Shown here: positions 1-64,000 of the stretch, in pieces
How positions within the stretch are numbered: the first letter of the stretch is position 1
How the letters are laid out: every line of letters starts with the position of its first letter
DNA from: Rufibacter glacialis
Lineage (GTDB): Bacteria > Bacteroidota > Bacteroidia > Cytophagales > Hymenobacteraceae
Assembly: GCF_008271745.1 (NCBI RefSeq)
Contig: NZ_VKKZ01000010.1
Span: forward strand, 186,001-250,000
Reading direction: 5' to 3'
DNA length: 64,000 nucleotides
Translations under genes and position numbers: made by a program
Notes under the pieces: model-generated
Told to the model about the DNA's origin: nothing
The model's input: the letters and a program-made list of their open reading frames with translations, nothing else
Databases searched by the model: none

Positions 1-2
1 TG

Positions 3-1280
3 AAAATCATGATGGATGCCTTGGGAGATGACTGGGTGCAAACAATAGGAACCAGCTGGTGGTCAGGGGAACACAACTGGATAGCACACAGAAATGCAAC
101 CTCCACCACCACCTACAACCATGCCTGGTACTACTTTTATTACAGAATCATTGCCAATGCCAACATGCTCATCAATGGACTGGAAAAAGCCACTGGGCCA
201 GAGACGGAGAAGAAGATGGTGATTGGCGAAGCGTTAGTATACAGAGCTTGGAGCCATTTTCAGTTAGTACAGGTATTTGGAGAGCGGTATGATGCAGGCA
301 AAACCAACAACCAGCTTGGAGTGCCTTTAATCACTGAAAATACCACAGAAGGCAAGCCAAGGGCTACGGTAGAAGAGGTCTACGCGCAAATCAATACAGA
401 CCTGGACAAGGCGATCGGAATGCTAACAGGCCTGCCCACCCGCCCGGCAAAGTCCCACTTCAATGCTGCAGTAGCTAAAGGTATAAAAGCAAGGGTCGCA
501 TTAACCATGCAAAACTGGCCTGTTGCCGCTAAAATGGCTCAGGAAGCAATCCAAGAAAGCGGAGCTACTCTAATGAGCAGAACCCAATATACAAGTGGGT
601 TCAATAATATAGATAATCCTGAGTGGATGTGGGGAAGCAAGATGCAAGCAGATCAAACAAATTTCTTCTATTCGTTCTTTGCTTATATGTCTGCTAACTA
701 CAGTTCCACAGTAATTAGACAGAATCCGAAGAAAATCAATTCAGTGATCTACAATCAGATTCCTGCCACTGATGTGCGTAAACTAATGTGGGATCCAACT
801 GGGGCAAGTATTCCAGCGCCGCCAAGCGGAATAAAGGCACCTTATGGGAATAAGAAGTTTTTAGTAGCAGACACCAATCTTAGTATTGGAGATGTGCCTC
901 ACATGCGTTTAGCTGAAATGTATCTAATCTTAGCTGAAGCAGAGGCCAGACAAGGGCTTGCTACTGCCGCAGATCATCTCTATAGGTTAGTAAGTGCGCG
1001 CGATCCTCAGGCTGTAAAGTCAACCAAAACAGGCCAAGCATTGATTAGCGAAATCCTATTCCAGCGTAGAATTGAGCTATGGGGAGAAGGGTTCCGTTTC
1101 CTAGATTTAAAACGCACTAACAGTGCATTAGACAGAACAGGTGCCAATCACATCTCTCAATGGTCATGGGTAATTACAGGCGGTAATTTTAAAGTAGAGC
1201 CCGGCGCTAAAGAGTGGCAGTTCCTGTTTCCTCAGGCTGAGATGAATGTCAATAAAGCACTGGTTCAAAATCCACTATAA
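3..1280 (+). CDS. SusD/RagB-family nutrient-binding lipoprotein, C-terminal part
   Basis: The frame is already open at the left edge (Lys-Ile precede the first visible Met), so the signal peptide, lipobox and N-terminal TPR helices lie outside the window. About 425 residues are visible; the family is usually near 500-600. SusD signatures are present: RLAEMYLILAEAEARQG near residue 300, ELWGEGFRFLDLKR near 355, and the C-terminal pattern with FPQAEMNVNKALVQNPL. SusD proteins are outer-leaflet lipoproteins that cap a SusC TonB-dependent transporter and capture glycans or other oligomers. The SusC partner is expected immediately upstream, off-window. The substrate cannot be inferred, and no glycoside hydrolase is adjacent. 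A strong hairpin follows the stop, so this is the last gene of its operon. Confidence 0.9.
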   Translation, partial: KIMMDALGDDWVQTIGTSWWSGEHNWIAHRNATSTTTYNHAWYYFYYRIIANANMLINGLEKATGPETEKKMVIGEALVYRAWSHFQLVQVFGERYDAGKTNNQLGVPLITENTTEGKPRATVEEVYAQINTDLDKAIGMLTGLPTRPAKSHFNAAVAKGIKARVALTMQNWPVAAKMAQEAIQESGATLMSRTQYTSGFNNIDNPEWMWGSKMQADQTNFFYSFFAYMSANYSSTVIRQNPKKINSVIYNQIPATDVRKLMWDPTGASIPAPPSGIKAPYGNKKFLVADTNLSIGDVPHMRLAEMYLILAEAEARQGLATAADHLYRLVSARDPQAVKSTKTGQALISEILFQRRIELWGEGFRFLDLKRTNSALDRTGANHISQWSWVITGGNFKVEPGAKEWQFLFPQAEMNVNKALVQNPL

Positions 1281-1290
1281 TTATTTTCCT

Positions 1291-1347
1291 CTTCTGCTCA
1301 TGAAAAAAGGCTGCCTGATTTAGGCAGCCTTTTTTCATGAGCAGAAG
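1291..1347. terminator. Perfect 26-bp inverted repeat, likely bidirectional terminator
   Basis: The arms 1291-1316 and 1322-1347 are exact reverse complements around a 5-nt loop (gattt). The core is AAAAAAGGCTGCCT paired with AGGCAGCCTTTTTT, so reading either way gives a GC stem followed by a T run. It begins 10 nt after the susD-like stop and lies just downstream of a possible tiny minus-strand ORF. Confidence 0.8.
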
Positions 1348-1369
1348 AAAAGTGCTTTTACGGTTAACA

Positions 1370-1450
1370 TCAGTAGCCGCTTTCTTCCAAGTATATTGAA
1401 GGCTTGCTTCCCATAGAACCGCCAAAGTCGCTTTTGAAAAATTTGTTCAT
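1370..1450 (-). CDS. Possible 26-residue small protein
   Basis: On the minus strand an ATG at 1450 opens a 26-codon frame ending in TGA. It encodes a peptide that starts MNKFFKSDFGGSMGS and ends with YLEESGY. A terminator-like hairpin lies 23 nt downstream, so the ORF would form its own short transcription unit. The upstream DNA is AT-rich, and no clear TAnnTTTG element was found. No homology is recognised and chance cannot be excluded. Confidence 0.25.
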   Translation of the reverse strand: MNKFFKSDFGGSMGSKPSIYLEESGY

Positions 1451-1579
1451 GATAAATTCTATCTTATAACTATATATTAATTAATCTCTCAGTTGTTTTT
1501 GACCTGTTTTTCAAAAAGGACAGCAAAAACAGCTATTTTAGACCGCCTATTCATAGGCGTCCGTTTAAACCCACATTTT

Positions 1580-1614
1580 CTGTTTTTGTCTATTTTTCTG
1601 AAAACAAGCTAAAA
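1580..1614. repeat. Dispersed imperfect palindrome, copy abutting a start codon
   Basis: This is a degenerate palindrome with outer GTTTTT/AAAAA and inner TTTTTC-TGAAAA arms. It belongs to the recurring intergenic family also seen at 19381, 24910, 35801 and 44838. Its right arm runs directly into the ATG of the S9 peptidase at 1615. A separate short palindrome with 7-bp arms (CGCCTAT-tc-ATAGGCG) lies at 1544-1559. Confidence 0.45.
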
Positions 1615-4005
1615 ATGCACGTGATTACAAAAGCCCTTCTGATAGGGTGCACCGTATTGTTTCCTTTCTGGCAGGGCCACGCCCAAACCAAGCCTACCCT
1701 CACGGTAGAGAAAATAATGCAGGATCCAGCCCAATGGATCGGCACTTCCCCCTCCAACCTCTACTGGTCCGAGGATGGGAAGCAGGTCTTTTTCCAGTGG
1801 AACCCCGAAAAGGCAAAACGCGACTCGCTCTATTCCGTGAACGCCAACAGCAGAAAGATCACGAAAGTCTCGGCCGCTGCGCGGAAGAACCTTCTCCCAC
1901 CCGGTGGCACCTACAACAAGGATAGAACTCAGCGGGTGTATGAGCGGAACGGGGACCTGTTTTTAGTGGAGACCAAATCGGGCAGGCGGCGGCAAGTCAC
2001 CAACACGGTGGAACGGGAGTCCTCACCAAGCTTCACCTTTGATGGGCAAGAGGTAACGTATCTCAAGGACGGGAATCTTTATGCCTGGAGTATGGGCAGT
2101 GGCCAGACCCGGCAGCTGACTGATTTCAGGAGGGGGCGCAAACCCGCGGATCAGGACCAGACCAAAGATCGGCAGGAGCTATTTCTAAGGAAACAGCAGA
2201 TGGAACTGCTGGAGATTGTGCAGAAAAGGGAGGAGGAGAGAAAGCAGCAGCGCCAGGCGCAGAGAGAAATCCTAAAGAACCGTCCCAAAGAAATCTATAC
2301 GGAAGACAAGACGGTAGATAACATCATCCTGAGTCCAGATGAACGCTACATCACCTATAGGTTAGTATCACGGCCAGCCAATAGTAAGCTTGCCCAGGTG
2401 CCTAACTACGTTACCTCCTCAGGGTACACTGAAGAAATTCCTACCAGAACCAAGGTAGGAGCCGTGCAACCAACCTATGAGCTGGGTTTGTATGACCTCC
2501 AGGCAGATACTACCTATATGGTTTCTTTCAAAGGCTTGCCAGGCATACAGGAGAAGCCAGCCTTCCTCAGAGGAAACCAGAGATCTGCCGGTGCTGATAC
2601 CTCACGCACTTCGTCAGAAGCCAGGAAGATCATGATGTTTGGGCCTTACTATTCACCAAATGGGAAGAAAGCAGTTTTGGTAGCGCGCTCCCATGACAAC
2701 AAAGACCGCTGGATTATGAGCTTTGACCCTGCCACCAGAACCACCAAAGTTGTAGACCGGCTCCATGATGATGCCTGGATCAATGGATATGGCCCCGGGG
2801 AGGTTGGTTGGATGCCAGATAACGAAAGCATTTGGTTTCTCTCCGAGGAAAGCGGGTATGCCCACCTTTACACGGTACAGGTGGCCTCTGGGCAGAAGAA
2901 AGCGCTCACCAGCGGTAAATTTGAGGTGCAGAGCATTCAGCAGTCTAAAGATAAAAAGTACTGGTATCTCACCACCAATCAAGTACACCCCGGGGAGCAG
3001 CATTTCTACCGGATGCCCTTAGCCGGCGGGAAAATGGAGCAGATCACCAAAATGACGGGTGCCCACGAAGTCACCATGTCACCAGATGAGAAGACCTTGG
3101 CCATACGCTACTCCTATTCCAATAAGCCTTGGGAGCTGTACCTGATGGACAACAAGGTCGGGGCCAAGCCGGTGCAGATCACCCAATCCACCACGGCAGA
3201 ATTCAAAGCCTACCCTTGGCGCGAACCGGAAGTAATTACCTACAAGGCCGCTGATGGGGCCGAAGTGCATGCTCGCCTATATAAGCCCGAAAGTTCAGCT
3301 GGAAACGGACCGGCAGTAATTTTCGTGCATGGGGCAGGATATTTGCAGAACGCCCATAAATGGTGGAGTACTTATTTTAGAGAGTACATGTTCCATAACC
3401 TTTTGGTAGACAAAGGCTATACGGTGTTGGACATAGATTACCGAGGCAGTGCGGGCTATGGCCGTGACTGGCGAACGGGCATTTACCGGCACATGGGTGG
3501 CAAAGACTTAAGCGACCACGTAGATGGTGCCAAGCTGCTCGTTGAGAAATATAAAGTAGACCCTAAAAGCATCGGCATTTACGGGGGATCATACGGTGGG
3601 TTCATTACCCTAATGGCCATGTTCACCCAGCCAGATGTCTTCGCGGCGGGAGCAGCCCTTCGCTCCGTCACAGATTGGTCCCATTATAACCACGGCTATA
3701 CGTCTAACATTTTAAATGAACCACAAGCCGACAGCCTAGCTTACTTGCGAAGCTCCCCCATTTATTTTGCCGAAGGCTTAAAGGGAGCCCTGCTGATGTG
3801 CCATGGCATGGTAGACACAAACGTGCATTTCCAGGACATTGTGCGGTTGTCTCAGCGGCTTATTGAATTGGGGAAAGACAATTGGGAGCTGGCGGTCTAT
3901 CCCATAGAAGACCACGGGTTTGTAGAGCCTAGCAGCTGGACCGATGAGTACAAGCGGATCTTGAAGCTTTTCGAGGCCAATTTGAATAAATCAGCCCCAA
4001 AATAA
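1615..4005 (+). CDS. Prolyl oligopeptidase family (S9, DPP4-like) secreted peptidase
   Basis: 796 aa. A signal peptide (hydrophobic core LLIGCTVLFPFW, cleavage near GHAQ) predicts export to the periplasm or cell surface. The N-terminal ~560 residues look like the beta-propeller of DPP4-type S9 enzymes, with SPDER/SPDEK-type blade motifs. The C-terminal alpha/beta-hydrolase domain has the nucleophile elbow GGSYGG with Ser659, Asp734 in MVDTNVH and His767 in EDHGF, so a complete catalytic triad is visible. Family members remove dipeptides or cleave after proline in peptides. The ATG was chosen because it directly precedes the signal peptide. The gene stands alone, convergent with the PAP2 pair, with a long inverted repeat between them. 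A Lys/Arg/Gln-rich insert near residues 170-235 interrupts the propeller. Confidence 0.93.
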   Translation: MHVITKALLIGCTVLFPFWQGHAQTKPTLTVEKIMQDPAQWIGTSPSNLYWSEDGKQVFFQWNPEKAKRDSLYSVNANSRKITKVSAAARKNLLPPGGTYNKDRTQRVYERNGDLFLVETKSGRRRQVTNTVERESSPSFTFDGQEVTYLKDGNLYAWSMGSGQTRQLTDFRRGRKPADQDQTKDRQELFLRKQQMELLEIVQKREEERKQQRQAQREILKNRPKEIYTEDKTVDNIILSPDERYITYRLVSRPANSKLAQVPNYVTSSGYTEEIPTRTKVGAVQPTYELGLYDLQADTTYMVSFKGLPGIQEKPAFLRGNQRSAGADTSRTSSEARKIMMFGPYYSPNGKKAVLVARSHDNKDRWIMSFDPATRTTKVVDRLHDDAWINGYGPGEVGWMPDNESIWFLSEESGYAHLYTVQVASGQKKALTSGKFEVQSIQQSKDKKYWYLTTNQVHPGEQHFYRMPLAGGKMEQITKMTGAHEVTMSPDEKTLAIRYSYSNKPWELYLMDNKVGAKPVQITQSTTAEFKAYPWREPEVITYKAADGAEVHARLYKPESSAGNGPAVIFVHGAGYLQNAHKWWSTYFREYMFHNLLVDKGYTVLDIDYRGSAGYGRDWRTGIYRHMGGKDLSDHVDGAKLLVEKYKVDPKSIGIYGGSYGGFITLMAMFTQPDVFAAGAALRSVTDWSHYNHGYTSNILNEPQADSLAYLRSSPIYFAEGLKGALLMCHGMVDTNVHFQDIVRLSQRLIELGKDNWELAVYPIEDHGFVEPSSWTDEYKRILKLFEANLNKSAPK

Positions 4006-4150
4006 CCTGTTGAAATTATCCCTGTTTCACAAATAGGAACATGCCACACCCTTATTTCCCATGAATGTAGTGTTAGCCTACTTCAAAGGGGCGGCGGCAA
4101 GTAAACGTCCCTTTCTCTCTTACAGAGGCCAACACTCTACAACAAGTTAT

Positions 4151-4205
4151 TCCTACTAAAACAGAGAAGCCAGCTACTTTAGCTGGCTTCTCTGTTTTAG
4201 TAGGA
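4151..4205. terminator. Perfect 26-bp inverted repeat between convergent genes
   Basis: Arms 4151-4176 and 4180-4205 are exact reverse complements with a 3-nt loop (ctt). The core is ACAGAGAAGCCAGCTA. It lies between the S9 peptidase stop (4005) and the minus-strand PAP2 stop (4222), which fits a shared terminator, although the flanking T runs are short. Confidence 0.75.
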
Positions 4206-4221
4206 ATTTTGGGAAAACGGC

Positions 4222-5064
4222 TTAAAAACGCTTGCGTAAGGCTACCCCTTGGAGAAGCTCGCCGGCCGGCAACTGTTCTGTTGCCGGAAGTAACCTCCAG
4301 CCCAGTTCCTTTTCCTTTTTGTGCAGTTCAGGTACTAAAATACCAATAGTAGCCCCTACCGCGTAGCCTACAATATTATCGCTTAAAAAGTGCTTGCCCG
4401 CCCTGAGCCGCAAATAACCTACTGTGGCCGGAACAGCGGCGGCGGCGCCCCACACCACCGGCCGCCAGGGAGAATCTGGGTGTAGGTCATGGAAGACCTT
4501 AGCGGTGAAGAACGCGACGCTTGCCGTAGCCGCCGTATGGCCCGCAAAGAAGGAATTGGTGGCGTACTTGTGAAGCCGCTCTTCCAAGGGAGCATGCGTG
4601 GCGTATACATTGGGCCTTTTCCGGTTGGTTAAACCGGCAGTTAGGGCATAAAGGCCTCCGGTGAGGGAGACCGTCTCGGCGTACAGGAAGAAAATGTCTT
4701 TGGCATGGGGGATAGCGTCTTTATCGGCTAGAAACAGAAGAGGCAGCGCGTAAGAAGAGTAAAAGAAGACATCACTGGCATCTTTGGCCTTCTTGCTGTA
4801 ATTGCCGGCCGCCCAACGGTCAAACCCATTGACCTGGTCCTTGCTGATGTGCCTTAAATCTTCTTCGGTAAGCCGGGTTTTATTCGTGAGGAGGTAAGAG
4901 CCTGCCACCGACATAGACACTCCTCCCGCTGTAATAAGGCCATCGCGCAGCAAATCTGTATGGTACAAAGGTGCAGGACTTTGCGCCTGCAGGGGAGTAA
5001 GGGCCCCGTAGAAAAGCGCAATGAGGGCCAGTAGCTTGCAGAATGGTCTGGACAGGCTTTTCAT
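4222..5064 (-). CDS. PAP2-family phosphatase, second of tandem pair
   Basis: 280 aa with an N-terminal hydrophobic export signal ending near LQAQ. The three PAP2/acid phosphatase signatures are present: KRP in TNRKRPNVYA, FFAGHTA in place of PSGH, and RAGKHFLSDNIVGY with the catalytic His and Asp. Family members dephosphorylate lipid phosphates such as undecaprenyl-PP or phosphatidic acid, or other phosphomonoesters, on the outer face of the membrane. The start overlaps the stop of the upstream paralogue (TAATG), so the two are probably translationally coupled. It aligns with the neighbour along most of its length, indicating a local duplication. The substrate is not predictable from sequence. 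Confidence 0.88.
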   Translation of the reverse strand: MKSLSRPFCKLLALIALFYGALTPLQAQSPAPLYHTDLLRDGLITAGGVSMSVAGSYLLTNKTRLTEEDLRHISKDQVNGFDRWAAGNYSKKAKDASDVFFYSSYALPLLFLADKDAIPHAKDIFFLYAETVSLTGGLYALTAGLTNRKRPNVYATHAPLEERLHKYATNSFFAGHTAATASVAFFTAKVFHDLHPDSPWRPVVWGAAAAVPATVGYLRLRAGKHFLSDNIVGYAVGATIGILVPELHKKEKELGWRLLPATEQLPAGELLQGVALRKRF

Positions 5065-5873
5065 TAGAATTTATATTGAAGGCTGACACCGTCCAGGTTA
5101 TGCCCCAAAACCGGAATCACACTAGGTGAAAGAGAAAACCCGGTGGTGTTGGCTTTCTTGTGAAGTTGGGGCACCAGAATACCTACTGCGGCACCTACTC
5201 CGTAACCAATCAGGTTGTCGCTGAGGAAGTGTTTACCTGCTTCCAGGCGCAGATACCCTACGGCAGCCGGAACAATGGCGGCACCAGCCCATACAAACGG
5301 ACGAAGCGGGGAATCTGGGTTGTAATCATGGAAAACCTTGGCTGTGAAGAATGACACCGTGGAAACGGCGGCGGTATGCCCGGCAAAAAAGGAATTCTGA
5401 GAGTTAGCCCTGGTTTTTTCGCGAATTTCCACGTCAGGGCTATAGGTAAGCGGGCGGGCTCTTGGGAAAGCGGCAGACCCCATGGTGAAAAGCGTGCCCG
5501 TAATAGACATAGTTTCTACATAAAGCGCCAGTAACTGGCCCGTTTTTACCTCGGGGTCAAAGAGCAGCAAAGCCGGGGCAGCCAAAGAGCTGTACAGCAT
5601 GACATCACTCACCTTCTTGGCGCTTTCACTATGGTTACCAGCTGCGAAGCGGTCAAAGCTGTTTACGTCGCTCTTCTTCAAGGCCCGCGCCTCTTCCGGA
5701 GTGAAAGGCTCTTTCTGCTGCATGAGATATAGCCCCAACCCGCTCAATCCAACCCCTGCGGCCGTGATGGGGGCGTCTACCTTGAAGGAGGTTTTATAAG
5801 GCGATTCTGATTGGGCAAAGGTTTGGGTGCAGGTGAAAAAGCTAATGACAAGGGTATAAAGGTATTTTTTCAT
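5064..5873 (-). CDS. PAP2-family phosphatase, first of tandem pair
   Basis: 269 aa from the ATG at 5873, where the protein begins MKKYLYTLVISFFTCTQTFAQ-like, a clean signal peptide. The open frame continues 34 codons further upstream, but that extension looks non-coding. PAP2 motifs: FPRARPLTY (R-P), SFFAGHTAA, and RLEAGKHFLSDNLIGYGVG. It shares most of its sequence with the downstream PAP2 gene, which overlaps it by one base. It is likely periplasmic or outer-membrane associated, with a phospholipid or polyprenyl phosphate as a plausible substrate. The N-terminal segment carrying 'KKSDVNSFDRFAAGNHS' has a clear counterpart in the paralogue and may be specific to this Bacteroidota subfamily. 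Confidence 0.88.
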   Translation of the reverse strand: MKKYLYTLVISFFTCTQTFAQSESPYKTSFKVDAPITAAGVGLSGLGLYLMQQKEPFTPEEARALKKSDVNSFDRFAAGNHSESAKKVSDVMLYSSLAAPALLLFDPEVKTGQLLALYVETMSITGTLFTMGSAAFPRARPLTYSPDVEIREKTRANSQNSFFAGHTAAVSTVSFFTAKVFHDYNPDSPLRPFVWAGAAIVPAAVGYLRLEAGKHFLSDNLIGYGVGAAVGILVPQLHKKANTTGFSLSPSVIPVLGHNLDGVSLQYKF

Positions 5874-6095
5874 AGGTGCGTAAAATATTTTTAAATATGG
5901 ATTCTGAGATGTTTTTGAAACGGGCAGAGGTATAAAAGGTTTCTGTACCTCTCTTAGAGTTTGGCGTAAGGACAAAAAGGGCCAGCGGCAGTTGTATTAG
6001 CCAATGTTTTTAAAAATCAGAGCTAAAACAGAGAGACAGCAAATCCTCTTTTGATAGGTGGCTGGAATATTCCGGTATCAATTCCCCCATAATTT

Positions 6096-6125
6096 TTTGC
6101 ATCTCCGGCAATTAGACTAATTTTG
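6096..6125 (+). promoter_or_regulatory. metK promoter, Bacteroidota type
   Basis: A TTTG at 6096-6099 and TAATTTTG at 6118-6125 match the -33 and -7 elements of the main Bacteroidota sigma factor (TTTG, TAnnTTTG) with an 18-nt spacer. Transcription would start near 6132, giving a leader of about 48 nt. No SAM riboswitch was recognised in the leader. Confidence 0.7.
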
Positions 6126-6179
6126 TCTCTTGCGGTCCAACTGCTGAGCCGCCTAGCGTTTGTATTAACAATTTAGATA

Positions 6180-7484
6180 ATGCCATATCTTTTTACATCT
6201 GAGTCGGTGTCTGAAGGACATCCGGATAAAGTAGCCGATCAAATTTCTGACGCTTTGTTAGATGAATTCCTGAAACAGGATCCTCAATCAAAAGTTGCAT
6301 GTGAGACTTTGGTGACCACCGGATTGGTGGTTTTGAGCGGCGAGGTGAAGTCACAGGCCTATGTTGATGTTCAGAAAGTAGCCCGTGAGGTAATCCGCCG
6401 CATTGGGTATACCAAGTCTGAGTATAAATTTGATGCCGAGGCATGTGGGGTTATCTCTACCATCCATGAGCAGTCAGATGATATCAACCAAGGTGTAGAG
6501 CGCGAGAATCCAGAAGACCAGGGGGCCGGTGACCAGGGAATGATGTTTGGGTACGCTACCAGTGAAACCGACAGCTACATGCCTTTGGCGCTGGAGATTT
6601 CCCACCTGTTGCTGAAGGAATTGGCGGCTATCCGGAAAGAAGGCAAGGAAATGACTTATCTTCGGCCAGATGCGAAGTCACAGGTTACTATCCGGTATTC
6701 TGATACGCATGTGCCTGAGAAGATTGACACCGTAGTGATCTCAACCCAGCATGATGAGTTCGAGAACTCAGATTCTTCTGACCGTGCTGCCTCTAAGCAA
6801 GCGGAGGGGAAGATGGTTGCTAAGATCAAGGAAGATGTGCTGAACATCCTGTTACCGCGCGTAAAGAGCAAATTGCCCCAGCGTACCGCAGACCTGTTCG
6901 CTGATGACATCACCTATCACATCAACCCAACCGGTAAATTTGTGATTGGTGGTCCACACGGTGATACCGGGTTGACAGGCCGTAAAATCATTGTAGATAC
7001 CTACGGAGGCAAAGGCGCTCACGGCGGAGGCGCTTTCTCAGGCAAAGACTCTTCTAAAGTAGACCGTTCCGCTGCCTATGCGGCCCGGCATATTGCCAAG
7101 AACTTAGTAGCTGCCGGGGTAGCAGACCAAGTGCTGGTGCAGGTTGCCTATGCAATTGGGGTAGCCGAGCCAGTTGGCTTGTACGTGACCACCTACGGAA
7201 CCACCAAAGTGAAAGGTGCCAATGGCGAAACCATGACCGATGGCGAGATTGCAAACAAGGTGAACGAACTGTTTGAGATGCGTCCGTATGATATTGTGCA
7301 GCGGTTCGGGTTGCAGAATCCTATCTTCTCTGAGACGGCTGCCTACGGACATATGGGCCGGGAATCAGGCATCAAGAAAGTAGAGTATCAGGTGAATGGT
7401 CAGAAAGAAACTAGAGAGTTTGAGACCTTCACTTGGGAGAAATTAGATTACGTAGAAAAAATCAAGGCTGCTTTTCAGCTTTAG
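6180..7484 (+). CDS. metK: S-adenosylmethionine synthetase
   Basis: 434 aa. This cytosolic enzyme makes S-adenosylmethionine, PPi and Pi from methionine and ATP. The N-terminus [14 protein letters not shown] carries the GHPDK methionine/ATP motif (His14, Asp16, Lys17). [12 protein letters not shown] is the second signature, and [19 protein letters not shown] near residue 280 is the P-loop-like third. It is somewhat longer than the E. coli enzyme (384 aa), as is common in Bacteroidota. The gene is monocistronic, with its own promoter and a shared hairpin terminator facing hpf. Confidence 0.98.
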
Positions 7485-7511
7485 ATAACCTGTTTCCAAC
7501 CTCTTTTTATG

Positions 7512-7537
7512 AAAAGAGCCCCAATTGGGGCTCTTTT
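7512..7537. terminator. Bidirectional terminator between metK and hpf
   Basis: AAAAGAGCCCC-aatt-GGGGCTCTTTT, an 11-bp perfect stem flanked by A and T runs. It serves metK on the plus strand and the hpf unit on the minus strand. Confidence 0.85.
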
Positions 7538-7562
7538 TTTATGTAGACGAAGGGAAGTTATC

Positions 7563-7862
7563 TTAATAAGAGATGAGCTTCTCCTTGTATTTGATCAATT
7601 GCTTTTTCATGTCCTCTACGGCTTTGTCAGTGGCTGTCTCAAAAGTGCCCGCCTCTTCTTTGCAAAACAAGGTAGCACCTGGCACAAAGAGTTTCACTTC
7701 CACCAACTTATTGTCATGGGACTCTGGCTTTTGCACACGCAGGATCACTTCACCACTCACGATTCTGTCAAAGAAAGTATCTAGCTTGTCAAGTTTTCTC
7801 TGGAGGAAATCTAAGAGACTTTGGTCAGCGGTGAAGTGTACAGATTGGATTTGCAATTTCAT
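7563..7862 (-). CDS. hpf: Ribosome hibernation-promoting factor, short HPF/YfiA family
   Basis: 99 aa, the length of short-form HPF/RaiA. The opening MKLQIQSVHFTADQSLLDF and the helix with AVEDMKKQLIKYKEK match the family's beta-alpha-beta-beta-beta-alpha fold. These proteins bind the 30S decoding site during slow growth and promote inactive 70S or 100S ribosomes. The gene follows the tyrosine recombinase gene by 26 nt on the same strand, and rpsU lies before that. The order rpsU-xer-hpf is widely conserved in Bacteroidota. The tRNA-tuf block that often follows is absent here; metK converges instead. Confidence 0.93.
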   Translation of the reverse strand: MKLQIQSVHFTADQSLLDFLQRKLDKLDTFFDRIVSGEVILRVQKPESHDNKLVEVKLFVPGATLFCKEEAGTFETATDKAVEDMKKQLIKYKEKLISY

Positions 7863-7888
7863 AGTTTACTTCTTTAGGGTGTTACGAA

Positions 7889-8767
7889 TTACGCTTTGGG
7901 ATGAGCTTTCTCAAAGACGGCTTTGAGCTTCTCAATGGAATTATGGGTGTAGACCTGCGTGGCGGCCAAGCTGGCGTGCCCCAACAGGTCTTTGATAGCC
8001 CCTAGGTCTGCCCCTCGGTTAAGTAAATGCGTGGCAAAAGAGTGCCTGAGCACGTGCGGACTGTTTTTTACGGCCGTTGACACAGAGCTCATGTATTTCT
8101 TCACCACCCGGTAAACGTACTTTGGGTAGAGGGGGGCCTCTTTATCCGTAACGAAGAGAAAAGGAGAATTGTTATTAGGAAAAGCCTCCTGCCGTTTTAC
8201 CAGGTATTGGGACAAAGAAGTGGCCAAAGAGGTGTTCAGAGGCAGTATCCGCTCCTTGTTGCCCTTTCCCAGCACCTTTAACGTACTGGAGGCGAGGTGG
8301 ATATCCGCTAGTTTGAGATTGGTTAACTCGGCCAGACGCATGCCGGTGCCATACAGTAATTCCAGAATAAGTCGCTCCCTGAAACCTTTATAATCTGCGG
8401 AGAATTCACTCTGGTCCAGCAGTTGGGTGAAGGCGTCTTCTTCAATGAAGGCTGGTAATTTTTTAGCTAGTTTAGGAGCCTTTATGCGTAAGGTAGGGTT
8501 ACGCTCTAGCTTTCCCTGCTGCACCAGAAAGCGGAAGAAGGAGCGAAGCGAGGCAATCTTGCGGTGGATGGTACGGCTATCCAAGTCTTTTTGGACCAGC
8601 GTCACTACCCAAGACCTGATAATGGCATGGTCTGCCTGAGATATGTCTTCCAGATCATATACCTCCTTCAGGTATTCCTGAAACTGGCAAAGATCCGTTT
8701 GGTACGAGGTAATGGTATGCGGACTGAAGCGCTTCTCGTACTGGAGGTACTTAAAAAATAATTCCAT
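7889..8767 (-). CDS. XerC/XerD-type tyrosine recombinase
   Basis: 292 aa, typical for chromosomal Xer recombinases. The N-terminal SAM-like core-binding domain covers roughly residues 1-85. The catalytic domain has Arg in GTGMRLAEL, Lys in GKGNKERILPL, HVLRHSFATHLL, GHASLAATQ and the nucleophile Tyr in QVYTH, so the full RKHRHY set is present. Family members resolve chromosome dimers at dif. The conserved position between rpsU and hpf argues for the housekeeping recombinase rather than an integrase. Whether it is the XerC or XerD equivalent cannot be decided here. No dif-like site was identified in the window. Confidence 0.93.
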   Translation of the reverse strand: MELFFKYLQYEKRFSPHTITSYQTDLCQFQEYLKEVYDLEDISQADHAIIRSWVVTLVQKDLDSRTIHRKIASLRSFFRFLVQQGKLERNPTLRIKAPKLAKKLPAFIEEDAFTQLLDQSEFSADYKGFRERLILELLYGTGMRLAELTNLKLADIHLASSTLKVLGKGNKERILPLNTSLATSLSQYLVKRQEAFPNNNSPFLFVTDKEAPLYPKYVYRVVKKYMSSVSTAVKNSPHVLRHSFATHLLNRGADLGAIKDLLGHASLAATQVYTHNSIEKLKAVFEKAHPKA

Positions 8768-8842
8768 AAATTAGAAAGTAGCCGCTGATAAGCGGTACCC
8801 ACTAATTTATGGAATTACCACGTAAAATCTAAGGATAAAAGA

Positions 8843-9037
8843 CTAGTAGTTGTCTGTAGCGAACAATTGTTGCTTGTAGACCGCTCTTTCTCTCTGCTTT
8901 CTTTTGGTAACAGAAGGCTTCTGGAAGAACGTTCTGGCACGCAGTTGCTTCAGCACACCTGTTCTTTCAAATTTCTTTTTGAATCTCTTTAAGGCTTTGT
9001 CTACAGACTCGTTATCCTTTACGTTGATGATAATCAT
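8843..9037 (-). CDS. rpsU: 30S ribosomal protein bS21
   Basis: 64 aa from the ATG at 9037 (MIIINVKDNESVDKALKRF...). An in-frame extension to 9106 exists but would overlap the promoter and repeat, so it is rejected. The basic C-terminal half (KPSVTKRKQRERAVYKQQ) is typical. bS21 sits near the 3' end of 16S rRNA; in Bacteroidota it helps hide the anti-Shine-Dalgarno sequence, consistent with the general lack of SD sites in this window. The leader directly before the ATG (aaatcaaactataat) shows no AGGAGG. It lies upstream of the recombinase and hpf on the same strand. Confidence 0.96.
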   Translation of the reverse strand: MIIINVKDNESVDKALKRFKKKFERTGVLKQLRARTFFQKPSVTKRKQRERAVYKQQLFATDNY

Positions 9038-9075
9038 ATTATAGTTTGATTTAAAGTCAGTTGTTTTAAGGATTG

Positions 9076-9113
9076 CAAAGGTATTGACAAATATGCTCCT
9101 TGTCAATACCTTT
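9076..9113 (-). promoter_or_regulatory. rpsU promoter embedded in a perfect 14-bp inverted repeat
   Basis: On the minus strand a TTG (9104-9106) and TACCTTTG (9076-9083) are separated by 20 nt, matching the Bacteroidota promoter. The same bases form an inverted repeat: 9077-9090 (AAAGGTATTGACAA) pairs exactly with 9100-9113 across a 9-nt loop. It starts 8 nt past the acyl-CoA dehydrogenase stop, so it may also terminate that transcript or act as an operator for rpsU. Confidence 0.7.
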
Positions 9114-9120
9114 TTCCTAA

Positions 9121-10260
9121 TTATTTTAATACTGCTCTGGAAATAACAAGTTTCTGAATTTCTGAAGTTCCTTCACCTATGGTGCAAAGCTTGGAATCAC
9201 GGTAGTATTTCTCTGCCGGATAATCTTTAGTATACCCATAACCGCCAAAGATCTGAACGCCTTCATTCGCTACGCGCACGCACACCTCAGAGGCATACAG
9301 TTTGGCCATGGCAGACTCTTTGTTTACGTTTTCTCCCCGGTTTTTCATGTCAGCGGCTCTATAGGTAAGGAGTGCCGCTGCCTCAATCTCCGTGGCCATA
9401 TCAGCTATCTTAAACGCGATTCCCTGGAACTGAGAAATAGGCTTGTTGAACTGCTGACGTTCCTTAGAATAGGCCAGGGCAGCTTCATAGGCTCCTTGTG
9501 CAATGCCAAGGCTTAAGGCAGCAATAGAGATGCGGCCGCCGTCCAATACTTTCATGGACTGGATAAATCCTGCACCCACTTCGCCCAGAATGTTTTCATG
9601 CGGTACGCGGCAATCTTCAAAGATGAGTTCGGTAGTCTCTGAGGCGCGCATGCCCAATTTGTCTTCTTTTCTGCCGGCAGAGAAGCCTGCGGTTGGCTTT
9701 TCAATCACAAACGCTGTCATGCCATGCGAGTCACCTACTTCGCCTGTTCTGGCAATTACCACCGCTATATTGCTGGATTTGCCATGGGTGATAAAGTTCT
9801 TAGCGCCGTTCAGTACCCAATGGTCACCATCTCTTACAGCTACTGTGCGCATGTTACCGGCGTCAGACCCGGTGTTTGGTTCTGTAAGACCCCAGGCGCC
9901 TATCCATTCTGCAGTTGCCAGCTTTGGTAGCCATTTCCTTTTCTGCTCTTCGTTACCGAACTGCAGGATATGGCCGGTGCACAAGGAGTTGTGCGCCGCC
10001 ATAGAGAGGCCAATGGAGCCATCAATTTTGGAAAGCTCAGCAATGGCTGTGACGTATTCCAAGTAGCCAAAGCCCGAACCGCCATATTCCTGAGGAACTA
10101 GCACACCCATCAAGCCCAATTCCCCCAGTTGTTTGAAGACATGGATAGGGAATTCCTGAGACTCATCCCATTTCATCATGTCTGGTTTAATGGATTTGGA
10201 GCCAAAATCACGGATCATTTCCGCAATCATTTTCTGATTCTCATTATAGGTAAGTTGCAT
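9121..10260 (-). CDS. Acyl-CoA dehydrogenase
   Basis: 379 aa, the usual length for the family. These FAD enzymes catalyse the first step of beta-oxidation or of branched-chain amino acid degradation, passing electrons to ETF. Visible signatures are WGLTEPNTGSDAGNM (the acyl-CoA dehydrogenase signature 1 region), QQFNKPISQFQGIAFKIADM, and the C-terminal QIFGGYGYTKDYPAEKYYRD followed by IGEGTSEIQKL, where the Glu corresponds to the usual catalytic base position. The start ATG at 10260 gives the canonical MQLTYNENQKMIAEMIRDF N-terminus. Chain-length preference cannot be assigned. It is upstream of rpsU but separated from it by a hairpin. Confidence 0.93.
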   Translation of the reverse strand: MQLTYNENQKMIAEMIRDFGSKSIKPDMMKWDESQEFPIHVFKQLGELGLMGVLVPQEYGGSGFGYLEYVTAIAELSKIDGSIGLSMAAHNSLCTGHILQFGNEEQKRKWLPKLATAEWIGAWGLTEPNTGSDAGNMRTVAVRDGDHWVLNGAKNFITHGKSSNIAVVIARTGEVGDSHGMTAFVIEKPTAGFSAGRKEDKLGMRASETTELIFEDCRVPHENILGEVGAGFIQSMKVLDGGRISIAALSLGIAQGAYEAALAYSKERQQFNKPISQFQGIAFKIADMATEIEAAALLTYRAADMKNRGENVNKESAMAKLYASEVCVRVANEGVQIFGGYGYTKDYPAEKYYRDSKLCTIGEGTSEIQKLVISRAVLK

Positions 10261-10530
10261 ATAGGTAGGTAGTCAGTTTGATTCTGGTAGATTCTTATAA
10301 AAGTACTTAAAGAAATTTAATCTTGCTAACGTTTGTTAGTCTTTTGTGTTGGCGGCATTAAGCTTGAACATCATCTTTTCTTAAATCAACATCTTAATGG
10401 TTGCAAGCAGTGAAGTAATGTTAGCCTTGTTGAAATTCGTTTTCCTGCTGTTTTGTAGAAGAACCATCTAGAACATGTTTTTCGAATAAGGCAAAAAGGC
10501 GAAAAAGTAATATTTAGGGCTGATATTAGG

Positions 10531-10563
10531 TTTTGGCGTAGCCGTTACTTTTGCCTTACTTTG
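10531..10563 (+). promoter_or_regulatory. Candidate promoter of the exopolysaccharide operon
   Basis: The 372-nt gap 10261-10632 holds no gene. Within it, TTTTG (10531-10535) precedes two overlapping -7-like boxes, TACTTTTG (10546-10553) and TACTTTG (10557-10563). Only the second has a suitable spacing to the TTG. It lies 70 nt before the Wza-like gene. The rest of the gap is AT-rich and nothing else was recognised. Confidence 0.4.
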
Positions 10564-10632
10564 TGATTGGCTTTGTCTGTACTTAGGTTTCCTGCCTGAA
10601 CAGATGTTTTTTTACGAGAATGTTTTTTATAT

Positions 10633-11460
10633 ATGCCCAACACTTTATATAAGCACGTATTCTTTCTTTTTCTTTTGATAGGGACACTTCAACTGAGTTC
10701 CTGCAATGTCTATAGGCAGAACGTAATGTTCAGAACAGAAGGTGACGTGAACACAGACCTTCTTCGTGCTTCCATCATAGAGGCGGGGAGGAATTATAAA
10801 ATTCAACCTAATGATGTATTAGACATCCGGATTTACACCAACAAAGGGGAGATTCTTGTTGACCCTAATAACTTCCTGCGTCAGGAGCTTGCCCAAAGTG
10901 GGGGACGAAATACAATGGGTGTTCAATCTGGACCCCAGCAGCAAAAACCTCAGGAATATACCGTATTGCCAAATGGCGAAGTAAAAGTACCTATGATAGG
11001 TTTTGTTCCTGTGCAGGGATTTACATTGGCCCAAGCCGATAGTGTGTTCCAAAGCCGGTTTGAAACTTATTATAGAGACACCTATGTTTATTCTGAGGTA
11101 ATAAGTAGAAGGGTAGTTGTACTTGGTGCTACTGGCGGAAGTGTCATTCCGTTGGAGAGGGAAAACATAAATGTAGTAGAGATATTGGCTTTGGCCGGTG
11201 GAATACCTGAGAACGGAAAAGCACAGAACATCAGACTTGTTAGAAATATAGCTTCAGATAAGCCAATTGTGCACGTAATAGACCTATCTACTATTGCCGG
11301 GTTGCAAAAAGCAAGTCTTAAAGTGCAACCAAATGATGTCATTTATGTAGAGCCTGTCAAAAGAGTCTTCAATGAGTCTCTTCGGGACGTGTTGATGGTG
11401 ATTGGGGCTGTTTCCAATGTTCTCACCTCCTACATCGTTATCAAAGATATAATCAATTAG
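10633..11460 (+). CDS. Polysaccharide export outer-membrane lipoprotein, Wza family
   Basis: 275 aa. A lipoprotein signal peptide ends at LQLSSC, with Cys24 as the predicted lipidation site. The Poly_export domain begins near KIQPNDVLDIRIYTN, and an SLBB-like segment (RRVVVLGATGGSVIPLERENINVVEILALAGG) follows. A hydrophobic C-terminal helix near residues 250-270 could be the membrane-spanning barrel helix. Wza-type proteins form the outer-membrane channel for capsule or exopolysaccharide export. It is the first gene of a compact operon; the Wzc-like kinase starts 24 nt downstream and the phosphatase follows. No glycosyltransferases are in the window, so the polymer is unknown. Confidence 0.9.
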   Translation: MPNTLYKHVFFLFLLIGTLQLSSCNVYRQNVMFRTEGDVNTDLLRASIIEAGRNYKIQPNDVLDIRIYTNKGEILVDPNNFLRQELAQSGGRNTMGVQSGPQQQKPQEYTVLPNGEVKVPMIGFVPVQGFTLAQADSVFQSRFETYYRDTYVYSEVISRRVVVLGATGGSVIPLERENINVVEILALAGGIPENGKAQNIRLVRNIASDKPIVHVIDLSTIAGLQKASLKVQPNDVIYVEPVKRVFNESLRDVLMVIGAVSNVLTSYIVIKDIIN

Positions 11461-11483
11461 TACCATCAGTACAAGATAAATTC

Positions 11484-13916
11484 ATGAGTGTAAAAACAGC
11501 CAATGATCTGGATGAACTGGATCATCGTTTGGGTAGTGGGGAAGATGAGGAAGATGATGGCGGAACGAGCATTGATTTTGTAACTCTTTTACATGTAGTT
11601 AAACGAAGCATTCCTTGGGTCCTTCTCCTAATACTCTTAGGTGCTGGAGGTTCCTATCTTTACTTGAGGTACACGAAAAAGGTATATGAGTCCTCTTCCA
11701 CGCTTAAATTAGATGAGCAATCAGAGGCCGGTGTTCTTGGGTTGGAGAACAATGGCCTGAAGGTGGAGTCCGGGATTGGGAAGCTTCAGGGGGAGGTAGA
11801 CCTTATCAAGTCTAACATCGTCTTTGAAAGGTTAAAAGAAACCATGCCGTTGCAGGTGAGTTACTTTGTGGAGGCGCGGGTCTTGGATGCTGAGTTGTAT
11901 AAAGATAGTCCATTTGAAGTTCTTTATGACTCGGTGGATTTCAACTTATATGACCAAAAGATTTATGTCAAGTTCCAGTCACCTAGTCGGTTTGACTTAT
12001 ATGTGGGGGAAACCGGTACCCCATCTTCCCACGCGGTAGGTGAGCCAGTTTCCGTAGTTGGCAGCAGAGTCACCATCAAGACAGCTCCATCATTTTCTTC
12101 TGCTAGTGTTGGGGTGGAGTATTATTTTGTCATTAACAGTGACCAACGCCTGAAGGGGTACATAGACGGCAATTTAACCACAGCCATTCTTAACCCGGAG
12201 TCAAAGACAATTCAGATTTCGTTCAAGGATTTCAATCGTTTCAAGGCGCGTGACATTGTCAATAACATAGATGCCGTTTACCTACAACATAAACTAGAGC
12301 GTAGCAATCAAGCGAGTAAGCAGACGCTTAGCTTCTTGAATGAGCAATTAAAGGAAACGGAAGACAGCCTTAGGAAAGCCGAAAACGATATAGAGCAGTT
12401 TGTTAGGCAGAACAAGTCTTATGACATTAAGGCTAATCTCCAGGAAGCCTTGAGTATGGTGCAGGAACTGGAGAAAGAGAAGCTAGAACTCAGGTTCCAG
12501 TTGTCACTATTGAACACCATTCAAGCCAAAGTTCAGCGAAACGAAGACCTTGGTATGGTGGTAAGTGGGCTACAAGGTCAGGAGGGCCAAGATCCTCAAC
12601 TGACTGAGCAGTTAACGGAACTCAGCGATTTGCAGGCTCGCATCAGAACGCAGAGCATGACCAGCAGAGGGAATACTACTGCTGAAAAGCTGGCGGAAGA
12701 GCAGCTGCGATTCGCCCAGAACAGGATTGCTGGTATCATTAGCAGTAGCAGAGCCTTGGTTCAGACCAAAATCCAAAACATTGACAGGAACCAGTCAGAG
12801 CTAACCGGGAAAATCCTTCAGGCGCCGGCGCAGGAAACAGAGCGGGCCCGATTAGAGCGGATTTTTGGGTTGTACGAAAGCTTTTTCACCCAGATATTGA
12901 ACAAGAGGGTGGAGTATGGGATCGCTATGGCGGGGACTACCCCAGATTTTCAGATTTTATCTCCAGCCAACCTACCAAGTGAATCAAATCCCATCTCGCC
13001 TAATCCTCTTCTCATTTATGCCATAGGCATCGCGGGCGGCTTGTTTCTAGGGGTTGGATTGATTGCGACCCGGTACTTGATGCATGATACCGTTACCAAC
13101 GTGCGGGAATTGGAGCGCAATACGTCTGTGCCTGTGCTGGGGGTGGTGCCTTCCTATGATAAGCAGAAGATGCCCTTCTCTAAATTGGTGGTAAATCAGA
13201 ACCCAAAATCGGCTTTAAGTGAATCCATCCGTTCAATCAGAACGAACCTGGAATTCATGAGTGCCACCAAGAAAAAACGGATTATCTCCATTACCTCCAC
13301 TATCAGTGGGGAAGGGAAGACCTTTGTAGCGGTGAACCTGGGGGGCATTATTGCCATGTCTGGCTTGAAAGTAGTGATCCTTGATCTAGACATGCGCAAA
13401 CCAAAGGTGCATATTGCCTTAGATGGCGATAACAGCAAGGGGATGAGTACCATCCTGATTGACAAGCACACGCTGGAAGAATGCCTGCAGCAGACTTCTG
13501 TTCCAGATCTGGACTTCATCTCGGCGGGTCCTACGCCCCCTAACCCTTCTGAGTTGATCATGGGCGGCCGTTTTGATAATGTTTTAGAGGAATTGCACCA
13601 AATCTATGATATCATCTTAGTGGATAGTCCGCCGGTAGGGCTGGTGACAGATGGCGTCTTGATCATGCGGAAAGCAGATGTTCCGCTTTACATCATTCGG
13701 GCTAACTATTCCAAGAAGACCTTCCTGAAAGGGATAGATAAATTAGTGCGCAACAACCACTTGTCCAACATGGCCACCATCTTGAATGATGTGAGCAGCA
13801 CCAATATGTATGGCTATGGCTACGGCTATGGCTACGGCTATGGGTACGGGCAAGGCTATTATGATGAGGAGGAAAAGCCAACGGTTGGCAGTAAGCTGAA
13901 GTCTTTGTTTAAGTAG
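11484..13916 (+). CDS. Polysaccharide biosynthesis tyrosine autokinase, Wzc family
   Basis: 810 aa inner-membrane co-polymerase. An acidic cytosolic N-terminus precedes the first membrane segment (IPWVLLLILLGAGGSYLYL, about residues 47-66). A periplasmic Wzz-like region with coiled coil (about 280-420) follows, then the second membrane segment near 510-530. The cytosolic BY-kinase domain has Walker A STISGEGKT (Lys612) and Walker A' VVILDLDMRKP. The C-terminus carries seven Tyr-Gly repeats (776-789), then YY and an acidic stretch, the expected autophosphorylation cluster. Together with the Wza-like channel upstream and CpsB-like phosphatase 6 nt downstream, it should control polymer length and export through cycles of phosphorylation. 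Confidence 0.95.
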   Translation: MSVKTANDLDELDHRLGSGEDEEDDGGTSIDFVTLLHVVKRSIPWVLLLILLGAGGSYLYLRYTKKVYESSSTLKLDEQSEAGVLGLENNGLKVESGIGKLQGEVDLIKSNIVFERLKETMPLQVSYFVEARVLDAELYKDSPFEVLYDSVDFNLYDQKIYVKFQSPSRFDLYVGETGTPSSHAVGEPVSVVGSRVTIKTAPSFSSASVGVEYYFVINSDQRLKGYIDGNLTTAILNPESKTIQISFKDFNRFKARDIVNNIDAVYLQHKLERSNQASKQTLSFLNEQLKETEDSLRKAENDIEQFVRQNKSYDIKANLQEALSMVQELEKEKLELRFQLSLLNTIQAKVQRNEDLGMVVSGLQGQEGQDPQLTEQLTELSDLQARIRTQSMTSRGNTTAEKLAEEQLRFAQNRIAGIISSSRALVQTKIQNIDRNQSELTGKILQAPAQETERARLERIFGLYESFFTQILNKRVEYGIAMAGTTPDFQILSPANLPSESNPISPNPLLIYAIGIAGGLFLGVGLIATRYLMHDTVTNVRELERNTSVPVLGVVPSYDKQKMPFSKLVVNQNPKSALSESIRSIRTNLEFMSATKKKRIISITSTISGEGKTFVAVNLGGIIAMSGLKVVILDLDMRKPKVHIALDGDNSKGMSTILIDKHTLEECLQQTSVPDLDFISAGPTPPNPSELIMGGRFDNVLEELHQIYDIILVDSPPVGLVTDGVLIMRKADVPLYIIRANYSKKTFLKGIDKLVRNNHLSNMATILNDVSSTNMYGYGYGYGYGYGYGQGYYDEEEKPTVGSKLKSLFK
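13809..13850 (+). repeat. In-frame tandem repeat encoding (Tyr-Gly)7
   Basis: Forty-two bases of TATGGC/TACGGC units inside the kinase gene encode seven Tyr-Gly pairs. The unit is 6 bp with a 12-bp higher-order pattern (TATGGCTACGGC), and the last units vary (TATGGGTACGGG). Slippage would change the number of tyrosines without breaking the frame. Confidence 0.85.
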
Positions 13917-13921
13917 AGGGT

Positions 13922-14674
13922 ATGTGGGGTAGCCTTAAGAAGCTTTGGGGGCCAAAGGAGCCCGTAACCTCTTCCTTTGCTGAATTGGGGGCAGACATGC
14001 ATTCGCACCTGCTTCCTGGGCTGGATGATGGGGCTGCTACCCTAGAAGACTCAATGGAGCTGCTGGAAAGCCTAGTGGCTATGGGCTTCAAGAAGCTTTG
14101 CATGACTCCTCATATTATGGGAGATTTCTATAAGAATACCCCAGCTTCTATAAGGGCTAAGTTACAGTTGGTGCAAGAAGCGGCAGTTGCCCGGGGAATC
14201 CAGGTGGAGCTTTCCTGTGCTGCCGAATATTATGTGGATGAATGGTTTTTTGCTGCCGTTCAAAATGGAGAGGAGCTTTTGTCCTTTGGGGGCGAGCGCA
14301 AGTATGTGCTCATGGAAACCTCTTACATGAATGAGCCTTCCCATTTGCGGCAAGTGATTTTTGCTGTTCAGATGGCAGGCTACACACCTGTGCTGGCGCA
14401 TCCAGAGCGGTATACTTATTTTTTTGATAGAATGGAGGCGCTTCTCTCTCTGAGAGAAACTGGGGTGTTATTCCAAATAAACATCAATTCCCTGACTGGG
14501 TATTATTCCAAACAGGCCAAAGAGGTTGCCCGGCAGCTTATCCAGAAGAAAGCGGTTGAATTTTTAGGTACAGATACGCATGCTATGAAACATATCAATG
14601 TGCTGGAGCGGGCACTCACCGAGCCTTTGCTCCAGGAAGCCCTAAAATTACCGCTCCTAAACTCTAGCCTTTAA
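13922..14674 (+). CDS. Tyrosine-protein phosphatase, CpsB/YwqE PHP family
   Basis: 250 aa. PHP-fold metal motifs are visible: DMHSHLLPGLDDG (His27, His29), TPHIMGDFY, LAHPERY and GTDTHAMKH. CpsB/YwqE enzymes are manganese-dependent tyrosine phosphatases that reset the phosphorylated C-terminus of the capsule kinase. It starts 6 nt after the Wzc-like gene, consistent with co-translation and with that kinase's Tyr-rich tail as substrate. No signal peptide is present, so it is cytosolic. It ends 18 nt before the epimerase. Confidence 0.92.
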   Translation: MWGSLKKLWGPKEPVTSSFAELGADMHSHLLPGLDDGAATLEDSMELLESLVAMGFKKLCMTPHIMGDFYKNTPASIRAKLQLVQEAAVARGIQVELSCAAEYYVDEWFFAAVQNGEELLSFGGERKYVLMETSYMNEPSHLRQVIFAVQMAGYTPVLAHPERYTYFFDRMEALLSLRETGVLFQININSLTGYYSKQAKEVARQLIQKKAVEFLGTDTHAMKHINVLERALTEPLLQEALKLPLLNSSL

Positions 14675-14692
14675 TTAACACCTTACTTCCTT

Positions 14693-15667
14693 TTGAAACA
14701 CGTACTGGTTACCGGTGGTAGTGGTCTGGTAGGCCACTTTCTGTTGCAGCGTTTGCTGGCAACCGGTTGTAAGGTCACGGCTTTGTACAGGCAAACAGGT
14801 TCAGAACTAACCCACCCTAACCTGCATTGGGTGCAAGGAGACATTCTGGATCCAATGCTGATAAACTCCCTTGTTCAACAGGTAGAAGAGGTGTACCATT
14901 GTGCGGGGTTTGTGTCTTATGCGCCCCAAGATGCCGCTTTGTTAAGGCAAATCAATGTAGAAGGCACCACCAATATCGTGGATGCCTGCCTGGAGAAAAC
15001 CGGGGTGCGGCTGTGCCACGTAAGTTCTATTGCCGCCATCAATCGGAAAAAGGGCGATAAAACTATTCAGGAAGATGCAAAGTGGGATCCAGTGGTGGAG
15101 AGGTCTATGTATGCTTCTTCTAAGCATTTCGCTGAGATGGAAGTGTGGCGCGGCATCTCAGAAGGACTTAAGGCGGTGATCGTCAATCCTTCTGTCATCC
15201 TGGGGCCCAGAGACATGGAACGCAGCAGCACCCAACTGTTCAAATATATTTCTGAGGAGCGCGCTTTCTATACCCACGGGTATGCTAACTTCGTAGACGT
15301 GCGCGATGTGACAGAAGCCATGCTGCGGTTAATGAACGGAAACCATTGGGGAGAACGTTTTATCATCAACGGGCACCAGGTGTCTTATCTGCAGTTCTTC
15401 CAGAAGGTGGCTGCTTTGATGGGGAAGAAGGCTCCGTTCCTGAAAGTGCCGGATTGGCTCGCTGAGGTGCTCTGGCGGGTTGAGCGGGTAAGAGGGGCAA
15501 TCACTGGTACTAAACCTTTGATCACCAAAGAGACCGCCCGCATAGCCAAAGAGGAGCACTTTTATTCCAATGAAAAAATAAAGGCGGCAACTGGTTTAAC
15601 CTTCCGTTCGTTGGAAGATACCCTGCGCTGGAGTTGCGGGCAACTTGCGAAAGCAGGCAGCTCGTGA
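14693..15667 (+). CDS. NAD-dependent epimerase/dehydratase family protein (extended SDR)
   Basis: 324 aa from a TTG codon at 14693. No ATG lies in frame between the preceding stop and the Rossmann strand, and the product opens directly with KHVLVTGGSGLVGHFLL, so TTG is the most likely start. The NAD(P) motif TGGSGLVG and the active-site YASSKHFAE (Tyr-x3-Lys) are present. SYAPQDAALLRQINVEGTTN and VNPSVILGPRD resemble extended SDRs such as dihydroflavonol reductase-like or NDP-sugar epimerases. The position after the kinase and phosphatase suggests a sugar-nucleotide role, but the sequence could also fit a non-sugar reductase. Confidence 0.88.
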   Translation: MKHVLVTGGSGLVGHFLLQRLLATGCKVTALYRQTGSELTHPNLHWVQGDILDPMLINSLVQQVEEVYHCAGFVSYAPQDAALLRQINVEGTTNIVDACLEKTGVRLCHVSSIAAINRKKGDKTIQEDAKWDPVVERSMYASSKHFAEMEVWRGISEGLKAVIVNPSVILGPRDMERSSTQLFKYISEERAFYTHGYANFVDVRDVTEAMLRLMNGNHWGERFIINGHQVSYLQFFQKVAALMGKKAPFLKVPDWLAEVLWRVERVRGAITGTKPLITKETARIAKEEHFYSNEKIKAATGLTFRSLEDTLRWSCGQLAKAGSS

Positions 15668-15745
15668 AGCTCCCTTTCTGCAAGGGAGAGTGTTGTATAG
15701 AATTGGGATCTGGTAAAACAGTCCTTGGTTGAGATTAACTTGTAG

Positions 15746-17146
15746 ATGAACGATAATTTTGAAGATTTTTCCAGCGAAGACCTAGACCTTGTGAAAAGGT
15801 TTGAAGCGATGCTGGATGCCAATAGCGCGGTTTTCTTTGATCTCTCAGATTATGAGAGTATCATAGATTATTACGCCAACAGTTTTAACTATAGCCAAGC
15901 CTTAAAGGCCTGTGACATAGGCATTACCCAATACCCTTACTCTACTGAACTACTGATTGACAAAGCCCAGATTCTGGCAATGTTGGGGGCTTTTGATGAA
16001 GCCCTCCACCTGGTAGAGGAAGTGGCGCAGATTGAACCCGGCAACGAAGACATTCCCCTGACCAGAGGCATCATCTTTAACCAGAAAGGCGATTTTGCCC
16101 TGGCCATTGACTGTTTCAAGCAGGCGGTGGAGCAGTCTGAGGTGAAAGATGACATCTACTTCAACATTGGTCTTTCTTACCAGAGTTGGGGTAAGTTCAA
16201 GGCGGCCATGAAGTATTACAAGAAAAGCCTGCGGTTGAACATGGAGAACGAGTTGGCCCTGCAGGAACTCCTCTACTGTTTAGAGATCACCGGCGAAGGG
16301 GAAGGTGTCATCACCTTCTTCCAGGAATTCGTGGATGAAGACCCGTATTCTGCCATGGCCTGGTTTAACCTGGGCTTGGCGCAGAGCCGCTTAGGGAACT
16401 ATGAGAAGGCGGTAGGTGCCTATGAATACGCCACCCTTATTCAACCTGATTTAGCGCCCGCTTATGTGAATCTGGCCAATAACTACGTCTATCTGGGAGA
16501 GTTCACAAAAGCCATAGAGTCTTTTCAGGCGGCGCTGGAACACACGGAGCCTAACGCAGACATCCTGTGTAACATTGGCGAGTGCTATGAAAAGCTGTCG
16601 CAGTGGGATCTTTCGCATAGGTATTACCAGAAGGCCATTGACCTTTCTCCAGAGATGGACGAAGCCTGGTTTGGCATTGGCGTGATCCTGGATTTGCAGG
16701 GCAAATGGATGGAAGCGGTGCACCATTACCGCAAAGCCATCTCTTTCTACGCAGACAACGCAGATTACTGGCTGGCCCTGGCCGCGGCCGAGTACAACCT
16801 GGGTAACATCATCTCCAGTGTGGAGGCCTATGAGCAAGCCAGCACCCTTTCGCCGGAAAATAAAGATATCTGGCTGAATTGGTCCATCATCCTGTATGAG
16901 CAGGGTAATTTTGAAGGGGCTATTGACTTGCTCCTGAACGCGTTAGAGTTGCAGCCAGATGAGGCAGAGCTGCATTACCGGCTGTGCGCCTACAGCCTGG
17001 CGGCAGGAAAGTATAAACAGGCATACAATTATTTAGAAAATGCCTTAATTTTGGATTTCGATAAGCACAAGCTTCTTTTCGATTTCTTTCCTGAACTGGA
17101 GTCGCAGCGCGCCTTGGCCCGCCTGATAGACCAGTATCGTAAATAA
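15746..17146 (+). CDS. Tetratricopeptide repeat protein
   Basis: 466 aa without signal peptide or membrane segment. At least ten TPR-like units of about 34 residues run through most of the chain, with typical pairs such as AMAWFNLGLAQSRLGNYEKAVGAYEYA and DIYFNIGLSYQSWGKFKAAMKYYKKS. The N-terminus is acidic (NDNFEDFSSEDLDL). TPR solenoids mediate protein contacts; the partner is not evident. It begins 78 nt after the epimerase and ends 8 nt before the ComA-like gene, so it probably belongs to the downstream operon. Confidence 0.9.
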   Translation: MNDNFEDFSSEDLDLVKRFEAMLDANSAVFFDLSDYESIIDYYANSFNYSQALKACDIGITQYPYSTELLIDKAQILAMLGAFDEALHLVEEVAQIEPGNEDIPLTRGIIFNQKGDFALAIDCFKQAVEQSEVKDDIYFNIGLSYQSWGKFKAAMKYYKKSLRLNMENELALQELLYCLEITGEGEGVITFFQEFVDEDPYSAMAWFNLGLAQSRLGNYEKAVGAYEYATLIQPDLAPAYVNLANNYVYLGEFTKAIESFQAALEHTEPNADILCNIGECYEKLSQWDLSHRYYQKAIDLSPEMDEAWFGIGVILDLQGKWMEAVHHYRKAISFYADNADYWLALAAAEYNLGNIISSVEAYEQASTLSPENKDIWLNWSIILYEQGNFEGAIDLLLNALELQPDEAELHYRLCAYSLAAGKYKQAYNYLENALILDFDKHKLLFDFFPELESQRALARLIDQYRK

Positions 17147-17154
17147 CCTTTTTC

Positions 17155-17937
17155 ATGAACTACGAACTTTCCCATTTACCCCAACGCACCTCTAAACCCA
17201 GAGAGAGCGGTTTTACCATGGCCATGGACAAAGGCCTCAGCCTAAGAGAGACTGAAAATTTTGTAGAGGTAGCCGGAGAGTACGTAGACATCGTGAAATT
17301 GGGCTGGGCCACCTCCTTCGTGACGCCCAACTTAGACAAGAAGTTAGAGATTTATAAGGCGGCCGGAATACCCGTGTACCTGGGAGGTACCCTGTTTGAA
17401 GCCTTTATTGTGAGAGGCCAATTTGAGGATTACCGCCGCTTGCTGGACAAGTACGGGTTAACCTTTGCCGAGATCTCCGACGGGTCCATTGAGATGGACC
17501 ACAACCTGAAGTGCGAATACATCAGAACCCTGGCTCAACAGGTCACCGTGCTGTCAGAGGTAGGGTCAAAGGATGACACCAAGATCATTCCGCCTTACAA
17601 ATGGATCAGCCTCATGCAGGCCGAGCTGGATGCCGGGGCCTGGAAGGTGATAGGCGAGTCTAGGGAAGCTGGGAACGTGGGGCTTTTCCGGTCTACCGGT
17701 GAAGTGAGAAGCGGTCTGGTGGAAGAGATCCTGACCAAGATCCCGTCTGAGAGAATCATCTGGGAAGCGCCTCAGAAAGCCCAGCAGGTGTTCTTCATCA
17801 AGCTGCTGGGAGCCAACGTGAACCTGGGCAACATTGCACCCAACGAGATTGTGCCGCTGGAAACGATCCGGTTAGGCCTGCGCGGCGATACGTTCACCCA
17901 TTTCCTTGACAAAAGCTTTCTAGACAAACTCGTCTAA
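17155..17937 (+). CDS. Phosphosulfolactate synthase (ComA) family protein
   Basis: 260 aa, close to the family's usual ~250. ComA adds sulfite to phosphoenolpyruvate to give (2R)-phospho-3-sulfolactate, the first step of coenzyme M synthesis in methanogens. Family-like features are KPRESGFTMAMDKGL near the N-terminus, VDIVKLGWATSFV, VYLGGTLFEAF, EISDGSIEM and FRSTGEVRSGLVEEIL, which match a TIM-barrel PEP-binding enzyme. Bacteroidota do not make coenzyme M, so the product probably serves another sulfonate such as sulfolactate or a sulfonolipid precursor; this is inference. No ComB or ComC gene is adjacent. Neighbours are a TPR protein and DedA, with short gaps on one strand. Confidence 0.85.
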   Translation: MNYELSHLPQRTSKPRESGFTMAMDKGLSLRETENFVEVAGEYVDIVKLGWATSFVTPNLDKKLEIYKAAGIPVYLGGTLFEAFIVRGQFEDYRRLLDKYGLTFAEISDGSIEMDHNLKCEYIRTLAQQVTVLSEVGSKDDTKIIPPYKWISLMQAELDAGAWKVIGESREAGNVGLFRSTGEVRSGLVEEILTKIPSERIIWEAPQKAQQVFFIKLLGANVNLGNIAPNEIVPLETIRLGLRGDTFTHFLDKSFLDKLV

Positions 17938-17962
17938 CCCACCCTTTATTTAGTCCGCCGCC

Positions 17963-18607
17963 ATGGAGTTACTCCGCCAGTTCATCGATCTATTCCTGCA
18001 CCTGGACCAGCACCTGAGCCAGATCATCTCTGACTACGGTACCTGGACCTATGTTATTCTGTTCATGATCATATTCGTGGAGACAGGCGTGGTGGTCATG
18101 CCGTTCCTGCCGGGCGACTCCCTGTTGTTTGCCGCCGGGGCCTTTGCCGCCACCGGAGTATTGAATGTCTGGATCTTGATGACATTGCTGTTTATAGCCG
18201 CTTTTCTGGGAGACACGCTCAATTACCTCATAGGGGACTATTTCGGACCCAAGGTGTTCAAACGGGACTATAGGTTCCTGAAGCGGGAATACCTGCTCAA
18301 AACGCAGGCGTTTTATGAAAAACACGGCGGAAAGACCATCATCTTCGCCCGTTTCATTCCCATCATCCGTACGTTTGCGCCGTTTGTGGCAGGCGTAGGC
18401 ACCATGAAGTACAGCAAGTTCCTTTCCTATAACATCATTGGGGGCTTTATCTGGGTAGTGGGCTTTGTGATGGCTGGCTTCGTTTTCGGGAACATCCCGG
18501 TGGTGAAGAAGAACTTCACGCTTGTGATTTTTGGGATCATCCTTATCTCCATCCTGCCGCCCATCATTGAGTTGGTAAAGCAGAAGATGGGTTCTAAAAA
18601 ACAGTAG
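17963..18607 (+). CDS. DedA/SNARE-associated family membrane protein
   Basis: 214 aa polytopic inner-membrane protein. The DedA hallmarks are FLPGDSLLFAAGAFAATG near residue 50 and the R-x3-P segment ARFIPIIRTFAPFVAGVGTM near 130, where conserved Arg and Pro residues lie in re-entrant loops. A further long membrane helix lies near the C-terminus (VIFGIILISILPPIIELV). DedA proteins are implicated in undecaprenyl phosphate or phospholipid flipping and in envelope proton homeostasis. It lies 25 nt after the ComA-like gene and 32 nt before aroE in the same orientation. Confidence 0.92.
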   Translation: MELLRQFIDLFLHLDQHLSQIISDYGTWTYVILFMIIFVETGVVVMPFLPGDSLLFAAGAFAATGVLNVWILMTLLFIAAFLGDTLNYLIGDYFGPKVFKRDYRFLKREYLLKTQAFYEKHGGKTIIFARFIPIIRTFAPFVAGVGTMKYSKFLSYNIIGGFIWVVGFVMAGFVFGNIPVVKKNFTLVIFGIILISILPPIIELVKQKMGSKKQ

Positions 18608-18639
18608 CCCAGGAAGTACCTTAACTCCCAGAAAGCCTT

Positions 18640-19377
18640 ATGGAACATGAATACGGGCTGGTAGGATACAAGCTAACCCACTCTTTCTCCCAGAAATATT
18701 TCACTGAGAAGTTCAGCGCCGAAGGAATCAAAGACAGCGTCTACCACCTCTTTGAGTTAGACCAGATCGCAGACTTCCCAGAATTGCTGCGGGCGCACCC
18801 GAACCTGAAGGGGCTCAACGTGACCATCCCCTACAAAGAAACCATCATCCCTTTCCTGGACGGGATGGAGGCTGCCGCTGCGCGCATAGGAGCGGTGAAC
18901 GTGGTGAAGTTTGAGAACGGACAGCTCATTGGGCACAACTCAGATTACCAGGGCTTCATGCAGTCGCTGCAGAATTTCTATCCGTGCTACTCCCATTCGC
19001 AGGCGTTGGTGCTGGGAACGGGAGGGGCGGCCAAGGCCGTGATGGCAGCTTTGGAATACCTGAACATCGCCTACAAGGTGGTCTCCCGGCAACCAAGACC
19101 AGGCATGCTCACCTACCAGGACCTCACGCCCAGCGTCCTTTCCTCCGTGTCGCTTATTGTCAATGCCTCGCCGATGGGAACGTTCCCTAACCACGACCAG
19201 GCGCCCGACCTTCCTTATGAGCTGTTGTCTGCCCACCACTACCTCTATGATCTGGTGTACAACCCCGCAGAAACGCTTTTCATGAAGCGCGGCAAAGAGA
19301 TGGGCGCCAAAACCATCAACGGCTATGAAATGCTCTGCCTCCAGGCCGAGGTAGCCTGGCAGATCTGGCACAGCTAA
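18640..19377 (+). CDS. aroE: Shikimate dehydrogenase
   Basis: 245 aa, slightly shorter than E. coli AroE (272). It reduces 3-dehydroshikimate to shikimate with NADPH in aromatic amino acid synthesis. Motifs: GYKLTHSFSQKYF for shikimate binding, NVTIPYKE with the catalytic Lys, NSDYQGFMQSL with the catalytic Asp, and the nucleotide-binding loop VLGTGGAAKAV. INGYEMLCLQAEVAWQIW is the usual C-terminal helix. It is the last gene of the TPR-comA-dedA-aroE unit; its stop is followed at once by an imperfect palindrome. Confidence 0.95.
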   Translation: MEHEYGLVGYKLTHSFSQKYFTEKFSAEGIKDSVYHLFELDQIADFPELLRAHPNLKGLNVTIPYKETIIPFLDGMEAAAARIGAVNVVKFENGQLIGHNSDYQGFMQSLQNFYPCYSHSQALVLGTGGAAKAVMAALEYLNIAYKVVSRQPRPGMLTYQDLTPSVLSSVSLIVNASPMGTFPNHDQAPDLPYELLSAHHYLYDLVYNPAETLFMKRGKEMGAKTINGYEMLCLQAEVAWQIWHS

Positions 19378-19380
19378 CCC

Positions 19381-19416
19381 CGTTTTTCCTCTATTTTTCT
19401 GAAAACAGCCGCCAAA
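19381..19416. repeat. Dispersed imperfect palindrome after aroE; remaining gap empty
   Basis: CGTTTTTC-n-TATTTTTC-TGAAAACAGCCG-n-CAAAC begins 4 nt after the aroE stop and belongs to the family also seen at 1580, 24910 and 35801. A shorter related palindrome (CCCCTGTTTTTT...CCTAAAACGGGG) lies at 19573-19605. The rest of the 380-nt gap to the sigma factor gene shows no convincing gene or promoter. Confidence 0.5.
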
Positions 19417-19757
19417 CTAAGACTTGGCGGGAGAAGGATAGTTCCCACTTTTCTTATGGCTAGCCTCCCGGCAGACCAGGAGAAAAGATTCTTCTGCTGC
19501 CAATTAAAAAGATAAACTTGTCTGAAGGCAAGGAGCGTGTTTTCCATATAGGAAGATGGGTTTCTGGTTTACCCCTGTTTTTTAAAATTTCTCCCTAAAA
19601 CGGGGCGCCTCCTATCTGGCATCTGGCCTATTTTCCATGTATCTTTCTTGTGCGTCGAAGTTGGGTAAGAAATTTATCCTCTTCGGGCAAGGCCTGATGC
19701 AACCTTTCAGGGGCCGGCAGGCTCTTAGCAGTAGAAGATCATTTAAGTGACTCTCCG

Positions 19758-20333
19758 TTGAAGATTTTCAAGCCCAAAGATCCTACCGAGGCAGACCTGA
19801 TCAAAAGGGCTGTGGGCGGCAAGCGTGATGCCCAGCAGGCACTGTACCAACAGTACGCGGGCAGAATGCTGGCCGTGAGTAAACGGTATGCCCGCACAGA
19901 TTTTGAGGCCGAGGATATTTTACAGGATTCCTTTGTGAAAGTGTTCCTGTACCTGAAGAACTTCAAAGGAGACTGCCCGCTGGAATTCTGGATCAGGCGG
20001 ATCGTGATCAATACTGCCCTCAAGCACCAACGCACCAACCGGCACCTGATGGTCACAGACCAGGAAGAGGATTGGGAGGAGGTCTCTGAGCATGACAACA
20101 TAGACAACCAGTTTGCCTATGAAGAACTATTGCAGCTGGTGCGTGAGTTGCCGCCCCGTTACCAGGCAGTGTTCAACCTGTACGCCATTGAAGGCTTTTC
20201 GCACAAAGAAATAGGAGAGATGCTGGACATCACAGAAAGTACCTCTAAATCACAATACTCCCGCGCCCGCGCCAGCTTACGGCAGGCGTTGCTGCGGTTA
20301 AAAAAGCAATACCATGAAAGAGTCACCGGCTAA
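19758..20333 (+). CDS. RNA polymerase ECF sigma factor (sigma-70 family)
   Basis: 191 aa from a TTG at 19758. The frame is open upstream only to a stop at 19695-19697 with no ATG, and the product starts MKIFKPKDPTEADLIKRAV, as ECF factors do. Region 2 is seen in FEAEDILQDSFVKVFLYLKNFKG, with EFWIRRIVINTALKHQR after it. Region 4 is LPPRYQAVFNLYAIEGFSHKEIGEMLDITESTSKSQYSRARASLRQ. No extra C-terminal domain is present. The gene overlaps the next by 20 nt; that gene encodes a membrane-anchored protein likely to act as its anti-sigma factor. The target promoters are unknown. Confidence 0.93.
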   Translation: MKIFKPKDPTEADLIKRAVGGKRDAQQALYQQYAGRMLAVSKRYARTDFEAEDILQDSFVKVFLYLKNFKGDCPLEFWIRRIVINTALKHQRTNRHLMVTDQEEDWEEVSEHDNIDNQFAYEELLQLVRELPPRYQAVFNLYAIEGFSHKEIGEMLDITESTSKSQYSRARASLRQALLRLKKQYHERVTG

Positions 20334-21957
20334 GAAAGAACAAGGCCAGTCTATGGAAGACATCTTCCGGAATGGTCTTGCTGGAGCAGAAAGCGCTCCG
20401 TCCCCGCGTCTCTGGGAAAATATTGACCGGGAACTGGAGAACCATGAACTGCACGGCTACAGGCAGCAGGTGAAATGGTACCGGTCCATAGCCGCGGTGT
20501 TCCTCTTGCTGTTCGTGTCAGTGGGCCTTTACCTGTGGCAGCAAGAAGCCGCCCCCACGCTAAACCAGGGAGGCAAATTGGCTAGCCAGCAAAGTAGCTC
20601 CATTCCTGAAGTCAGGAGCGAAGGCAGTCCTAAAGAAGGTGCTGAGGGTAACGAGCCTTTGGCAGTGCCAGGTCAATCGGAGGGTGGGGCAAAGGAACGT
20701 CCTGAGCAGCTGGCCTCTGTTTCTGGGGCTGTTCCTGAAAAACGGGCGTTAAACAGAACCAGGCGTGCGGCCACTGCGGAGGCCGTCAAGAAAGACGGGT
20801 TCGGCGTAGCCGCTGACAACCGACCACAAGCATTGGCGCAGCATAAGACTGTGCCAACGTCCCAGGCGCAGCCAGAAGCCCCAGCAGGTTTGCCTATCCT
20901 GGAAAATAAAAAGACCGAGTCAACGGCAGCGTCTTCCCCAGAACCGGCTGTTTCTGAAATAACTGCCCTGGAACGCTTCCCTAAGGCCATGACCCAAAGT
21001 CTAGCGTTAACCCCTGGACTTTCCATTACCGGTGATTCGCTTCTGCCAGGGCCTCAGAAAAGCATCATGGTGCAGAAGAAAGAGGAAGGAGCTGTAGTGG
21101 CGCAGACTGTGCCTGCCGGCGGTAAAGGCAATGAAACCGAAACAACGGGCGTTTACAAGTGGAGCCTGACCATGGCGTACAGTCCGCAGTACGCCTATAG
21201 TCCGGTTAAACTTGAAAATGGTTCTTCTATGGGTAGTAAGGCATCTTCTATACAGCAATCCCAAGTGTCCCGGCAGTACCAGGAAGCGGTGGAGGAATAC
21301 AACAACAGCTATTCGCCTGCTTACTCCTACGCTGCCCTGGTGGGGGCCAGTTATAGGATCAATGACAAGTGGCAGGTAGAAAGCGGGGTGCTGTATACCC
21401 AGAATGAGGCCACTACCACCCAATCCTACCTGGTGTACGGGAGCAGGGGAACCATGGACTTTGGGTTTACAGGCAACACTTCCGCCAGTCCCACAGCAGG
21501 GAAAGGGATGCCCCTGGTCACCAGTGCCCTACAGCCGGAAGCGGCCATGCACCCGGTTTCCATCAACCGCACAGACCAATACACCACCCGGTACCGGTAC
21601 CAGAAGGTAGGGCTACCGGTGCGTCTAGCCTACCGGATTTCGCACAAAAAAGCCTACGCACTCATCTCCGGCGGAGTGAACATGAATTTTCTGGTGCAGA
21701 ATTCCATTGTACCAGAGACAGATCAGGTAGAGACCGTGCGGTTTGGCCTCAGTGATGAGAACTCGCCCTTCAGAACGGTGCAGTGGGCTACCACCACCTC
21801 GGTGGGCCTAGGATATGACGTGACCAGGAAAATGAGTTTCATGATTTCCCCGGAGTTCACCTACTCCCTCACCCCCATGGTGCGGGATCAACCACGGCAG
21901 GGCAACATGTACCAACTGGGGGTGAGCATAGGGGGCCGGTGGCGCCTTGCCAAATAA
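20314..21957 (+). CDS. Membrane-anchored anti-sigma-like protein with C-terminal beta-barrel-like domain
   Basis: 547 aa. The short cytosolic N-terminus (residues 1-~53; LWENIDRELENHELHGYRQQVKWYRS) precedes one membrane helix (IAAVFLLLFVSVGLYLW). A long Ala/Pro/Glu/Ser-rich linker (~75-270) follows, then a C-terminal domain of alternating aromatic beta strands (YKWSLTMAYSPQYAYSPV, YRYQKVGLPVRLAYRI, GLGYDVTRKMSFMISPEFTYSL) like outer-membrane beta-barrel domains. The arrangement matches anti-sigma-type proteins found beside ECF factors in Bacteroidota, and the 20-nt overlap with the sigma gene supports pairing. How a barrel-like domain and an inner-membrane anchor are accommodated in one chain is unclear; the linker could span the periplasm. 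Confidence 0.75.
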   Translation: MKESPAKKEQGQSMEDIFRNGLAGAESAPSPRLWENIDRELENHELHGYRQQVKWYRSIAAVFLLLFVSVGLYLWQQEAAPTLNQGGKLASQQSSSIPEVRSEGSPKEGAEGNEPLAVPGQSEGGAKERPEQLASVSGAVPEKRALNRTRRAATAEAVKKDGFGVAADNRPQALAQHKTVPTSQAQPEAPAGLPILENKKTESTAASSPEPAVSEITALERFPKAMTQSLALTPGLSITGDSLLPGPQKSIMVQKKEEGAVVAQTVPAGGKGNETETTGVYKWSLTMAYSPQYAYSPVKLENGSSMGSKASSIQQSQVSRQYQEAVEEYNNSYSPAYSYAALVGASYRINDKWQVESGVLYTQNEATTTQSYLVYGSRGTMDFGFTGNTSASPTAGKGMPLVTSALQPEAAMHPVSINRTDQYTTRYRYQKVGLPVRLAYRISHKKAYALISGGVNMNFLVQNSIVPETDQVETVRFGLSDENSPFRTVQWATTTSVGLGYDVTRKMSFMISPEFTYSLTPMVRDQPRQGNMYQLGVSIGGRWRLAK

Positions 21958-22046
21958 GTAGTTTAATCTTTTTTACAGGAGTAGGGGTTCGGCCTTTTTT
22001 GCAGGTCTTCCTTACTCAGCATACACTTACCTAGTTTTTTACCCTA

Positions 22047-22262
22047 ATGCACAAGACTTTCTCTCTCTTAAAGGTAGTAAGAACCTGGGCACTGCTTTTT
22101 TCTGTTCCTTTGTATATGGTGACGGCGGCGCTCTGGCTTAAAGAAGAAATAAAGAATGTTGTCGGCGAGAAAGAAAAGAATGTGGTGGCCGCCATGAAAA
22201 AGCAAATGCAGAAAGCCCTGGTTGACCAGGGCAAAAAGCGCAATACCGTACTTTTACCTTAA
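22047..22262 (+). CDS. Small hypothetical protein with one membrane helix
   Basis: 71 aa. One hydrophobic segment near residues 12-30 (TWALLFSVPLYMVTAALWL) is followed by a charged Lys/Glu-rich amphipathic tail (EEIKNVVGEKEKNVVAAMKKQMQKAL). The layout suggests a membrane-tethered helix. It lies between the barrel protein and a lipoprotein on the same strand. No family recognised; moderate confidence that it is expressed. Confidence 0.5.
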   Translation: MHKTFSLLKVVRTWALLFSVPLYMVTAALWLKEEIKNVVGEKEKNVVAAMKKQMQKALVDQGKKRNTVLLP

Positions 22263-22316
22263 TTTCAAGAAAATAGCCACAAAACAATCCTACACGGTAA
22301 ACATCTGGAAGAGACC

Positions 22317-22673
22317 ATGCTGAAAAGTTGCAGATCTTTAGGGGTCATGGCCGGCCTGTTGGCCCTCTCTGGTTGTGAGGAGGAGGAACCGGTTAGCCCC
22401 TGTTTCCAGGCGGTGGTGGTAGACCAAGGCTGTGGTACGGTCCTGGCCATCTTGGATACCGCCGCAGCCCGTATCATAGGCACCAAACCCCAGAACGACT
22501 CCGTTTACGTGAATACCTTTGACCTGCACCCCTATTACCAGGTGCCGGGCAAAAACCTCTACCTCACCCTCAGGCCTATCCCTAAAGAAGAGGCGCCGCC
22601 GTGCCCAGGTTTTGTGCCGGTGGTGTACCCGCACGTGAAAGTGCTCACCGTAAGCGAGGAACCTTGTGGTTGA
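22317..22673 (+). CDS. Hypothetical lipoprotein
   Basis: 118 aa. A signal peptide ends in a lipobox-like LALSGC, then an acidic EEEEP stretch. This acidic sequence after the lipid Cys fits lipoproteins of Bacteroidota, where such residues can direct surface export. Besides the lipobox residue, four Cys (SPCFQ, DQGCG, PPCPG, EEPCG) may form two disulfides. No family recognised. It is followed by a terminator hairpin before the uvrB promoter. Confidence 0.7.
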   Translation: MLKSCRSLGVMAGLLALSGCEEEEPVSPCFQAVVVDQGCGTVLAILDTAAARIIGTKPQNDSVYVNTFDLHPYYQVPGKNLYLTLRPIPKEEAPPCPGFVPVVYPHVKVLTVSEEPCG

Positions 22674-22710
22674 CGGGTAGAAGTTCTTTCTTGCAGCATC
22701 ATTACAAAGG

Positions 22711-22737
22711 CGCCGTTTCGCAGAAGCGGCGTTTTTT
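22711..22737 (+). terminator. Intrinsic terminator
   Basis: CGCCGTTTC-gca-GAAGCGGCG followed by TTTTTT: a 9-bp stem with one G-T pair, 38 nt after the lipoprotein stop. Confidence 0.8.
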
Positions 22738-22797
22738 GCGTTATTTTAGTAAACTAAGCCTCAAACGCTAGTAAATTTAGCAGCAAGCTAAACTCTA

Positions 22798-22831
22798 TTG
22801 GCCGGCTTGGTGTTACAATACGTTACCTTTG
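22798..22831 (+). promoter_or_regulatory. uvrB promoter
   Basis: TTG (22798-22800) and TACCTTTG (22824-22831) are separated by 23 nt, the upper end of the Bacteroidota range. Initiation near 22838 places the first ATG at 22849 just downstream, which decides the uvrB start against the upstream in-frame TTG. Confidence 0.6.
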
Positions 22832-22848
22832 ATCGTATTTTTTCCTCT

Positions 22849-24885
22849 ATGGATTTCCAATTAACGTCAGAATTCAAACCAACCGGAGACCAGCCCAAAG
22901 CCATCAAGGAACTGGTGAAGGGCATCAAGACAGGGGAGCATGCCCAGGTGTTGCTGGGAGCTACCGGTACCGGTAAAACTTTTACGGTGGCCAACGTGAT
23001 CCAGGAGGTGAAGAAGCCTACGCTGGTGCTGTGCCACAACAAAACCCTGGCTGCACAGCTCTACGGCGAGTTCAAGCAGTTCTTCCCCAACAACGCGGTG
23101 GAGTACTTCATCTCCTACTATGACTACTACCAGCCCGAGGCCTACATCGCTTCCTCTGATGTCTTCATAGAAAAAGACCTGCAGATCAACGAGGAGATTG
23201 AAAAGCTTCGGCTCCATGCTACTTCGGCGCTGCTATCGGGCCGCCGTGATGTGATCGTGGTGGCCTCGGTGTCCTGCATCTACGGTATAGGCAACCCAGA
23301 GGAATTCGGGAAGAACGTGATCCCGCTGGCCCCGGGCATGAAGGTGAGCCGCAACAACCTGCTCTACCAGTTCGTGTCCATTCTCTATAGCCGCACCGAG
23401 GTGGAGTTCACACGTGGAACCTTCCGGGTGAAGGGCGATACCGTGGACATTTATCCGGCTTACGCCGATTTTGCCTACCGCATCTACTTCTGGGGCGATG
23501 AGATCGAGTCCATCCAGCGCATAGACCCTGAGTCCGGAAGAAAGATTGCCGATGAGGAAGGAATCTCGCTGTTCCCGGCCAATCTCTTCGTGACGGGCAA
23601 AGACACCCTGAACCAGGCCATCAATGAGATCCAGTTTGACATGGTGGCCCAGCACGAGTACTTCCTCAAAGAAGGCCGCGACAATGAAGCCAAACGCATC
23701 AAGGAGCGGACTGAGTTTGACCTGGAGATGATCCGGGAACTGGGCTACTGCTCAGGCATTGAGAACTATTCCCGCTACTTTGACCGCCGTGAGCCCGGTG
23801 CCCGTCCGTTCTGTCTGCTGGACTATTTCCCAGATGATTTCCTGATGGTGATTGACGAGAGCCACGCTACCCTGCCGCAGGTACGCGCCATGTGGGGCGG
23901 TGACCGCTCGCGCAAGACGGCGCTTGTAGAGTATGGGTTCCGGTTACCCGCTGCCATGGACAACCGTCCGCTTACGTTCAACGAGTTTGAGAGCGTCATG
24001 CACCAGGTTATCTTCGTGAGTGCCACTCCCGGCGACTACGAGATCCAGAAATCGGAGGGCGTGGTGGTAGAGCAAATCATCCGCCCGACGGGCTTATTAG
24101 ACCCCGAGATTGAGATCAGGCCCAGCCAGAACCAGATTGATGACCTGCTGGACGAGGTGGACAACCGCATCAAGTCCGGTGACCGGATTCTGGTGACCAC
24201 GCTCACCAAGCGCATGGCCGAGGAACTGACCAAGTACATGGAGCGCCTCAACATCAAGGTGAAGTACATCCACTCTGAGGTGAAAACCCTGGACCGCGTG
24301 GAGATTCTGCGCGAGCTGCGCCTGGGTATCATTGACGTGCTCATTGGCGTGAACCTGCTGCGCGAGGGTCTTGACTTACCCGAGGTGAGTTTGGTGGCCA
24401 TTCTGGACACCGACAAAGAAGGCTTCCTGCGCGACCAGCGTTCCCTGATCCAGACCATTGGCCGTGCCGCCCGGAACGAGAACGGAAAAGTAATCATGTA
24501 CGCCGACCGGATGACGGGTTCTATGCAACGCGCCATTGACGAGACCAACCGCCGCCGGAACACGCAGATAGAGTACAACCTGGAGCACGGCATTACGCCC
24601 AAAACCATTCTCAAGTCCAAGGAAGCCATCATGGAACAGACCTCCGTGGCCGACTCTAACCGCACCAAGGAACCAAAAGCGTATGCCGGACCAGATGAAA
24701 GTCTCATGTCTATTGCCGCTGACCCAGTGGTGCAATACATGAAGAAAGACGAGCTGGAGAAAGTGATCAAGAAAACCGAGAAGCAGATGGAAGCCGCCGC
24801 CAAAGAGCTGGACTTCCTGCAGGCCGCCAAGTTCAGAGACGAACTGGCTGAGCTGCGTAAACTGCTCAAGAGTAAGAAAGATTAA
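22849..24885 (+). CDS. uvrB: Excinuclease ABC subunit B
   Basis: 678 aa from ATG 22849 ([18 protein letters not shown]). It is the damage-verifying helicase-like subunit of nucleotide excision repair, loaded by UvrA2 and then binding UvrC. Walker A is GATGTGKTF. The beta-hairpin motif is [15 protein letters not shown], helicase motif II is DESH, and motifs V/VI include [30 protein letters not shown] (given here in overview) and QTIGRAARN. The C-terminal UVR motif ([20 protein letters not shown]) binds UvrC. Length and motifs are complete. It is monocistronic with its own promoter. GC content and codon use rise here compared with the EPS operon. Confidence 0.98.
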
Positions 24886-24909
24886 TTTCTCAATAGTCGA
24901 GGTGGTTTC

Positions 24910-24947
24910 TGATTTTGGGCTCATTTTCAGAAATGAAGCCAAAAACG
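24910..24947. repeat. Dispersed imperfect palindrome after uvrB
   Basis: ATTTTGGGCTCATTT-tcag-AAATGAAGCCAAAAACG: TTTTGG.GC.TCATTT pairs with AAATGA.GCCAAAA. It starts 25 nt after the uvrB stop and directly precedes a REP-like element. It is one of the best-formed members of the family. Confidence 0.6.
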
Positions 24948-24955
24948 GAAAGGGT

Positions 24956-24993
24956 GGAGACACTCGTAGGAGCTGCGCACACTACGAGGTCTT
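24956..24993 (+). repeat. REP-like element, copy 1
   Basis: A 38-bp element with stem CTCGTAG/CTACGAG around a loop containing GCTGCGCAC; the stem base is GAC-A/GTC with a bulged A. It is exactly the reverse complement of 25274-25311 and differs by one base from 60145-60180. It is related to the elements flanking the RAYT gene at 30.1 kb. Confidence 0.8.
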
Positions 24994-25017
24994 GTGAGTT
25001 ACCGCTATTGCGGATTC

Positions 25018-25050
25018 AAACCTCACAGGTTTTTAAAACCTGTGAGGTTT
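25018..25050. repeat. CCTCACAGG palindrome, copy 1
   Basis: AAACCTCACAGGTTTT and its exact reverse complement surround a single base. The T-rich end makes it terminator-like for uvrB. Related palindromes lie at 25340-25370 and 35761-35791. Confidence 0.75.
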
Positions 25051-25087
25051 TTTTCTTAAGAATCAGGACAAACTAAAATATTTATTT

Positions 25088-25176
25088 TGTCATCCTGGAA
25101 GGATCTCGGTAGCGAACTAAGAAAGCTATAAATGATCGCCATTGCCGTTTGCCACCGAGATCCTTCCAGGATGACA
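25088..25176. repeat. 23-bp inverted repeat pair (CATCCTGGAAGGATC family)
   Basis: 25088-25110 and 25154-25176 are exact reverse complements separated by 43 nt. Each arm also has an internal ATCC...GGAT symmetry. They lie inside the two REP-like copies at 24956 and 25274, so the region is nested. No gene is supported in the 510-nt gap 24886-25395. Confidence 0.75.
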
Positions 25177-25273
25177 GGGAGAGAAGAATGTCCAAGTACT
25201 GGAAAACTTTTGAGGCTAGGCTATATAAAGTGTTTCAGGAAGCAATTAAAAAATGCCAACACCGCCTACTCCA

Positions 25274-25311
25274 AAGACCTCGTAGTGTGCGCAGCTCCTA
25301 CGAGTGTCTCC
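25274..25311 (-). repeat. REP-like element, copy 2 (inverted)
   Basis: Exact reverse complement of 24956-24993 over 38 bp. It forms the right partner of a head-to-head REP pair about 280 bp apart. Confidence 0.8.
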
Positions 25312-25339
25312 GCCAACAGCGTTGATATTTACAAAAAAA

Positions 25340-25370
25340 GACCTCACAGGTTTCAAAAACCTGTGAGGTC
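25340..25370. terminator. CCTCACAGG palindrome, copy 2, likely terminator
   Basis: GACCTCACAGGTTT-caa-AAACCTGTGAGGTC, a 14-bp perfect stem. It sits 25 nt beyond the stop of the minus-strand molybdenum oxidoreductase operon and has a T run on that strand, so it probably ends that transcript. Confidence 0.7.
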
Positions 25371-25395
25371 TGGCGTTTTCAGGCTGTTTTTCAAC

Positions 25396-27651
25396 TTATA
25401 CCATCATCAGTTTGTCCGGCGTGATGGGTAATTCTCTGATCCGCTTGCCCGTGGCGTTGAAGATGGCGTTGGCAATAGCCGGGGCTACGCCGATGATGGC
25501 GATTTCCCCGATGCCTTTGGTGCCGTTGGGGTTATTGATCAGGTCGGGTTTGTTCACGAACAGGGAGGAGATATTGGGCGCATCGGCGTGCACCGGTACG
25601 TGGTACTCAGCCAGGTCTTTGGTCACGTACCGCCCAAACCGGTGGTCCATAATTGCGCCTTCGGTCAAGGCCATACCAATACCGCCTACCGCGCCGCCAA
25701 TCATCTGGTTGCCGGCGGTCTTGGCGTTGATGATGGTGCCGGCATCAGCGCAGGAGACCATGTTGGTCACGCGAATCTGGCCCGTCAGGGGGTGTACCTG
25801 CACCTCGGCAAAATGCACGGAGTAGGAGTACATGGAGTATTTCTGCCGGAGACTCGCGTCTGGGCTTGATTCTTCCGTCACTTCCAGCTCCGGTAGGTTC
25901 TGTTGTTTCAGAATATCACCAAAGGAAAGACGGGCCGAAGGGGAGGCCGTCAGGGAAACGTAGCCGTCTTTGAACGTCAGGTTTTCCACGGTGGCGCCTT
26001 TGAAGCTGGTGTCTGAATTGCCGGCTACCATGCTGGTTAAGCGCTTCTTCAGCACCTGGCACACGGCATGCACCGCAGAACCCACCGTAGCCACCGTAGC
26101 AGAACCACCCTGGCTGGGCGAAGGCGGATACAGGGAGCTACCCAACTCAAACACGATCTTCTCGGGCGGCAGGCCCAGGTTTTGCGCCGCAATCTGGACC
26201 ATGGCCGTTCCGGTTCCCGGCCCAATATCCGTGGTGGCGCTTTGCATGACCAGCGTGCCGTCTTTGTGTAAGGTGGCTTTCACTTTGGCGCGGCCGCGGT
26301 TCGCCCCGAAGGTGCCCACGCCCATGCCGTAGCCTACCAGCCATTCGCCGTTTTTCACCATGCCGGGTTGCAGCTGCCGTTTTCTCCAGCCAATCTTCTC
26401 AGCCCCCATCTGCATGGCCTCCTTCAGGTATTTGGTAGACCAGGGCAGGTTCTTCTCGGGGTCTTTGTCGGTGTGGTTGATCAAGCGGAATTCCAGCGGG
26501 TCCATACCAATCACGTAGGCCATCTCGTCAAGCGCACATTCCAGGGCGAAGGCGCCCGTTGCCTCACCGGGGCCACGCATCCAGATGGGCGTGCTTACGT
26601 TCAGGGGCAGGATGCGGTAACGGGTGGTCACATTGGGGCTGGTGTACATCATGCGCGTCTGCTGCAAGGTAGACTCGGTGAACTCCTCGTAAGAAGACGT
26701 CTGCCCAATGGCCTCGTGCGTGATGGCGGTGATTTTTCCGTCTTTGGTGGCGCTCATGCCCACTTTCTGCCACGCATGCGGCCGGTAACCCACCATGGTG
26801 AACATCTGCTCGCGGGTGAGCATGAGTTTTACGGGGCGGTTTACTTTCTTGGCGGCAATGATAGCGGCGGTTTCGTGGGGCCAGGTGTGTAGCCCGTTCC
26901 CAAAAGCCCCGCCCACATAGGTGGCAATCACTTTCACGTTTTGAACCGGAATTCCCCAATCTTTGGCAAAAGCGTTCTGGGTGCCAATCACCGCCTGGGT
27001 TTTGTCATAGACGGTGAGTTTGTTGTCGGCCTCCCAGTGCGCGATGATGGACTGCAACTCCATGGGGTTGTGGAATTCCGTAGGAATCACGTATTCGCTC
27101 TCAATCTTCAGCGGCTCGGTTTTGTAGGCGTCTTCCTTGCCCCGCACGTAGTCATTGAGACCATGCTTGGGGTTGCGTTTGGCCACCGTGGGCAAAACCG
27201 CCTTGGACACGTTTTGGTGGAAATCAGTGGCGTGTTTTTCTACATTGTACTGCACCTTTACCAGTTTGGCCGCGTACATGGCTCGCTCCAAGGTGTCTGC
27301 TACTACCACCGCAATGGGTTGGTCGTTGAAGTGAATCTGGTTATCAATGAAAACCTGTAGGGGCTTGCCCGCGGGTTTAGGCTCGGTGGGGTGCGCCTCC
27401 TGGACATACCCGGGAACTTTAATCGAGTTCTGGTAATGGAGCACAGCCAGGACCCCAGGCGCATTCTCAGCTCTTTTGGTGTCAATGCTTTTGATGCTGC
27501 CCCTGGCGATGGTGCTGCCCACCAAGACGGCGTGCGCCATGTTGGGCAACTCATATTCAGCGGAGTATTTGGCGGCACCCGTCACTTTCTGGCGGCCATC
27601 TACCCGGTCCATCGGCTTGCCAACGGTATCTTGGAAGAAATAATCTTTCAT
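25396..27651 (-). CDS. Molybdopterin-binding subunit of aldehyde oxidoreductase (xanthine dehydrogenase family, YagR/PaoC-like)
   Basis: 751 aa, the large subunit of a three-subunit molybdenum hydroxylase. The N-terminus KPMDRVDGRQKVTGAAKYSAEY matches the family's start. VGGAFGNGLHTWPHE corresponds to the GGxFG molybdopterin motif, and MRGPGEATGAFALECALDEMAY carries the conserved RGP(G) region. The C-terminal GGIGMALTEG and KGIGEIAI include the expected catalytic Glu position. Such enzymes oxidise aldehydes or purines by inserting water oxygen at the Mo centre. No signal peptide is visible; export would be by co-transport with the Tat-bearing FeS subunit. It is the last gene of the operon, 12 nt after the FAD subunit. 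No dedicated cofactor-insertion chaperone is visible. Confidence 0.92.
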   Translation of the reverse strand: MKDYFFQDTVGKPMDRVDGRQKVTGAAKYSAEYELPNMAHAVLVGSTIARGSIKSIDTKRAENAPGVLAVLHYQNSIKVPGYVQEAHPTEPKPAGKPLQVFIDNQIHFNDQPIAVVVADTLERAMYAAKLVKVQYNVEKHATDFHQNVSKAVLPTVAKRNPKHGLNDYVRGKEDAYKTEPLKIESEYVIPTEFHNPMELQSIIAHWEADNKLTVYDKTQAVIGTQNAFAKDWGIPVQNVKVIATYVGGAFGNGLHTWPHETAAIIAAKKVNRPVKLMLTREQMFTMVGYRPHAWQKVGMSATKDGKITAITHEAIGQTSSYEEFTESTLQQTRMMYTSPNVTTRYRILPLNVSTPIWMRGPGEATGAFALECALDEMAYVIGMDPLEFRLINHTDKDPEKNLPWSTKYLKEAMQMGAEKIGWRKRQLQPGMVKNGEWLVGYGMGVGTFGANRGRAKVKATLHKDGTLVMQSATTDIGPGTGTAMVQIAAQNLGLPPEKIVFELGSSLYPPSPSQGGSATVATVGSAVHAVCQVLKKRLTSMVAGNSDTSFKGATVENLTFKDGYVSLTASPSARLSFGDILKQQNLPELEVTEESSPDASLRQKYSMYSYSVHFAEVQVHPLTGQIRVTNMVSCADAGTIINAKTAGNQMIGGAVGGIGMALTEGAIMDHRFGRYVTKDLAEYHVPVHADAPNISSLFVNKPDLINNPNGTKGIGEIAIIGVAPAIANAIFNATGKRIRELPITPDKLMMV

Positions 27652-27663
27652 AAGGAAGGAGGG

Positions 27664-28647
27664 TTAAACGGCGCCTGCCGCGTTTTTCAGGGCCTGCACA
27701 ATGGTGTTAGGACCCAATTTCAACTTGAACTGGTTGTGCTCAAACGCTTTCGCGCCGCGCATGGCCACCTCGGCGGCCTGCCGGAACGTGGCCTCATTGG
27801 CGGGTTTGCCGGCCAGGAACTGCTCGGCTTCCTGCAAGCGCCAGGGTTTGTGCGCCACGCCGCCCATGGCCAGCCTGGCTGATTTGATGTTACTGCCGTC
27901 TAAATCCAGTGCCGCTGCCACCGAGACCAAGGCAAAGGCATAGGAGTTGCGGTCGCGCACTTTGAGGTAATGGACGTTTTTGGTGTACGGGTTCTCCGGA
28001 ACATCCACGGCCATGATCAACTCGCCCTGCTGCAGGTTTGTGTGGATGTGGGGTGTATCACCAGGCAGCCTATGGAACTCCCCAAACGGGATTTTCCTGT
28101 CGCCTTTAGGGCCCGACACCAGCACTACGGCATCTAGCGCTACCAAGGCCACGTTCATGTCACTGGGGTTCACGGCAATGCATTTGTCACTGTGCCCGAA
28201 GATGGCGTGCATGCGGTTATAGCCTTCAATAGCGCTGCACCCGGTGCCGGGTTCGCGTTTGTTGCAGGGCATGGCGGTGTCATAGTAATAAGGGCAGCGC
28301 ACGCGTTGCATCATGTTGCCGCCCACGGTGGCCATGTTCCGGAGTTGCGCCGAGGCGCCTGCGTTCAAGGCCTGAGACAGCAACGGATGCTTCTCCAGCA
28401 CCAATTTGTCCTCGGCCACGGCCCCGTTCAAGGCCAAGGCCCCTATACGGACGGTGCCGTTTTCCCGCTCTATTTTTCTTAAGGGAAGTTTATTGATGTC
28501 TACCAGTTTTTCGGGGTTCAGGACGTCGCGTTTCATGAGGTCTACCAGGTTGGTGCCTCCGGCGATGAACATGGCCGTCTGGTCTTTGGCTACCGTATCA
28601 ATGGCCGCCTTGGGTTTGCTGGGCTTCACGTATTGGAATGGAATCAT
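27664..28647 (-). CDS. FAD-binding subunit of aldehyde oxidoreductase (YagS/PaoB-like)
   Basis: 327 aa CO-dehydrogenase/xanthine dehydrogenase medium subunit. FAD-binding motifs are AMFIAGGTNLVDLMK and LRNMATVGGNMMQRVRC. A Cys-rich insert (RCPYYYDTAMPC, then EPGTGC and DKC) matches the extra [4Fe-4S] site known from E. coli PaoB. It passes electrons from the 2Fe-2S subunit onward. Start ATG 28647 overlaps the upstream gene's TGA by 4 nt (ATGA), indicating translational coupling. Confidence 0.92.
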   Translation of the reverse strand: MIPFQYVKPSKPKAAIDTVAKDQTAMFIAGGTNLVDLMKRDVLNPEKLVDINKLPLRKIERENGTVRIGALALNGAVAEDKLVLEKHPLLSQALNAGASAQLRNMATVGGNMMQRVRCPYYYDTAMPCNKREPGTGCSAIEGYNRMHAIFGHSDKCIAVNPSDMNVALVALDAVVLVSGPKGDRKIPFGEFHRLPGDTPHIHTNLQQGELIMAVDVPENPYTKNVHYLKVRDRNSYAFALVSVAAALDLDGSNIKSARLAMGGVAHKPWRLQEAEQFLAGKPANEATFRQAAEVAMRGAKAFEHNQFKLKLGPNTIVQALKNAAGAV

Positions 28648-29300
28648 ACTTTGTGCCCTCCGTTTTTAACCTCTTTGATGGCGTTCACAATGTTGGGGTA
28701 GGCGCCGCACCGGCAGATATTGCCGCTCATGTACTCCCTGATCTCGTCATCAGAATCAGCGTGGCCTTCTTTGATGCACGCCACCGCGCTCATGATCTGG
28801 CCCGGCGTGCAGTACCCGCACTGGAACCCGTCGTGCTTGATGAAGGCCTCCTGCATGGGGTGCAGCTTATCTCCGTTGGCGAGGCCTTCAATGGTGGTGA
28901 TTTCTTTGCCGTCTGCCATGGCTGCCAACGTGAGGCAAGACAAAACGCGCTGCCCGTCTACGTGCACAGTGCAGGCTCCGCACTGCCCATAGTCGCAGCC
29001 TTTCTTGGTGCCGGTGAGGTGCAGTTGTTCGCGCAGCAAATCCAGCAGGGTGGTACGCGGTTCTATGGAAAGTTTTTGCTTTTTGCCGTTGATGCCCAGG
29101 GTCACTTTCACCTGCTCAAATACTGCGGCTACCTTTTCTTCAAATTTCAGTTCTGCGGCTTTGAGGGCCGCCGGGGGAGCCAACGCCAGCGCCGTGAGCA
29201 AGGATGATTGCTTCAGGAAGGTTCGGCGCGCGTCTGAATGTTGTGCTTGACCACCCTCGCCCTCCGGAAGATGTTGGTCGGGGAATTTATCTTGGGGCAT
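28644..29300 (-). CDS. 2Fe-2S subunit of aldehyde oxidoreductase with Tat signal (YagT/PaoA-like)
   Basis: 218 aa. The N-terminal RRTFLKQSSLLTALALAPPAAL is a twin-arginine signal; note RRTFLK. The plant-type ferredoxin domain has CDYGQCGACTVHVDG...LSC, and the second domain has GFQCGYCTPGQIM and ENICRC-like GNICRCGAY, giving two 2Fe-2S clusters. It is the first gene of the operon and the only subunit with an export signal, so the folded heterotrimer is expected to be carried to the periplasm. A ~35-residue hydrophilic region precedes the Tat motif. The physiological substrate is unknown; related PaoABC detoxifies aromatic aldehydes. Confidence 0.93.
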   Translation of the reverse strand: MPQDKFPDQHLPEGEGGQAQHSDARRTFLKQSSLLTALALAPPAALKAAELKFEEKVAAVFEQVKVTLGINGKKQKLSIEPRTTLLDLLREQLHLTGTKKGCDYGQCGACTVHVDGQRVLSCLTLAAMADGKEITTIEGLANGDKLHPMQEAFIKHDGFQCGYCTPGQIMSAVACIKEGHADSDDEIREYMSGNICRCGAYPNIVNAIKEVKNGGHKV

Positions 29301-29418
29301 ATATCTCTAGGTTGGGGTACGAATTCAACTACTAGTATACGCAGGCAACCCCTTAGAAAGTGTATAAATAACAGGTAAATTCACTCGTTTTTCCGTTCAT
29401 CTGAAATTCCGGGGCATA

Positions 29419-29460
29419 GTTGTTTCCAGGCTAAAATCTGAAAACAAGGCCTGAAACGAG
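29419..29460. repeat. Dispersed imperfect palindrome upstream of GNAT gene
   Basis: GTTTCCAGGC-TAAAATC-TGAAAACAAGGCCTGAAAC. Outer GTTTC/GAAAC and GGC/GCC arms fit the family; the inner part is degenerate. A half-like copy (CGTTTTTCCG...CTGAAATTCCGG) precedes it at 29386-29412. Confidence 0.45.
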
Positions 29461-29512
29461 GGCCTGAGGTCTGATTTTTCTTTTGTCACAGTCTGCACGA
29501 GTCCTTCTTCCG

Positions 29513-29520
29513 TACCTTTG
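29513..29520 (+). promoter_or_regulatory. -7 promoter element of the GNAT gene
   Basis: TACCTTTG matches TAnnTTTG exactly, 15 nt before the ATG at 29536. The nearest upstream TTG is 27 nt away, too far for a good -33, so the promoter is only partly matched. Confidence 0.45.
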
Positions 29521-29535
29521 CCTGAAAATCGTTGT

Positions 29536-30069
29536 ATGTCCGCTCCCCTTTCCCATGCCTTCACCTTCCGTCCAGGAACTTCCGCTGATGCGGCTTTGCT
29601 CGCCGATTTAGGCTGGCGCACCTTTGACGAGACCTTTGCTGCCTACAACAAACCCGAGGACATGGAAGTCTTTCGCCCCACCATGTATGCCCCAGAAATA
29701 CAGGCCGCCGAGTTAGCCGATCCCCACACGGAATTCCTGTTGGTGGAAGCAGCAGGGGAGGCAGTAGCCTATGTGAAATGGAACACCGCCCCGGCCCCCG
29801 CTGAAATATCCGGGAAAAGACCTTTCCAAATTAGCCGCCTCTATCTGTTGAAAGCCTGGACCGGCCGCGGTTTAGGGGATACTTTGATGAAAACGAGCTT
29901 AGGACGCGCGCAGCAAAACGGCCATGACGTGGTGTGGCTCACCGTGTGGGAAAGCAACGAGCGCGCCATCCGGTTTTACCAAAAGTACGGGTTCAAAGAA
30001 GTAGGCGAGTTGGCGTTTGTGTTGGGCGCAGACGTGCAGCGGGATTTGTATATGCAGCGGGAGGTATAG
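29536..30069 (+). CDS. GNAT-family N-acetyltransferase
   Basis: 177 aa from ATG 29536; an in-frame TTG 18 nt upstream would overlap the -7 element and is rejected. The Gcn5-related fold is visible: TFRPGTSADAALLADLGWRTFDETF at the N-terminus, FQISRLYLLKAWTGRGLGDTLM with the acetyl-CoA loop (Q/R-x2-G-x-G/A equivalent TGRGLG), and VVWLTVWESNERAIRFYQKYGFKEVGE as motif B. Members acetylate amines such as polyamines, antibiotics or protein N-termini; the acceptor cannot be told. The stop is immediately followed by the left REP element of the RAYT unit. Confidence 0.9.
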   Translation: MSAPLSHAFTFRPGTSADAALLADLGWRTFDETFAAYNKPEDMEVFRPTMYAPEIQAAELADPHTEFLLVEAAGEAVAYVKWNTAPAPAEISGKRPFQISRLYLLKAWTGRGLGDTLMKTSLGRAQQNGHDVVWLTVWESNERAIRFYQKYGFKEVGELAFVLGADVQRDLYMQREV

Positions 30070-30072
30070 GGT

Positions 30073-30111
30073 GAGACGCTCGCAGGTCCTCCGGACGCTA
30101 CGAGGTCTTTT
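30073..30111 (+). repeat. REP-like element left of RAYT
   Basis: GAGACGCTCGCAGGTC-n-GACGCTACGAGGTCTTTT. The imperfect stem is CTCGCAG/CTACGAG with GAC/GTC at the base and one bulged base. The GACGCT half-motif appears twice. It starts 4 nt after the GNAT stop. Confidence 0.8.
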
Positions 30112-30143
30112 GACAAACGCTTTTGAATCTCGTATATGGCTAA

Positions 30144-30755
30144 ATGCAAAAGACGAAGGATTTAGAGCCTTGTAAGTTCTACCATATTTATACACGAGGC
30201 AATAACACTGAAACGGTTTTCCTGAACCAGGAAAGTTACTTTTACTTCCTGAAGTTATACCGCAAATATGTAGCGCCGTTTGTGCATACTTACTGCTACT
30301 GCCTGTTGCCTAATCATATACATTTCTTGATTCAGGTAAGGGAGGAAGAAGATCTATTCAAAAGAAGCGAACAAAACCAAGAACTGATACCCATACGCAT
30401 CCAAAGGCAATGGGGGCATTTACTAAATGCTTTTACAAAAGCAATGAACACCCGTTATGGGAGAGTTGACAGCCTGTTTCAGAAGCGATTCAGAAGGAAA
30501 GAAGTCACCTCTGAGGCATACTTTACGAACCTGATTTTCTACATCCATTTCAACCCACAACATCACGGCTTAATTCAGGATTTCAAGGATTGGCCCCACT
30601 CTTCTTACCATAGCCTCCTTTCCAAAAAGCCAACTAGCCTGGAGCGCCACACAGTTCTTGAGTGGTTTGGAGGCAAGACCCATTTGGAAAGGTTCCACCA
30701 AGAAAATGCAGACTTTCGCGTCATCACTTCTTTCATAGAAGAAGACGAATTGTAA
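30144..30755 (+). CDS. REP-associated tyrosine transposase (RAYT, IS200-like Y1 family)
   Basis: 203 aa. The N-terminus CKFYHIYTRGNN and the run FYFLKLYRKYVAPFVHTYCYCLLPNHIHFLI match the Y1_Tnp/TnpA_REP fold; the metal-binding HUH motif is His58-Ile-His60. The downstream Tyr-containing helix YFTNLIFYIHFNPQHHG corresponds to the nucleophile region. RAYTs cut single-stranded REP hairpins at specific sites and are thought to spread or maintain REP elements; they are usually domesticated. The gene is intact, with no frameshift, and lies between two inverted REP-like copies whose relatives recur elsewhere in this window. Codon use is more AT-rich than in its neighbours, suggesting transfer. Confidence 0.9.
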   Translation: MQKTKDLEPCKFYHIYTRGNNTETVFLNQESYFYFLKLYRKYVAPFVHTYCYCLLPNHIHFLIQVREEEDLFKRSEQNQELIPIRIQRQWGHLLNAFTKAMNTRYGRVDSLFQKRFRRKEVTSEAYFTNLIFYIHFNPQHHGLIQDFKDWPHSSYHSLLSKKPTSLERHTVLEWFGGKTHLERFHQENADFRVITSFIEEDEL

Positions 30756-30767
30756 TACCGCCAATTC

Positions 30768-30807
30768 AAAAGACCTCGTAGCGTCTGAAAGACCTGCGAG
30801 CGTCTGC
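30768..30807 (-). repeat. REP-like element right of RAYT (inverted)
   Basis: Reverse orientation of the left element with about three central differences. It contains two related half-sites, GACCTCGTAGCGTC and GACCTGCGAGCGTC, and lies 12 nt past the RAYT stop and 13 nt before the radical SAM stop. Confidence 0.8.
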
Positions 30808-30820
30808 ACCAAAAACAACC

Positions 30821-33028
30821 TTACACCACCAACAACCCACGCTCCCGCAGATCCAGCCACGTATCTGTGATGAGGAACTCCTGGAAGGTGAACATCTGGC
30901 CTTGGGGGTAATCCGTGGCTAGGTCTTTTAAAAGATACTTGGTGCCGTAATCCTCAGAAAGGCGGGTGAGCCAGGTATGCAGCCAGTGGCCTACTTCCGG
31001 CGAAGTGCGGATTTCGTATTCCTCGGTTTTTTCCGTGAAGGTGAGCACTGCATTATGGAAGGTGCGGCCTTTTTTGGTTTTGGTGACCACTTCTACCTCC
31101 GGTGCATTTCCCAGCCAAACCACGCGCAGGTTCTGTTTCTCAGAATCCGGCTTGCCAATCGCCTCTACGGCTTGGGCAATCATTGTCTTGGGGTGCGAGG
31201 CCCGTGGTACCTTGAAGTCAAACCAGAACGAAAGCGGCTCCTCCAGGCCTATGCCGTGCATGTAGTTATAGAGCGCTTTCGCCAAACCAGCCCCGAAAAG
31301 CTCGTGGTCGGCGCCTTGCGGGTCTTCGTGCCATAGGTCATTATCTGCAAAGAGGCCGGGTTCCGGACCTACTTTCACCACACCGTATTTCTCGGGGTTC
31401 TTGCCCACCGGGCTGTGCGCCGTCATGGAGAACCGGTGCCAGTAGCCACTCTGGATCACGTTCTGGGCAAACAGTTGCCGCACTACTTCCAAAGAGTCAA
31501 TGGTCTCTTGGGCGGTCTGCGTGGGGAAACCGTACATGAGGTAAGCGTGCACCATGATGCCTGCCGCAGTGAAATCCCGCGTGACGCGGGCTACCTGCGC
31601 AATGCTCACGCCCTTCTCCATCTTCGCCAACAGGCGGTCAGACGCTACTTCCAAGCCGCCCGAGACGGCAATACAGCCACTGGCGGCCAGCAAGCGGCAA
31701 AGGTCGGCGGAGAACGTTTTCTCAAACCGGATGTTGCCCCACCAGGTAATCTTCACGCCCCGGCGCAGCAACTCAATGGCTAAATCGCGCAGGGCCAGCG
31801 GCGGCGCGGCCTCATCCACGAAGTGGAAACCAGTTTGGCCGGTCTGCGCAATGATCTGCTCAATGCGGTCTACCAGCAGGGTGGCGGGCGCGGTCTCGTA
31901 GCGCGAGATGTAATCTAAGGTGATATCACAGAAAGAGCAGCGTTTCCAGTAGCAACCGTGGGCGATGGTGAGCTTGTTCCAGCGCCCGTCAGACCAGAGG
32001 CGGTGCATGGGGTTGAGCACTTCCACCACGCTCAGGTACTCATGCAGGCGTAGGTCACTATAATCAGGCGTACCTACCTCGTGGTGTGGGATATCGGCAT
32101 CCTGGGCGCCGTTAAGGTATTGGACTTCGCCGTTCAGCAACATAAACGTGCGTTGCAGTTGCTCTATGGAACGCTGGCCCTGGAAATGCTCCAGCAGTTT
32201 GAGCCACGGACCTTCGCCGTCATCTAAGGTAATGAAGTCAAGGTAGTGGAAAATGCGGGGCTCACGCAGGCTTCGCAGTTCAGTATTGGGATAGCCACCG
32301 CCCATGAGGGTTTTGAGGTGCGGGTACTTCTGCTTGATGAACTGCGCTAGGCGCAACGCACCGTACAGGTTGCCGGGGAAAGGCACGGTAAACCCCACCA
32401 CGTCCGGCTGTACTTCCTGCAGGCGCTCGTCCAGAATGTCCAGCAGCATCTGGTCTACCAGGTTGGGCGTGGTTTGCAGCTCTTCCTCCAGCGGGTCAAA
32501 AGAGGTGGCGCTCATAGCCAGTTTATCCGCGTAGCGGCTAAAGCCGAAGTGCGGGCAAACCGTCTCCTTGATCAAATCTGCCAGATCCTCCAGGTACAGG
32601 GTGGCCAGGTGGCGGGCTTTGTCTGAAATACCCATGGTGCCGAAAGCTTCCTCCAGATCAGCCAATTGCAGAAACCTGCTGGCCTCCGGCAGAAAGGAGC
32701 CCAGGGCAATGGGGTGGGCCAGGGTGCTGTCGCGGCCCTGCAGAAAGCGGATGACCGGCTCAATGGTGTCCAGGTAAGACTTGCGCAGGCGCACCATGCG
32801 CTGGCTATTGTCAGACAGGTCATAGGTGCCATCTAGAATGGCCTGGAACACCTGGTGCAGGCCTTTCCGGGAGAACAGGCGCAACACCAGCTCCAGCCCG
32901 AAATCTGCCTGCGTGACGTCAAACCCTCTGCCGCGCAGAAAACCTTTGATATAGGCCGTGGCCGGATAAGGCGTGTTGAGCTGAGTGAGCGGCGGCGTGA
33001 GGAGCAGAATTTTAGGAGCGGTTGCCAA
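30821..33028 (-). CDS. B12-binding-domain radical SAM protein
   Basis: 735 aa from a TTG at 33028; no ATG precedes the first beta strand KILLLTPPLTQLNTPYPAT, and a -7 promoter element ends 17 nt upstream. The N-terminal region is a cobalamin-binding-like Rossmann domain (LMGGGYPNTELRSL near residue 245). The radical SAM core has HGCYWKRCSFCDI, with the CxxxCxxC-type cluster near residue 365. The C-terminal ~200 residues have no recognised family. B12-dependent radical SAM enzymes methylate or rearrange unreactive carbons in lipid, bacteriochlorin or natural-product pathways. No clear pathway partner is adjacent. The cobalamin uptake locus 25 kb away could supply its cofactor. Confidence 0.88.
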   Translation of the reverse strand: MATAPKILLLTPPLTQLNTPYPATAYIKGFLRGRGFDVTQADFGLELVLRLFSRKGLHQVFQAILDGTYDLSDNSQRMVRLRKSYLDTIEPVIRFLQGRDSTLAHPIALGSFLPEASRFLQLADLEEAFGTMGISDKARHLATLYLEDLADLIKETVCPHFGFSRYADKLAMSATSFDPLEEELQTTPNLVDQMLLDILDERLQEVQPDVVGFTVPFPGNLYGALRLAQFIKQKYPHLKTLMGGGYPNTELRSLREPRIFHYLDFITLDDGEGPWLKLLEHFQGQRSIEQLQRTFMLLNGEVQYLNGAQDADIPHHEVGTPDYSDLRLHEYLSVVEVLNPMHRLWSDGRWNKLTIAHGCYWKRCSFCDITLDYISRYETAPATLLVDRIEQIIAQTGQTGFHFVDEAAPPLALRDLAIELLRRGVKITWWGNIRFEKTFSADLCRLLAASGCIAVSGGLEVASDRLLAKMEKGVSIAQVARVTRDFTAAGIMVHAYLMYGFPTQTAQETIDSLEVVRQLFAQNVIQSGYWHRFSMTAHSPVGKNPEKYGVVKVGPEPGLFADNDLWHEDPQGADHELFGAGLAKALYNYMHGIGLEEPLSFWFDFKVPRASHPKTMIAQAVEAIGKPDSEKQNLRVVWLGNAPEVEVVTKTKKGRTFHNAVLTFTEKTEEYEIRTSPEVGHWLHTWLTRLSEDYGTKYLLKDLATDYPQGQMFTFQEFLITDTWLDLRERGLLVV

Positions 33029-33044
33029 GGAATCAAATTTAGGG

Positions 33045-33052
33045 CAAAGGTA
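33045..33052 (-). promoter_or_regulatory. -7 promoter element of the radical SAM gene
   Basis: On the minus strand TACCTTTG lies 16 nt before the TTG start; no -33 TTG is found at the right distance. The short leader supports the TTG initiation codon. Confidence 0.45.
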
Positions 33053-33264
33053 CGGAAACGAGTGCTGAGTCTGGTGTTCTGGGTTTAAAAGGCCGGTTTA
33101 CCGGCTGTTTTCCGCAGAAGGCAGGGAAAACGCCTCCAGGCGGGTGCTACAGAAACAGCCAAGGAGGTGGATGAGTTCAGCAATTTCTGCCGGAGAACTA
33201 ACGGGTGCGCCCTGAACTGCCCGTTTTGGCTTTCGTATACAAATAAGGAAAACAATTGAGTACC

Positions 33265-34326
33265 ATGGCTATCCATCTTACCAGACCATTGAAAATTGGG
33301 TTGGTGGTAGTGCTGCTACTGCTCGCCTTCAGGATCGCACTTCCGTACCTGGTGAAAAACTACGTCAACAAGACGCTGGAAGAACTGCCGGGCTATACCG
33401 GCTACGTAGAGGACGTGGACATCTCCTTGCTAAGGGGCGCCTACCAGATAGACGGGCTTGTGCTGAAAGAAGAAAAAGGCAGTGAGAAATATCCGTTCCT
33501 GACCATTCAGGAGACGGACCTTTCCATTGAGTGGAAAGCCTTGTTCAAAGGCCGGCTGGCAGGCGAGGTCACCATGCTAAATCCGGTCATGAACTTGGTC
33601 ACCGGGAACGCCCAGTCCTCTAAAGCGGCCAAGGATGACCCTACTATTGACCACTGGACCGAGGTGGTGAAAGACCTGATGCCGATGAAGATTAACCGCT
33701 TTGAGGTGCACAACGGTAAACTGGCTTTTATTGATTTCAGCGCCTCGCCAGACGCAAAACTGGATATCCATAACATGGAACTGGTGGCCCTGAACCTGGC
33801 CAACGTGGAAAACACGGGGGGGAAGCTACCCTCTTCGGTGAAGGTCACCGGCAAGTCTATTGGCGGCGGAACAGTGAAAGGCAAGATGCGGGTGAATGCC
33901 CTCAAGCGCATTCCAGACTTTGACTCAGATTTCCAGATAACAGGCGTGAATCTCACCAGCCTGAACGGCTTCATTAAAAGGTACGCCAAGTTTGACGTGG
34001 AGCGCGGCAAGCTGGACCTCTACAGTGAGGTAAAGCTCATGGACGGTCAGCTGAAAGGGTATATCAAACCGTTCTTTGAGGAGGTGAAGGTGCTCAACTG
34101 GAAGAAAGACAAGAAGGAAGGCGGGGTGCTCAGTGCCGTGAAAGAAGCCGTGATCGGGGTCTTTGCCGAAGCCGCTGAAAACCAGAAGCGGGACCAGATC
34201 GCCACCCACATCCCCATCACCGGCAACATCAACAACCCCAAAACCGACGGGTGGGAAACCTTCGTCAACGTGATCAAGCACGCCTTCATCAATGCGTTCA
34301 GCAAAGGCATAGAAAACAGCCTGTAA
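33265..34326 (+). CDS. DUF748/AsmA-like membrane-anchored protein
   Basis: 353 aa from ATG 33265 (a TTG three codons upstream is possible). One N-terminal membrane helix (IGLVVVLLLLAFRIALPYL) is followed by a long beta-rich periplasmic region typical of DUF748 and AsmA-related proteins: LPGYTGYVEDVDISLLRGAYQIDGLVLKE, VDLSIEWKALFKGRLAGEV-like and FEVHNGKLAFIDFSASPDAKLDIHNMELVA. AsmA-like proteins are thought to form hydrophobic grooves bridging inner and outer membranes for lipid transport. At ~350 aa it is a short member, so a full bridge is doubtful. The gene stands alone. Confidence 0.8.
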   Translation: MAIHLTRPLKIGLVVVLLLLAFRIALPYLVKNYVNKTLEELPGYTGYVEDVDISLLRGAYQIDGLVLKEEKGSEKYPFLTIQETDLSIEWKALFKGRLAGEVTMLNPVMNLVTGNAQSSKAAKDDPTIDHWTEVVKDLMPMKINRFEVHNGKLAFIDFSASPDAKLDIHNMELVALNLANVENTGGKLPSSVKVTGKSIGGGTVKGKMRVNALKRIPDFDSDFQITGVNLTSLNGFIKRYAKFDVERGKLDLYSEVKLMDGQLKGYIKPFFEEVKVLNWKKDKKEGGVLSAVKEAVIGVFAEAAENQKRDQIATHIPITGNINNPKTDGWETFVNVIKHAFINAFSKGIENSL

Positions 34327-34630
34327 AGGAGGCATTCTTAGGAAGCTAGGCCAACTGCAACTCTATAAGATTAACATAGGATTCTTCTAAGGTGGAAAAC
34401 AGAGGTCTTTTTGCGTTAGAGCCTTATGGATTTTATACCATATTGTAGGTGAGTCAGTTGTAGTGGATTTTTGCTTTGGTTTCGTCCTTTTTTAGGGAAA
34501 ACAGCGCACAATCTCTTTGAACAAACCCCTGTGGAACCCGTTTCTTTCTAGTACCAACCCCATGCTGCTACCGGCCCTTTCTAATAAAGGAAAAAGGAAC
34601 GCATGGGCTCACCTACTAACCTAAGATAAC
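34327..34630. other. 304-nt gap before Mn-catalase
   Basis: No gene seen. A weak palindrome-like stretch (CCTTTTTTAGGGAAAACAGCG) lies near 34486-34506. No TAnnTTTG box was found at a convincing distance from the catalase start. Confidence 0.5.
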
Positions 34631-35605
34631 ATGTTCCATCACGTAAAAGACCTTCAATTTAACGCCCGGGTGTCAAAACCTGATCCTCGTTTCGCCGCTT
34701 TGCTCTTAGAGCAGTTTGGTGGGGAAAACGGAGAGTTGGCCGCTGCCATGCAGTATTTCACCCAGGCCTTTGCCGCCAAACAGCCCTATCCAGAGAAGTA
34801 TGACATGCTCATGGACATTGCCACGGAGGAGTTCAGTCACCTGGAGATTGTAGGAGCTACCATTCAGATGCTGCTGAAAGGCGTGAACGGGGAGTTGAAA
34901 GACGCTGCCGACCAGTCTGAGATCATGGAAGTCATGAACGGCAAAGCGGCCAAGGAGAACATCATCCACCAGGCCTTGTCTAACCCGCAGTTTGGGGTAT
35001 TGAGCGCCGGCGGTCCACGCCTGACCAACAGCCAAGGCATTCCCTGGTGTGCCTCGTACATCCACTCCAACGGCGACCTCACCGTGGATTTACGCTCAAA
35101 CATCGCCTCTGAGTCACGGGCCAAACTGGTCTATGAGTACCTGATGCAGTTCACTGATGACCCGTATGTAAAAGAGACGCTCTCTTTCCTGATGACCCGC
35201 GAGGTGGCCCACTTTGAGATGTTCCAGGCAGCCCTTTCCACCATTGAGCCCAACTACCCGCCGGGAGTTTTGCAAGCCGACCCACGTTTCACGAATCAGT
35301 ACTTCAACCTGTCACAGGGTGAAAGCGCCCGCGGCCCTTGGAACGAAGGCGAGATGCCCAACACCGGCAAACCTTGGAACTACATTGAAGATCCACTGGC
35401 CCACGTGAAGGAAACCCAAGGACTTCAGGACCGGGAGAAAGGCATTGAAAAGGAGATGAAGCTCACCGAGAAGATGAACAAGGAACTCAGCAAAATCAAA
35501 AGCGCTGAAATCACCTCTGCTGAGCCCAAAGGCGTTGCCCAATGGAGCAGCTACAATGGTATAGAGGACGGTGAAAAGAAAGGGAAAGACAACAGTAAGT
35601 CTTAA
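34631..35605 (+). CDS. Manganese-dependent catalase
   Basis: 324 aa, the usual size for the non-haem, di-manganese catalases (about 270-320). They disproportionate hydrogen peroxide. The four-helix metal site is visible in LLEQFGGENGELAAAMQYF (Glu ligand), MDIATEEFSHLEIVGATI (Glu and His ligands) and FLMTREVAHFEMFQAAL (Glu and His). The N-terminus MFHHVKDLQFNARVSKPDP is characteristic of the family. The C-terminal ~60 residues are charged and probably disordered (KGIEKEMKLTEKMNKELSK), as in other members. It is monocistronic and followed by a hairpin terminator. A cytosolic location fits the lack of a signal peptide. Confidence 0.95.
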   Translation: MFHHVKDLQFNARVSKPDPRFAALLLEQFGGENGELAAAMQYFTQAFAAKQPYPEKYDMLMDIATEEFSHLEIVGATIQMLLKGVNGELKDAADQSEIMEVMNGKAAKENIIHQALSNPQFGVLSAGGPRLTNSQGIPWCASYIHSNGDLTVDLRSNIASESRAKLVYEYLMQFTDDPYVKETLSFLMTREVAHFEMFQAALSTIEPNYPPGVLQADPRFTNQYFNLSQGESARGPWNEGEMPNTGKPWNYIEDPLAHVKETQGLQDREKGIEKEMKLTEKMNKELSKIKSAEITSAEPKGVAQWSSYNGIEDGEKKGKDNSKS

Positions 35606-35628
35606 CCTTCTGTACATACTATAGAAAA

Positions 35629-35657
35629 CGGCTATCAGGTGTGGAACCTGGTAGCCG
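35629..35657 (+). terminator. Terminator of Mn-catalase gene
   Basis: CGGCTATCAGGT-gtgga-ACCTGGTAGCCG followed by ATTTTTG; a 12-bp stem with one G-T pair, 24 nt after the stop. Confidence 0.85.
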
Positions 35658-35720
35658 ATTTTTGTTTGTGGCTCAGGGGGTAAAGTAAAAGACCGTGCCA
35701 TTTCCCTAGAACTAGTTGCA

Positions 35721-35742
35721 TCTGGAAGAACTGCGAGGGTCT
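35721..35742 (-). repeat. Degenerate half REP-like element
   Basis: TCTGGAAGAACTGCGAGGGT matches the second half of the REP copies at 30768 and 62690 with about three differences in 22. The other half is missing. It may be a decayed copy. Confidence 0.5.
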
Positions 35743-35760
35743 AGTCCTGCTACATAAAAA

Positions 35761-35791
35761 GACCTCACAGGTTTTTAAAACCTGTGAGGTC
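35761..35791. terminator. CCTCACAGG palindrome, copy 3
   Basis: GACCTCACAGGTTTT and its exact complement around one base (15-bp stem), with an A run before it giving a T run on the minus strand. It follows the minus-strand gene ending at 35844 and probably terminates it. Confidence 0.7.
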
Positions 35792-35800
35792 TACGATTAT

Positions 35801-35840
35801 CTGTTTTTAGGCTCAATTTCAGAAACGGAGCCAATAACAG
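35801..35840. repeat. Dispersed imperfect palindrome, best-formed copy
   Basis: CTGTTTTTAGGCTCAATTTC-a-GAAACGGAGCCAATAACAG: CTGTT/AACAG, GGCTC/GAGCC and TTTC/GAAA pair in register. It ends 3 nt from the stop of the minus-strand gene, between that stop and the terminator palindrome. Confidence 0.65.
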
Positions 35841-35843
35841 GGT

Positions 35844-37508
35844 TTAATGCTGGTGTTGCATGCTGTTGCCGGTCGTAGGTTTTTTAGCATTACTTCCTCC
35901 CATCATCAGGCCCGGGTTCAGCCTCAGGTAAATCTCCCCAGACACCGGGGTTTTACCATACAGCGGCTTCAGCAATTTATCTGGCGCGAAAACGCTGGCT
36001 TGTACCCCCAGGGTCAAATACGTATTGGCGAAATGCGCCACCCGCTGGCTTGTGCCCAAGGTGAGGGCATGCACGTCAAAAACATCATGGTGGTCAAATT
36101 GGTCTGCCAGGTCCAGCTCGCCCGGGGTTTTCTGCACGTACTCATAGCGGCCGTACACCGCGGTTTTGTCCATCTGCAGGTTGGCTTCGGCAATGGCCGA
36201 GTGCTCCTGGTGGTGGCCGCCGCCGTTAAAGCCCCAGATAAAAGCCGAGGTGAAGAACCGGTCACCCCCGCCCGCCAAAGGCCGGCTGTAAAGGGCAGAG
36301 GCCGTGGTGCGGGTTACGTCTTCCTCGGGTTCCAGAGGCTCAGGGCTGGTGATCCAGCCGCGCGATACCTGCAGAGCCCAGTTCTGGTTGGGGTTATAAG
36401 AAAGGCGCGTGGCATAGGAGTCAAACCGGGGTTTGTCAAAGTCATAGCGGTTTTCATCGGGTTCGCGGCCCGTGAAGTTGGAGCCTTCTATCTTGAACTG
36501 CTTGTACCGGAAACCTACCGTAGCTACCCCAAACGTGATGTGGGTGGCGTCTTGCCAATGGTGGCCCAGCGGTGATTCTGGGTTGTTGAACGCTGAGATG
36601 CGGTGCATGAACACGGGTGGCCCCACGGGCGGCTCCCCTGGGTAGCCAAAGAAGCCGTACAGATCCATGTCTTGGTTCAGCATGTGCGTGTAGCCTACGC
36701 TGATCTCAGAGAACAGGTCATGCGGGTGCTGGCGGTCTACCAGGCGTTTCCCGCCGCCGTAGGTTTCGCCGCTCTGGAACAGCAGGGGGTAACCGCGGTC
36801 GCCCATGGTAAGTTCATCCAGGCTCATCATCACGCTGAAGCGCAGGAGGCCGCGTTTGCCCACTTCGCGCTGCGCCATGCCCATGAACCAGTTGGGGGCG
36901 TCCAGTTGGCTGCCGCCCCGGGAGCCTTTCTCAAAGATATCCTGCTTGTTGTAGCGCAGCCACAGTTGGCCGTGGAACATGAGCATCCAGTCGCCGGCGT
37001 GTTTCATGTACCCATACATAGGCGTGGCGTCTGGGTGCCAGGACGTGCCAGAGCCGTTCCGGTTCATGGGCAGGTTGCGGGAGAACGCGTGGCTCATGCC
37101 GCCCATGCTGTGGTCCATGCCCCCGTGGCGGGTGGTGTCTTGTGTTTTAGTGCCTTCCTCCATGACCATGCCGGGGTGATGTTCATGCTTTTTCGCAGTG
37201 TCTTGCGGCATGGGATGGCCCTGGTGCTGCTGGGTGGTGGCAGGGGCAGGCATAGGGTGCCCTGAGTGATCACCGGTGGTTGTACCTGGGGCCGGGGATT
37301 TTTTAGGGGCTGCCGGAGCGGCCGCTTTTTTCTTGGCAGGGGCCGGCACGGGTTTCTTTTTAGGGGCCGAAGCCGGCTTGGTGGGTGCCGGTGGTACAGC
37401 GGGCTTGGTTTGCTTTTTAGCTGGTGCCGTGGTATGATGTTCATGCTGCGCCTGGGCCTCCAAGAGACCAAACGTCAAGGCAAGGGCAAGGGTGAAAAGT
37501 AGTTTCAT
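35844..37508 (-). CDS. His/Met-rich outer-membrane-like protein, possible copper-related
   Basis: 554 aa. Signal peptide LLFTLALALTFGLLEAQAQ. Residues ~22-75 are a Lys/Pro/Ala linker; residues ~78-150 are rich in His and Met (DHSGHPMP, QHQGHPMP, KHEHHPGMVM, GGMDHSMGGMSHAF), a pattern typical of Cu(I)/Cu(II)-binding periplasmic proteins such as CopB/PcoB. The remaining ~400 residues consist of alternating aromatic beta strands (GYMKHAGDWMLMFHGQLWLRY, ALQVSRGWI, TAVYGRYEYVQKT), which looks like a porin-type barrel with a complete aromatic pattern. No named family is assigned with certainty. It lies 8 kb from the copper island and on the same strand. A role in copper or other metal handling at the outer membrane is inference. 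Confidence 0.75.
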   Translation of the reverse strand: MKLLFTLALALTFGLLEAQAQHEHHTTAPAKKQTKPAVPPAPTKPASAPKKKPVPAPAKKKAAAPAAPKKSPAPGTTTGDHSGHPMPAPATTQQHQGHPMPQDTAKKHEHHPGMVMEEGTKTQDTTRHGGMDHSMGGMSHAFSRNLPMNRNGSGTSWHPDATPMYGYMKHAGDWMLMFHGQLWLRYNKQDIFEKGSRGGSQLDAPNWFMGMAQREVGKRGLLRFSVMMSLDELTMGDRGYPLLFQSGETYGGGKRLVDRQHPHDLFSEISVGYTHMLNQDMDLYGFFGYPGEPPVGPPVFMHRISAFNNPESPLGHHWQDATHITFGVATVGFRYKQFKIEGSNFTGREPDENRYDFDKPRFDSYATRLSYNPNQNWALQVSRGWITSPEPLEPEEDVTRTTASALYSRPLAGGGDRFFTSAFIWGFNGGGHHQEHSAIAEANLQMDKTAVYGRYEYVQKTPGELDLADQFDHHDVFDVHALTLGTSQRVAHFANTYLTLGVQASVFAPDKLLKPLYGKTPVSGEIYLRLNPGLMMGGSNAKKPTTGNSMQHQH

Positions 37509-37720
37509 AGGGTTACGTACGGTAGGAGTTAGTTAAACCTTTCGTGCTACAAAGAAAACGGGCGGCGGTGCCCGAAGTTTAACATCATCTGGTGATTCTG
37601 GTGTATAATTAGGTTCGGGCTGTTTATACTTGGCAATGAAAGCGGTTTCAGCCCGTTTTTTAGAAAATAACCCTAAAACAAAGCAACTGCGCGCATCTGC
37701 TGCCCACAACCTCCTTCGTT

Positions 37721-38011
37721 ATGTTCCTCATTGAACTCACCTACGCCGTACCATTTGCAGAGATAGAACCATTCATGGCCGAGCATCTGGCTTTTGTGGA
37801 GCAAGGCTTCTCTGCCGGCCATTTCTTAGCCTCGGGCCGCAAAGTGCCCCGTGATGGCGGCTTCATCTTCTGCCGGGCAAGCAGCAGGCAAGCCGTAGAG
37901 GAACTCATGCAAGCTGACCCCTTCGTGTACCAGGCGCTGGTAGAGGTGCGAATAGTGGAGTTTGTGACCTCCAGAACCATACCCGAAATGGCCGGGCTGG
38001 CCGAAGCTTGA
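37721..38011 (+). CDS. YciI-family protein
   Basis: 96 aa ferredoxin-like alpha-beta fold. The family pattern is visible: FLIELTYAVPFAEIEPFMAEHLAFVEQGFSAGHFLASGRKVPR with the conserved His in EHLAF and GGFIFCRASSRQAVEELMQADPF. These small dimeric proteins include putative dehydrochlorinases and proteins of unknown function. It stands alone between a minus-strand gene and a P-type ATPase. A palindrome copy (CCGTTTTTTAGAAAATAACCCTAAAAC) precedes it at 37653-37679. Confidence 0.88.
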   Translation: MFLIELTYAVPFAEIEPFMAEHLAFVEQGFSAGHFLASGRKVPRDGGFIFCRASSRQAVEELMQADPFVYQALVEVRIVEFVTSRTIPEMAGLAEA

Positions 38012-38249
38012 TTCCTTCTTTAAAGGGAGTTTAAGCGAAAACACACCTGAAACGGATAGACTCCGGCTGGGGCTCCTGCCAACCGTTTTGAGGAGCAGGA
38101 CCAAAAGCCTGGTCAGCTTATTTTTTCCTGAGAAGGTAGAAGCTTCTGGAAAATCTTCGTAGAAGCTGTAACATGATGGCCCTGAAAAGCAGGGCGTTGG
38201 AGCCAGCCATAGGGCAAAGGCTTTCTGGTGATTCGTTAATTAATAGTTC

Positions 38250-40910
38250 ATGGAATTTTATCAACGTCCCGCAGAACACGTCTTAGAGGAATTACAAACT
38301 TCCCCAAAAGGCCTCTCCACAGCAGAAGTACAAGAGCGGTTGCAGACCCATGGGTATAATGAATTAGAGGAAGCCACCAAAGACCCGCTCTGGAAGCTTT
38401 TTTTGGAATCCTTCAAAGATCCCATGGTCATTGTGCTACTCATTGCCGCCGCGGTGCAGTTGGTATTGGGCGAGGTGATGGAGGCCGTCATCATCTTTGC
38501 GGTACTGGTGCTCAATGCCGTGGTGGGGGTGGTGCAGACCAGAAAGGCCGAAGGAGCCTTAGACGCGCTTCGGCAGATGTCAGCGCCCTCAGCCAAGGTC
38601 CTGCGCGATGGCGTGACCCAGACCATGGCCGCCCGCGAACTGGTACCCGGCGATGTGGTGCTGCTGGAGGCCGGTGACTACGTCTCAGCGGACGGACGAC
38701 TGGTGCAGGGCAGCTCTTTGCGCATAGACGAAGGAATGCTCACCGGCGAGTCAGTGCCCGTGGAGAAACACACCGATACCATTTCAGAAGAAGTGGCCCT
38801 GGGTGACCGTAAGAATATGGTGTACAGCGGCGCGCTGGTGGTGTATGGCCGAGGGGCCTTTGTGGTCACCGGTACTGCCACCAAAACCGAAATAGGAAAA
38901 ATAGCCGGTTTACTGGCCAGCGCCGAAAGCAAGCAAACGCCCCTGCAACGCAAGCTCGCAGATTTCAGCAAGAAACTGGGCTGGGTTATCCTGGCGCTTT
39001 GTATTGTGATCTTCGGGGTGGAGGCGGGTCGGGTCTGGTTTGATCCTGAAGGGCAGGACATGACCAGCGCCTTGCTCAAGGCCTTCATGTTTGCCGTGGC
39101 CGTGGCGGTGGCCGCTATCCCAGAGGCGCTTTCCTCCATTGTAACCATTGTATTGGCCGTGGGCACGAATAAAATGGCCAAGCGCCACGCCATCATCCGG
39201 AAATTGCCGGCCGTGGAGACCCTGGGCTCTACCAGTGTCATCTGTACTGATAAGACGGGCACACTTACCCAGAACAAGATGACGGTGGTGGATTTCTTCG
39301 TGCCCGGTAAAACCGGCGATGAGTTAACCCAGGAACCGGGCCAGTGGAATGCCTCGGCGCGGCGCCTGATGCAGGTGGCCGTACTCTGTAATGACTCCCA
39401 CATCAATGAAGACGGAACCGTGATAGGTGACCCCACAGAGATCGCCCTCATCGCGTTCAGCAACCAGAACCAGCTCCCGTACGGTGACATTAGAAAAAAG
39501 TACCGGCGCGAGGCCGAGTTGCCTTTTGACTCGGACCGGAAACTCATGTCTACGGTCCATACCCTGGACGGCCAGCGCCTGCTGCTCACCAAGGGCGGTC
39601 CGGACGTGGTGTTCTCGCGCTGCACCCACGTGCTGATCAACGGCGAGGAACTGCCCCTCACGCCAGACCTGCTGGACAACATCCAGAACCAGAACGAGGA
39701 GTTCTCTGACCGGGCGCTGCGCGTGCTGGCGTTCGCCTATAAACCCTTGACCGACGGGGCAGAAATTACCTTTGAGGCCGAGAATGACCTGGTGCTGGTG
39801 GGCCTCTACGCCATGATTGACCCGCCGCGCGAAGAGGTCTACGCTTCCATTGCCGAAGCCAAGGTAGCCGGCATCCGGACCGTGATGATCACCGGTGACC
39901 ACAAAACCACTGCCCAGGCCATTGGCCGTGACATTGGCCTGATGGATGAAAACGACATTGCCGTCACCGGGCAGGAACTGGACGCGCTCTCAGAAGAAGA
40001 GCTGGACCAGAAGCTGGAAGACATTGCCGTGTACGCACGGGTTTCGCCAGAAAACAAGATCAGGATTGTGCGGGCCTGGCAACGCAAAGGCAAGATCACC
40101 GCCATGACCGGCGACGGCGTGAATGATGCCCCGGCCCTGAAGCAGGCCGACATCGGCGTAGCCATGGGCAGCGGGACAGATGTGGCCAAAGACGCCTCGG
40201 CCATGATCCTCACCGACGATAATTTTGTGTCCATCATCAGTGCCGTGTCGGTGGGCCGCACGGTTCTGGACAACATCAAGAAAGCGATCGCCTACCTGTT
40301 TGCGGGGAACCTGGGGGCTATCATTGCCATTCTGTTTGCGCTGGCCCTGGACTGGGTCAATCCGTTCACACCCATTCAATTGCTCTTCATCAACCTGCTC
40401 AATGACTCACTGCCGGCCATTGCCCTGGGCATGGAAAACGCGGAACCCAACGTAATGCAGCGCAAACCCCGTGACATCAACGAAGGCATTTTTGCCGGCG
40501 GCACGTTAAAGTCCGTGCTCATGCGGGGTATTCTTATTGGGGCAGCGGTGATTGTGTCACAGTACCTGGGCTTGCAGCACTCCCCTGAGATGAGCATTGC
40601 CATGGCTTTTACTACCCTTATTCTGGCTCGTACGTTGCAGACGTTTGCCGCCCGTTCCAATACGCAGACCGTCTTTGGGGCTGGTTTCTTTGAGAACAAA
40701 TATGTGCTGGGCGCGGTCTTGCTTTGCTTCGGGTTGTATGGTCTCACGGTACTGCCGGGCGTAAGGGAGATTTTCTCTATCCCGGCTACGTTTGGGTGGG
40801 CTGAGTGGCAATATGCCGCCGGTTTAGCCTTGGGCGCTGTGGTCTTGATGGAAATCTGGAAGTTGATGCCCTGGGCCTCGGGCAAAAAGAAAACGGGGCA
40901 TTCTTCATAA
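38250..40910 (+). CDS. Cation-transporting P-type ATPase, Ca2+/PMR1-like (P2A)
   Basis: 886 aa inner-membrane pump with an N-terminal cation ATPase domain (residues ~5-70), actuator motif MLTGESVPVEKH, phosphorylation motif CTDKTGTLTQNKM and hinge GDGVNDAPALKQADIGVAMG. Transmembrane helix 4 carries VAAIPEALSSIVTIVLAVG (PEAL instead of PEGL), and helix 6 has INLLNDSLPAIALG with Asn/Asp ligands, as in SERCA/PMR1-type calcium pumps. It is predicted to export Ca2+ (or Mn2+). There is no heavy-metal domain or CPC motif, so it differs from CopA at 46 kb. It is monocistronic, convergent with the amylase gene over a 20-bp inverted repeat. Confidence 0.92.
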   Translation: MEFYQRPAEHVLEELQTSPKGLSTAEVQERLQTHGYNELEEATKDPLWKLFLESFKDPMVIVLLIAAAVQLVLGEVMEAVIIFAVLVLNAVVGVVQTRKAEGALDALRQMSAPSAKVLRDGVTQTMAARELVPGDVVLLEAGDYVSADGRLVQGSSLRIDEGMLTGESVPVEKHTDTISEEVALGDRKNMVYSGALVVYGRGAFVVTGTATKTEIGKIAGLLASAESKQTPLQRKLADFSKKLGWVILALCIVIFGVEAGRVWFDPEGQDMTSALLKAFMFAVAVAVAAIPEALSSIVTIVLAVGTNKMAKRHAIIRKLPAVETLGSTSVICTDKTGTLTQNKMTVVDFFVPGKTGDELTQEPGQWNASARRLMQVAVLCNDSHINEDGTVIGDPTEIALIAFSNQNQLPYGDIRKKYRREAELPFDSDRKLMSTVHTLDGQRLLLTKGGPDVVFSRCTHVLINGEELPLTPDLLDNIQNQNEEFSDRALRVLAFAYKPLTDGAEITFEAENDLVLVGLYAMIDPPREEVYASIAEAKVAGIRTVMITGDHKTTAQAIGRDIGLMDENDIAVTGQELDALSEEELDQKLEDIAVYARVSPENKIRIVRAWQRKGKITAMTGDGVNDAPALKQADIGVAMGSGTDVAKDASAMILTDDNFVSIISAVSVGRTVLDNIKKAIAYLFAGNLGAIIAILFALALDWVNPFTPIQLLFINLLNDSLPAIALGMENAEPNVMQRKPRDINEGIFAGGTLKSVLMRGILIGAAVIVSQYLGLQHSPEMSIAMAFTTLILARTLQTFAARSNTQTVFGAGFFENKYVLGAVLLCFGLYGLTVLPGVREIFSIPATFGWAEWQYAAGLALGAVVLMEIWKLMPWASGKKKTGHSS

Positions 40911-40949
40911 AACGGCGCAGAAACGCTTTTTACCTTCACCTAAGAAAGC

Positions 40950-41014
40950 AAAACGGCTTTTTGTACCGACAACCCTCGCTAAGAGCGGAGTTAATCGGTA
41001 CAAAAAGCCGTTTT
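40950..41014. terminator. 20-bp perfect inverted repeat between convergent genes
   Basis: AAAACGGCTTTTTGTACCGA (40950-40969) pairs exactly with 40995-41014 across a 25-nt loop that contains a small CTC/GAG stem. Bidirectional terminator for the P-type ATPase and the amylase gene. Confidence 0.8.
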
Positions 41015-41122
41015 TGGTGTTACCTGGTAAAGCGGTTGTCTTGAAACTGTTGCCCGTACGCCTTACCATGAAACCTTCTTTCCGTCTGTTTTTCCTGAAA
41101 GGGAGCAGAAACCAGGAGCGGT

Positions 41123-42565
41123 TTAGATGGGCGCTGTCTGGTCACTGTGCAGCACCAGGTATTTCCAGGGCCCCAGGGTGATCTCGTCATCGCCCTTCAG
41201 CTGGTAGCTGTCATTGGTGAACAGTTCTTTGTAACGGCCAGCCTGGCTTTTTGAGTTGAGTTTCACTTTTACCCGCTGGTTGCTGAAGTTAATGATGGGA
41301 ATGACCTTGTTGCCGTTCTTCTCGCGGTAGAAGGAAATCACCTGGTCTGGCTTGTCGTTGTAGATCCTGACCATCTCGCCGCCCCATTCCCCATTCCAGA
41401 GCGCCTGGTTTTTGTGCTTCAAGGCAAACAGCTTGGTGTAGATTTCGGCGTTCCGGTGCGGTTTCCAGGTGATGGTGTCTTTTTCGAAAAACCTGAGCGA
41501 ACGGTTCAGGCCCGCTTCCTGCCCGCTGTAGACCAGAGGCATGCCGTTCACCACCGAGGTCATGACCATGGCCGCTTCCAGGCCCGGACCAAAGTTGGCG
41601 TACTGGTTTCCGGCCCAGGAATTCTTGTCGTGGTTATCAGTGAAGGTCATGCGGTAGCCGCCTCTGGGGAACGAACTCACATCATGGGCCATGTATTCCA
41701 CCAGGCCGTGGATGGGCTTCTGGCCCGTGGTCACCTCGTGCAGCCGGTCCCACAGGCTCCAGGAGTAGGTCATGTCAAAGGCTTTTTTGTGCAGATCCCG
41801 TGATTCCCACTCGGCCAGCATGAACACGGGCTTTATGGCGTCCAGCTCCGCGCGGGCGTTCTCCCAGAAATCAACGGGCATGAAACCGGCCACGTCGCAG
41901 CGGTAGCCGTCCACATCCAGTTCCCGCACCCAATAGGTGAGCGCCTCGGTCATGTATTTCCGGAGGCCGGGTTGGGTATAGTCAAAATCAATGATGTCTT
42001 CCCAATCATACCAGGGCGTGGGCTGGAAGTCGCCTTCAGCGGTCTTGGTGTACCATTCCGGGTGCTGCTGGGTGAGCGGGTTGTCCCAGGCCGAGTGGTT
42101 AGCTACCCAGTCCAGGATCACGAACATGCCAAGGGTATGGATTTTCTGTACCAGGGCCTTGAAATCTTCCTTGGTGCCAAATTCAGGGTTAACGCCGTAG
42201 TAATCCTTCACCGAGTAGTAGCTGCCCAACGTGCCCTTCCGGTTCTTTTCCCCGATGGGGTGAATGGGCATGAGCCACAGAATATCAACCCCCATTTTCT
42301 TAAGCCGGGGCAGGTGCGCCTCAAAGGCTTTGAACGTGCCTTCTGGAGTATACTGCCGGATATTTACCTCATAGATGGTGGCGTTCTTGCTCCAGGCCGG
42401 GTGCGTCAGTTCCACGTAGGGTTTGGGGGCATACCGGTCATCCGCTTTCTTCTCTTTCTGCGGGAGGGCCACCGTGGGGGAAGCCTTCTGAGGCGCGGGG
42501 CTGTTGCAGCCTAAAAGGAGAAGAAGAAAGCCAAGGAGAAAAGTGGGGGAGAGGTGTTTAGCCAT
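41123..42565 (-). CDS. Alpha-amylase family (GH13) lipoprotein
   Basis: 480 aa from ATG 42565. A longer frame exists upstream but the product starts with MAKHLSPTFLLGFLLLLLGC, a complete lipoprotein signal with Cys20. The GH13 motifs are present: DWVANHS (I), GYRCDVAGF with the nucleophile Asp (II), MLAEWES with the acid Glu (III) and TFTDNHDKNSW (IV). It is predicted to hydrolyse alpha-1,4-glucans at the cell envelope. The short C-terminal beta domain (VIPIINFSNQRVKVKLN) is present. It is not in a Sus-type cluster, and the SusD at the left edge is 40 kb away. Confidence 0.92.
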   Translation of the reverse strand: MAKHLSPTFLLGFLLLLLGCNSPAPQKASPTVALPQKEKKADDRYAPKPYVELTHPAWSKNATIYEVNIRQYTPEGTFKAFEAHLPRLKKMGVDILWLMPIHPIGEKNRKGTLGSYYSVKDYYGVNPEFGTKEDFKALVQKIHTLGMFVILDWVANHSAWDNPLTQQHPEWYTKTAEGDFQPTPWYDWEDIIDFDYTQPGLRKYMTEALTYWVRELDVDGYRCDVAGFMPVDFWENARAELDAIKPVFMLAEWESRDLHKKAFDMTYSWSLWDRLHEVTTGQKPIHGLVEYMAHDVSSFPRGGYRMTFTDNHDKNSWAGNQYANFGPGLEAAMVMTSVVNGMPLVYSGQEAGLNRSLRFFEKDTITWKPHRNAEIYTKLFALKHKNQALWNGEWGGEMVRIYNDKPDQVISFYREKNGNKVIPIINFSNQRVKVKLNSKSQAGRYKELFTNDSYQLKGDDEITLGPWKYLVLHSDQTAPI

Positions 42566-42681
42566 GGGAGACACAGGTTTTAGGCCAGAAGGCCGAAGCG
42601 CGTGAAAAAAAACAAACCAGTAGTGTATGCTGGTATGGTTAAAGATACGTAAACCTGCCTGCGAAGCGAAGAAGAATATGC

Positions 42682-42689
42682 TACTTTTG
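42682..42689 (+). promoter_or_regulatory. Candidate -7 element upstream of selO
   Basis: TACTTTTG matches TAnnTTTG, 174 nt before the selO start. No -33 TTG is at a suitable distance. No other convincing promoter was found in the 298-nt divergent gap 42566-42863. Confidence 0.3.
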
Positions 42690-42863
42690 GCCAATCCACT
42701 GGGGTTCTCTTCTATTTGAACCGCAGAAAGAAGGCGAAAAACAGAACCAGAGGTAGGGTCATGTCAACTTTTTCGGTGTAGCCTTTGTTGAAAAAGATGC
42801 GGAATCCCCAGCCTATTTTCCGGGCACGGACAGTCCCATTCAGTTTGTACTAAGCAGAAAAAC

Positions 42864-44423
42864 ATGCAGTCATTAAGCCAAAAAGAATATAAAAATGAGT
42901 TCGTCAGCGCCTTTGACGGGGATGACAGCGGAGACCTGAAGCCGCGCCAAACCCCCGGCGTGCTGTACAGCAAAACCGTGCCCACCCCGGTCAAAAAGCC
43001 CGAGGTGTTGGCCTGGTCTGAGGAACTGGCGCAGGAATTGGGCATTGAGAAACCCACTGACCAGAAAGACGTGGATGTGCTGGGCGGAAACCACGTGGCT
43101 CCGTCTATGTACCCCTACGCCGCCTGCTACGCCGGGCACCAGTTCGGCAACTGGGCCGGGCAGCTAGGCGATGGCCGCGCCATTACTTTGGGCGAGTGGG
43201 AAGCCCCAGACGGGAAGTCCTGGGAACTGCAGCTCAAAGGGGCGGGCATGACCCCGTACAGCCGCCGCGCCGACGGAAGGGCCGTGCTGCGGTCCTCGGT
43301 GCGGGAATACCTCATGAGCGAGGCGATGCACTATCTGGGCGTACCTACCACCAGAGCGTTGAGCCTGGTGTCTACCGGTGACCAGGTGCTGCGCGATATG
43401 TTCTACAACGGCAACCCAGGGTATGAACCCGGTGCCATTGTGATGCGCGTGGCGCCTAGTTTCCTGCGGTTCGGGAGCTTTGAGATGCCGGCGGCCCGCC
43501 GGGAGAACGAGAACCTGCGGAAACTGGTAGACTGGACTATTGACCGCTACTACCCGCACCTGCAGGGCGAAGGCCGGATTCTGGCCTGGTTCAAGGAAAT
43601 CATGGAGAAAACGGCTCTGCTCATGGTAGACTGGATGCGCGTAGGTTTCGTGCACGGCGTCATGAACACCGATAACATGTCTATCCTGGGTCTTACCATT
43701 GACTACGGCCCCTATTCCTTCCTAGACGATTACGATCCTGACTTCACGCCCAACACCACCGACTTGCCGGGGCGCCGCTACGCCTTCGGGAAGCAGGCCA
43801 ACATTGCCTACTGGAACCTAGGCTGCCTGGCCAGCGCCATCGCGCCCTTACTGGAGGGCACCGAGGAGTTGGTAGCCATTCTGGAAACCTACCCGGATTT
43901 CTTCCATGGGAAGTATTACGCCATGATGGGCGACAAGCTGGGGCTAGACCAGGTGCAGGCCACCGATCAGGAACTGATCACTCGTTTCACCCAAACCCTC
44001 TACACCCTTAACCTGGACATGACCATCTTCTTCCAGTTGCTCATAGACCTGCCGCAGGAAGTAGGTACCGAAGAGGACGTAGTGGCCCATTTTCAACCCA
44101 GTTTTTACCGGGACCTGGAAAAAGGGGAACGTGCCATGCTGTTGAGCCTGATCACGGACTATGCCGCGCGCCTGTCTGCCAACACCGGGCCCCGCGAGGC
44201 AGCTGCCCAGAAGATGCGGAAAGCTAATCCCCGGTTCATCCTCCGGAACTACCTGTTACACCAGGCCATTGAGGAACTGGAGAAAGGGGAGAACCAGCTG
44301 TTCCTGAAACTTCAGGCCGCCCTGAAAGACCCGTACTCTAGAAACCATGACGAGTTCTTCGCCAAGCGCCCCGACTGGGCCAGCCAGAAAGCCGGCTGCT
44401 CTATGTTGTCTTGTAGTTCTTAA
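42864..44423 (+). CDS. selO: Protein adenylyltransferase SelO (YdiU/UPF0061 family)
   Basis: 519 aa pseudokinase-fold enzyme that AMPylates Ser/Thr/Tyr of proteins involved in redox homeostasis. Family features are QFGNWAGQLGDGRAITLGE, LQLKGAGMTPYSRRADGRAVLRSS, MSEAMHYLGVPTTRALSLVSTGD, and FVHGVMNTDNMSILGLTIDYGPYSFLD containing the catalytic-loop Asn/Asp pair. The C-terminus KAGCSMLSCSS contains cysteines where eukaryotic SelO has selenocysteine; no in-frame UGA recoding is needed. The length agrees with bacterial SelO (about 480-520). The gene is monocistronic and precedes a MITE-like repeat. Confidence 0.95.
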   Translation: MQSLSQKEYKNEFVSAFDGDDSGDLKPRQTPGVLYSKTVPTPVKKPEVLAWSEELAQELGIEKPTDQKDVDVLGGNHVAPSMYPYAACYAGHQFGNWAGQLGDGRAITLGEWEAPDGKSWELQLKGAGMTPYSRRADGRAVLRSSVREYLMSEAMHYLGVPTTRALSLVSTGDQVLRDMFYNGNPGYEPGAIVMRVAPSFLRFGSFEMPAARRENENLRKLVDWTIDRYYPHLQGEGRILAWFKEIMEKTALLMVDWMRVGFVHGVMNTDNMSILGLTIDYGPYSFLDDYDPDFTPNTTDLPGRRYAFGKQANIAYWNLGCLASAIAPLLEGTEELVAILETYPDFFHGKYYAMMGDKLGLDQVQATDQELITRFTQTLYTLNLDMTIFFQLLIDLPQEVGTEEDVVAHFQPSFYRDLEKGERAMLLSLITDYAARLSANTGPREAAAQKMRKANPRFILRNYLLHQAIEELEKGENQLFLKLQAALKDPYSRNHDEFFAKRPDWASQKAGCSMLSCSS

Positions 44424-44437
44424 AATCGGCTGGAAGT

Positions 44438-44793
44438 CACGCGTTCCATCTCCCTTTGAAGGGGGTAGGGCCGTTAAGTTCTAAAAATATAGCTGGTTCA
44501 AGTTTCTAACTTGGACCTAAAAGGAGCTGAAGGTTTCAACTTCAGTGAGGCGAAAGCCTCAAACTATGCAAGAATGGCATGGAACTCCACCCCAGTTTAA
44601 GGCTTCAAAGTAGAACTTAACGGTCCTACTTTCAAAGGGGGTAGGGGGATGACCAGGCCGCTTCTAGAACCGTTCAACCTCGGCTACGCGCCAGGCAACC
44701 ACAAGGGTTTGCCCCTACCAGCATCCTCGGGAACGCCATGATCAGCAGGTGAAATCATCCCCCTACCCCCTTCAAAGGGGGACGGAATGCGTG
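44438..44793. mobile_element. MITE-like element with 33-bp terminal inverted repeats
   Basis: Ends 44438-44470 (CACGCGTTCC...GGGGGTAGGG) and 44761-44793 are inverted copies with about three mismatches. Inside, GCCGTTAAGTTCTA near 44470-44483 is inverted at 44611-44624, and a third copy of the TTCAAAGGGGGTAGGGG motif lies near 44631-44647. Small hairpins (TTCAAGTTTCTAACTTGGA, GAGGCGAAAGCCTC) sit between. No ORF is convincing, so this ~356-bp unit looks non-autonomous. It fills most of the 479-nt gap after selO. Confidence 0.6.
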
Positions 44794-44837
44794 CTAGATC
44801 ATTACAACTAGAAGATGATTCGGTAAAAGGGTGCTTC

Positions 44838-44876
44838 TTGTTTAGGGGCTGGTTTTTAGAAAAACGGCTAAAACAG
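44838..44876. repeat. Dispersed imperfect palindrome before a stop
   Basis: TTGTTTAGGGGC-n-GTTTTTA-GAAAAACGGCTAAAACAG: outer TGTTTAG/CTAAAACA arms, GC pair and TTTTT/AAAA core. It ends 26 nt from the stop of the minus-strand gene at 44903. Confidence 0.55.
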
Positions 44877-44902
44877 AAATGGACGTTGGAAGTCAGGCGA
44901 GA

Positions 44903-45457
44903 TCAATACATCTCAATGACTTTCAGCGTCCATTTTTCATTGATGCGGTAGGTGCCTCTGCGCAGCACGTGCAGGCCTTCGCCGACGGCGTACAGGGTGA
45001 GGGCGGCGCCCATGGTCTGGAGACCGTCTGTGCGGTCAGACTTCTCCTTCTCGCTGAGGTTGGTTAAAGCATTCACGCCGCCAACCAGGGTGAAGATGCT
45101 GCCCCCGGCCTTGAAAAGAGTTCCTACAAAACTGGCTACCTTGCGGCCCCCGGTATGGTTCTGAAGACGGATTTTCTCTACTTCCTTCAGGGGTACCCGT
45201 AAGCCCTCCACAAAAAAAGCATCGCCCCGCACGTCTAGCACGGTCATGGTCTGGAGTTTCTTGTCCTGGAAACGCTTAAAGGTGATGGATTCGCCTATCT
45301 GGATGCGGTAGCGGGAGATGGTGCCGGCTTTGGCCAAAAGCAGGTACCGGTATTTCCCAATTGCAGTAGGAGCAGAGGAAGTGGTTTGGGCTAGGCTGGT
45401 GAAAGGGAGAAGGCAACTGAAAAAGAGGAGAGACCCAAGCAGAAGATGTTTGACCAT
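44903..45457 (-). CDS. Hypothetical exported protein
   Basis: 184 aa from ATG 45457, where MVKHLLLGSLLFFSCLLPFTSLAQ forms a signal peptide. Downstream are a beta-rich region (YRYLLLAKAGTISRYRIQIGESITFK, DVRGDAFFVEGLRVPLKEVEKIRL) and a Gly/Ala-rich helical stretch (GTLFKAGGSIFTLVGGVNAL). No family recognised. It lies at the left end of the minus-strand metal island but is separated from it by a terminator, so it may be unrelated. Confidence 0.75.
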   Translation of the reverse strand: MVKHLLLGSLLFFSCLLPFTSLAQTTSSAPTAIGKYRYLLLAKAGTISRYRIQIGESITFKRFQDKKLQTMTVLDVRGDAFFVEGLRVPLKEVEKIRLQNHTGGRKVASFVGTLFKAGGSIFTLVGGVNALTNLSEKEKSDRTDGLQTMGAALTLYAVGEGLHVLRRGTYRINEKWTLKVIEMY

Positions 45458-45548
45458 GCCAGTAGAGTAGTTTACAAGGAAACGTTGCAAAAGTAAACTT
45501 ATTGATAAATCTCTATATTAAGATAAGCCCCAGCATGGTTGGCGTGGT

Positions 45549-45584
45549 CTTTCAGGGCATTTTCAGAAAAATACGGCCAAAGCG
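45549..45584. repeat. Dispersed imperfect palindrome
   Basis: CTTTCAGGGCATTTTC-AGAAAAATACGGCCAAAGCG: CTTT/AAAG, GGC/GCC and TTTTC/GAAAA pairs. It lies just beyond the terminator at 45631-45672. Confidence 0.45.
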
Positions 45585-45630
45585 ACCGCTAGAGCTTCCG
45601 GTTCCCGGAATGGTATGCTTGGCGGGAGCA

Positions 45631-45672
45631 CAAACAAAAGGGCCACCTGTTTTCAGGTGGCCCTTTTGTTTG
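45631..45672. terminator. 19-bp perfect hairpin after the HMA chaperone gene
   Basis: CAAACAAAAGGGCCACCTG-tttt-CAGGTGGCCCTTTTGTTTG. On the minus strand it ends the copper operon, 18 nt past the stop at 45690. Confidence 0.85.
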
Positions 45673-45689
45673 AAAGTGAATAGAATAAC

Positions 45690-45902
45690 TTAGTCTTCAA
45701 CCTTGGTCGCCTGATACCCGGCGGTTTCCACGGCCTTGATAACGGTCTCAGAAGTAGCATCACCTTCCACGGTCAAGATCTTGTCTGGGTTGGCGGTGTC
45801 TACCTGCCATTGGTAAATGCCCGGCGTATTGTCTAAGGAAGGAGTGACGGCGCTGATGCAGCCTCCGCACTTGATATTGGTTTTGAATTTCAGCGTGCTC
45901 AT
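45690..45902 (-). CDS. Heavy-metal-associated (HMA) domain copper chaperone-like protein
   Basis: 70 aa, one ferredoxin-like HMA domain. The metal site is KTNIKCGGCISAVTPSLD (CGGC, Cys12 and Cys15). CopZ/Atx1-type chaperones carry Cu(I) to the N-terminal HMA domain of CopA, which is encoded next to it 88 nt upstream on the same strand. The site is CGGC rather than the MTCxxC usual in CopZ; it lacks the Met, so affinity or metal choice may differ. It is the last gene of the copper operon. Confidence 0.9.
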   Translation of the reverse strand: MSTLKFKTNIKCGGCISAVTPSLDNTPGIYQWQVDTANPDKILTVEGDATSETVIKAVETAGYQATKVED

Positions 45903-45911
45903 ATCGTTTTT

Positions 45912-45942
45912 AATTAGGAATTAAGAATTAGGAATTAAGAAT
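45912..45942. repeat. 14-bp tandem duplication
   Basis: AATTAGGAATTAAG occurs twice in a row (45912-45925 and 45926-45939), followed by AAT. A related AT-rich stretch (CAATTAACAATCAACAATCAGC) follows at 45962-45984. It lies between copA and the HMA gene. Confidence 0.7.
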
Positions 45943-45990
45943 GGCTGCCCGAAAGGAATCAGCAATTAACAATCAACAATCAGCAATTTA

Positions 45991-48234
45991 TCAAAGCTTT
46001 AACGTTCGGAGGCGCAAACTGTTGGTCACCACAGAGACGGAACTGAGGGCCATGGCCGCCCCCGCCAGCATGGGGTCTAGCAGGAAACCCCACAGCGGGT
46101 ACAGCAAACCAGCCGCCACCGGAATCCCGATGATGTTGTAAATAAACGCCCAGAACAGGTTCTGGTGGATGGTACGCACGGTGGCTTTGCTCAGTTTGAT
46201 GGCCTTGGCAATCGCGCTCAGGTCGGAATGCATGAGCGTGACCTTGGCCACGTCCATGGCAATGTCGGTGCCGCGGCCCATGGCAATGCCCACATCGGCC
46301 AGGGCCAGGGCCTGAGAGTCATTGATGCCGTCGCCCACCATGCCTACTACGTGCCCCTGGCGCTGCAGCTCCTGAATGAAATCGGCTTTGTCCTGGGGCA
46401 TGACCTCGGCTTTGAAGTGCTGCAGCCCCACCTGTTGGGCCACGGCGGCGGCGGTCTGGGCATTGTCGCCGGTGAGCATGTACACCTGTAGCCCCAGGTT
46501 TTGCAGATCTTTCACGGCTTGCGCCGATGTTTCTTTGATGGCATCTGCGATGGCGATAAGCGCGACCACCTGTCCCTGGGTACCCGCGAAGACGACCGTC
46601 TTGGCCTGGGCTTTCAGTTTCTGGGCCGTTTCTTCAAATTCAGCCGAGAAGCGGAGCCCGTTCTCCTGCATCAGGTTCTGGTTCCCTAGCCAAAAGGTTT
46701 GGCCTTGGTAGTGGGCCTGTACTCCGCGACCGGTCACGCTCTGGAACTGCTCCAGCAGCGCGGGTTTCACGCCAAGCTCGGTGAGGTGCTTTGAAACGGC
46801 CTCGGCCAGCGGGTGTTCAGACTGGTTTTCCATGGCCAGCAGCACCGCCGCCAGTCTGGCTTGCTCTTCCTGGGGCACGGCCCACTGCAGTTCCGTGACC
46901 TCGGGTTTTCCTTTGGTGATGGTGCCGGTTTTGTCCAACACGATGGCCGTGAGTTTATGGGCCGTTTCCAGACTTTCGGCGTCTTTGATCAGAATCCCGT
47001 TCTCGGCCCCGCGTCCCACGCCCACCATGATGGCGGTGGGCGTAGCCAGGCCCAGCGCGCAAGGACAGGCAATGATTAGCACCGTGATCAGCGCCAGCAG
47101 CGCGTGCGTCACGTTGTTGTCGCCGCCCAGGAAGTACCAGGCCGCAAAACTCAGCAGGGCAATCCCTATCACAATGGGCACAAAGATGCCGGCAATCTTA
47201 TCGGTGAGTTTCTGCACGGGCGCTTTGGAGCCCTGTGCTTCCTGCACCATTTTGATAATCTGGGCCAGAAGCGTCTGGGCACCTACTTTCTCCGCGGAGA
47301 TCTGGAGACTGCCTTTCTGGTTGATGGTGCCTGTGAACACCTGGTCGCCGGTTTTTTTCTCCACCGCCATCGGCTCGCCGCTGATCATGCTCTCGTCTAG
47401 AAAGGAGGAACCCGCTACCACGCGTCCGTCTACCGGAATTTTCTCGCCGGGCCTGATCAGCAGCACATCGCCCACCAGCACCTCTTCAATGGGCAATTCA
47501 ATCTCCTGGCCGTTGCGTAAGGCTTTCACAGATTTCGGCTGTAAGCCCATGAGCTTTTTAATAGCGCCCGAGGTGCGGCTTTTGGCCCGTTCCTCTAAAA
47601 GCTTGCCCAGCAGAATAAACGCGATGATGACCGTGGCCGCCTCATAGTACACATGCGGCTCCAGGCCCCTTGACAGGAAGAACTCTGGGTAGAACGTGTT
47701 GAAAGCACTGAACAGGAACGCGATGCCGGTGCTCAGGGCCACCAGCGTATCCATGTTGGCTTTGCCGTGGCGGGCCTGCTTCACCGCGTTCACGTAGAAG
47801 TTACGGCCAAACCAGAACACCACCGGAATGGTGAAAGCGAGCATGATCCAGTTGCCGTAGGGCATGTGGTGGAAGAACATGCCAATCACCGCCACCGGCA
47901 AAGACAGGGCCGCGGCCCAGATGGTCTTGGTCTTGATGCGTTGGTAGGCCTCCTGCTCACGGGCTTCCTGCGCTTCGGGGGTAGCCTCCTCTTTTTGGAG
48001 GAGCATATCATAGCCCACGCTCTGCAGGGCTTTTTGCAATGTGGTCAGGTCAGTGCCGGGCGCATATTCTACCAAAACGCTTTTATTGGCGAAGTTCACG
48101 GCGGCGCTTTCTACCCCCGGCTGGGCCTGCAGCATAGACTCCACGCTCACGGCGCAGGCGGCACACGTCATGCCATCTATAGGAAAGCTTTCCTTTATGG
48201 CAGGTTTCGGTTTTTCTTTGGTGAGGGTTGCCAT
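45991..48234 (-). CDS. copA: Copper-exporting P1B-type ATPase
   Basis: 747 aa. One N-terminal HMA domain ([15 protein letters not shown]; Cys24 and Cys27), eight predicted membrane helices, actuator [12 protein letters not shown], the membrane CPC motif [14 protein letters not shown], phosphorylation [14 protein letters not shown], the HP motif SEHPLAEAV and hinge [22 protein letters not shown]. The C-terminal helices hold the N/Y-MxxS equivalents ([14 protein letters not shown] and [13 protein letters not shown]), defining subgroup 1B-1, Cu(I) export. Its regulator is probably the HMA-AraC protein encoded 4 kb upstream. The order is copA then HMA chaperone on one strand. Confidence 0.96.
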
Positions 48235-48269
48235 AGTAGTATGTTTTAACGTCAGATCAATTTCTATTA

Positions 48270-48277
48270 CAAAGATA
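48270..48277 (-). promoter_or_regulatory. copA -7 element without a -33
   Basis: On the minus strand TATCTTTG matches TAnnTTTG, 36 nt before the copA ATG. No TTG is found 17-23 nt upstream, which would fit a promoter that needs an activator such as the AraC-type regulator nearby. Confidence 0.5.
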
Positions 48278-48374
48278 CGGCAGGCAAGAGGCGGGGTCGT
48301 TACAGGATTATAGGCGGTGGTTATATAATTCGCGTAGGGCGGCGGGCAAGGTCATGTAAGTCGGCTAAAACCTT

Positions 48375-49451
48375 CTATGTTAACTGCTCCGCGATGAACT
48401 GCGCGTCTTTTCCGGCGCCCAGCAACAAGGCAGAACCACGGCTCCGCTGCCAGGAAAGCCCCAGGTAAAACAACCCCGCTACCGGGCTGATCCCTTGCTG
48501 GTGCACCGGCTGTCCGTTAGAACCCAAGGCGCCGGGAAGCTGGAGCCAGCCATAGTCCGGCTTAAAGCCGGTGGCCCAGACGATGCTCTGGAAACGGGTG
48601 TGGGTACCATCCTGGAACGTGATGTGCTCTTGCCCAAAGCCCGTGATGGCCGGCCGAAGGGAGACCTTCTTGTTTTGGAGCAGTTCTTTTAATTCCAGAC
48701 CATAAATGAGGTCACTGTCGCGGCGGAGCCGGTTTCCTATAAAAGAGGAAGGGGAGGCGTAGAGGACCTTGGTTTTAGTGGCCCACCAGAACACACTCTT
48801 CCCCCATTTGGTTAGGGACGAGAACCGTGGCGGCTTCTTCACCGAAAGATGCACCTCATGTGTGCGGGCTAACTCCACGGCAATCTGAGCCCCTGAGTTC
48901 CCGGCCCCCACCACCAGCACCTTGCCAGCCGGAATCTGGGCTGGACTACGGTAGTGGGCGCTGTGGATCTGCACCAGATCCGCTGAAGGGGCCGTGGGGT
49001 ATTCTGGAATAAAAGGTGCCTGAAACGGTCCCGTGGCAATCACCACTTGCCGGGCCAGGAAGGAAGTTGAGGTGGTCTGGATATGGAAAATACCCTCCTC
49101 TTTGGTCAGGGAGATCACCTCCTGCTGTAACGCCACCGGCAACTTGAAATGGGCGGCGTACTGTTCCAGATAATCGGCGATCTCGTTTTTAGAAGGGTAA
49201 TAGCCTTTGGGCAGTTGCAGCGGCCAGCCCGGCAGGTGGCAATACTCTGCGGGCGTGAAGAGGCGCAGAGAGTCATACCGGTTGCGCCAGGAGTCACCCA
49301 GGCGAGGGGCTGCGTCTACTAATAAGAAGTTCTTGTTCTGGAGGTGCAGGTAATAGCCCAAGGCCAGACCCGCCTGTCCGGCGCCGATCACCATGACATC
49401 ATAGGCCGTTTGCTTTTCTTGAAGCGGTATGGTTTGGCTTTCGGGCTGCAT
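48375..49451 (-). CDS. FAD-dependent flavin monooxygenase-like oxidoreductase
   Basis: 358 aa from ATG 49451 (an adjacent in-frame TTG at 49454 is not preferred). Rossmann motifs are DVMVIGAGQAGLALGYYL for FAD near residue 20 and GKVLVVGAGNSGAQIAVEL for NADPH near residue 173. CzcO/YhiN-like flavoproteins of this kind (FMO/TrkA-related) are often encoded near CDF or arsenic/metal resistance genes. The family-specific segment GDSWRNRYDSLRLFTPAEYCHLPG is present. It starts 140 nt before copA in transcription order on the same strand. Its substrate and role in metal stress are not known. Confidence 0.88.
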   Translation of the reverse strand: MQPESQTIPLQEKQTAYDVMVIGAGQAGLALGYYLHLQNKNFLLVDAAPRLGDSWRNRYDSLRLFTPAEYCHLPGWPLQLPKGYYPSKNEIADYLEQYAAHFKLPVALQQEVISLTKEEGIFHIQTTSTSFLARQVVIATGPFQAPFIPEYPTAPSADLVQIHSAHYRSPAQIPAGKVLVVGAGNSGAQIAVELARTHEVHLSVKKPPRFSSLTKWGKSVFWWATKTKVLYASPSSFIGNRLRRDSDLIYGLELKELLQNKKVSLRPAITGFGQEHITFQDGTHTRFQSIVWATGFKPDYGWLQLPGALGSNGQPVHQQGISPVAGLFYLGLSWQRSRGSALLLGAGKDAQFIAEQLT

Positions 49452-49578
49452 CAAAGTTCTGTTGAATGGATGCGCAATCTAGAAGATAGCTTTACCCATG
49501 TCTTTACACAATTTTATAGAAGACGTGCAGGATTTTAGTTTGGCTGTAAGCAAACCATGTTTTGGAACGGGTGAACGG

Positions 49579-49712
49579 CAGGGGCAACCCTTGTGGTTGC
49601 CCTGACCGGTAACGCTTGTAAACAGGTAGACAAAGGAGAGACCTGATCAATCTGGAACCTGCCTCATGCGTTGGGAACGGAAAAGGGCCACCACCAGGGT
49701 TGCCCCTACCTG
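49579..49712. repeat. Nested GGGGCAACCC inverted repeat, MITE-like
   Basis: CAGGGGCAACCCTTGTGGTT (49579-49598) and the reverse-oriented ACCAGGGTTGCCCCTACCTG (49693-49712) bracket ~95 nt. The left arm is itself a hairpin (GGGCAACC/GGTTGCCC). A further copy lies at 44692-44721 inside the MITE-like element. Nothing in the 348-nt gap 49452-49799 codes. Confidence 0.6.
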
Positions 49713-49717
49713 AAAAC

Positions 49718-49761
49718 AAAGAAGCTTCCTTCACCACCTACGTAGCAAAGGAAGCTTCTTT
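49718..49761. terminator. Terminator-like inverted repeat
   Basis: AAAGAAGCTTCCTT (49718-49731) pairs with 49748-49761 across 16 nt. On the minus strand it follows the copper-storage gene ending at 49800. A palindrome copy (GTTTACGGGC...AAAAAGCG, 49764-49798) lies between it and that stop. Confidence 0.65.
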
Positions 49762-49799
49762 AGTTTACGGGCTATTTCTAGGGAAAGGGTAAAAAGCGC

Positions 49800-50180
49800 T
49801 TATACATCATCTGAGGCATTGGCCGCCGAAAGCAGCTCGGCCACCAAGTCAGACCTCGGGATCAGCTCTTGGCACACCTCCACGCAGTGGCGGCAGGCGG
49901 CGGCACAGGCCTGGCAATGATCCTGGGCATGGCGTTCGCATTCTACTGCGCAGGCCTCGCAGATCTCCACGCATTGGCGCAGCACCAGCCGGGCATGTTC
50001 AGACCCCTTAGACAAAAACGAAGCGGTCAACCGACAATAATCGGCGCAGTCCAAGTCCAAGTGAATGCAGCGGGCCATCTTTTTCACTTCTTCTTCCTGC
50101 AGGCAGGCGGTGGCACAATGGTCGCAGGCCGCTATACAGGCCAGCAACGCATCAATGGCCGGTTTATACTCGGTACGCAT
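49800..50180 (-). CDS. Four-helix-bundle copper-binding protein (DUF326/Csp family), copy 1
   Basis: 126 aa with 16 cysteines, at positions 15, 19, 22, 26, 38, 45, 49, 70, 74, 77, 81, 89, 92, 96, 99 and 103, arranged as CxxxC and CxxC along predicted helices. This matches copper storage proteins (Csp), whose inward-facing thiols bind many Cu(I) ions. No signal peptide, so it is the cytosolic Csp3 type. It lies between a CDF exporter and a flavin oxidoreductase in the copper island, and a second paralogue lies 1.5 kb away. A likely role is to buffer copper alongside CopA. Confidence 0.92.
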   Translation of the reverse strand: MRTEYKPAIDALLACIAACDHCATACLQEEEVKKMARCIHLDLDCADYCRLTASFLSKGSEHARLVLRQCVEICEACAVECERHAQDHCQACAAACRHCVEVCQELIPRSDLVAELLSAANASDDV

Positions 50181-50303
50181 AGGCTTAGAAGTTTTGGTGA
50201 ACTCTTCTATACGTGCACGGCCCCGCTGGGGTGAGGTGTTTTTCGGTTGTTTTCTGCAAAGAGGCCCTTAACGGGAAGCTGGCAGCAAGCAAGTCAAGCG
50301 GAC

Positions 50304-51233
50304 TTAATGGTACACCCCGTCCTGGACACAGGCAGGGTTCGGGGCACCGCGCTCTACCTGCAGGGTCACGTGCTGAAGACCGAATTGGTGACCCAGTTCT
50401 TCCTGGATCTGGGTCAGTTGCGTGTCTTGATAGGCGTCTTCCACCACCAGGTGCGCGGTCAGCGAGTTCTCGGTGCTGCTCATGGCCCACACGTGCAGGT
50501 CATGCACCTCCGTCACGCCGGGGATTTCCAGCAGATGTTGCCGGATGGCCCGCACATCCAGGTTCTGCGGAGCGGCATCCAGGGTAAGGCGCAGTGATTC
50601 TACCAGCAGGCCCCAGGTGCTCCAGACAATCACCACCATGATGGCCAGACTCAAAACGGCGTCTACCCAGAACCAGTTGGTATAGTACATGATCACCCCG
50701 CCCAGCACCACACCCAGGCTCACCAGCGCATCGGCGGCCATGTGCAGGTAGGCGCCTTTCACGTTGATGTCATGGTCTTTGTCGCGGAAGAACAAGAGGG
50801 CGGTGCCGGCATTGATGAAAATGCCCACCAGCGCCACCAGGGAGATGGCGGTGCCGTTGAGCGCGGGCGCACTTCCCAACCGCCCCACTGCCTCCCAACC
50901 AATGGCGCCTACTGCCACCAGCAACAGCATGGCATTGAGCAAAGAAACCAGGGTGGTGCTTTTCCCGAAGCCGTAGGTAAAGCGGTGGGTGGGTTTTCGC
51001 TGGGCGAGTTTCAGCGCCAGATAGGCCAGCAGCAGGCTGATGACATCTGTGAAGTTATGGCCCGCGTCAGTGAGCAAGGCCAGCGAGTTGTACCACCAGC
51101 CGGCCCCGGCCTCAGCTGCCACATAGCAGAGGTTCAGCCCGATGCCCCACAGGAAGGCCTTGTTCAGGTATCCGGAGGCCGGTAACCCATGACTGTGGCC
51201 ATGCCCGTGTCCGTGAGAATGTGAATGCGCCAT
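50304..51233 (-). CDS. Cation diffusion facilitator family transporter (CzcD-like)
   Basis: 309 aa. A His-rich N-terminus (HSHSHGHGHGHSHG) precedes six membrane helices. Helix 2 has LLTDAGHNFTDVISLLLAYLAL and helix 5 HMAADALVSLGVVLGG, supplying the HxxxD/HxxxD-type zinc site (here D-x2-H/N). The C-terminal cytosolic domain has VTEVHDLHVWAMSSTENSLTAHLVV, typical of zinc-transporting CDFs. Predicted to export Zn2+, Co2+ or Cd2+ by proton exchange. Its presence among copper genes suggests the island covers more than one metal. The first 20 nt of upstream DNA overlap a spurious plus-strand frame. Confidence 0.93.
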   Translation of the reverse strand: MAHSHSHGHGHGHSHGLPASGYLNKAFLWGIGLNLCYVAAEAGAGWWYNSLALLTDAGHNFTDVISLLLAYLALKLAQRKPTHRFTYGFGKSTTLVSLLNAMLLLVAVGAIGWEAVGRLGSAPALNGTAISLVALVGIFINAGTALLFFRDKDHDINVKGAYLHMAADALVSLGVVLGGVIMYYTNWFWVDAVLSLAIMVVIVWSTWGLLVESLRLTLDAAPQNLDVRAIRQHLLEIPGVTEVHDLHVWAMSSTENSLTAHLVVEDAYQDTQLTQIQEELGHQFGLQHVTLQVERGAPNPACVQDGVYH

Positions 51234-51675
51234 ATGTACTGAGCTTGGTCTATGGTTTTCTTACATACGTGGCCGAAGAAAAGGCTTCAGCCGTAGGGAC
51301 AAAGAAATCACAACCAAGAGGATTTCTTGTTACAGATTTTACGCCGATTGTTATGGAATTTGGGGAGCAAACCGCTTCCGTAAATGACCTGGAAAGCAGC
51401 TACAGCAAGAAAAAGGCTGGCCTGTTTAACTTAGCAAACAGACTGTTTTCTGCACCAGGAAAAGCACAGGTCTGGAGACGGGAGAAAATCTTTCCAGCGG
51501 GAATCAGGTGCTGGCTAAAGAGGAGGGATTTACGTGGCTCTTTTGGGAAAAGGACAGAGATCTGTAGGCAAGTAGCTGAAGAATCAAAACTGATTTCAGA
51601 GGTATTTTAAAGAAAAGACTACAAAAAGAAGACAGCCGGGATTGCCGGCTGTCCTGTTCTCTTAGGGTAGAATCG
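51234..51675. other. 442-nt gap with a terminator; no gene supported
   Basis: A plus-strand frame from 51221 to 51610 is open but lacks a recognisable family, biased composition or a promoter, and overlaps the CDF start by 13 nt. A hairpin GACAGCCGG-gattg-CCGGCTGTC at 51631-51653, followed on the minus strand by a T-rich run, terminates the copper-storage gene that ends at 51676. Confidence 0.6.
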
Positions 51676-52005
51676 TTAAGCTGCCAGAGACCGACAGGCT
51701 TCCGCACAGCGGCGGCAGGCCTCGGCGCATTCCTGGCAATGGTCGTGGTCATGTTGGGCACACTCGGCGGCGCAGGCTTCGCAGACCTCAATACACTCCC
51801 GCAGCAGGTGCTTGCCGTGCTGGGAGCCTCGGGCCAGCAAGGTGGCGGTGAGGCGGCAGACATCGGCGCAGTCGCGGTCCATCTGAATGCAGCGGGCCAT
51901 CATTTGCACGTGGTCTTCCTGCAGGCACATGGTGGCGCAGTTCTCACACGCAATGATACAGGCGTGTAAGGCATCAATGACGGTTCTATTCTGGGTGTTT
52001 TGCAT
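51676..52005 (-). CDS. Four-helix-bundle copper-binding protein (DUF326/Csp family), copy 2
   Basis: 109 aa with 16 cysteines spaced like copy 1: 16, 20, 23, 27, 39, 46, 50, 71, 75, 78, 82, 90, 93, 97, 100 and 104. The near identity in cysteine pattern (ACIIACENCATMC, RCIQMDRDCADVC, RECIEVCEACAAEC) indicates a gene duplication. Copy 2 has a shorter C-terminus (SLAA ending), has HDHDHC instead of HAQDHC and a Met-rich MQMMARC stretch. No signal peptide. It follows the HMA-AraC regulator gene by 148 nt on the same strand. A likely cytosolic Cu(I) store. Confidence 0.92.
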   Translation of the reverse strand: MQNTQNRTVIDALHACIIACENCATMCLQEDHVQMMARCIQMDRDCADVCRLTATLLARGSQHGKHLLRECIEVCEACAAECAQHDHDHCQECAEACRRCAEACRSLAA

Positions 52006-52153
52006 AAGGCTTGGGCGTTAAGTGGAACATACAACAGGTGCCCGCCGCAGAGAAGCCGGGTCTGCCTTTCCTGCGGCTGGTACCTTTCTTTTTACGCCTA
52101 CTCATTCTGGCCGTTGTTATAAAACAAGGCGCCCAGTTGTGCAAAATTCGCTT

Positions 52154-52723
52154 TTACGCCAGTTTATCCAGCGGAAGCCGCGCAATAGAAGGGTCTTTTT
52201 TGAAATCGGTGACGGAAACGCCGGTGACTTTCTTGAACTGGTTGGAGAGGTGCTGCACGCTGCTGTACTGCAACCGGTGCGCAATCTCGCTCAGGGTGAG
52301 TTCTCCGTAAGAGATAAGCTCTTTCACCCGCTCAATCTTGAGCCGGATAAGGTATTTCTCCAGCGTAGTACCGGTCTGCTGCGAGAAAACCTTGCTCAGG
52401 TGCTGGTAAGACAAACCCAGTTTCTCTGCCAAGTACACCGAGGTAGTGATGGGTTGGTAGGCTTCTTCCAGTTGCCGTTGGTATTCCAGCAGCGTGGTTT
52501 TGATCAGATCCGTGAGCTGTTCGTCTTTCTCCTGGAGCAGTTCAAACCCGTGGACCTGTAAGGCTGCTGAAAGAGCCGTGGGGTCAAACTCCTCCGGGGT
52601 ATCCACCACGGCTTCGCCGAGCTTTACCTCCTGCACCGCCAGCCCCTGTTGCGACAACACCTCAGTGACCGTGGCAATGCACCGCGGGCACACCATGTTC
52701 TTGATATATATGTGATGTTCCAT
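52154..52723 (-). CDS. HMA-like domain fused to AraC-type DNA-binding domain, candidate copper sensor
   Basis: 189 aa from ATG 52723; a 16-codon upstream extension (from 52771) has no protein-like content. Residues 1-~70 resemble an HMA domain: MEHHIYIKNMVCPRCIATVTEVL with CPRC (Cys12, Cys15) and a beta-alpha-beta pattern ending in LQVHGFELL. Residues ~95-185 form the AraC/XylS HTH pair: AEKLGLSYQHLSKVFSQQTGTTLEKYL and ELTLSEIAHRLQYSSVQHLSNQFKKVTGVSVTDFKK. There is no cupin sensor domain as in classical AraC proteins. Copper binding is inferred from the CPRC site and from position beside copA, a copper chaperone and two Csp genes. Such fusions occur in Bacteroidota genomes, but I know of no functional study. 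Confidence 0.85.
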   Translation of the reverse strand: MEHHIYIKNMVCPRCIATVTEVLSQQGLAVQEVKLGEAVVDTPEEFDPTALSAALQVHGFELLQEKDEQLTDLIKTTLLEYQRQLEEAYQPITTSVYLAEKLGLSYQHLSKVFSQQTGTTLEKYLIRLKIERVKELISYGELTLSEIAHRLQYSSVQHLSNQFKKVTGVSVTDFKKDPSIARLPLDKLA

Positions 52724-52795
52724 GGCTATGTGGTTTTGGTTCCTGGCGTGAAGGTGCACCAGTTTTACCAACTAACAAAGAAACCTTAGAAAGAG

Positions 52796-52890
52796 TGTCT
52801 CAAGACGCAAGACATAAGACGCAAGACTTAAGACACAAGACACAAGACACAAGACTCAGGACTCATAACTCAGGACTCATAACTCAGAGC
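52796..52890. repeat. Tandem 7-bp and 14-bp repeats
   Basis: CAAGAC(A/G) units repeat from 52800 to about 52855 (CAAGACGCAAGACATAAGAC...), then ACTCAGGACTCATA repeats twice to 52890. AG-rich simple sequence in the gap between the regulator gene and the thioredoxin operon. Confidence 0.7.
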
Positions 52891-52893
52891 TCT

Positions 52894-53214
52894 TCAGTCT
52901 TCGGTCCGGTTGATCTTGGGCAGGTTACGTTTAGGGGCCGCCGCTTGCCGGGGTGCCGCTTTGGTGGTTTTGGGCTTCTTTTTAGAGAACCGCATGAAAA
53001 CCCAGTTCACGCCGGGCACAATAACAAAGGCGGTACCAGCCAGCAAGATAAACACCACCAGGAACGCGTTGAACAACCGGAAAATAAAGTCGCTGGTAAG
53101 CCCGAAGGTATACAGCAGCAAGGCCATGGCCAGCAACATGCTGATGAGGCCAGCAATGAGCAGGTCGCGGCGCCAGTCCCGCTGGAAGGGGTGTCTCTTG
53201 AGAACCTTGGCCAT
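52894..53214 (-). CDS. DUF2798-like small membrane protein
   Basis: 106 aa from ATG 53214. Two membrane helices (LLIAGLISMLLAMALLLYTFG and FNAFLVVFILLAGTAFVIVPGV) are followed by a basic C-terminal tail (RFSKKKPKTTKAAPRQAAAPKRNLP). DUF2798 proteins share this two-helix form. It starts 1 nt after the stop of the thioredoxin gene (TAA-c-ATG), so the two form one operon. The function is unknown. The basic tail may lie in the cytosol. Confidence 0.75.
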   Translation of the reverse strand: MAKVLKRHPFQRDWRRDLLIAGLISMLLAMALLLYTFGLTSDFIFRLFNAFLVVFILLAGTAFVIVPGVNWVFMRFSKKKPKTTKAAPRQAAAPKRNLPKINRTED

Positions 53215-53215
53215 G

Positions 53216-53839
53216 TTACCCCAGAGAAGCTTTAATCCACTGCGGCAACAGGTCAAGAAGTTCGGCCTGCAGGGCCACACCGTTGTTCTCCTCTGAGTGC
53301 TGCAAAGACTTTTTGATGAATTCCAGCAGGGGCAGTTCCTGCTTCTTGAGGTCTAAGACAAACTCCTGCAATACCTGCGGCCGGGGACCCCAGGAGCCCA
53401 GCGGCTGCAAGGTCTGGGCATCAAGGGCAATCAGCTTGGGAATGCTTTTGCCCCCGTTGGTAAGGTAAGCGTCCATGACGGCGGGGTGCTCGGTGCGCAG
53501 CAGGGTTCTCAGCTCCACCTGCTCAGATTGCTGGGCCAGGGCAGCCAGTACCGGCAGGTGTACCGCGGCATCACCGCACCACCCTTCGGTAAGCACTAGC
53601 CAGAGCTGCGGGCGGGGCAAGGCCTTGACCATGTCCACCAGGTCTGGCCGCAGCGGGGTCTGGAAGGTGCGTTCCATGATGACCAGGTTGTCTTGGTTGA
53701 GCTGGGCCAGAAACGCTGATTGGTCCAGACCGGTCGACTTGCCTTGGGCCACTGCCTCGCGCACCAGCGTCAGATACTCCTCAAACGGGAGGCTCAGCGC
53801 CACCACCTCAGGGGTAATCACATTCTCTTGTGCTTCCAT
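53216..53839 (-). CDS. Thioredoxin family protein
   Basis: 207 aa. The thioredoxin fold is visible from about residue 80: WLVLTEGWCGDAAVHLPVLAALAQQ with WCGDA in place of WCGPC, so one active-site Cys is replaced by Asp and disulfide exchange by the usual mechanism is unlikely. The cis-Pro motif KSIPKLIALD is present. The N-terminal ~70 residues (LPFEEYLTLVREAVAQGKSTGLDQS) are a helical extension. No signal peptide. A single-Cys variant could act on glutathione or as a redox chaperone; this is uncertain. First gene of the two-gene operon. Confidence 0.82.
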   Translation of the reverse strand: MEAQENVITPEVVALSLPFEEYLTLVREAVAQGKSTGLDQSAFLAQLNQDNLVIMERTFQTPLRPDLVDMVKALPRPQLWLVLTEGWCGDAAVHLPVLAALAQQSEQVELRTLLRTEHPAVMDAYLTNGGKSIPKLIALDAQTLQPLGSWGPRPQVLQEFVLDLKKQELPLLEFIKKSLQHSEENNGVALQAELLDLLPQWIKASLG

Positions 53840-53935
53840 AGTTCCTACTTTAAAGCCTGCCGCGGGGCAGACGGGTTATGCGAAGATACGGCAAAGCAGG
53901 CTTCCTGCCCAACCTTTCCTGCTTTGGCAGGAAAA

Positions 53936-53965
53936 CAAAAGACCCGGTGGTTTCCGGGTCTTTTG
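53936..53965. terminator. Terminator hairpin
   Basis: CAAAAGACCCGG-tggttt-CCGGGTCTTTTG, a 12-bp perfect stem, between the minus-strand gene ending at 54016 and the thioredoxin gene. A second small hairpin (TTTCCTGC-tttg-GCAGGAAA) lies at 53915-53934. Confidence 0.8.
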
Positions 53966-54015
53966 CTGAAAACAGGCGAGAAATCACCTGTCGCCTTTCA
54001 TAAGGAAGAGGGAAT

Positions 54016-54561
54016 TTACTCTTTCCCGTTATCTGAGCCTTCTTTGTCTTTGTGGCCTTGGAGGGTACTGGCGTTGGGCTGGTTGTTCCGGAACTCCTTG
54101 TCTGAGGAATCTGCCCCGCGGGTGTCTGAGGGGTTGGCATTGGAACCCTGCGGACTGTGCTGCTCTGGGTCAAACTTGCCTTTCTTGGCGCCGCCGCCGT
54201 GGCCTTCCCGGGAAGGGACGTTCTCGCCGCGGGTGTTATCAGCACCGCCGGCTACCGGACCGTCCTGGAATTTGGGCGCGTTATTGCCCTGGTCTGGGTT
54301 GTGGTTGTGCTCGCTGTTGGGCTGTCCGCTCACCCCGGCGCCAGTACTCCGGTCTTCCTGGTCATTGTTGCTGGATTTCTGGTTTCCGCTGCCGGAACCC
54401 TGGGGGTTGGAACGGGTTTCAGGGGAGCCTTCAAAGGGCGGGTTATTGTTATGGCGGTTGCTGTTGTTCAGGTTATCATCCTGGCTGTTCACTTCCTGCC
54501 AGCTTCTGTCTTGATCAGGTCTGTTCTGTTTTGGGCTATTCTCGCCTTTTCCTTTGGTCAT
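54016..54561 (-). CDS. Hydrophilic, predicted disordered protein
   Basis: 181 aa from ATG 54561 (12 further codons upstream are not needed). The whole chain is Gly/Asn/Asp/Gln/Ser-rich with almost no hydrophobic residues (for example EDRSTGAGVSGQPNSEHNHN and DNTRGENVPSREGHGGGAKK) and has no signal peptide or Cys. The composition resembles hydrophilin or LEA-like stress proteins, but no known repeat (K-segment, 11-mer) was seen. A tolerance or phase-separation role is possible but unsupported. A divergent lipoprotein gene with a similarly disordered tail begins 240 nt away. Confidence 0.7.
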   Translation of the reverse strand: MTKGKGENSPKQNRPDQDRSWQEVNSQDDNLNNSNRHNNNPPFEGSPETRSNPQGSGSGNQKSSNNDQEDRSTGAGVSGQPNSEHNHNPDQGNNAPKFQDGPVAGGADNTRGENVPSREGHGGGAKKGKFDPEQHSPQGSNANPSDTRGADSSDKEFRNNQPNASTLQGHKDKEGSDNGKE

Positions 54562-54800
54562 GGTTCTTTCTCCTTTACTTAAGATAAAACGGTACAAATG
54601 ACTACGCCGGGACTTCCCAGAGTATACCGTTGTACGGGGAGAGCCCGGGGAAGGGTTGACAGGCGGGGCTAGAAAGTGGCAGGGCCCGGAAGAAAAGGCC
54701 TATGGTTAACTCAAAGCCCTTGTAGCGCGTACTACCTCCAGAACGGGCTGTCAGCCTTGCCTGACCGCCCCTTACCAGCTAATCTTCTGAACTTAAGCGA

Positions 54801-55133
54801 ATGAAAAAATTATTCAATTCCCTAAATCGCCTTTCCTGGTCTTTGGTGCTGGGCGGGGCCTTGCTTGTGGGCGCCTCGGCCTGCAGTACCGGAACCAGCG
54901 AGGGCAATGTAAACGTGGAGGAAAGCGACTTCAAAGACAAGAGCCCCACCGAGCATAATGCCCAAGGCACCTCAGACAACACCCAAGACCCTCTCAATAC
55001 CTCTGGCACTGATTCCACTAACCAGGCTATCTATGACCAGCAGGAAAACAAGATCAGGGAGCGTAATACGGGTACCAGTAACCAGGGAGTAGGCGGCGCG
55101 GCCGAAAGAAGCACGAACAAACAAAACAACTAG
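54801..55133 (+). CDS. Hypothetical lipoprotein with disordered tail
   Basis: 110 aa. A basic N-terminus and hydrophobic core (WSLVLGGALLVGASAC) give a lipobox with Cys28. The remainder is Asp/Asn/Thr/Gln-rich without predicted structure (TSDNTQDPLNTSGTDSTNQ). No family recognised. It is transcribed divergently from the disordered 181-aa protein. Both may belong to a stress response, by composition only. Confidence 0.7.
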   Translation: MKKLFNSLNRLSWSLVLGGALLVGASACSTGTSEGNVNVEESDFKDKSPTEHNAQGTSDNTQDPLNTSGTDSTNQAIYDQQENKIRERNTGTSNQGVGGAAERSTNKQNN

Positions 55134-55148
55134 CACCCAGTGCCCAAA

Positions 55149-55180
55149 GAAAAGCCTGCCTTTCACAAGGCAGGCTTTTC
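55149..55180. terminator. Bidirectional terminator
   Basis: GAAAAGCCTGCCTT-tcac-AAGGCAGGCTTTTC, a 14-bp perfect stem between the convergent genes ending at 55133 and 55217. Confidence 0.85.
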
Positions 55181-55216
55181 TGTTTTAGGGGCCTATTCAG
55201 GAAAAGAAGCCAAAAG
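55181..55216. repeat. Dispersed imperfect palindrome abutting a stop codon
   Basis: TGTTTTAGGGGCCTATTC-AGGAAAAGAAGCCAAAAG occupies the interval between the terminator and the btuG-like stop at 55217 exactly. Outer TTTT/AAAA and GGC/GCC pairs fit the family. Confidence 0.5.
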
Positions 55217-56284
55217 CTACCGGAAACCAAACCCGTTGGGCGTACCCTGCACCTCAAAAGAGTCTACCACGCTCCCCGTGTTTTTATACCGGATAACCCA
55301 GGCTGAAGCCCCAGCGGCGGCCGGTTGGGTGGCGGCGTACAGAAGTCCGTCAGCGGGGTCTTGGCCCAGTACTGAGAAACGGCGCGGGATGAGGGGCTGG
55401 GCGGGCAGGGCTGTGGCTCCTTTGTTCATGGCGTATACCCCGTCATACAGGAAAAAGAGCTGATTTTTGGAACTGCTCAAGGTGAGGCCCTGCGGCCGGA
55501 AGGCGGAACTGGGGAAGGTGAAAACCTGAGGGGCGGTTTTCAAGGCCGCAGGGTTGATCCGGTACAGTTGGCCTTTTGTGCTGTTGGCAGGGTTGGCCGC
55601 ATCTACCATGCCGCCGCATAGCACCCACAGAATGCCCGAGGCGTCTACCACCATGCTGTTAGGGTGGTGCCCCACGGTAAGGGTGGTGTCCATTTTATAG
55701 GTGGTGGTGTTGAGTACGTTTATTTTGTTGCTTTTCTCATTGGCGATGAAAAGACGTACGCCCAGCAAAGCCATACGGCCCGGGTTGGGCCCAACCGAAA
55801 TATTTTTAACCACCTTATTCGTGGCCAGATTCACCTCTACCACCCGGCCAGAGTCCGCCTGGCCAGAGGCAGGCGTAGGCAACCAATCGCTCACGTACCC
55901 GGTTTTGTTGTCTTTCACCAGTAATTGCCTGGGGTTCACCAAACCGGCAATGGCCCCGGCCGAGGTGAAGGTGCGGGCATGCAGCACTTCTATTTTCTGG
56001 TTACCCGTCAGCAGGTAGGTCTTCTCAAAAGTAGCCGCCATGGAAACCAGGTTGCCGTTCAACGACTGGTTGTTTGCTTTCTGGAAAAGGTCTGCTTCTA
56101 CGGTTTGGGTAGCCCGGTCATAGTAACTCACGGTGCTGTTCGGCGTGCCGGCGTTGGAGATGAGAACCCCTGTTTCATACACAGGAACCAGGTCTTTTTC
56201 TTCCTCCTGACAGGAAGTGGCAAAGGGCAAGGCCAGAACAAGCAGCGAACCTAGAACTTGTTTGGCAAAAGGGGAGCGTTTCAT
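55217..56284 (-). CDS. BtuG-like cobalamin-binding surface lipoprotein, copy 2
   Basis: 355 aa. A lipoprotein signal ends LALPFATSC (Cys25), followed by acidic EEEKD. The rest is a YncE/DUF5074-type beta-propeller: each blade has a phrase such as KIEVLHARTFTSAGAIAGLVNPRQLL, VGPNPGRMALLGVRLFIAN and VGHHPNSMVVDASGILWVLCGG. In Bacteroides, BtuG lipoproteins of this fold sit on the BtuB transporter and bind cobalamin with very high affinity. This gene is the last of the riboswitch-led btuB-btuG-btuG set. The separate hairpin before it (56367-56413) could attenuate it. It is clearly homologous to the neighbouring copy. Confidence 0.82.
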   Translation of the reverse strand: MKRSPFAKQVLGSLLVLALPFATSCQEEEKDLVPVYETGVLISNAGTPNSTVSYYDRATQTVEADLFQKANNQSLNGNLVSMAATFEKTYLLTGNQKIEVLHARTFTSAGAIAGLVNPRQLLVKDNKTGYVSDWLPTPASGQADSGRVVEVNLATNKVVKNISVGPNPGRMALLGVRLFIANEKSNKINVLNTTTYKMDTTLTVGHHPNSMVVDASGILWVLCGGMVDAANPANSTKGQLYRINPAALKTAPQVFTFPSSAFRPQGLTLSSSKNQLFFLYDGVYAMNKGATALPAQPLIPRRFSVLGQDPADGLLYAATQPAAAGASAWVIRYKNTGSVVDSFEVQGTPNGFGFR

Positions 56285-56366
56285 CCTGCTAAGGTAGAAA
56301 ATAAGCCGACAAGGTGAAGAACCAGTTAATGGGGAGACCCAGTGGTGTTGCTGCTCCTTTACAAAG

Positions 56367-56413
56367 AAACGGGCCGGAAACCCGCTTCACAGCCTCTGGC
56401 TTCCGGCCCGTTT
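56367..56413. terminator. Hairpin between the two btuG-like genes
   Basis: AAACGGGCCGGAA (56367-56379) pairs exactly with 56401-56413 across a 21-nt loop. On the minus strand it follows the first btuG-like gene, so it may terminate or limit transcription into the second. Confidence 0.65.
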
Positions 56414-56447
56414 TGGGGTGCCTTTCTGAAAATCGACCTATAAACAG
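56414..56447. repeat. Dispersed imperfect palindrome next to a btuG stop
   Basis: The degenerate palindrome overlaps the hairpin at its left edge (CCCGTTTTGGGGTGCC-TTTCTGAAAATCGACC-TATAAACAGG, about 56407-56447) and ends 1 nt from the stop of the minus-strand gene at 56449. Confidence 0.4.
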
Positions 56448-56448
56448 G

Positions 56449-57504
56449 TTACCTGAACGTGAAACCGTTGGGCAGGATTCTTACCTGGAAGGAATCAATG
56501 ACGGTTCCAGACGGTTGGTAACGCACTACCCAGCCATTGGTGGAATAGCCGCCCACGCCAAAGTATAGCGTACCTTTTTCAGGGTCAACACCCAAGCCAT
56601 AGGGGTTTCGGTTGATGAGGGCTGTGGTAGGTAAGGCTGTGGCCGAGGTAGCCATGGAGTAAATTTTTCCGCCGTAGGAGAAGACCAGGGTATTCTTGGC
56701 TCCGTTGGTGGTTAACTGGCCCGCGCCATTGGGGCCCTGCGGAAAGGTATAGGTGGTAAGGGCGTGGTTATTGGCCGGGTCAATCCTGATCAAGGCGCCT
56801 GCTGAGGAGTAGCCGCCTCTCAGTACCCATATCTTGTTGTTGGCATCCAACACCAGGTGTTTAGGCGAATCGCCTACGGTGATGGTGGCCTCTACCACAT
56901 CAGTGGTGGTATTGATAACCGAGATGGTGTTGCCAGCGCTGTTGGCCACATATAGTTTGCCGTTGTGGATCAGCAAGCCCTCAGGCAACAAACCTACATT
57001 GATGGTTTTGGTGACGGTATTGGTGGTGAGGTCCAGGACGGATACGCGGCCGGTTCCGGTGTAGCCGAAGAAATCATACCCTACATACTCGGTCACATAG
57101 GCCTTGGTAGAGTGGAGGGCCGCCATGTACCTGGGGATCTTCAACCCGTTGATCACACCCACAGAGGCAAAGGTAAAGGCATTTACTACCTCAATCTTCT
57201 CGCTGTTGTTCACGGCAATATAAGCTTTGTCATCCAGGAAGGTGAGCGACTGGGCTGCGTCACCCAAAGGCCGGCTGTTTACAGTTTTAAACAGTTCAGG
57301 AATCAACGTTTTGGCATCTGGAGACAGGTAGCTTACCTCCGCAGTGGGCGTCCCGAAGTTCCCTTCATTGGTGATGAACACGCCGTGCTCATAAGCCCCT
57401 TTAGGGGTGTTGTCCTCGTTGTCGCCTTCGCAGGAAGTGGCCAGGAATGTGCCGCTGCCTACTAACAGGTACAGAAAATACTTCTTTAAAGAATTGGGTT
57501 TCAT
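56449..57504 (-). CDS. BtuG-like cobalamin-binding surface lipoprotein, copy 1
   Basis: 351 aa from ATG 57504 (an in-frame ATG three codons upstream is also possible). Signal peptide ends LVGSGTFLATSC (Cys25), then acidic EGDNEDN. The beta-propeller has repeated blade phrases: GVFITNEGNFGTPTAEVSYLSPD, IEVVNAFTFASVGVINGLKIPRYM, INVGLLPEGLLIHNGKLYVAN and ITVGDSPKHLVLDANNKIWVLRGG. The match to BtuG is by fold, lipid anchor and operon position directly after a riboswitch-controlled btuB. It starts 31 nt downstream of the btuB stop. Confidence 0.85.
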   Translation of the reverse strand: MKPNSLKKYFLYLLVGSGTFLATSCEGDNEDNTPKGAYEHGVFITNEGNFGTPTAEVSYLSPDAKTLIPELFKTVNSRPLGDAAQSLTFLDDKAYIAVNNSEKIEVVNAFTFASVGVINGLKIPRYMAALHSTKAYVTEYVGYDFFGYTGTGRVSVLDLTTNTVTKTINVGLLPEGLLIHNGKLYVANSAGNTISVINTTTDVVEATITVGDSPKHLVLDANNKIWVLRGGYSSAGALIRIDPANNHALTTYTFPQGPNGAGQLTTNGAKNTLVFSYGGKIYSMATSATALPTTALINRNPYGLGVDPEKGTLYFGVGGYSTNGWVVRYQPSGTVIDSFQVRILPNGFTFR

Positions 57505-57535
57505 AGTAATCATGAGTGAATAGAAAAAGTAAGCG

Positions 57536-59485
57536 TTAAGGTTGTGGGGCTGCCCATCTCAGCGAAACCGATAGCCTGAAATTGCGCGGCGGCATGGCCC
57601 GGTAGGCCAGGGTTTGGTAGATGGTGTTGGAGGCGTTCAGCACCTGGGCCAGGAGTTGGGTTTCAAAGGAACGCCAGGTGAAGGTTTTGCCCAGACCGGC
57701 GTTGACCAGCGGGTAGGCCGGCAGCCAGTGGTTGTTGTCATTGTCGGTGAAGCGTCGGCCGGTAAAGGTGGCGTCTGTGGTCAACCACCAGCTCTTGTAA
57801 CGGACCTCGGCCCAGGCTGCCATCTTGTGTTTGGGCACGTAAAACAACTGCCGGGCTTGTAACTGCGCCTGGGCGTTTGGTAATTTCTGTTGCGAAATGG
57901 TATAGGCATAGGCCGCCCCCCCAGACAAGATCCAGGTTTCCTCCATTTGATAGTGCCACCGGCTGTCCAATTCCAGGCCGTGCCCCCGTACCTTCTGCAG
58001 GTTTACCGGTTCAGAGTAATTACCCTCTGTAGAGCGTTGCCATTGAATCCAGTCTTTCACTTGTAGTGCGTAACCGGTCAATTCAGTGCTGCCGGTCAGG
58101 GAACCAGAGCGGTATTGGTGCTGCAGGCCTCCTTCATAGCCCCAACCGCCCTCGGGTTTTAAGGCTGGATTTCCGCCGGGGCGCCAGAATCGGTCGTTCA
58201 GGGTGGGCACGCGGTAGCTTCGCGAGACATTGGCCTTTAAGGTGAGGGAGTTTCCCTGGTCTTGCCAAAGAGAGAGGTTGGTTCCCAGGGTAGGGGTAAG
58301 TGGGGGGTTGAACCCTTGAACCCAGGCCTGTCGCACGTTCAGGCTGAGTTGGAGGGTGGGCAGCGGGTCATACCGGAGCCAAGCATAGGTAGAAAATCGC
58401 TGTTCCTCTACTTTTCCCCCGTAGCCACTCACATGGGCTTTAAACAACTGCCCTTCGGCCCCAAGTTGGAGCATCAAATTGGGCAGCAATGTCCGCTCGT
58501 GCTCTACCTGGCTTTGATAGGTGCCAACGGTAGAAAAGGAAAGGGAGTCAACGGTAGCAAGGGAGGCATTGTTCCGGTAGTCCAGACGATCTTTGAAATA
58601 GGCCGCCCGTACAGTGGTGGTGCCCCCAGCTAGCCTCCCTTGCCACTCGCTCATGAGGCGTAGGTTCTCGTCGTCTTGCTGAGCGTGGGTGTTGGCGCTG
58701 CCCATTGACGGCTGGATCTGCCGGTGGGTCTTCACATACCAGCCCCGCACCGAGAGCCGTTGCGCCTGGCTTATCTTGTAGTGTATTTCCTGCGCGAAAC
58801 TGTTTTGGTGAAAGGCGGCGTTTTGCAACGTTTCCCGGGGAGAGCCAAACGCTGTGGTGTTCCTATACCGGAAATCGTTGTCTGAGGCCGTGCGGGTGAA
58901 CGAAGAGGAGAGAGCCAGTCTGCCGTTGGCAAAGGATCCAGTGGCCGCCGTCCGGCGCTGCCCGAAGCTGCCCAGTTCCTGCTGTACCTGCACCCGCTGC
59001 TGCGGCGCAAACGATACCGGATTCTCTAAAAGGACTGCTCCCCCCACGGCCCCGCTGCCGTGCAGTGCGCCGCTGGGGCCGTGCTGCAGGCTGACCTGGG
59101 TATTGGCCGAAGGCGGCAGCAAAGCAAAATCTGACATGCCCAAAGTAGGCAGCGCAATGTTGAAACCATTCCACAGGACGGCGGTGTGGCTGGAGGAGGT
59201 GCCCCTGAAGGCCACGGTAGCCAACATGCCGTTGCCGTTGCTCTTAAGGTACAAAGGGCTGCGTTGTTGCAGCACGTCTGCCAGGGTAATGCCCGGCTGC
59301 CGTTGCAAAAGCAGGGTGTCTACAGCCTGCACCCGGGCGCCGGCAGCGTAGCGGGTGTACCGGGGGGCGGACACGGTCACGGGAGCCAACTGCACGGTGT
59401 CAGGGGCCTGGGCATAACTGTGCCCCACGGGCAGAAGCTCAGCGGCCACCGCAGCCAGCGCACATAGAAAAAATTGACGGACCAT
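57536..59485 (-). CDS. btuB: TonB-dependent vitamin B12 receptor, BtuB-like
   Basis: 649 aa from ATG 59485 (MVRQFFLCALAAVAAELLPV..., signal peptide ending HSYAQA); the frame runs on upstream into the riboswitch, which is non-coding. The plug domain has LQRQPGITLADVLQQRSPLYLKSNGNGMLATVAFRGTSSS and VSLQHGPSGALHGSGAVGG. The barrel fills the rest, ending with the C-terminal aromatic strand NFRLSVSLRW. The B12 riboswitch directly upstream and the two BtuG-like genes downstream identify cobalamin or a related corrinoid as the ligand. No BtuCDF inner-membrane transporter or adenosyltransferase genes are adjacent. Confidence 0.9.
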   Translation of the reverse strand: MVRQFFLCALAAVAAELLPVGHSYAQAPDTVQLAPVTVSAPRYTRYAAGARVQAVDTLLLQRQPGITLADVLQQRSPLYLKSNGNGMLATVAFRGTSSSHTAVLWNGFNIALPTLGMSDFALLPPSANTQVSLQHGPSGALHGSGAVGGAVLLENPVSFAPQQRVQVQQELGSFGQRRTAATGSFANGRLALSSSFTRTASDNDFRYRNTTAFGSPRETLQNAAFHQNSFAQEIHYKISQAQRLSVRGWYVKTHRQIQPSMGSANTHAQQDDENLRLMSEWQGRLAGGTTTVRAAYFKDRLDYRNNASLATVDSLSFSTVGTYQSQVEHERTLLPNLMLQLGAEGQLFKAHVSGYGGKVEEQRFSTYAWLRYDPLPTLQLSLNVRQAWVQGFNPPLTPTLGTNLSLWQDQGNSLTLKANVSRSYRVPTLNDRFWRPGGNPALKPEGGWGYEGGLQHQYRSGSLTGSTELTGYALQVKDWIQWQRSTEGNYSEPVNLQKVRGHGLELDSRWHYQMEETWILSGGAAYAYTISQQKLPNAQAQLQARQLFYVPKHKMAAWAEVRYKSWWLTTDATFTGRRFTDNDNNHWLPAYPLVNAGLGKTFTWRSFETQLLAQVLNASNTIYQTLAYRAMPPRNFRLSVSLRWAAPQP

Positions 59486-59607
59486 ATCCTCAGCGTACAA
59501 AGCAGAGGAGACTTGTAAAGGAAGAACGACACGAAAACGCCAGCCCACGCCGGGGCCACCATCCTTGCTGCTTTTTTTCCCGAAAGCCTCCAGGTGAATG
59601 TTAGACG

Positions 59608-59780
59608 TTGGCAGGTCTCCTGGCTCTCTTCTTCTGCCTGGCCTTCCCATCCGGCAAAGCGGACAGTGGCGTGTGGAAGGCAGAATTTTACTGAAGATAA
59701 CAGTTGCGGGTACAGCTCAGGTATTACACCTGATTCCCTTTTAAGACATCATGGGCAGAAAACCCAGGTTGTCACCAATA
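59608..59780 (-). promoter_or_regulatory. Cobalamin (B12) riboswitch upstream of btuB
   Basis: On the minus strand the conserved segments appear in order: AAAGGGAATCAGGTG near 59742-59728, AGCTGTACCCGCAACTG (59717-59701), and CCAGGAGACCTGCC (59623-59610), the 3' conserved stretch with GCCAGGAGACC. This is the adenosyl/aquocobalamin aptamer, which reduces downstream expression when B12 is bound. The 5' P1 partner lies near 59773. About 120 nt separate the 3' motif from the btuB ATG and could hold the expression platform. Confidence 0.93.
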
Positions 59781-59786
59781 TCAAGG

Positions 59787-59794
59787 CAAAGGTA
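59787..59794 (-). promoter_or_regulatory. -7 element for the riboswitch transcript
   Basis: TACCTTTG on the minus strand, a match to TAnnTTTG a few bases upstream of the riboswitch. No TTG lies at -33. Confidence 0.5.
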
Positions 59795-60549
59795 CAGGAA
59801 GTTTGGAAAGGCCACTACACCAGCGCCTAAAATTTACGGACAGCTGTTTTCTGGCCGTTTTCCGGTAAACCAGGCAGAAGCGGAAAAGTAGTTTTGGGAC
59901 TACCTGAACGGGGCTTCGGCGGGAAATCACAAGGGCCCTCTCCTGTAGAATCTGTTTTAGGGCTGCTTTGCGAAAAACAGACCCAAAACCCTGGTATTGA
60001 AACGTAGAGACCAGGCACTGCCTTGTTTCCTCCACTCCACGCATTGTTGTCTACCGTTGGTTTTTCTGCAGATGAGACCTCCTTTCCTCGCTCTCCATTT
60101 TGAGGCTGGTTAAAGGAAAATAGGCAGTAAACAAGGTTAAGCGTAGACACTCGCAGGAGCTGCGCACACTACGAGGTCTTAGGGAGCAGGCGGCAGGGGA
60201 AAGTGAACCAAAAAACTTGGCGCGGCCGAGAACGGAGTTAGTTTCCAGATTTGGCGGGAGCCGTAAGCAGGTTAGCGAAGCAGCAGGTATAGTTTCAGAC
60301 AAGTTTGTTGTTTTAGCGAAAGTTTTAGCAGAAAAATAGAGTCTTTTTGGTGAGGCAATAAAGGGTGCTCTTTAAGCTGGCGTGTGCCGCATAAATTATT
60401 TGTTTTTGCGTTCTTTTAACGGAAACAGGCCTAAAACCTGCGCTTGCGGCTATGAATCCCTACCCAGATGTAACTTTTTGCAGAACCTTGAGTTTTTAGC
60501 ACTGTATTTGCCATCAGCTTGCCGTCTTTCATTCCCCTTTATTTACTCC
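59795..60549. other. 755-nt gap with palindromes; no gene
   Basis: Copies of the dispersed imperfect palindrome occur at 59843-59872 (CTGTTTTCTGGCCGTTTTCC...GGTAAACCAGG), 59952-59990 (CTGTTTTAGGGCTGC...AAAACC) and 60401-60440 (TGTTTTTGCG...GGCCTAAAACCTG). A REP-like element lies at 60145-60180. No other gene or promoter is recognised. An N-terminally extended frame of the DUF4919 gene runs through 60382-60549 but precedes its signal peptide. Confidence 0.6.
60145..60180 (+). repeat. REP-like element, copy 3
   Basis: AGACACTCGCAGGAGCTGCG...CTACGAGGTCTT, 36 bp, one base different from 24956-24993. It lies alone in the gap before the DUF4919 gene. Confidence 0.8.
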
Positions 60550-61209
60550 ATGAAACAACTCTTTTTTTTAAGCGCCCTGTGCCTGAGCATTCTCTTCCAA
60601 AGCCAGGCCCAGACCGTCTCTAAAATCAACTTTGACGCCATCAAGACGGCGATCACCTCTTCCAAGTCGAAGATGTATTACCCCACGCTGCTCAAGCGCT
60701 ACCACGCCAATGACCCTAAACTGACGGTAGACGAATACAAGCACCTGTACTACGGCTGGACTTTCCAGTCGGGCTACAATCCTTACAAGCCCAATGATCA
60801 GTCTGATGCCCTCAATGAGATGTTGCTCTATGAGCGGTTCCCGGAAATCATTTCCACCGGTAAGAAACTGCTGGCCACGGATCCGTTTAACCTGGACGTG
60901 ATGTACCTCATGCACATGGCCCACGGGGAGCTGAACCAACAGGTAGAAAGCAAGAAATGGCTGGTGAAGTTTGAAGGCCTCATGGCCGCCATCAAAGCCA
61001 GCGGCAACGGCCGAAGCAAGGAAACGGCGGTGGTGCTGAACGCGCCGCGCGATGAGTATATGTTCCTGACCGTGGTAGGGCTTCGGCAAAAGGGTAGGCC
61101 CCAACTGGTAGACAACGCCTATGACCTGGTTACCCTGCAAACCCCCAACAAGCTGAACCTGACCGAACTCTACTTCAACATTCAGAAGGCAGTGGCCAAG
61201 AAACGCTAA
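60550..61209 (+). CDS. DUF4919 domain-containing exported protein
   Basis: 219 aa from ATG 60550, which starts a signal peptide (MKQLFFLSALCLSILFQSQAQ). An open frame to 60382 precedes it but has no protein-like features. The mature part resembles DUF4919 (KINFDAIKTAITSSKSKMYYPTLLKRYHANDPKLTVDEYKHLYYGWTFQ is its signature region). These are Bacteroidota-specific proteins of unknown function with helical TPR-like segments (PFNLDVMYLMHMAHGELNQ). It is likely periplasmic. It is followed by a bulged hairpin terminator. Confidence 0.82.
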   Translation: MKQLFFLSALCLSILFQSQAQTVSKINFDAIKTAITSSKSKMYYPTLLKRYHANDPKLTVDEYKHLYYGWTFQSGYNPYKPNDQSDALNEMLLYERFPEIISTGKKLLATDPFNLDVMYLMHMAHGELNQQVESKKWLVKFEGLMAAIKASGNGRSKETAVVLNAPRDEYMFLTVVGLRQKGRPQLVDNAYDLVTLQTPNKLNLTELYFNIQKAVAKKR

Positions 61210-61234
61210 GCAGAGGTTCTAAAGCCCATGAGAA

Positions 61235-61271
61235 AAGGGTAGCCCAAGAGATCAATCGCTTGGCTACCCTT
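61235..61271 (+). terminator. Terminator after DUF4919 gene
   Basis: AAGGGTAGCC-c-AAG ... CTT-GGCTACCCTT, a 13-bp stem with one bulged C, followed by CTTCTTTTTG. Confidence 0.85.
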
Positions 61272-61314
61272 CTTCTTTTTGCTTTCTTGCAGTTCCTCCA
61301 TTAAAACACCCGCC

Positions 61315-61770
61315 ATGAAAAAGATATGTTCGGTGACGTTAGGCCTTGCCGCGCTTTTGGCCTCCTGCCAGACCAACGGCGACCAATCTGCCCAGGCTGC
61401 TGCGGGCGGTGAAAACCAAAACCAGGAGGTCATCCTGTGCGAGTTCTCGGCCACTGATTCTACTACCGCCCTGGCCCTGCTGCCCGGAAAATGGGTCCTT
61501 CGTGGCATCCAAACCAATTACATGGGCGCCCAGCCAGACGAGTTCCTGACTGGTGAGCAGCTAGGCGAGGACAAAACCCTCACTTTCTTTGGCAACGGGG
61601 AATATGAGGAACAGGTGAATGGCCAGCGCCAGGGAGACCGGCAGCCGTTCAACCTGGTGGGGCAAAGCCTGACCCCAGTGGGCTACCAATTTTGGTTCTG
61701 CGGTGAAAACACCCTGGTGATCAACAATATCATTGCCGACGGTGCCACTGAAGTATATGTCCGTCAATAA
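61315..61770 (+). CDS. Hypothetical lipoprotein
   Basis: 151 aa from ATG 61315 (MKKICSVTLGLAALLASC; Cys18). The mature part is Gln/Gly-rich near the start, then has WVLRGIQTNYMGAQPDEFLTGEQLGEDKTLTFFGNGEYEEQVN and a beta-rich C-terminus (VGYQFWFCGENTLVINNIIADGATEVYVRQ). The WKL-like pattern (PGKWVLRGI) resembles lipocalin-like or META-type lipoproteins, but no family is assigned. It lies 8 nt before the glycosylase gene on the same strand. Confidence 0.72.
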   Translation: MKKICSVTLGLAALLASCQTNGDQSAQAAAGGENQNQEVILCEFSATDSTTALALLPGKWVLRGIQTNYMGAQPDEFLTGEQLGEDKTLTFFGNGEYEEQVNGQRQGDRQPFNLVGQSLTPVGYQFWFCGENTLVINNIIADGATEVYVRQ

Positions 61771-61778
61771 CCCTGCCT

Positions 61779-62399
61779 ATGCCTTTTCCGCAGAAACTAC
61801 CCGCCGCCTTCTACACCCGTCCAGACGTGGTCACCATTGCCCGCGACCTGATTGGCAAGTCTTTCTATACCTGCTTTGATGGGGTACTAACGGGGGGCAT
61901 GGTGGTAGAGACCGAGGCTTATTCGGGGTTGAATGACGCTGCCTGCCACGCCCACCTGGGCCGCCGCACCAAGCGCACCCAGATCATGTATGAGCCAGGC
62001 GGGGTGGCGTACGTGTACCTCATCTACGGCATTTACTCGCTCTTCAACATTGTCACCAACGTAGCCGGCACCGCTGATGCCGTCCTGATCAGAGCCATTG
62101 AACCCACAGAAGGCATAGAAGAAATGCAGCTCCGCCGAGGCCTTTCCAAGGTAGAACCCCGCCTTACCGCCGGCCCTGGCCTGGTGACCCAGGCGCTGGG
62201 CATCTCTACCCGGCACAACGGAATAGATCTTTCTGGGAACGAGATCTGGTTTGAAGACCGGGGCGTTCAAGTGCCGGAAGACCAGATAGTGGCGGGCCTG
62301 CGGGTGGGGGTCGCCTACGCCGGCGCAGATGCCCTGTTGCCCTGGCGGTTCAGCCTCAAAGGCAGTCGCTGGGTGAGCAAAGCCAAGCCAAAATATTAG
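61779..62399 (+). CDS. DNA-3-methyladenine glycosylase (AAG/MPG family)
   Basis: 206 aa, the expected length. MPG enzymes excise alkylated purines and hypoxanthine. Motifs: ARDLIGKSFY, VVETEAYSG with the catalytic Glu, DAACHAHLGRRTKRTQIMYEPGGVAYVYLIYGIYSLFNIV (base-flipping and binding region with Tyr/His) and LTAGPGLVTQALGI. It is complete. The gene follows the lipoprotein gene by 8 nt and is followed by a repeat-rich gap. Confidence 0.94.
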   Translation: MPFPQKLPAAFYTRPDVVTIARDLIGKSFYTCFDGVLTGGMVVETEAYSGLNDAACHAHLGRRTKRTQIMYEPGGVAYVYLIYGIYSLFNIVTNVAGTADAVLIRAIEPTEGIEEMQLRRGLSKVEPRLTAGPGLVTQALGISTRHNGIDLSGNEIWFEDRGVQVPEDQIVAGLRVGVAYAGADALLPWRFSLKGSRWVSKAKPKY

Positions 62400-62856
62400 T
62401 TGCTGGTTGTCAGTTGCTAGTTGTTAGTGGGGCGATGACCTGATGTTTTTCTTCCTCCATGGCTGGCGCGAATCCTTCGCTTGTTCTCCTTCACTGGTTT
62501 TATTTCGCTAGCGCGAGTCTCCAGACTCGTGTCTCCAGATAATGGGTAGTCTCCAGACTACCCTCGCTGCCCGCAGCGAAACAGTTTCTACCACCTTCAA
62601 CGGCTGTTACTTTTTAACCTTTTTCACGCAAGCCTTTATCACGCATCTTCCTTCTCTAGAAGAGAAGTTTCTGCTACCCAATCTCCCTAAAGACCTCGTA
62701 GTGTCTGGAAGACCTACGAGTGTCTATGGCGCCCACCTGTGGTTCCCGGCGAGTCTGGAGGCTCGAATTATCCCTTGTCACGAGACGTTAGTCTCGCGCC
62801 AGGAAAGCTCCGGTCAAATGCGCAGCCACTAATCACTAACAACCAATCCCTAACAA
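62400..62856. repeat. 457-nt repeat-rich gap, partly MITE-like
   Basis: The left flank has AGTTGCTAGTTGTTAGTGG (near 62412-62430) and the right flank the inverse-like CCACTAATCACTAACAACC (62826-62844). Inside are hairpins GCGAGTCTCCAGACTCG, GGTAGTCTCCAGACTACC (62545-62562) and CGCTGCCCGCAGCG, related GCGAGTCTGGAGGCTCG (62749-62765) and GAGACGTTAGTCTC motifs, and a REP-like element. No coding sequence is supported. Confidence 0.6.
62690..62725 (-). repeat. REP-like element, copy 4
   Basis: AAGACCTCGTAGTGTCTGGA...CTACGAGTGTCT. Stem CTCGTAG/CTACGAG is identical to copy 1, but the loop differs (TGTCTGGAAGAC) and is closer to the RAYT-flanking copies. Confidence 0.75.
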
Positions 62857-64000
62857 CTAAACCTCAGCTTTCCGGCAAAGGAGCAGAATGGGTTTGTTGT
62901 GCAGGTCAGTGGTGGCAAACAGGTAGTCTTCTCCGCCGTCCTTCAGCTTTACTTTCTCCCGCAATTGGGCTACGGTCAGGGGATAATTACGCACGGTGAT
63001 ATTGGCCTTCTTACCGGGGAGGAGCTGGTGCAGTTCCTTGGCATGGGCCTTTGGTTGGGCCACGATTTCAAAAATGCGGCCTGGAAACGCTTCTCGCAGT
63101 TCTGTAGAGGTATACAGGTGGCTGTTGCGGTGCAGTTTGTTAACACCATATTCCTGAGACAACCACTTATAGGCGCCCGCCTTCAACAAGGCGGTGTTGG
63201 GCTCGTACAAATACCGCTGCGGCTCAGAGAAGGTGACTTGGGCGGTTTCTTCCCCATTTTTGGTAAAGGTCAGCGTTTCCTCCGGTTTCTCAGGCCGCAG
63301 GTGTACGGCTGTGAGCAAGGGAGCTCCCGTGGCCTCTGGTTTAAGCAAGTACAATACCTCTTTGCATTCATTCTGCACCGCAATGACCCACGCCTGGGCC
63401 ACGTTAGTCAACTGCTGGAGCGCCAGGTCAATGTCTAGCATGGGGGCGGTTTTCAGCAAAACGGCTCTGCCTTTTTGCAGCAGCAGCGGCAGCAGGCGTA
63501 GCACGTCGGGCTCACAGTCTTGCAGCAGATGCACCCGCTCCTGGCTCTGGCCGCGGCGGGCGGGGTCCAGGTACAGCACATCTACCGGCTCTTCCAGGGT
63601 GGCCAGGAACGCTTCGGCATCAGTGGCTTCTACCGTAATGTTCTTGACCTCTAGTTGGGTGAAGTTAAACGCGGCTAGCCCGGCCAGCTCGGTTTGTTGC
63701 TCCACATAAACCACCTTTTTGAACCTCCGCGCGAAGTAGTAGGCATCTACCCCAAATCCGCCTGTTAGGTCTACTAAGGTCTCCCCTGAAACTAAAGCTG
63801 CCTTATAAGCGGCCGTCAGTTCAGAGGAACTCTGCTCTACCGACAGGTTAGCCGGGAACAGCAAGTCCAGGTTGGCCACCCAGGTGGGTATTTTACTTTT
63901 CGCCTTTTGCCGGGCTCTTATTTGTTGGGCTAGTTTGGGGACATCCAAACCCGGCCATTTTTTAGCCTGCAGCACCAGATGGGCAGGATCAGCAGAAAGA
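62857..64000 (-). CDS. Class I SAM-dependent methyltransferase with THUMP-like C-terminal domain, 5' part off-window
   Basis: At least 381 residues are visible. The frame runs past the right edge (LSADPAHLVLQAKKWPGLDVP), so the GTG at 63975 is not the true start. Motif I is ETLVDLTGGFGVDAYYFARRF, motif II KVVYVEQQTELAGLA and motif IV VDVLYLDPARRG (a DPPY/DPAR-type site). The C-terminal THUMP-like portion includes KANITVRNYPLTVAQLREKVKLKDGGEDYLFATTD. This protein family is widespread in Bacteroidota; by similarity to RNA-binding THUMP enzymes an RNA substrate is plausible but not proven. Confidence 0.88.
   Translation of the reverse strand, partial: LSADPAHLVLQAKKWPGLDVPKLAQQIRARQKAKSKIPTWVANLDLLFPANLSVEQSSSELTAAYKAALVSGETLVDLTGGFGVDAYYFARRFKKVVYVEQQTELAGLAAFNFTQLEVKNITVEATDAEAFLATLEEPVDVLYLDPARRGQSQERVHLLQDCEPDVLRLLPLLLQKGRAVLLKTAPMLDIDLALQQLTNVAQAWVIAVQNECKEVLYLLKPEATGAPLLTAVHLRPEKPEETLTFTKNGEETAQVTFSEPQRYLYEPNTALLKAGAYKWLSQEYGVNKLHRNSHLYTSTELREAFPGRIFEIVAQPKAHAKELHQLLPGKKANITVRNYPLTVAQLREKVKLKDGGEDYLFATTDLHNKPILLLCRKAEV

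Follow-up and report, generated by a model that had tools for sequence, protein, structure and literature searches.

The 64-kb window, by which we mean the whole stretch of DNA that was analysed, contains a RAYT gene enclosed by two inverted hairpin elements, with a GNAT acetyltransferase gene on one side and the gene of a radical SAM/B12-binding protein on the other. Further copies of the element are found elsewhere in the window (Table 1).

Table 1. Genes and hairpin elements at and around the RAYT locus, in window coordinates.
Feature	Position	Strand	Remarks
GNAT acetyltransferase gene	29518..30069	+	adjoins the cassette on the left; used to locate the orthologous site in relatives
Left REP element core, type A	30074..30110	+	37 nt; tail toward the RAYT gene
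RAYT gene, clade A	30144..30755	+	203 aa; HUH motif NHIH (H58, H60); Tyr133, within YIHFNP, predicted to be catalytic
Right REP element core, type A, inverted	30769..30805	-	tail toward the RAYT gene
Radical SAM/B12-binding protein gene	30821..33028	-	right neighbour; convergent
REP element, type B	24958..24994	+	left arm of a +/- pair
REP element, type B	25273..25309	-	right arm of the pair with 24958..24994; interior 278 nt
Possible half element	35727..35743	+	17-nt match with 3 mismatches; under the profile threshold
Solitary REP element, type B with one change	60145..60181	+	
Solitary REP element, mixed type	62689..62725	-	

The reading frame of the RAYT gene is open and intact. Its product, RAYT-A, matched the NCBIfam model NF047646 (REP_Tyr_transpos) with an E-value of 1.6e-16 and 60.5 bits, the curated cut-off being 80, and a Pfam search with the protein returned no family at E≤1. 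When a profile of 16 RAYT homologues was compared with the PDB, 4er8 was the sole sequence at E≤0.1 (E 1.8e-6), and a fold search with the AlphaFold model of RAYT-A (pLDDT 88) again placed 4er8 at the top (E 1.8e-9), followed by IS200/IS605 transposases. The best PDB match by both profile and fold is therefore E. coli TnpA-REP, a RAYT bound to a REP hairpin. Residues H58, H60 and Y133 are invariant in all 16 homologues, and Tyr133 aligns in the profile alignment with Tyr115 of 4er8, which we take to be the nucleophile of that enzyme. RAYT-A has the fold of an HUH transposase with a single tyrosine (Y1). The E. coli residues for the reading of GTAG, as listed in PMC6006769, are W94, Q95, E100, H101 and R104; in the profile alignment with 4er8, RAYT-A keeps Q95 and differs at the other four of the five.

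The arms on either side of the gene (30074-30113 and 30766-30805) are inverted with respect to each other and are 93% complementary over 40 nt, with 3 mismatches. The first-pass annotation had described an intact HUH transposase gene of the RAYT kind at 30144-30755, between two inverted elements of ~39 bp that differ at about three bases, with relatives at 24956, 25274, 60145 and 62690. The reading frame, the NF047646 match, the PDB profile and the fold bear out the first of these statements, the arms agree with the second, and full copies were found within 2 nt of all four positions. At the half element that it placed at 35721, the match covers 17 nt (35727-35743) with 3 mismatches and falls under the profile threshold, so that this one is a possible half element at most. 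Searches of the window with a 17-nt arm and up to 3 mismatches gave 6 matches where 0.12 were expected, and those with a 13-nt arm and up to 2 mismatches gave 9 where 0.85 were expected; none of 100 shuffles reached either value, both counts taking in weaker or other-family matches. The 37-nt profile had 6 hits in the window and none in 20 mononucleotide shuffles, with both strands searched. The RAYT gene, its hairpin bracket and the dispersed copies are thus confirmed as real and beyond chance. The intergenic region matching the 24958/25273 pair carries a pair in relatives G011 and G013 too, and one clear arm in G005.

Other repeats are interspersed with these elements. Palindromes of a further type, type C (AGACCTCACAGGTTT..AAACCTGTGAGGTCT and a close form), are located at 25018-25050, 25337-25371 and 35758-35792 of the window, and the copies of CTGTGAGGTC found at 25337 and 35758 are members of this different palindrome family. 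A long hairpin repeat, GTCATCCTGGAAGGATCTC...GAGATCCTTCCAGGATGAC, occupies ~25085-25176 within the 24958/25273 pair, and a related repeat is present in the pair at C10:431601. At ~24906-24949 there is a terminator-like hairpin of the TTTTTGGCCTG..CAGGCCAAAAA type, which is found at several intergenic sites of the genus; hairpins of this type closely adjoin some elements on the outside and may account for the AAACGG that precedes elements.

The element has the sequence AGACRCTCGYAGG-N-CTACGAGGTCTT and folds as a hairpin with unpaired purines. Its flanks are weakly conserved among 72 copies, with about AAA..G....TTGGCR before and TTTTGAGC.RGCGGTAT after the element. In the stem, 92.5% of the pair cells are standard among 69 distinct rows, and 61 cells changed on both sides as against 17.5 in shuffles, in an alignment that was fitted to the structure model and has a few type-C rows within it. 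Covariation among the copies thus supports the stem, compensatory changes having preserved the palindrome. Folded as single-stranded DNA, three elements gave energies of -7.4 to -9.7 kcal/mol; with the element orientation as defined in this analysis, the folding z was -2.5 to -3.6 for the opposite strand and -1.6 to -3.0 for the strand in that orientation. No unpaired GT[AG]G is present at the foot of the hairpin, where GGCRN stands before the stem and a TTTGAGC-like sequence after it.

To follow the element through the own genome (5.32 Mb in 25 contigs), we searched with a covariance model made from the six copies in the window, a check that the first-pass annotation had proposed. With 150 of 977 first-look candidates scored, it gave at least 89 matches at E≤1, at least 85 of them at E≤0.001, and the element is therefore dispersed as anticipated. 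After merging of three that had been matched on both strands, at least 86 distinct places remained, 3 of the 86 being type-C palindromes. Sequence was obtained for 88 of the 89 matches, and 81 of these could be classified by a simple gene caller, leaving 7 unclassified: none was intragenic, 33 lay between convergent genes, 42 between tandem genes and 6 between divergent genes. The 6 of 81 between divergent genes compare with 27% of the intergenic length, an expectation taken from the window alone with a gene caller that covers 76% of it and misses the RAYT gene itself.

Many of the elements are paired. Neighbours less than 1 kb apart formed 23 pairs, three of which are one place read on both strands, and 18 of the remaining 20 have the +/- order of the RAYT bracket; the other two, one -/+ and one +/+, involve a weak match and a type-C palindrome. 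In the 16 of the 18 +/- pairs in which both arms are 37 nt long, the arms differ by a mean of 1.75 of 37 positions, as against 4.33 when re-paired, and none of 10,000 shuffles was as low. The interiors of 16 pairs (the two RAYT brackets being excluded) have no common sequence except further repeats. Two accounts of the pairs were tried and rejected: that they are deletion derivatives of the RAYT unit, since the 16 interiors hold no clear RAYT fragment (a single 19-nt interior stretch that matches the RAYT-B unit at E 0.004 was disregarded), and that gene orientation sets pair orientation, since pairs were found in convergent, tandem and divergent contexts. At the empty site of a single element no clear target or duplication was seen, the flanks being too diverged.

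The own genome has two RAYTs of this group, RAYT-A of clade A in the window and RAYT-B of clade B on contig C25, which are 65% identical. RAYT-B is bracketed by two inverted elements of type B. This pairing extends to relatives: type-A arms are present at all seven fetched loci of clades A and A2 (one arm with one change) and type-B arms at both fetched clade-B loci. The brackets of other fetched loci consist of a related element (L039), one shared half (L038) or other palindromes of varying score; L041, L042, L052 and L054 had no bracket in the first scan, and L041 and L054 are preceded by a type-B element and followed by a type-C palindrome. A search of the own genome with NF047646 gave 12 matches, which represent ten RAYT-family genes, and two of the ten, those of clades A and B, have a bracket of A/B elements. 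No A/B element was found in the fetched flanks of the eight others. Other long inverted palindromes surround seven of these eight (L226, L249, L251-L255), with scores of 20-58, where 30 shuffles of a single locus gave no score above 12.5; that of L249 is of the clade-D type, and the fetched flanks of L250 held no inverted palindrome. In a family search of genomes, an A/B element was near 2 of 30 RAYT-family loci, both of clade D (L230 and L232, within 1.5 kb).

Element numbers were also compared with the enzymes present. Type-A copies with at most one mismatch number 4, 8, 10, 12, 14 and 51 in the six genomes with RAYT-A or A2, and 0, 0, 1, 1, 1, 2, 3, 4, 6 and 11 in ten other genomes of the genus. 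By one-sided rank tests that ignore kinship, type-A copies are commoner with RAYT-A/A2 (p = 0.003, or 0.0095 without the bracket copies) and the total of elements is higher in these six genomes (p = 0.028), and type-B copies do not follow RAYT-B (2 versus 14 genomes, p = 0.11). Two genomes without RAYT-B, G013 and G010, hold 42 and 21 type-B copies.

Two further RAYT clades have their own palindromes. No clade-C RAYT was found in the own genome, and the likely enzyme of type C is found in relatives G011, G012 and G021. The clade-C gene at the clpB site (L040, L041, L054; G021, G012, G011) contains its own REP palindrome, CTCACAGG...CCTGTGAG, which lies in frame between the HUH and Tyr motifs and encodes TSQV.(K/E)TCEV; such insertions are called unique to subclass 2.4 in PMC6006769. 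The clade-D RAYT (L205 in G010 and L206 in G013, at clpB, and L232 in G015) has its own inverted hairpins, GTGCGTAGAG..CTCTACGCAC and GCCAATCTCC.GATTGGC, and its units at these three loci are nested inside or beside A/B elements.

We then compared the distribution of enzyme and element among relatives. A RAYT at E≤1e-10 was found in 21 of the 59 genomes searched, and elements were found in all 16 genomes of the genus, Rufibacter, with 11 to at least 147 in the 15 relatives. The first-pass annotation had named elements as frequent in RAYT-less relatives as a finding that would speak against its reading. The outcome was mixed, because nine genus relatives without a clade A, A2, B or C hit (E≤1e-10) still hold 11 to at least 147 elements, yet all nine have some RAYT-family match and type-A copies do track RAYT-A/A2. 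Since a RAYT-family match was present in all 21 genomes searched for the family, the use of "RAYT-less relatives" as a clean control was dropped. Another genus of the family, g3, has 35-99 elements in four of five genomes, and two of its genomes, G022 and G030, have elements and no RAYT hit at 1e-10. Among the g3 matches listed (G017, G022, G026 and G030), picked by eye, 20 of 22 close pairs have the order -/+ with gaps of 10-223 nt, the remaining two being RAYT brackets; the order in the own genome, by contrast, is +/-.

The GNAT gene served to locate the orthologous site, and a match of at least 69% identity was present in all 15 genus relatives. The site between the GNAT and radical SAM genes holds a RAYT cassette in G000, G001 (with two internal stops), G011, G013 and G015, an element pair without a RAYT in G010 and a decayed pair in G002. 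The two genes are separated by a gap of 18-49 nt in G003, G006, G009 and G014 and by a spacer of ~1.0-1.4 kb in G004, G005 and G007; in G008 and G012 the radical SAM gene is out of reach of the fetched GNAT locus. The profile search found no element in the fetched loci of G004, G005, G007, G008 and G012. A second site, at clpB, holds clade B in G000 and G001, clade C in G011 and G012 and a nested clade-D gene in G010 and G013; in the other genomes fetched it contains repeats, a short spacer or other sequence.

The RAYT gene of G013 and G015 is inverted relative to both neighbours, and it has the other direction in G000, G001 and G011. The species tree (11 genomes, 14 proteins, 8,308 columns, G001 left out) rejects G013 and G015 as sisters (AU p = 0.001), a rejection that the tree of the RAYT gene does not share (p = 0.109). 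Therefore at least one inversion or re-insertion has taken place, or two switches if the cassette descended vertically along the species tree, because that tree rejects the two as sisters. The arms most alike among the five loci are those of G015 (52 nt, perfect) and G013 (50 nt, one mismatch), although the A2-locus arms, not known to be inverted, are equally alike (54 nt, one mismatch). The cassette might thus be an invertible segment, flipped between its two REPs by the enzyme or by recombination at the hairpin arms, and the likeness of arms within pairs, which is far above chance, is what repeated arm-arm recombination would give. As a whole, we regard this inversion reading as a tentative and rather unlikely one.

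We conclude that the locus is very probably a REPtron, in which a RAYT, a Y1 HUH single-strand DNA transposase resembling subclass 2.6, lies between inverted copies of its own element, dispersed as singles and inverted pairs. This conclusion draws on the anatomy of the locus, the fold family of the enzyme, the dispersed family, the clade-specific pairing of enzyme and bracket, the extragenic location and the locus shared with relatives. From these, the binding, nicking and copying of the element are predicted, as are the strand on which the enzyme acts and when it does so. The hairpin, exposed as single-stranded DNA at the replication fork, would be bound by the RAYT, which would nick near the hairpin foot via Tyr133 and copy or re-join the hairpin elsewhere in intergenic DNA; the RAYT gene itself would mostly stay put and be inherited with its locus. 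Against the REPtron reading we count the failure of type B to track RAYT-B, the elements in relatives without RAYT-A, the lack of a GT[AG]G foot, the four changed GTAG-reading residues and the lack of a clear single-element empty site.

Alternatively, the REP-RAYT-REP cassette could be an autonomous insertion sequence of ~730 bp whose ends are inverted, from which the dispersed pairs derive in the manner of MITEs. The IS-like outer ends in several relatives (TTGGCGC or GGCGC with GCGCCAA), the patchy presence of the cassette at the GNAT|SAM site and the related A2 cassette at ~4.5 kb (G001) and ~5 kb (G005) from the site of the GNAT gene are consistent with such an origin. However, there are only two such genes, 65% identical, for about 80 elements in the genome, so that the several near-identical transposase-bearing copies per genome of an IS200/IS605-like element are lacking; the common content of the 16 pair interiors is other repeats only, and the clade-A loci occupy one site in five genomes. 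We therefore consider an insertion sequence improbable.

Elements selected by the host as transcription terminators or mRNA stabilisers, with the RAYT incidental, would be extragenic and rare between divergent genes, as observed, and the TTTT that follows the hairpin and the persistence of elements in relatives without cognate enzymes point in the same direction. This explanation is quite improbable in view of the sites that are filled or empty in different relatives, the absence of a clear orientation bias in tandem contexts (24 versus 18) and a terminator scan of 24500-31500 that listed two type-C palindromes and none of the four A/B elements there. It is very unlikely that movement of the elements depends mainly on other enzymes of the RAYT family, of which every relative has some (clade D, for example), and not on the bracketed gene. 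The inverted hairpins of the clade-D gene are its own and of a different kind, and 28 of the 30 RAYT-family loci have no A/B element nearby. In favour of this reading, every genome searched has a family match, L230 and L232 lie close to A/B elements, and type B is abundant in G010 and G013, which have clade D at clpB.

With the locus read as a REPtron, Rufibacter offers a comparative system for REP biology outside Proteobacteria, in which two related enzyme clades occur with two related hairpin subtypes. One genome has ten RAYT-family genes, nine of them enclosed by an inverted palindrome, and orthologous sites in close relatives are filled, empty or occupied by another RAYT clade, which makes for a useful comparison. 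The system also offers a test of hairpin recognition by an enzyme that lacks most of the residues for reading GTAG.

The first-pass annotation considered a REP family of this shape to be undescribed, which does not hold for the kind: subclass 2.6 (Quentin 2018, PMC6006769) comprises Bacteroidetes RAYTs flanked by atypical hairpins without GT[AG]G and with copies elsewhere in the genome, and most of it is equated there with Bertels' RAYT group 5. The literature searched, which included few subscription journals, held no paper naming a Rufibacter REP family or describing RAYT inversion. The family is therefore a new one within a known Bacteroidetes kind. Unusual features are the inversion of the RAYT between its arms in two of five species at one site, the different RAYT clades at one clpB site and the resemblance between the arms of a pair.

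The Rufibacter RAYT shares with subclass 2.6, as its motifs are tabulated in PMC6006769 (NH[LIV]H, WQ and YIH[QN]NP), a Bacteroidetes host, an NH[LIV]H motif in the form NHIH, atypical flanking hairpins without GT[AG]G and genomic copies. By these published motifs, it differs in having FQ where WQ is expected and YIHFNP, one place off YIH[QN]NP, and its HuH-Tyr distance is about 73-75, compared with a median of 82 given for the subclass. According to Nunvar 2010 (PMC2817692), canonical RAYTs always lie between inverted REPs, and inter-REP segments are unrelated. Like the REPtron of Stenotrophomonas, Pseudomonas and E. coli described there, the Rufibacter system has a RAYT between two inverted REPs, inverted doublets with unrelated interiors and orthologous rayt genes that keep their position; unlike it, the Rufibacter element has a different hairpin without a GT(A/G)G head, and the RAYT is inverted within the bracket in two relatives. 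The TIRYT genes and TIRtrons of Di Nocera 2013 (PMC3733652) combine RAYT-like genes with inverted repeats that are unrelated to GTAG REPs, share a GGGGWSAS motif and are in some cases repeated genome-wide, whereas in Rufibacter two RAYT clades, themselves related, are paired with two related subtypes of the element.
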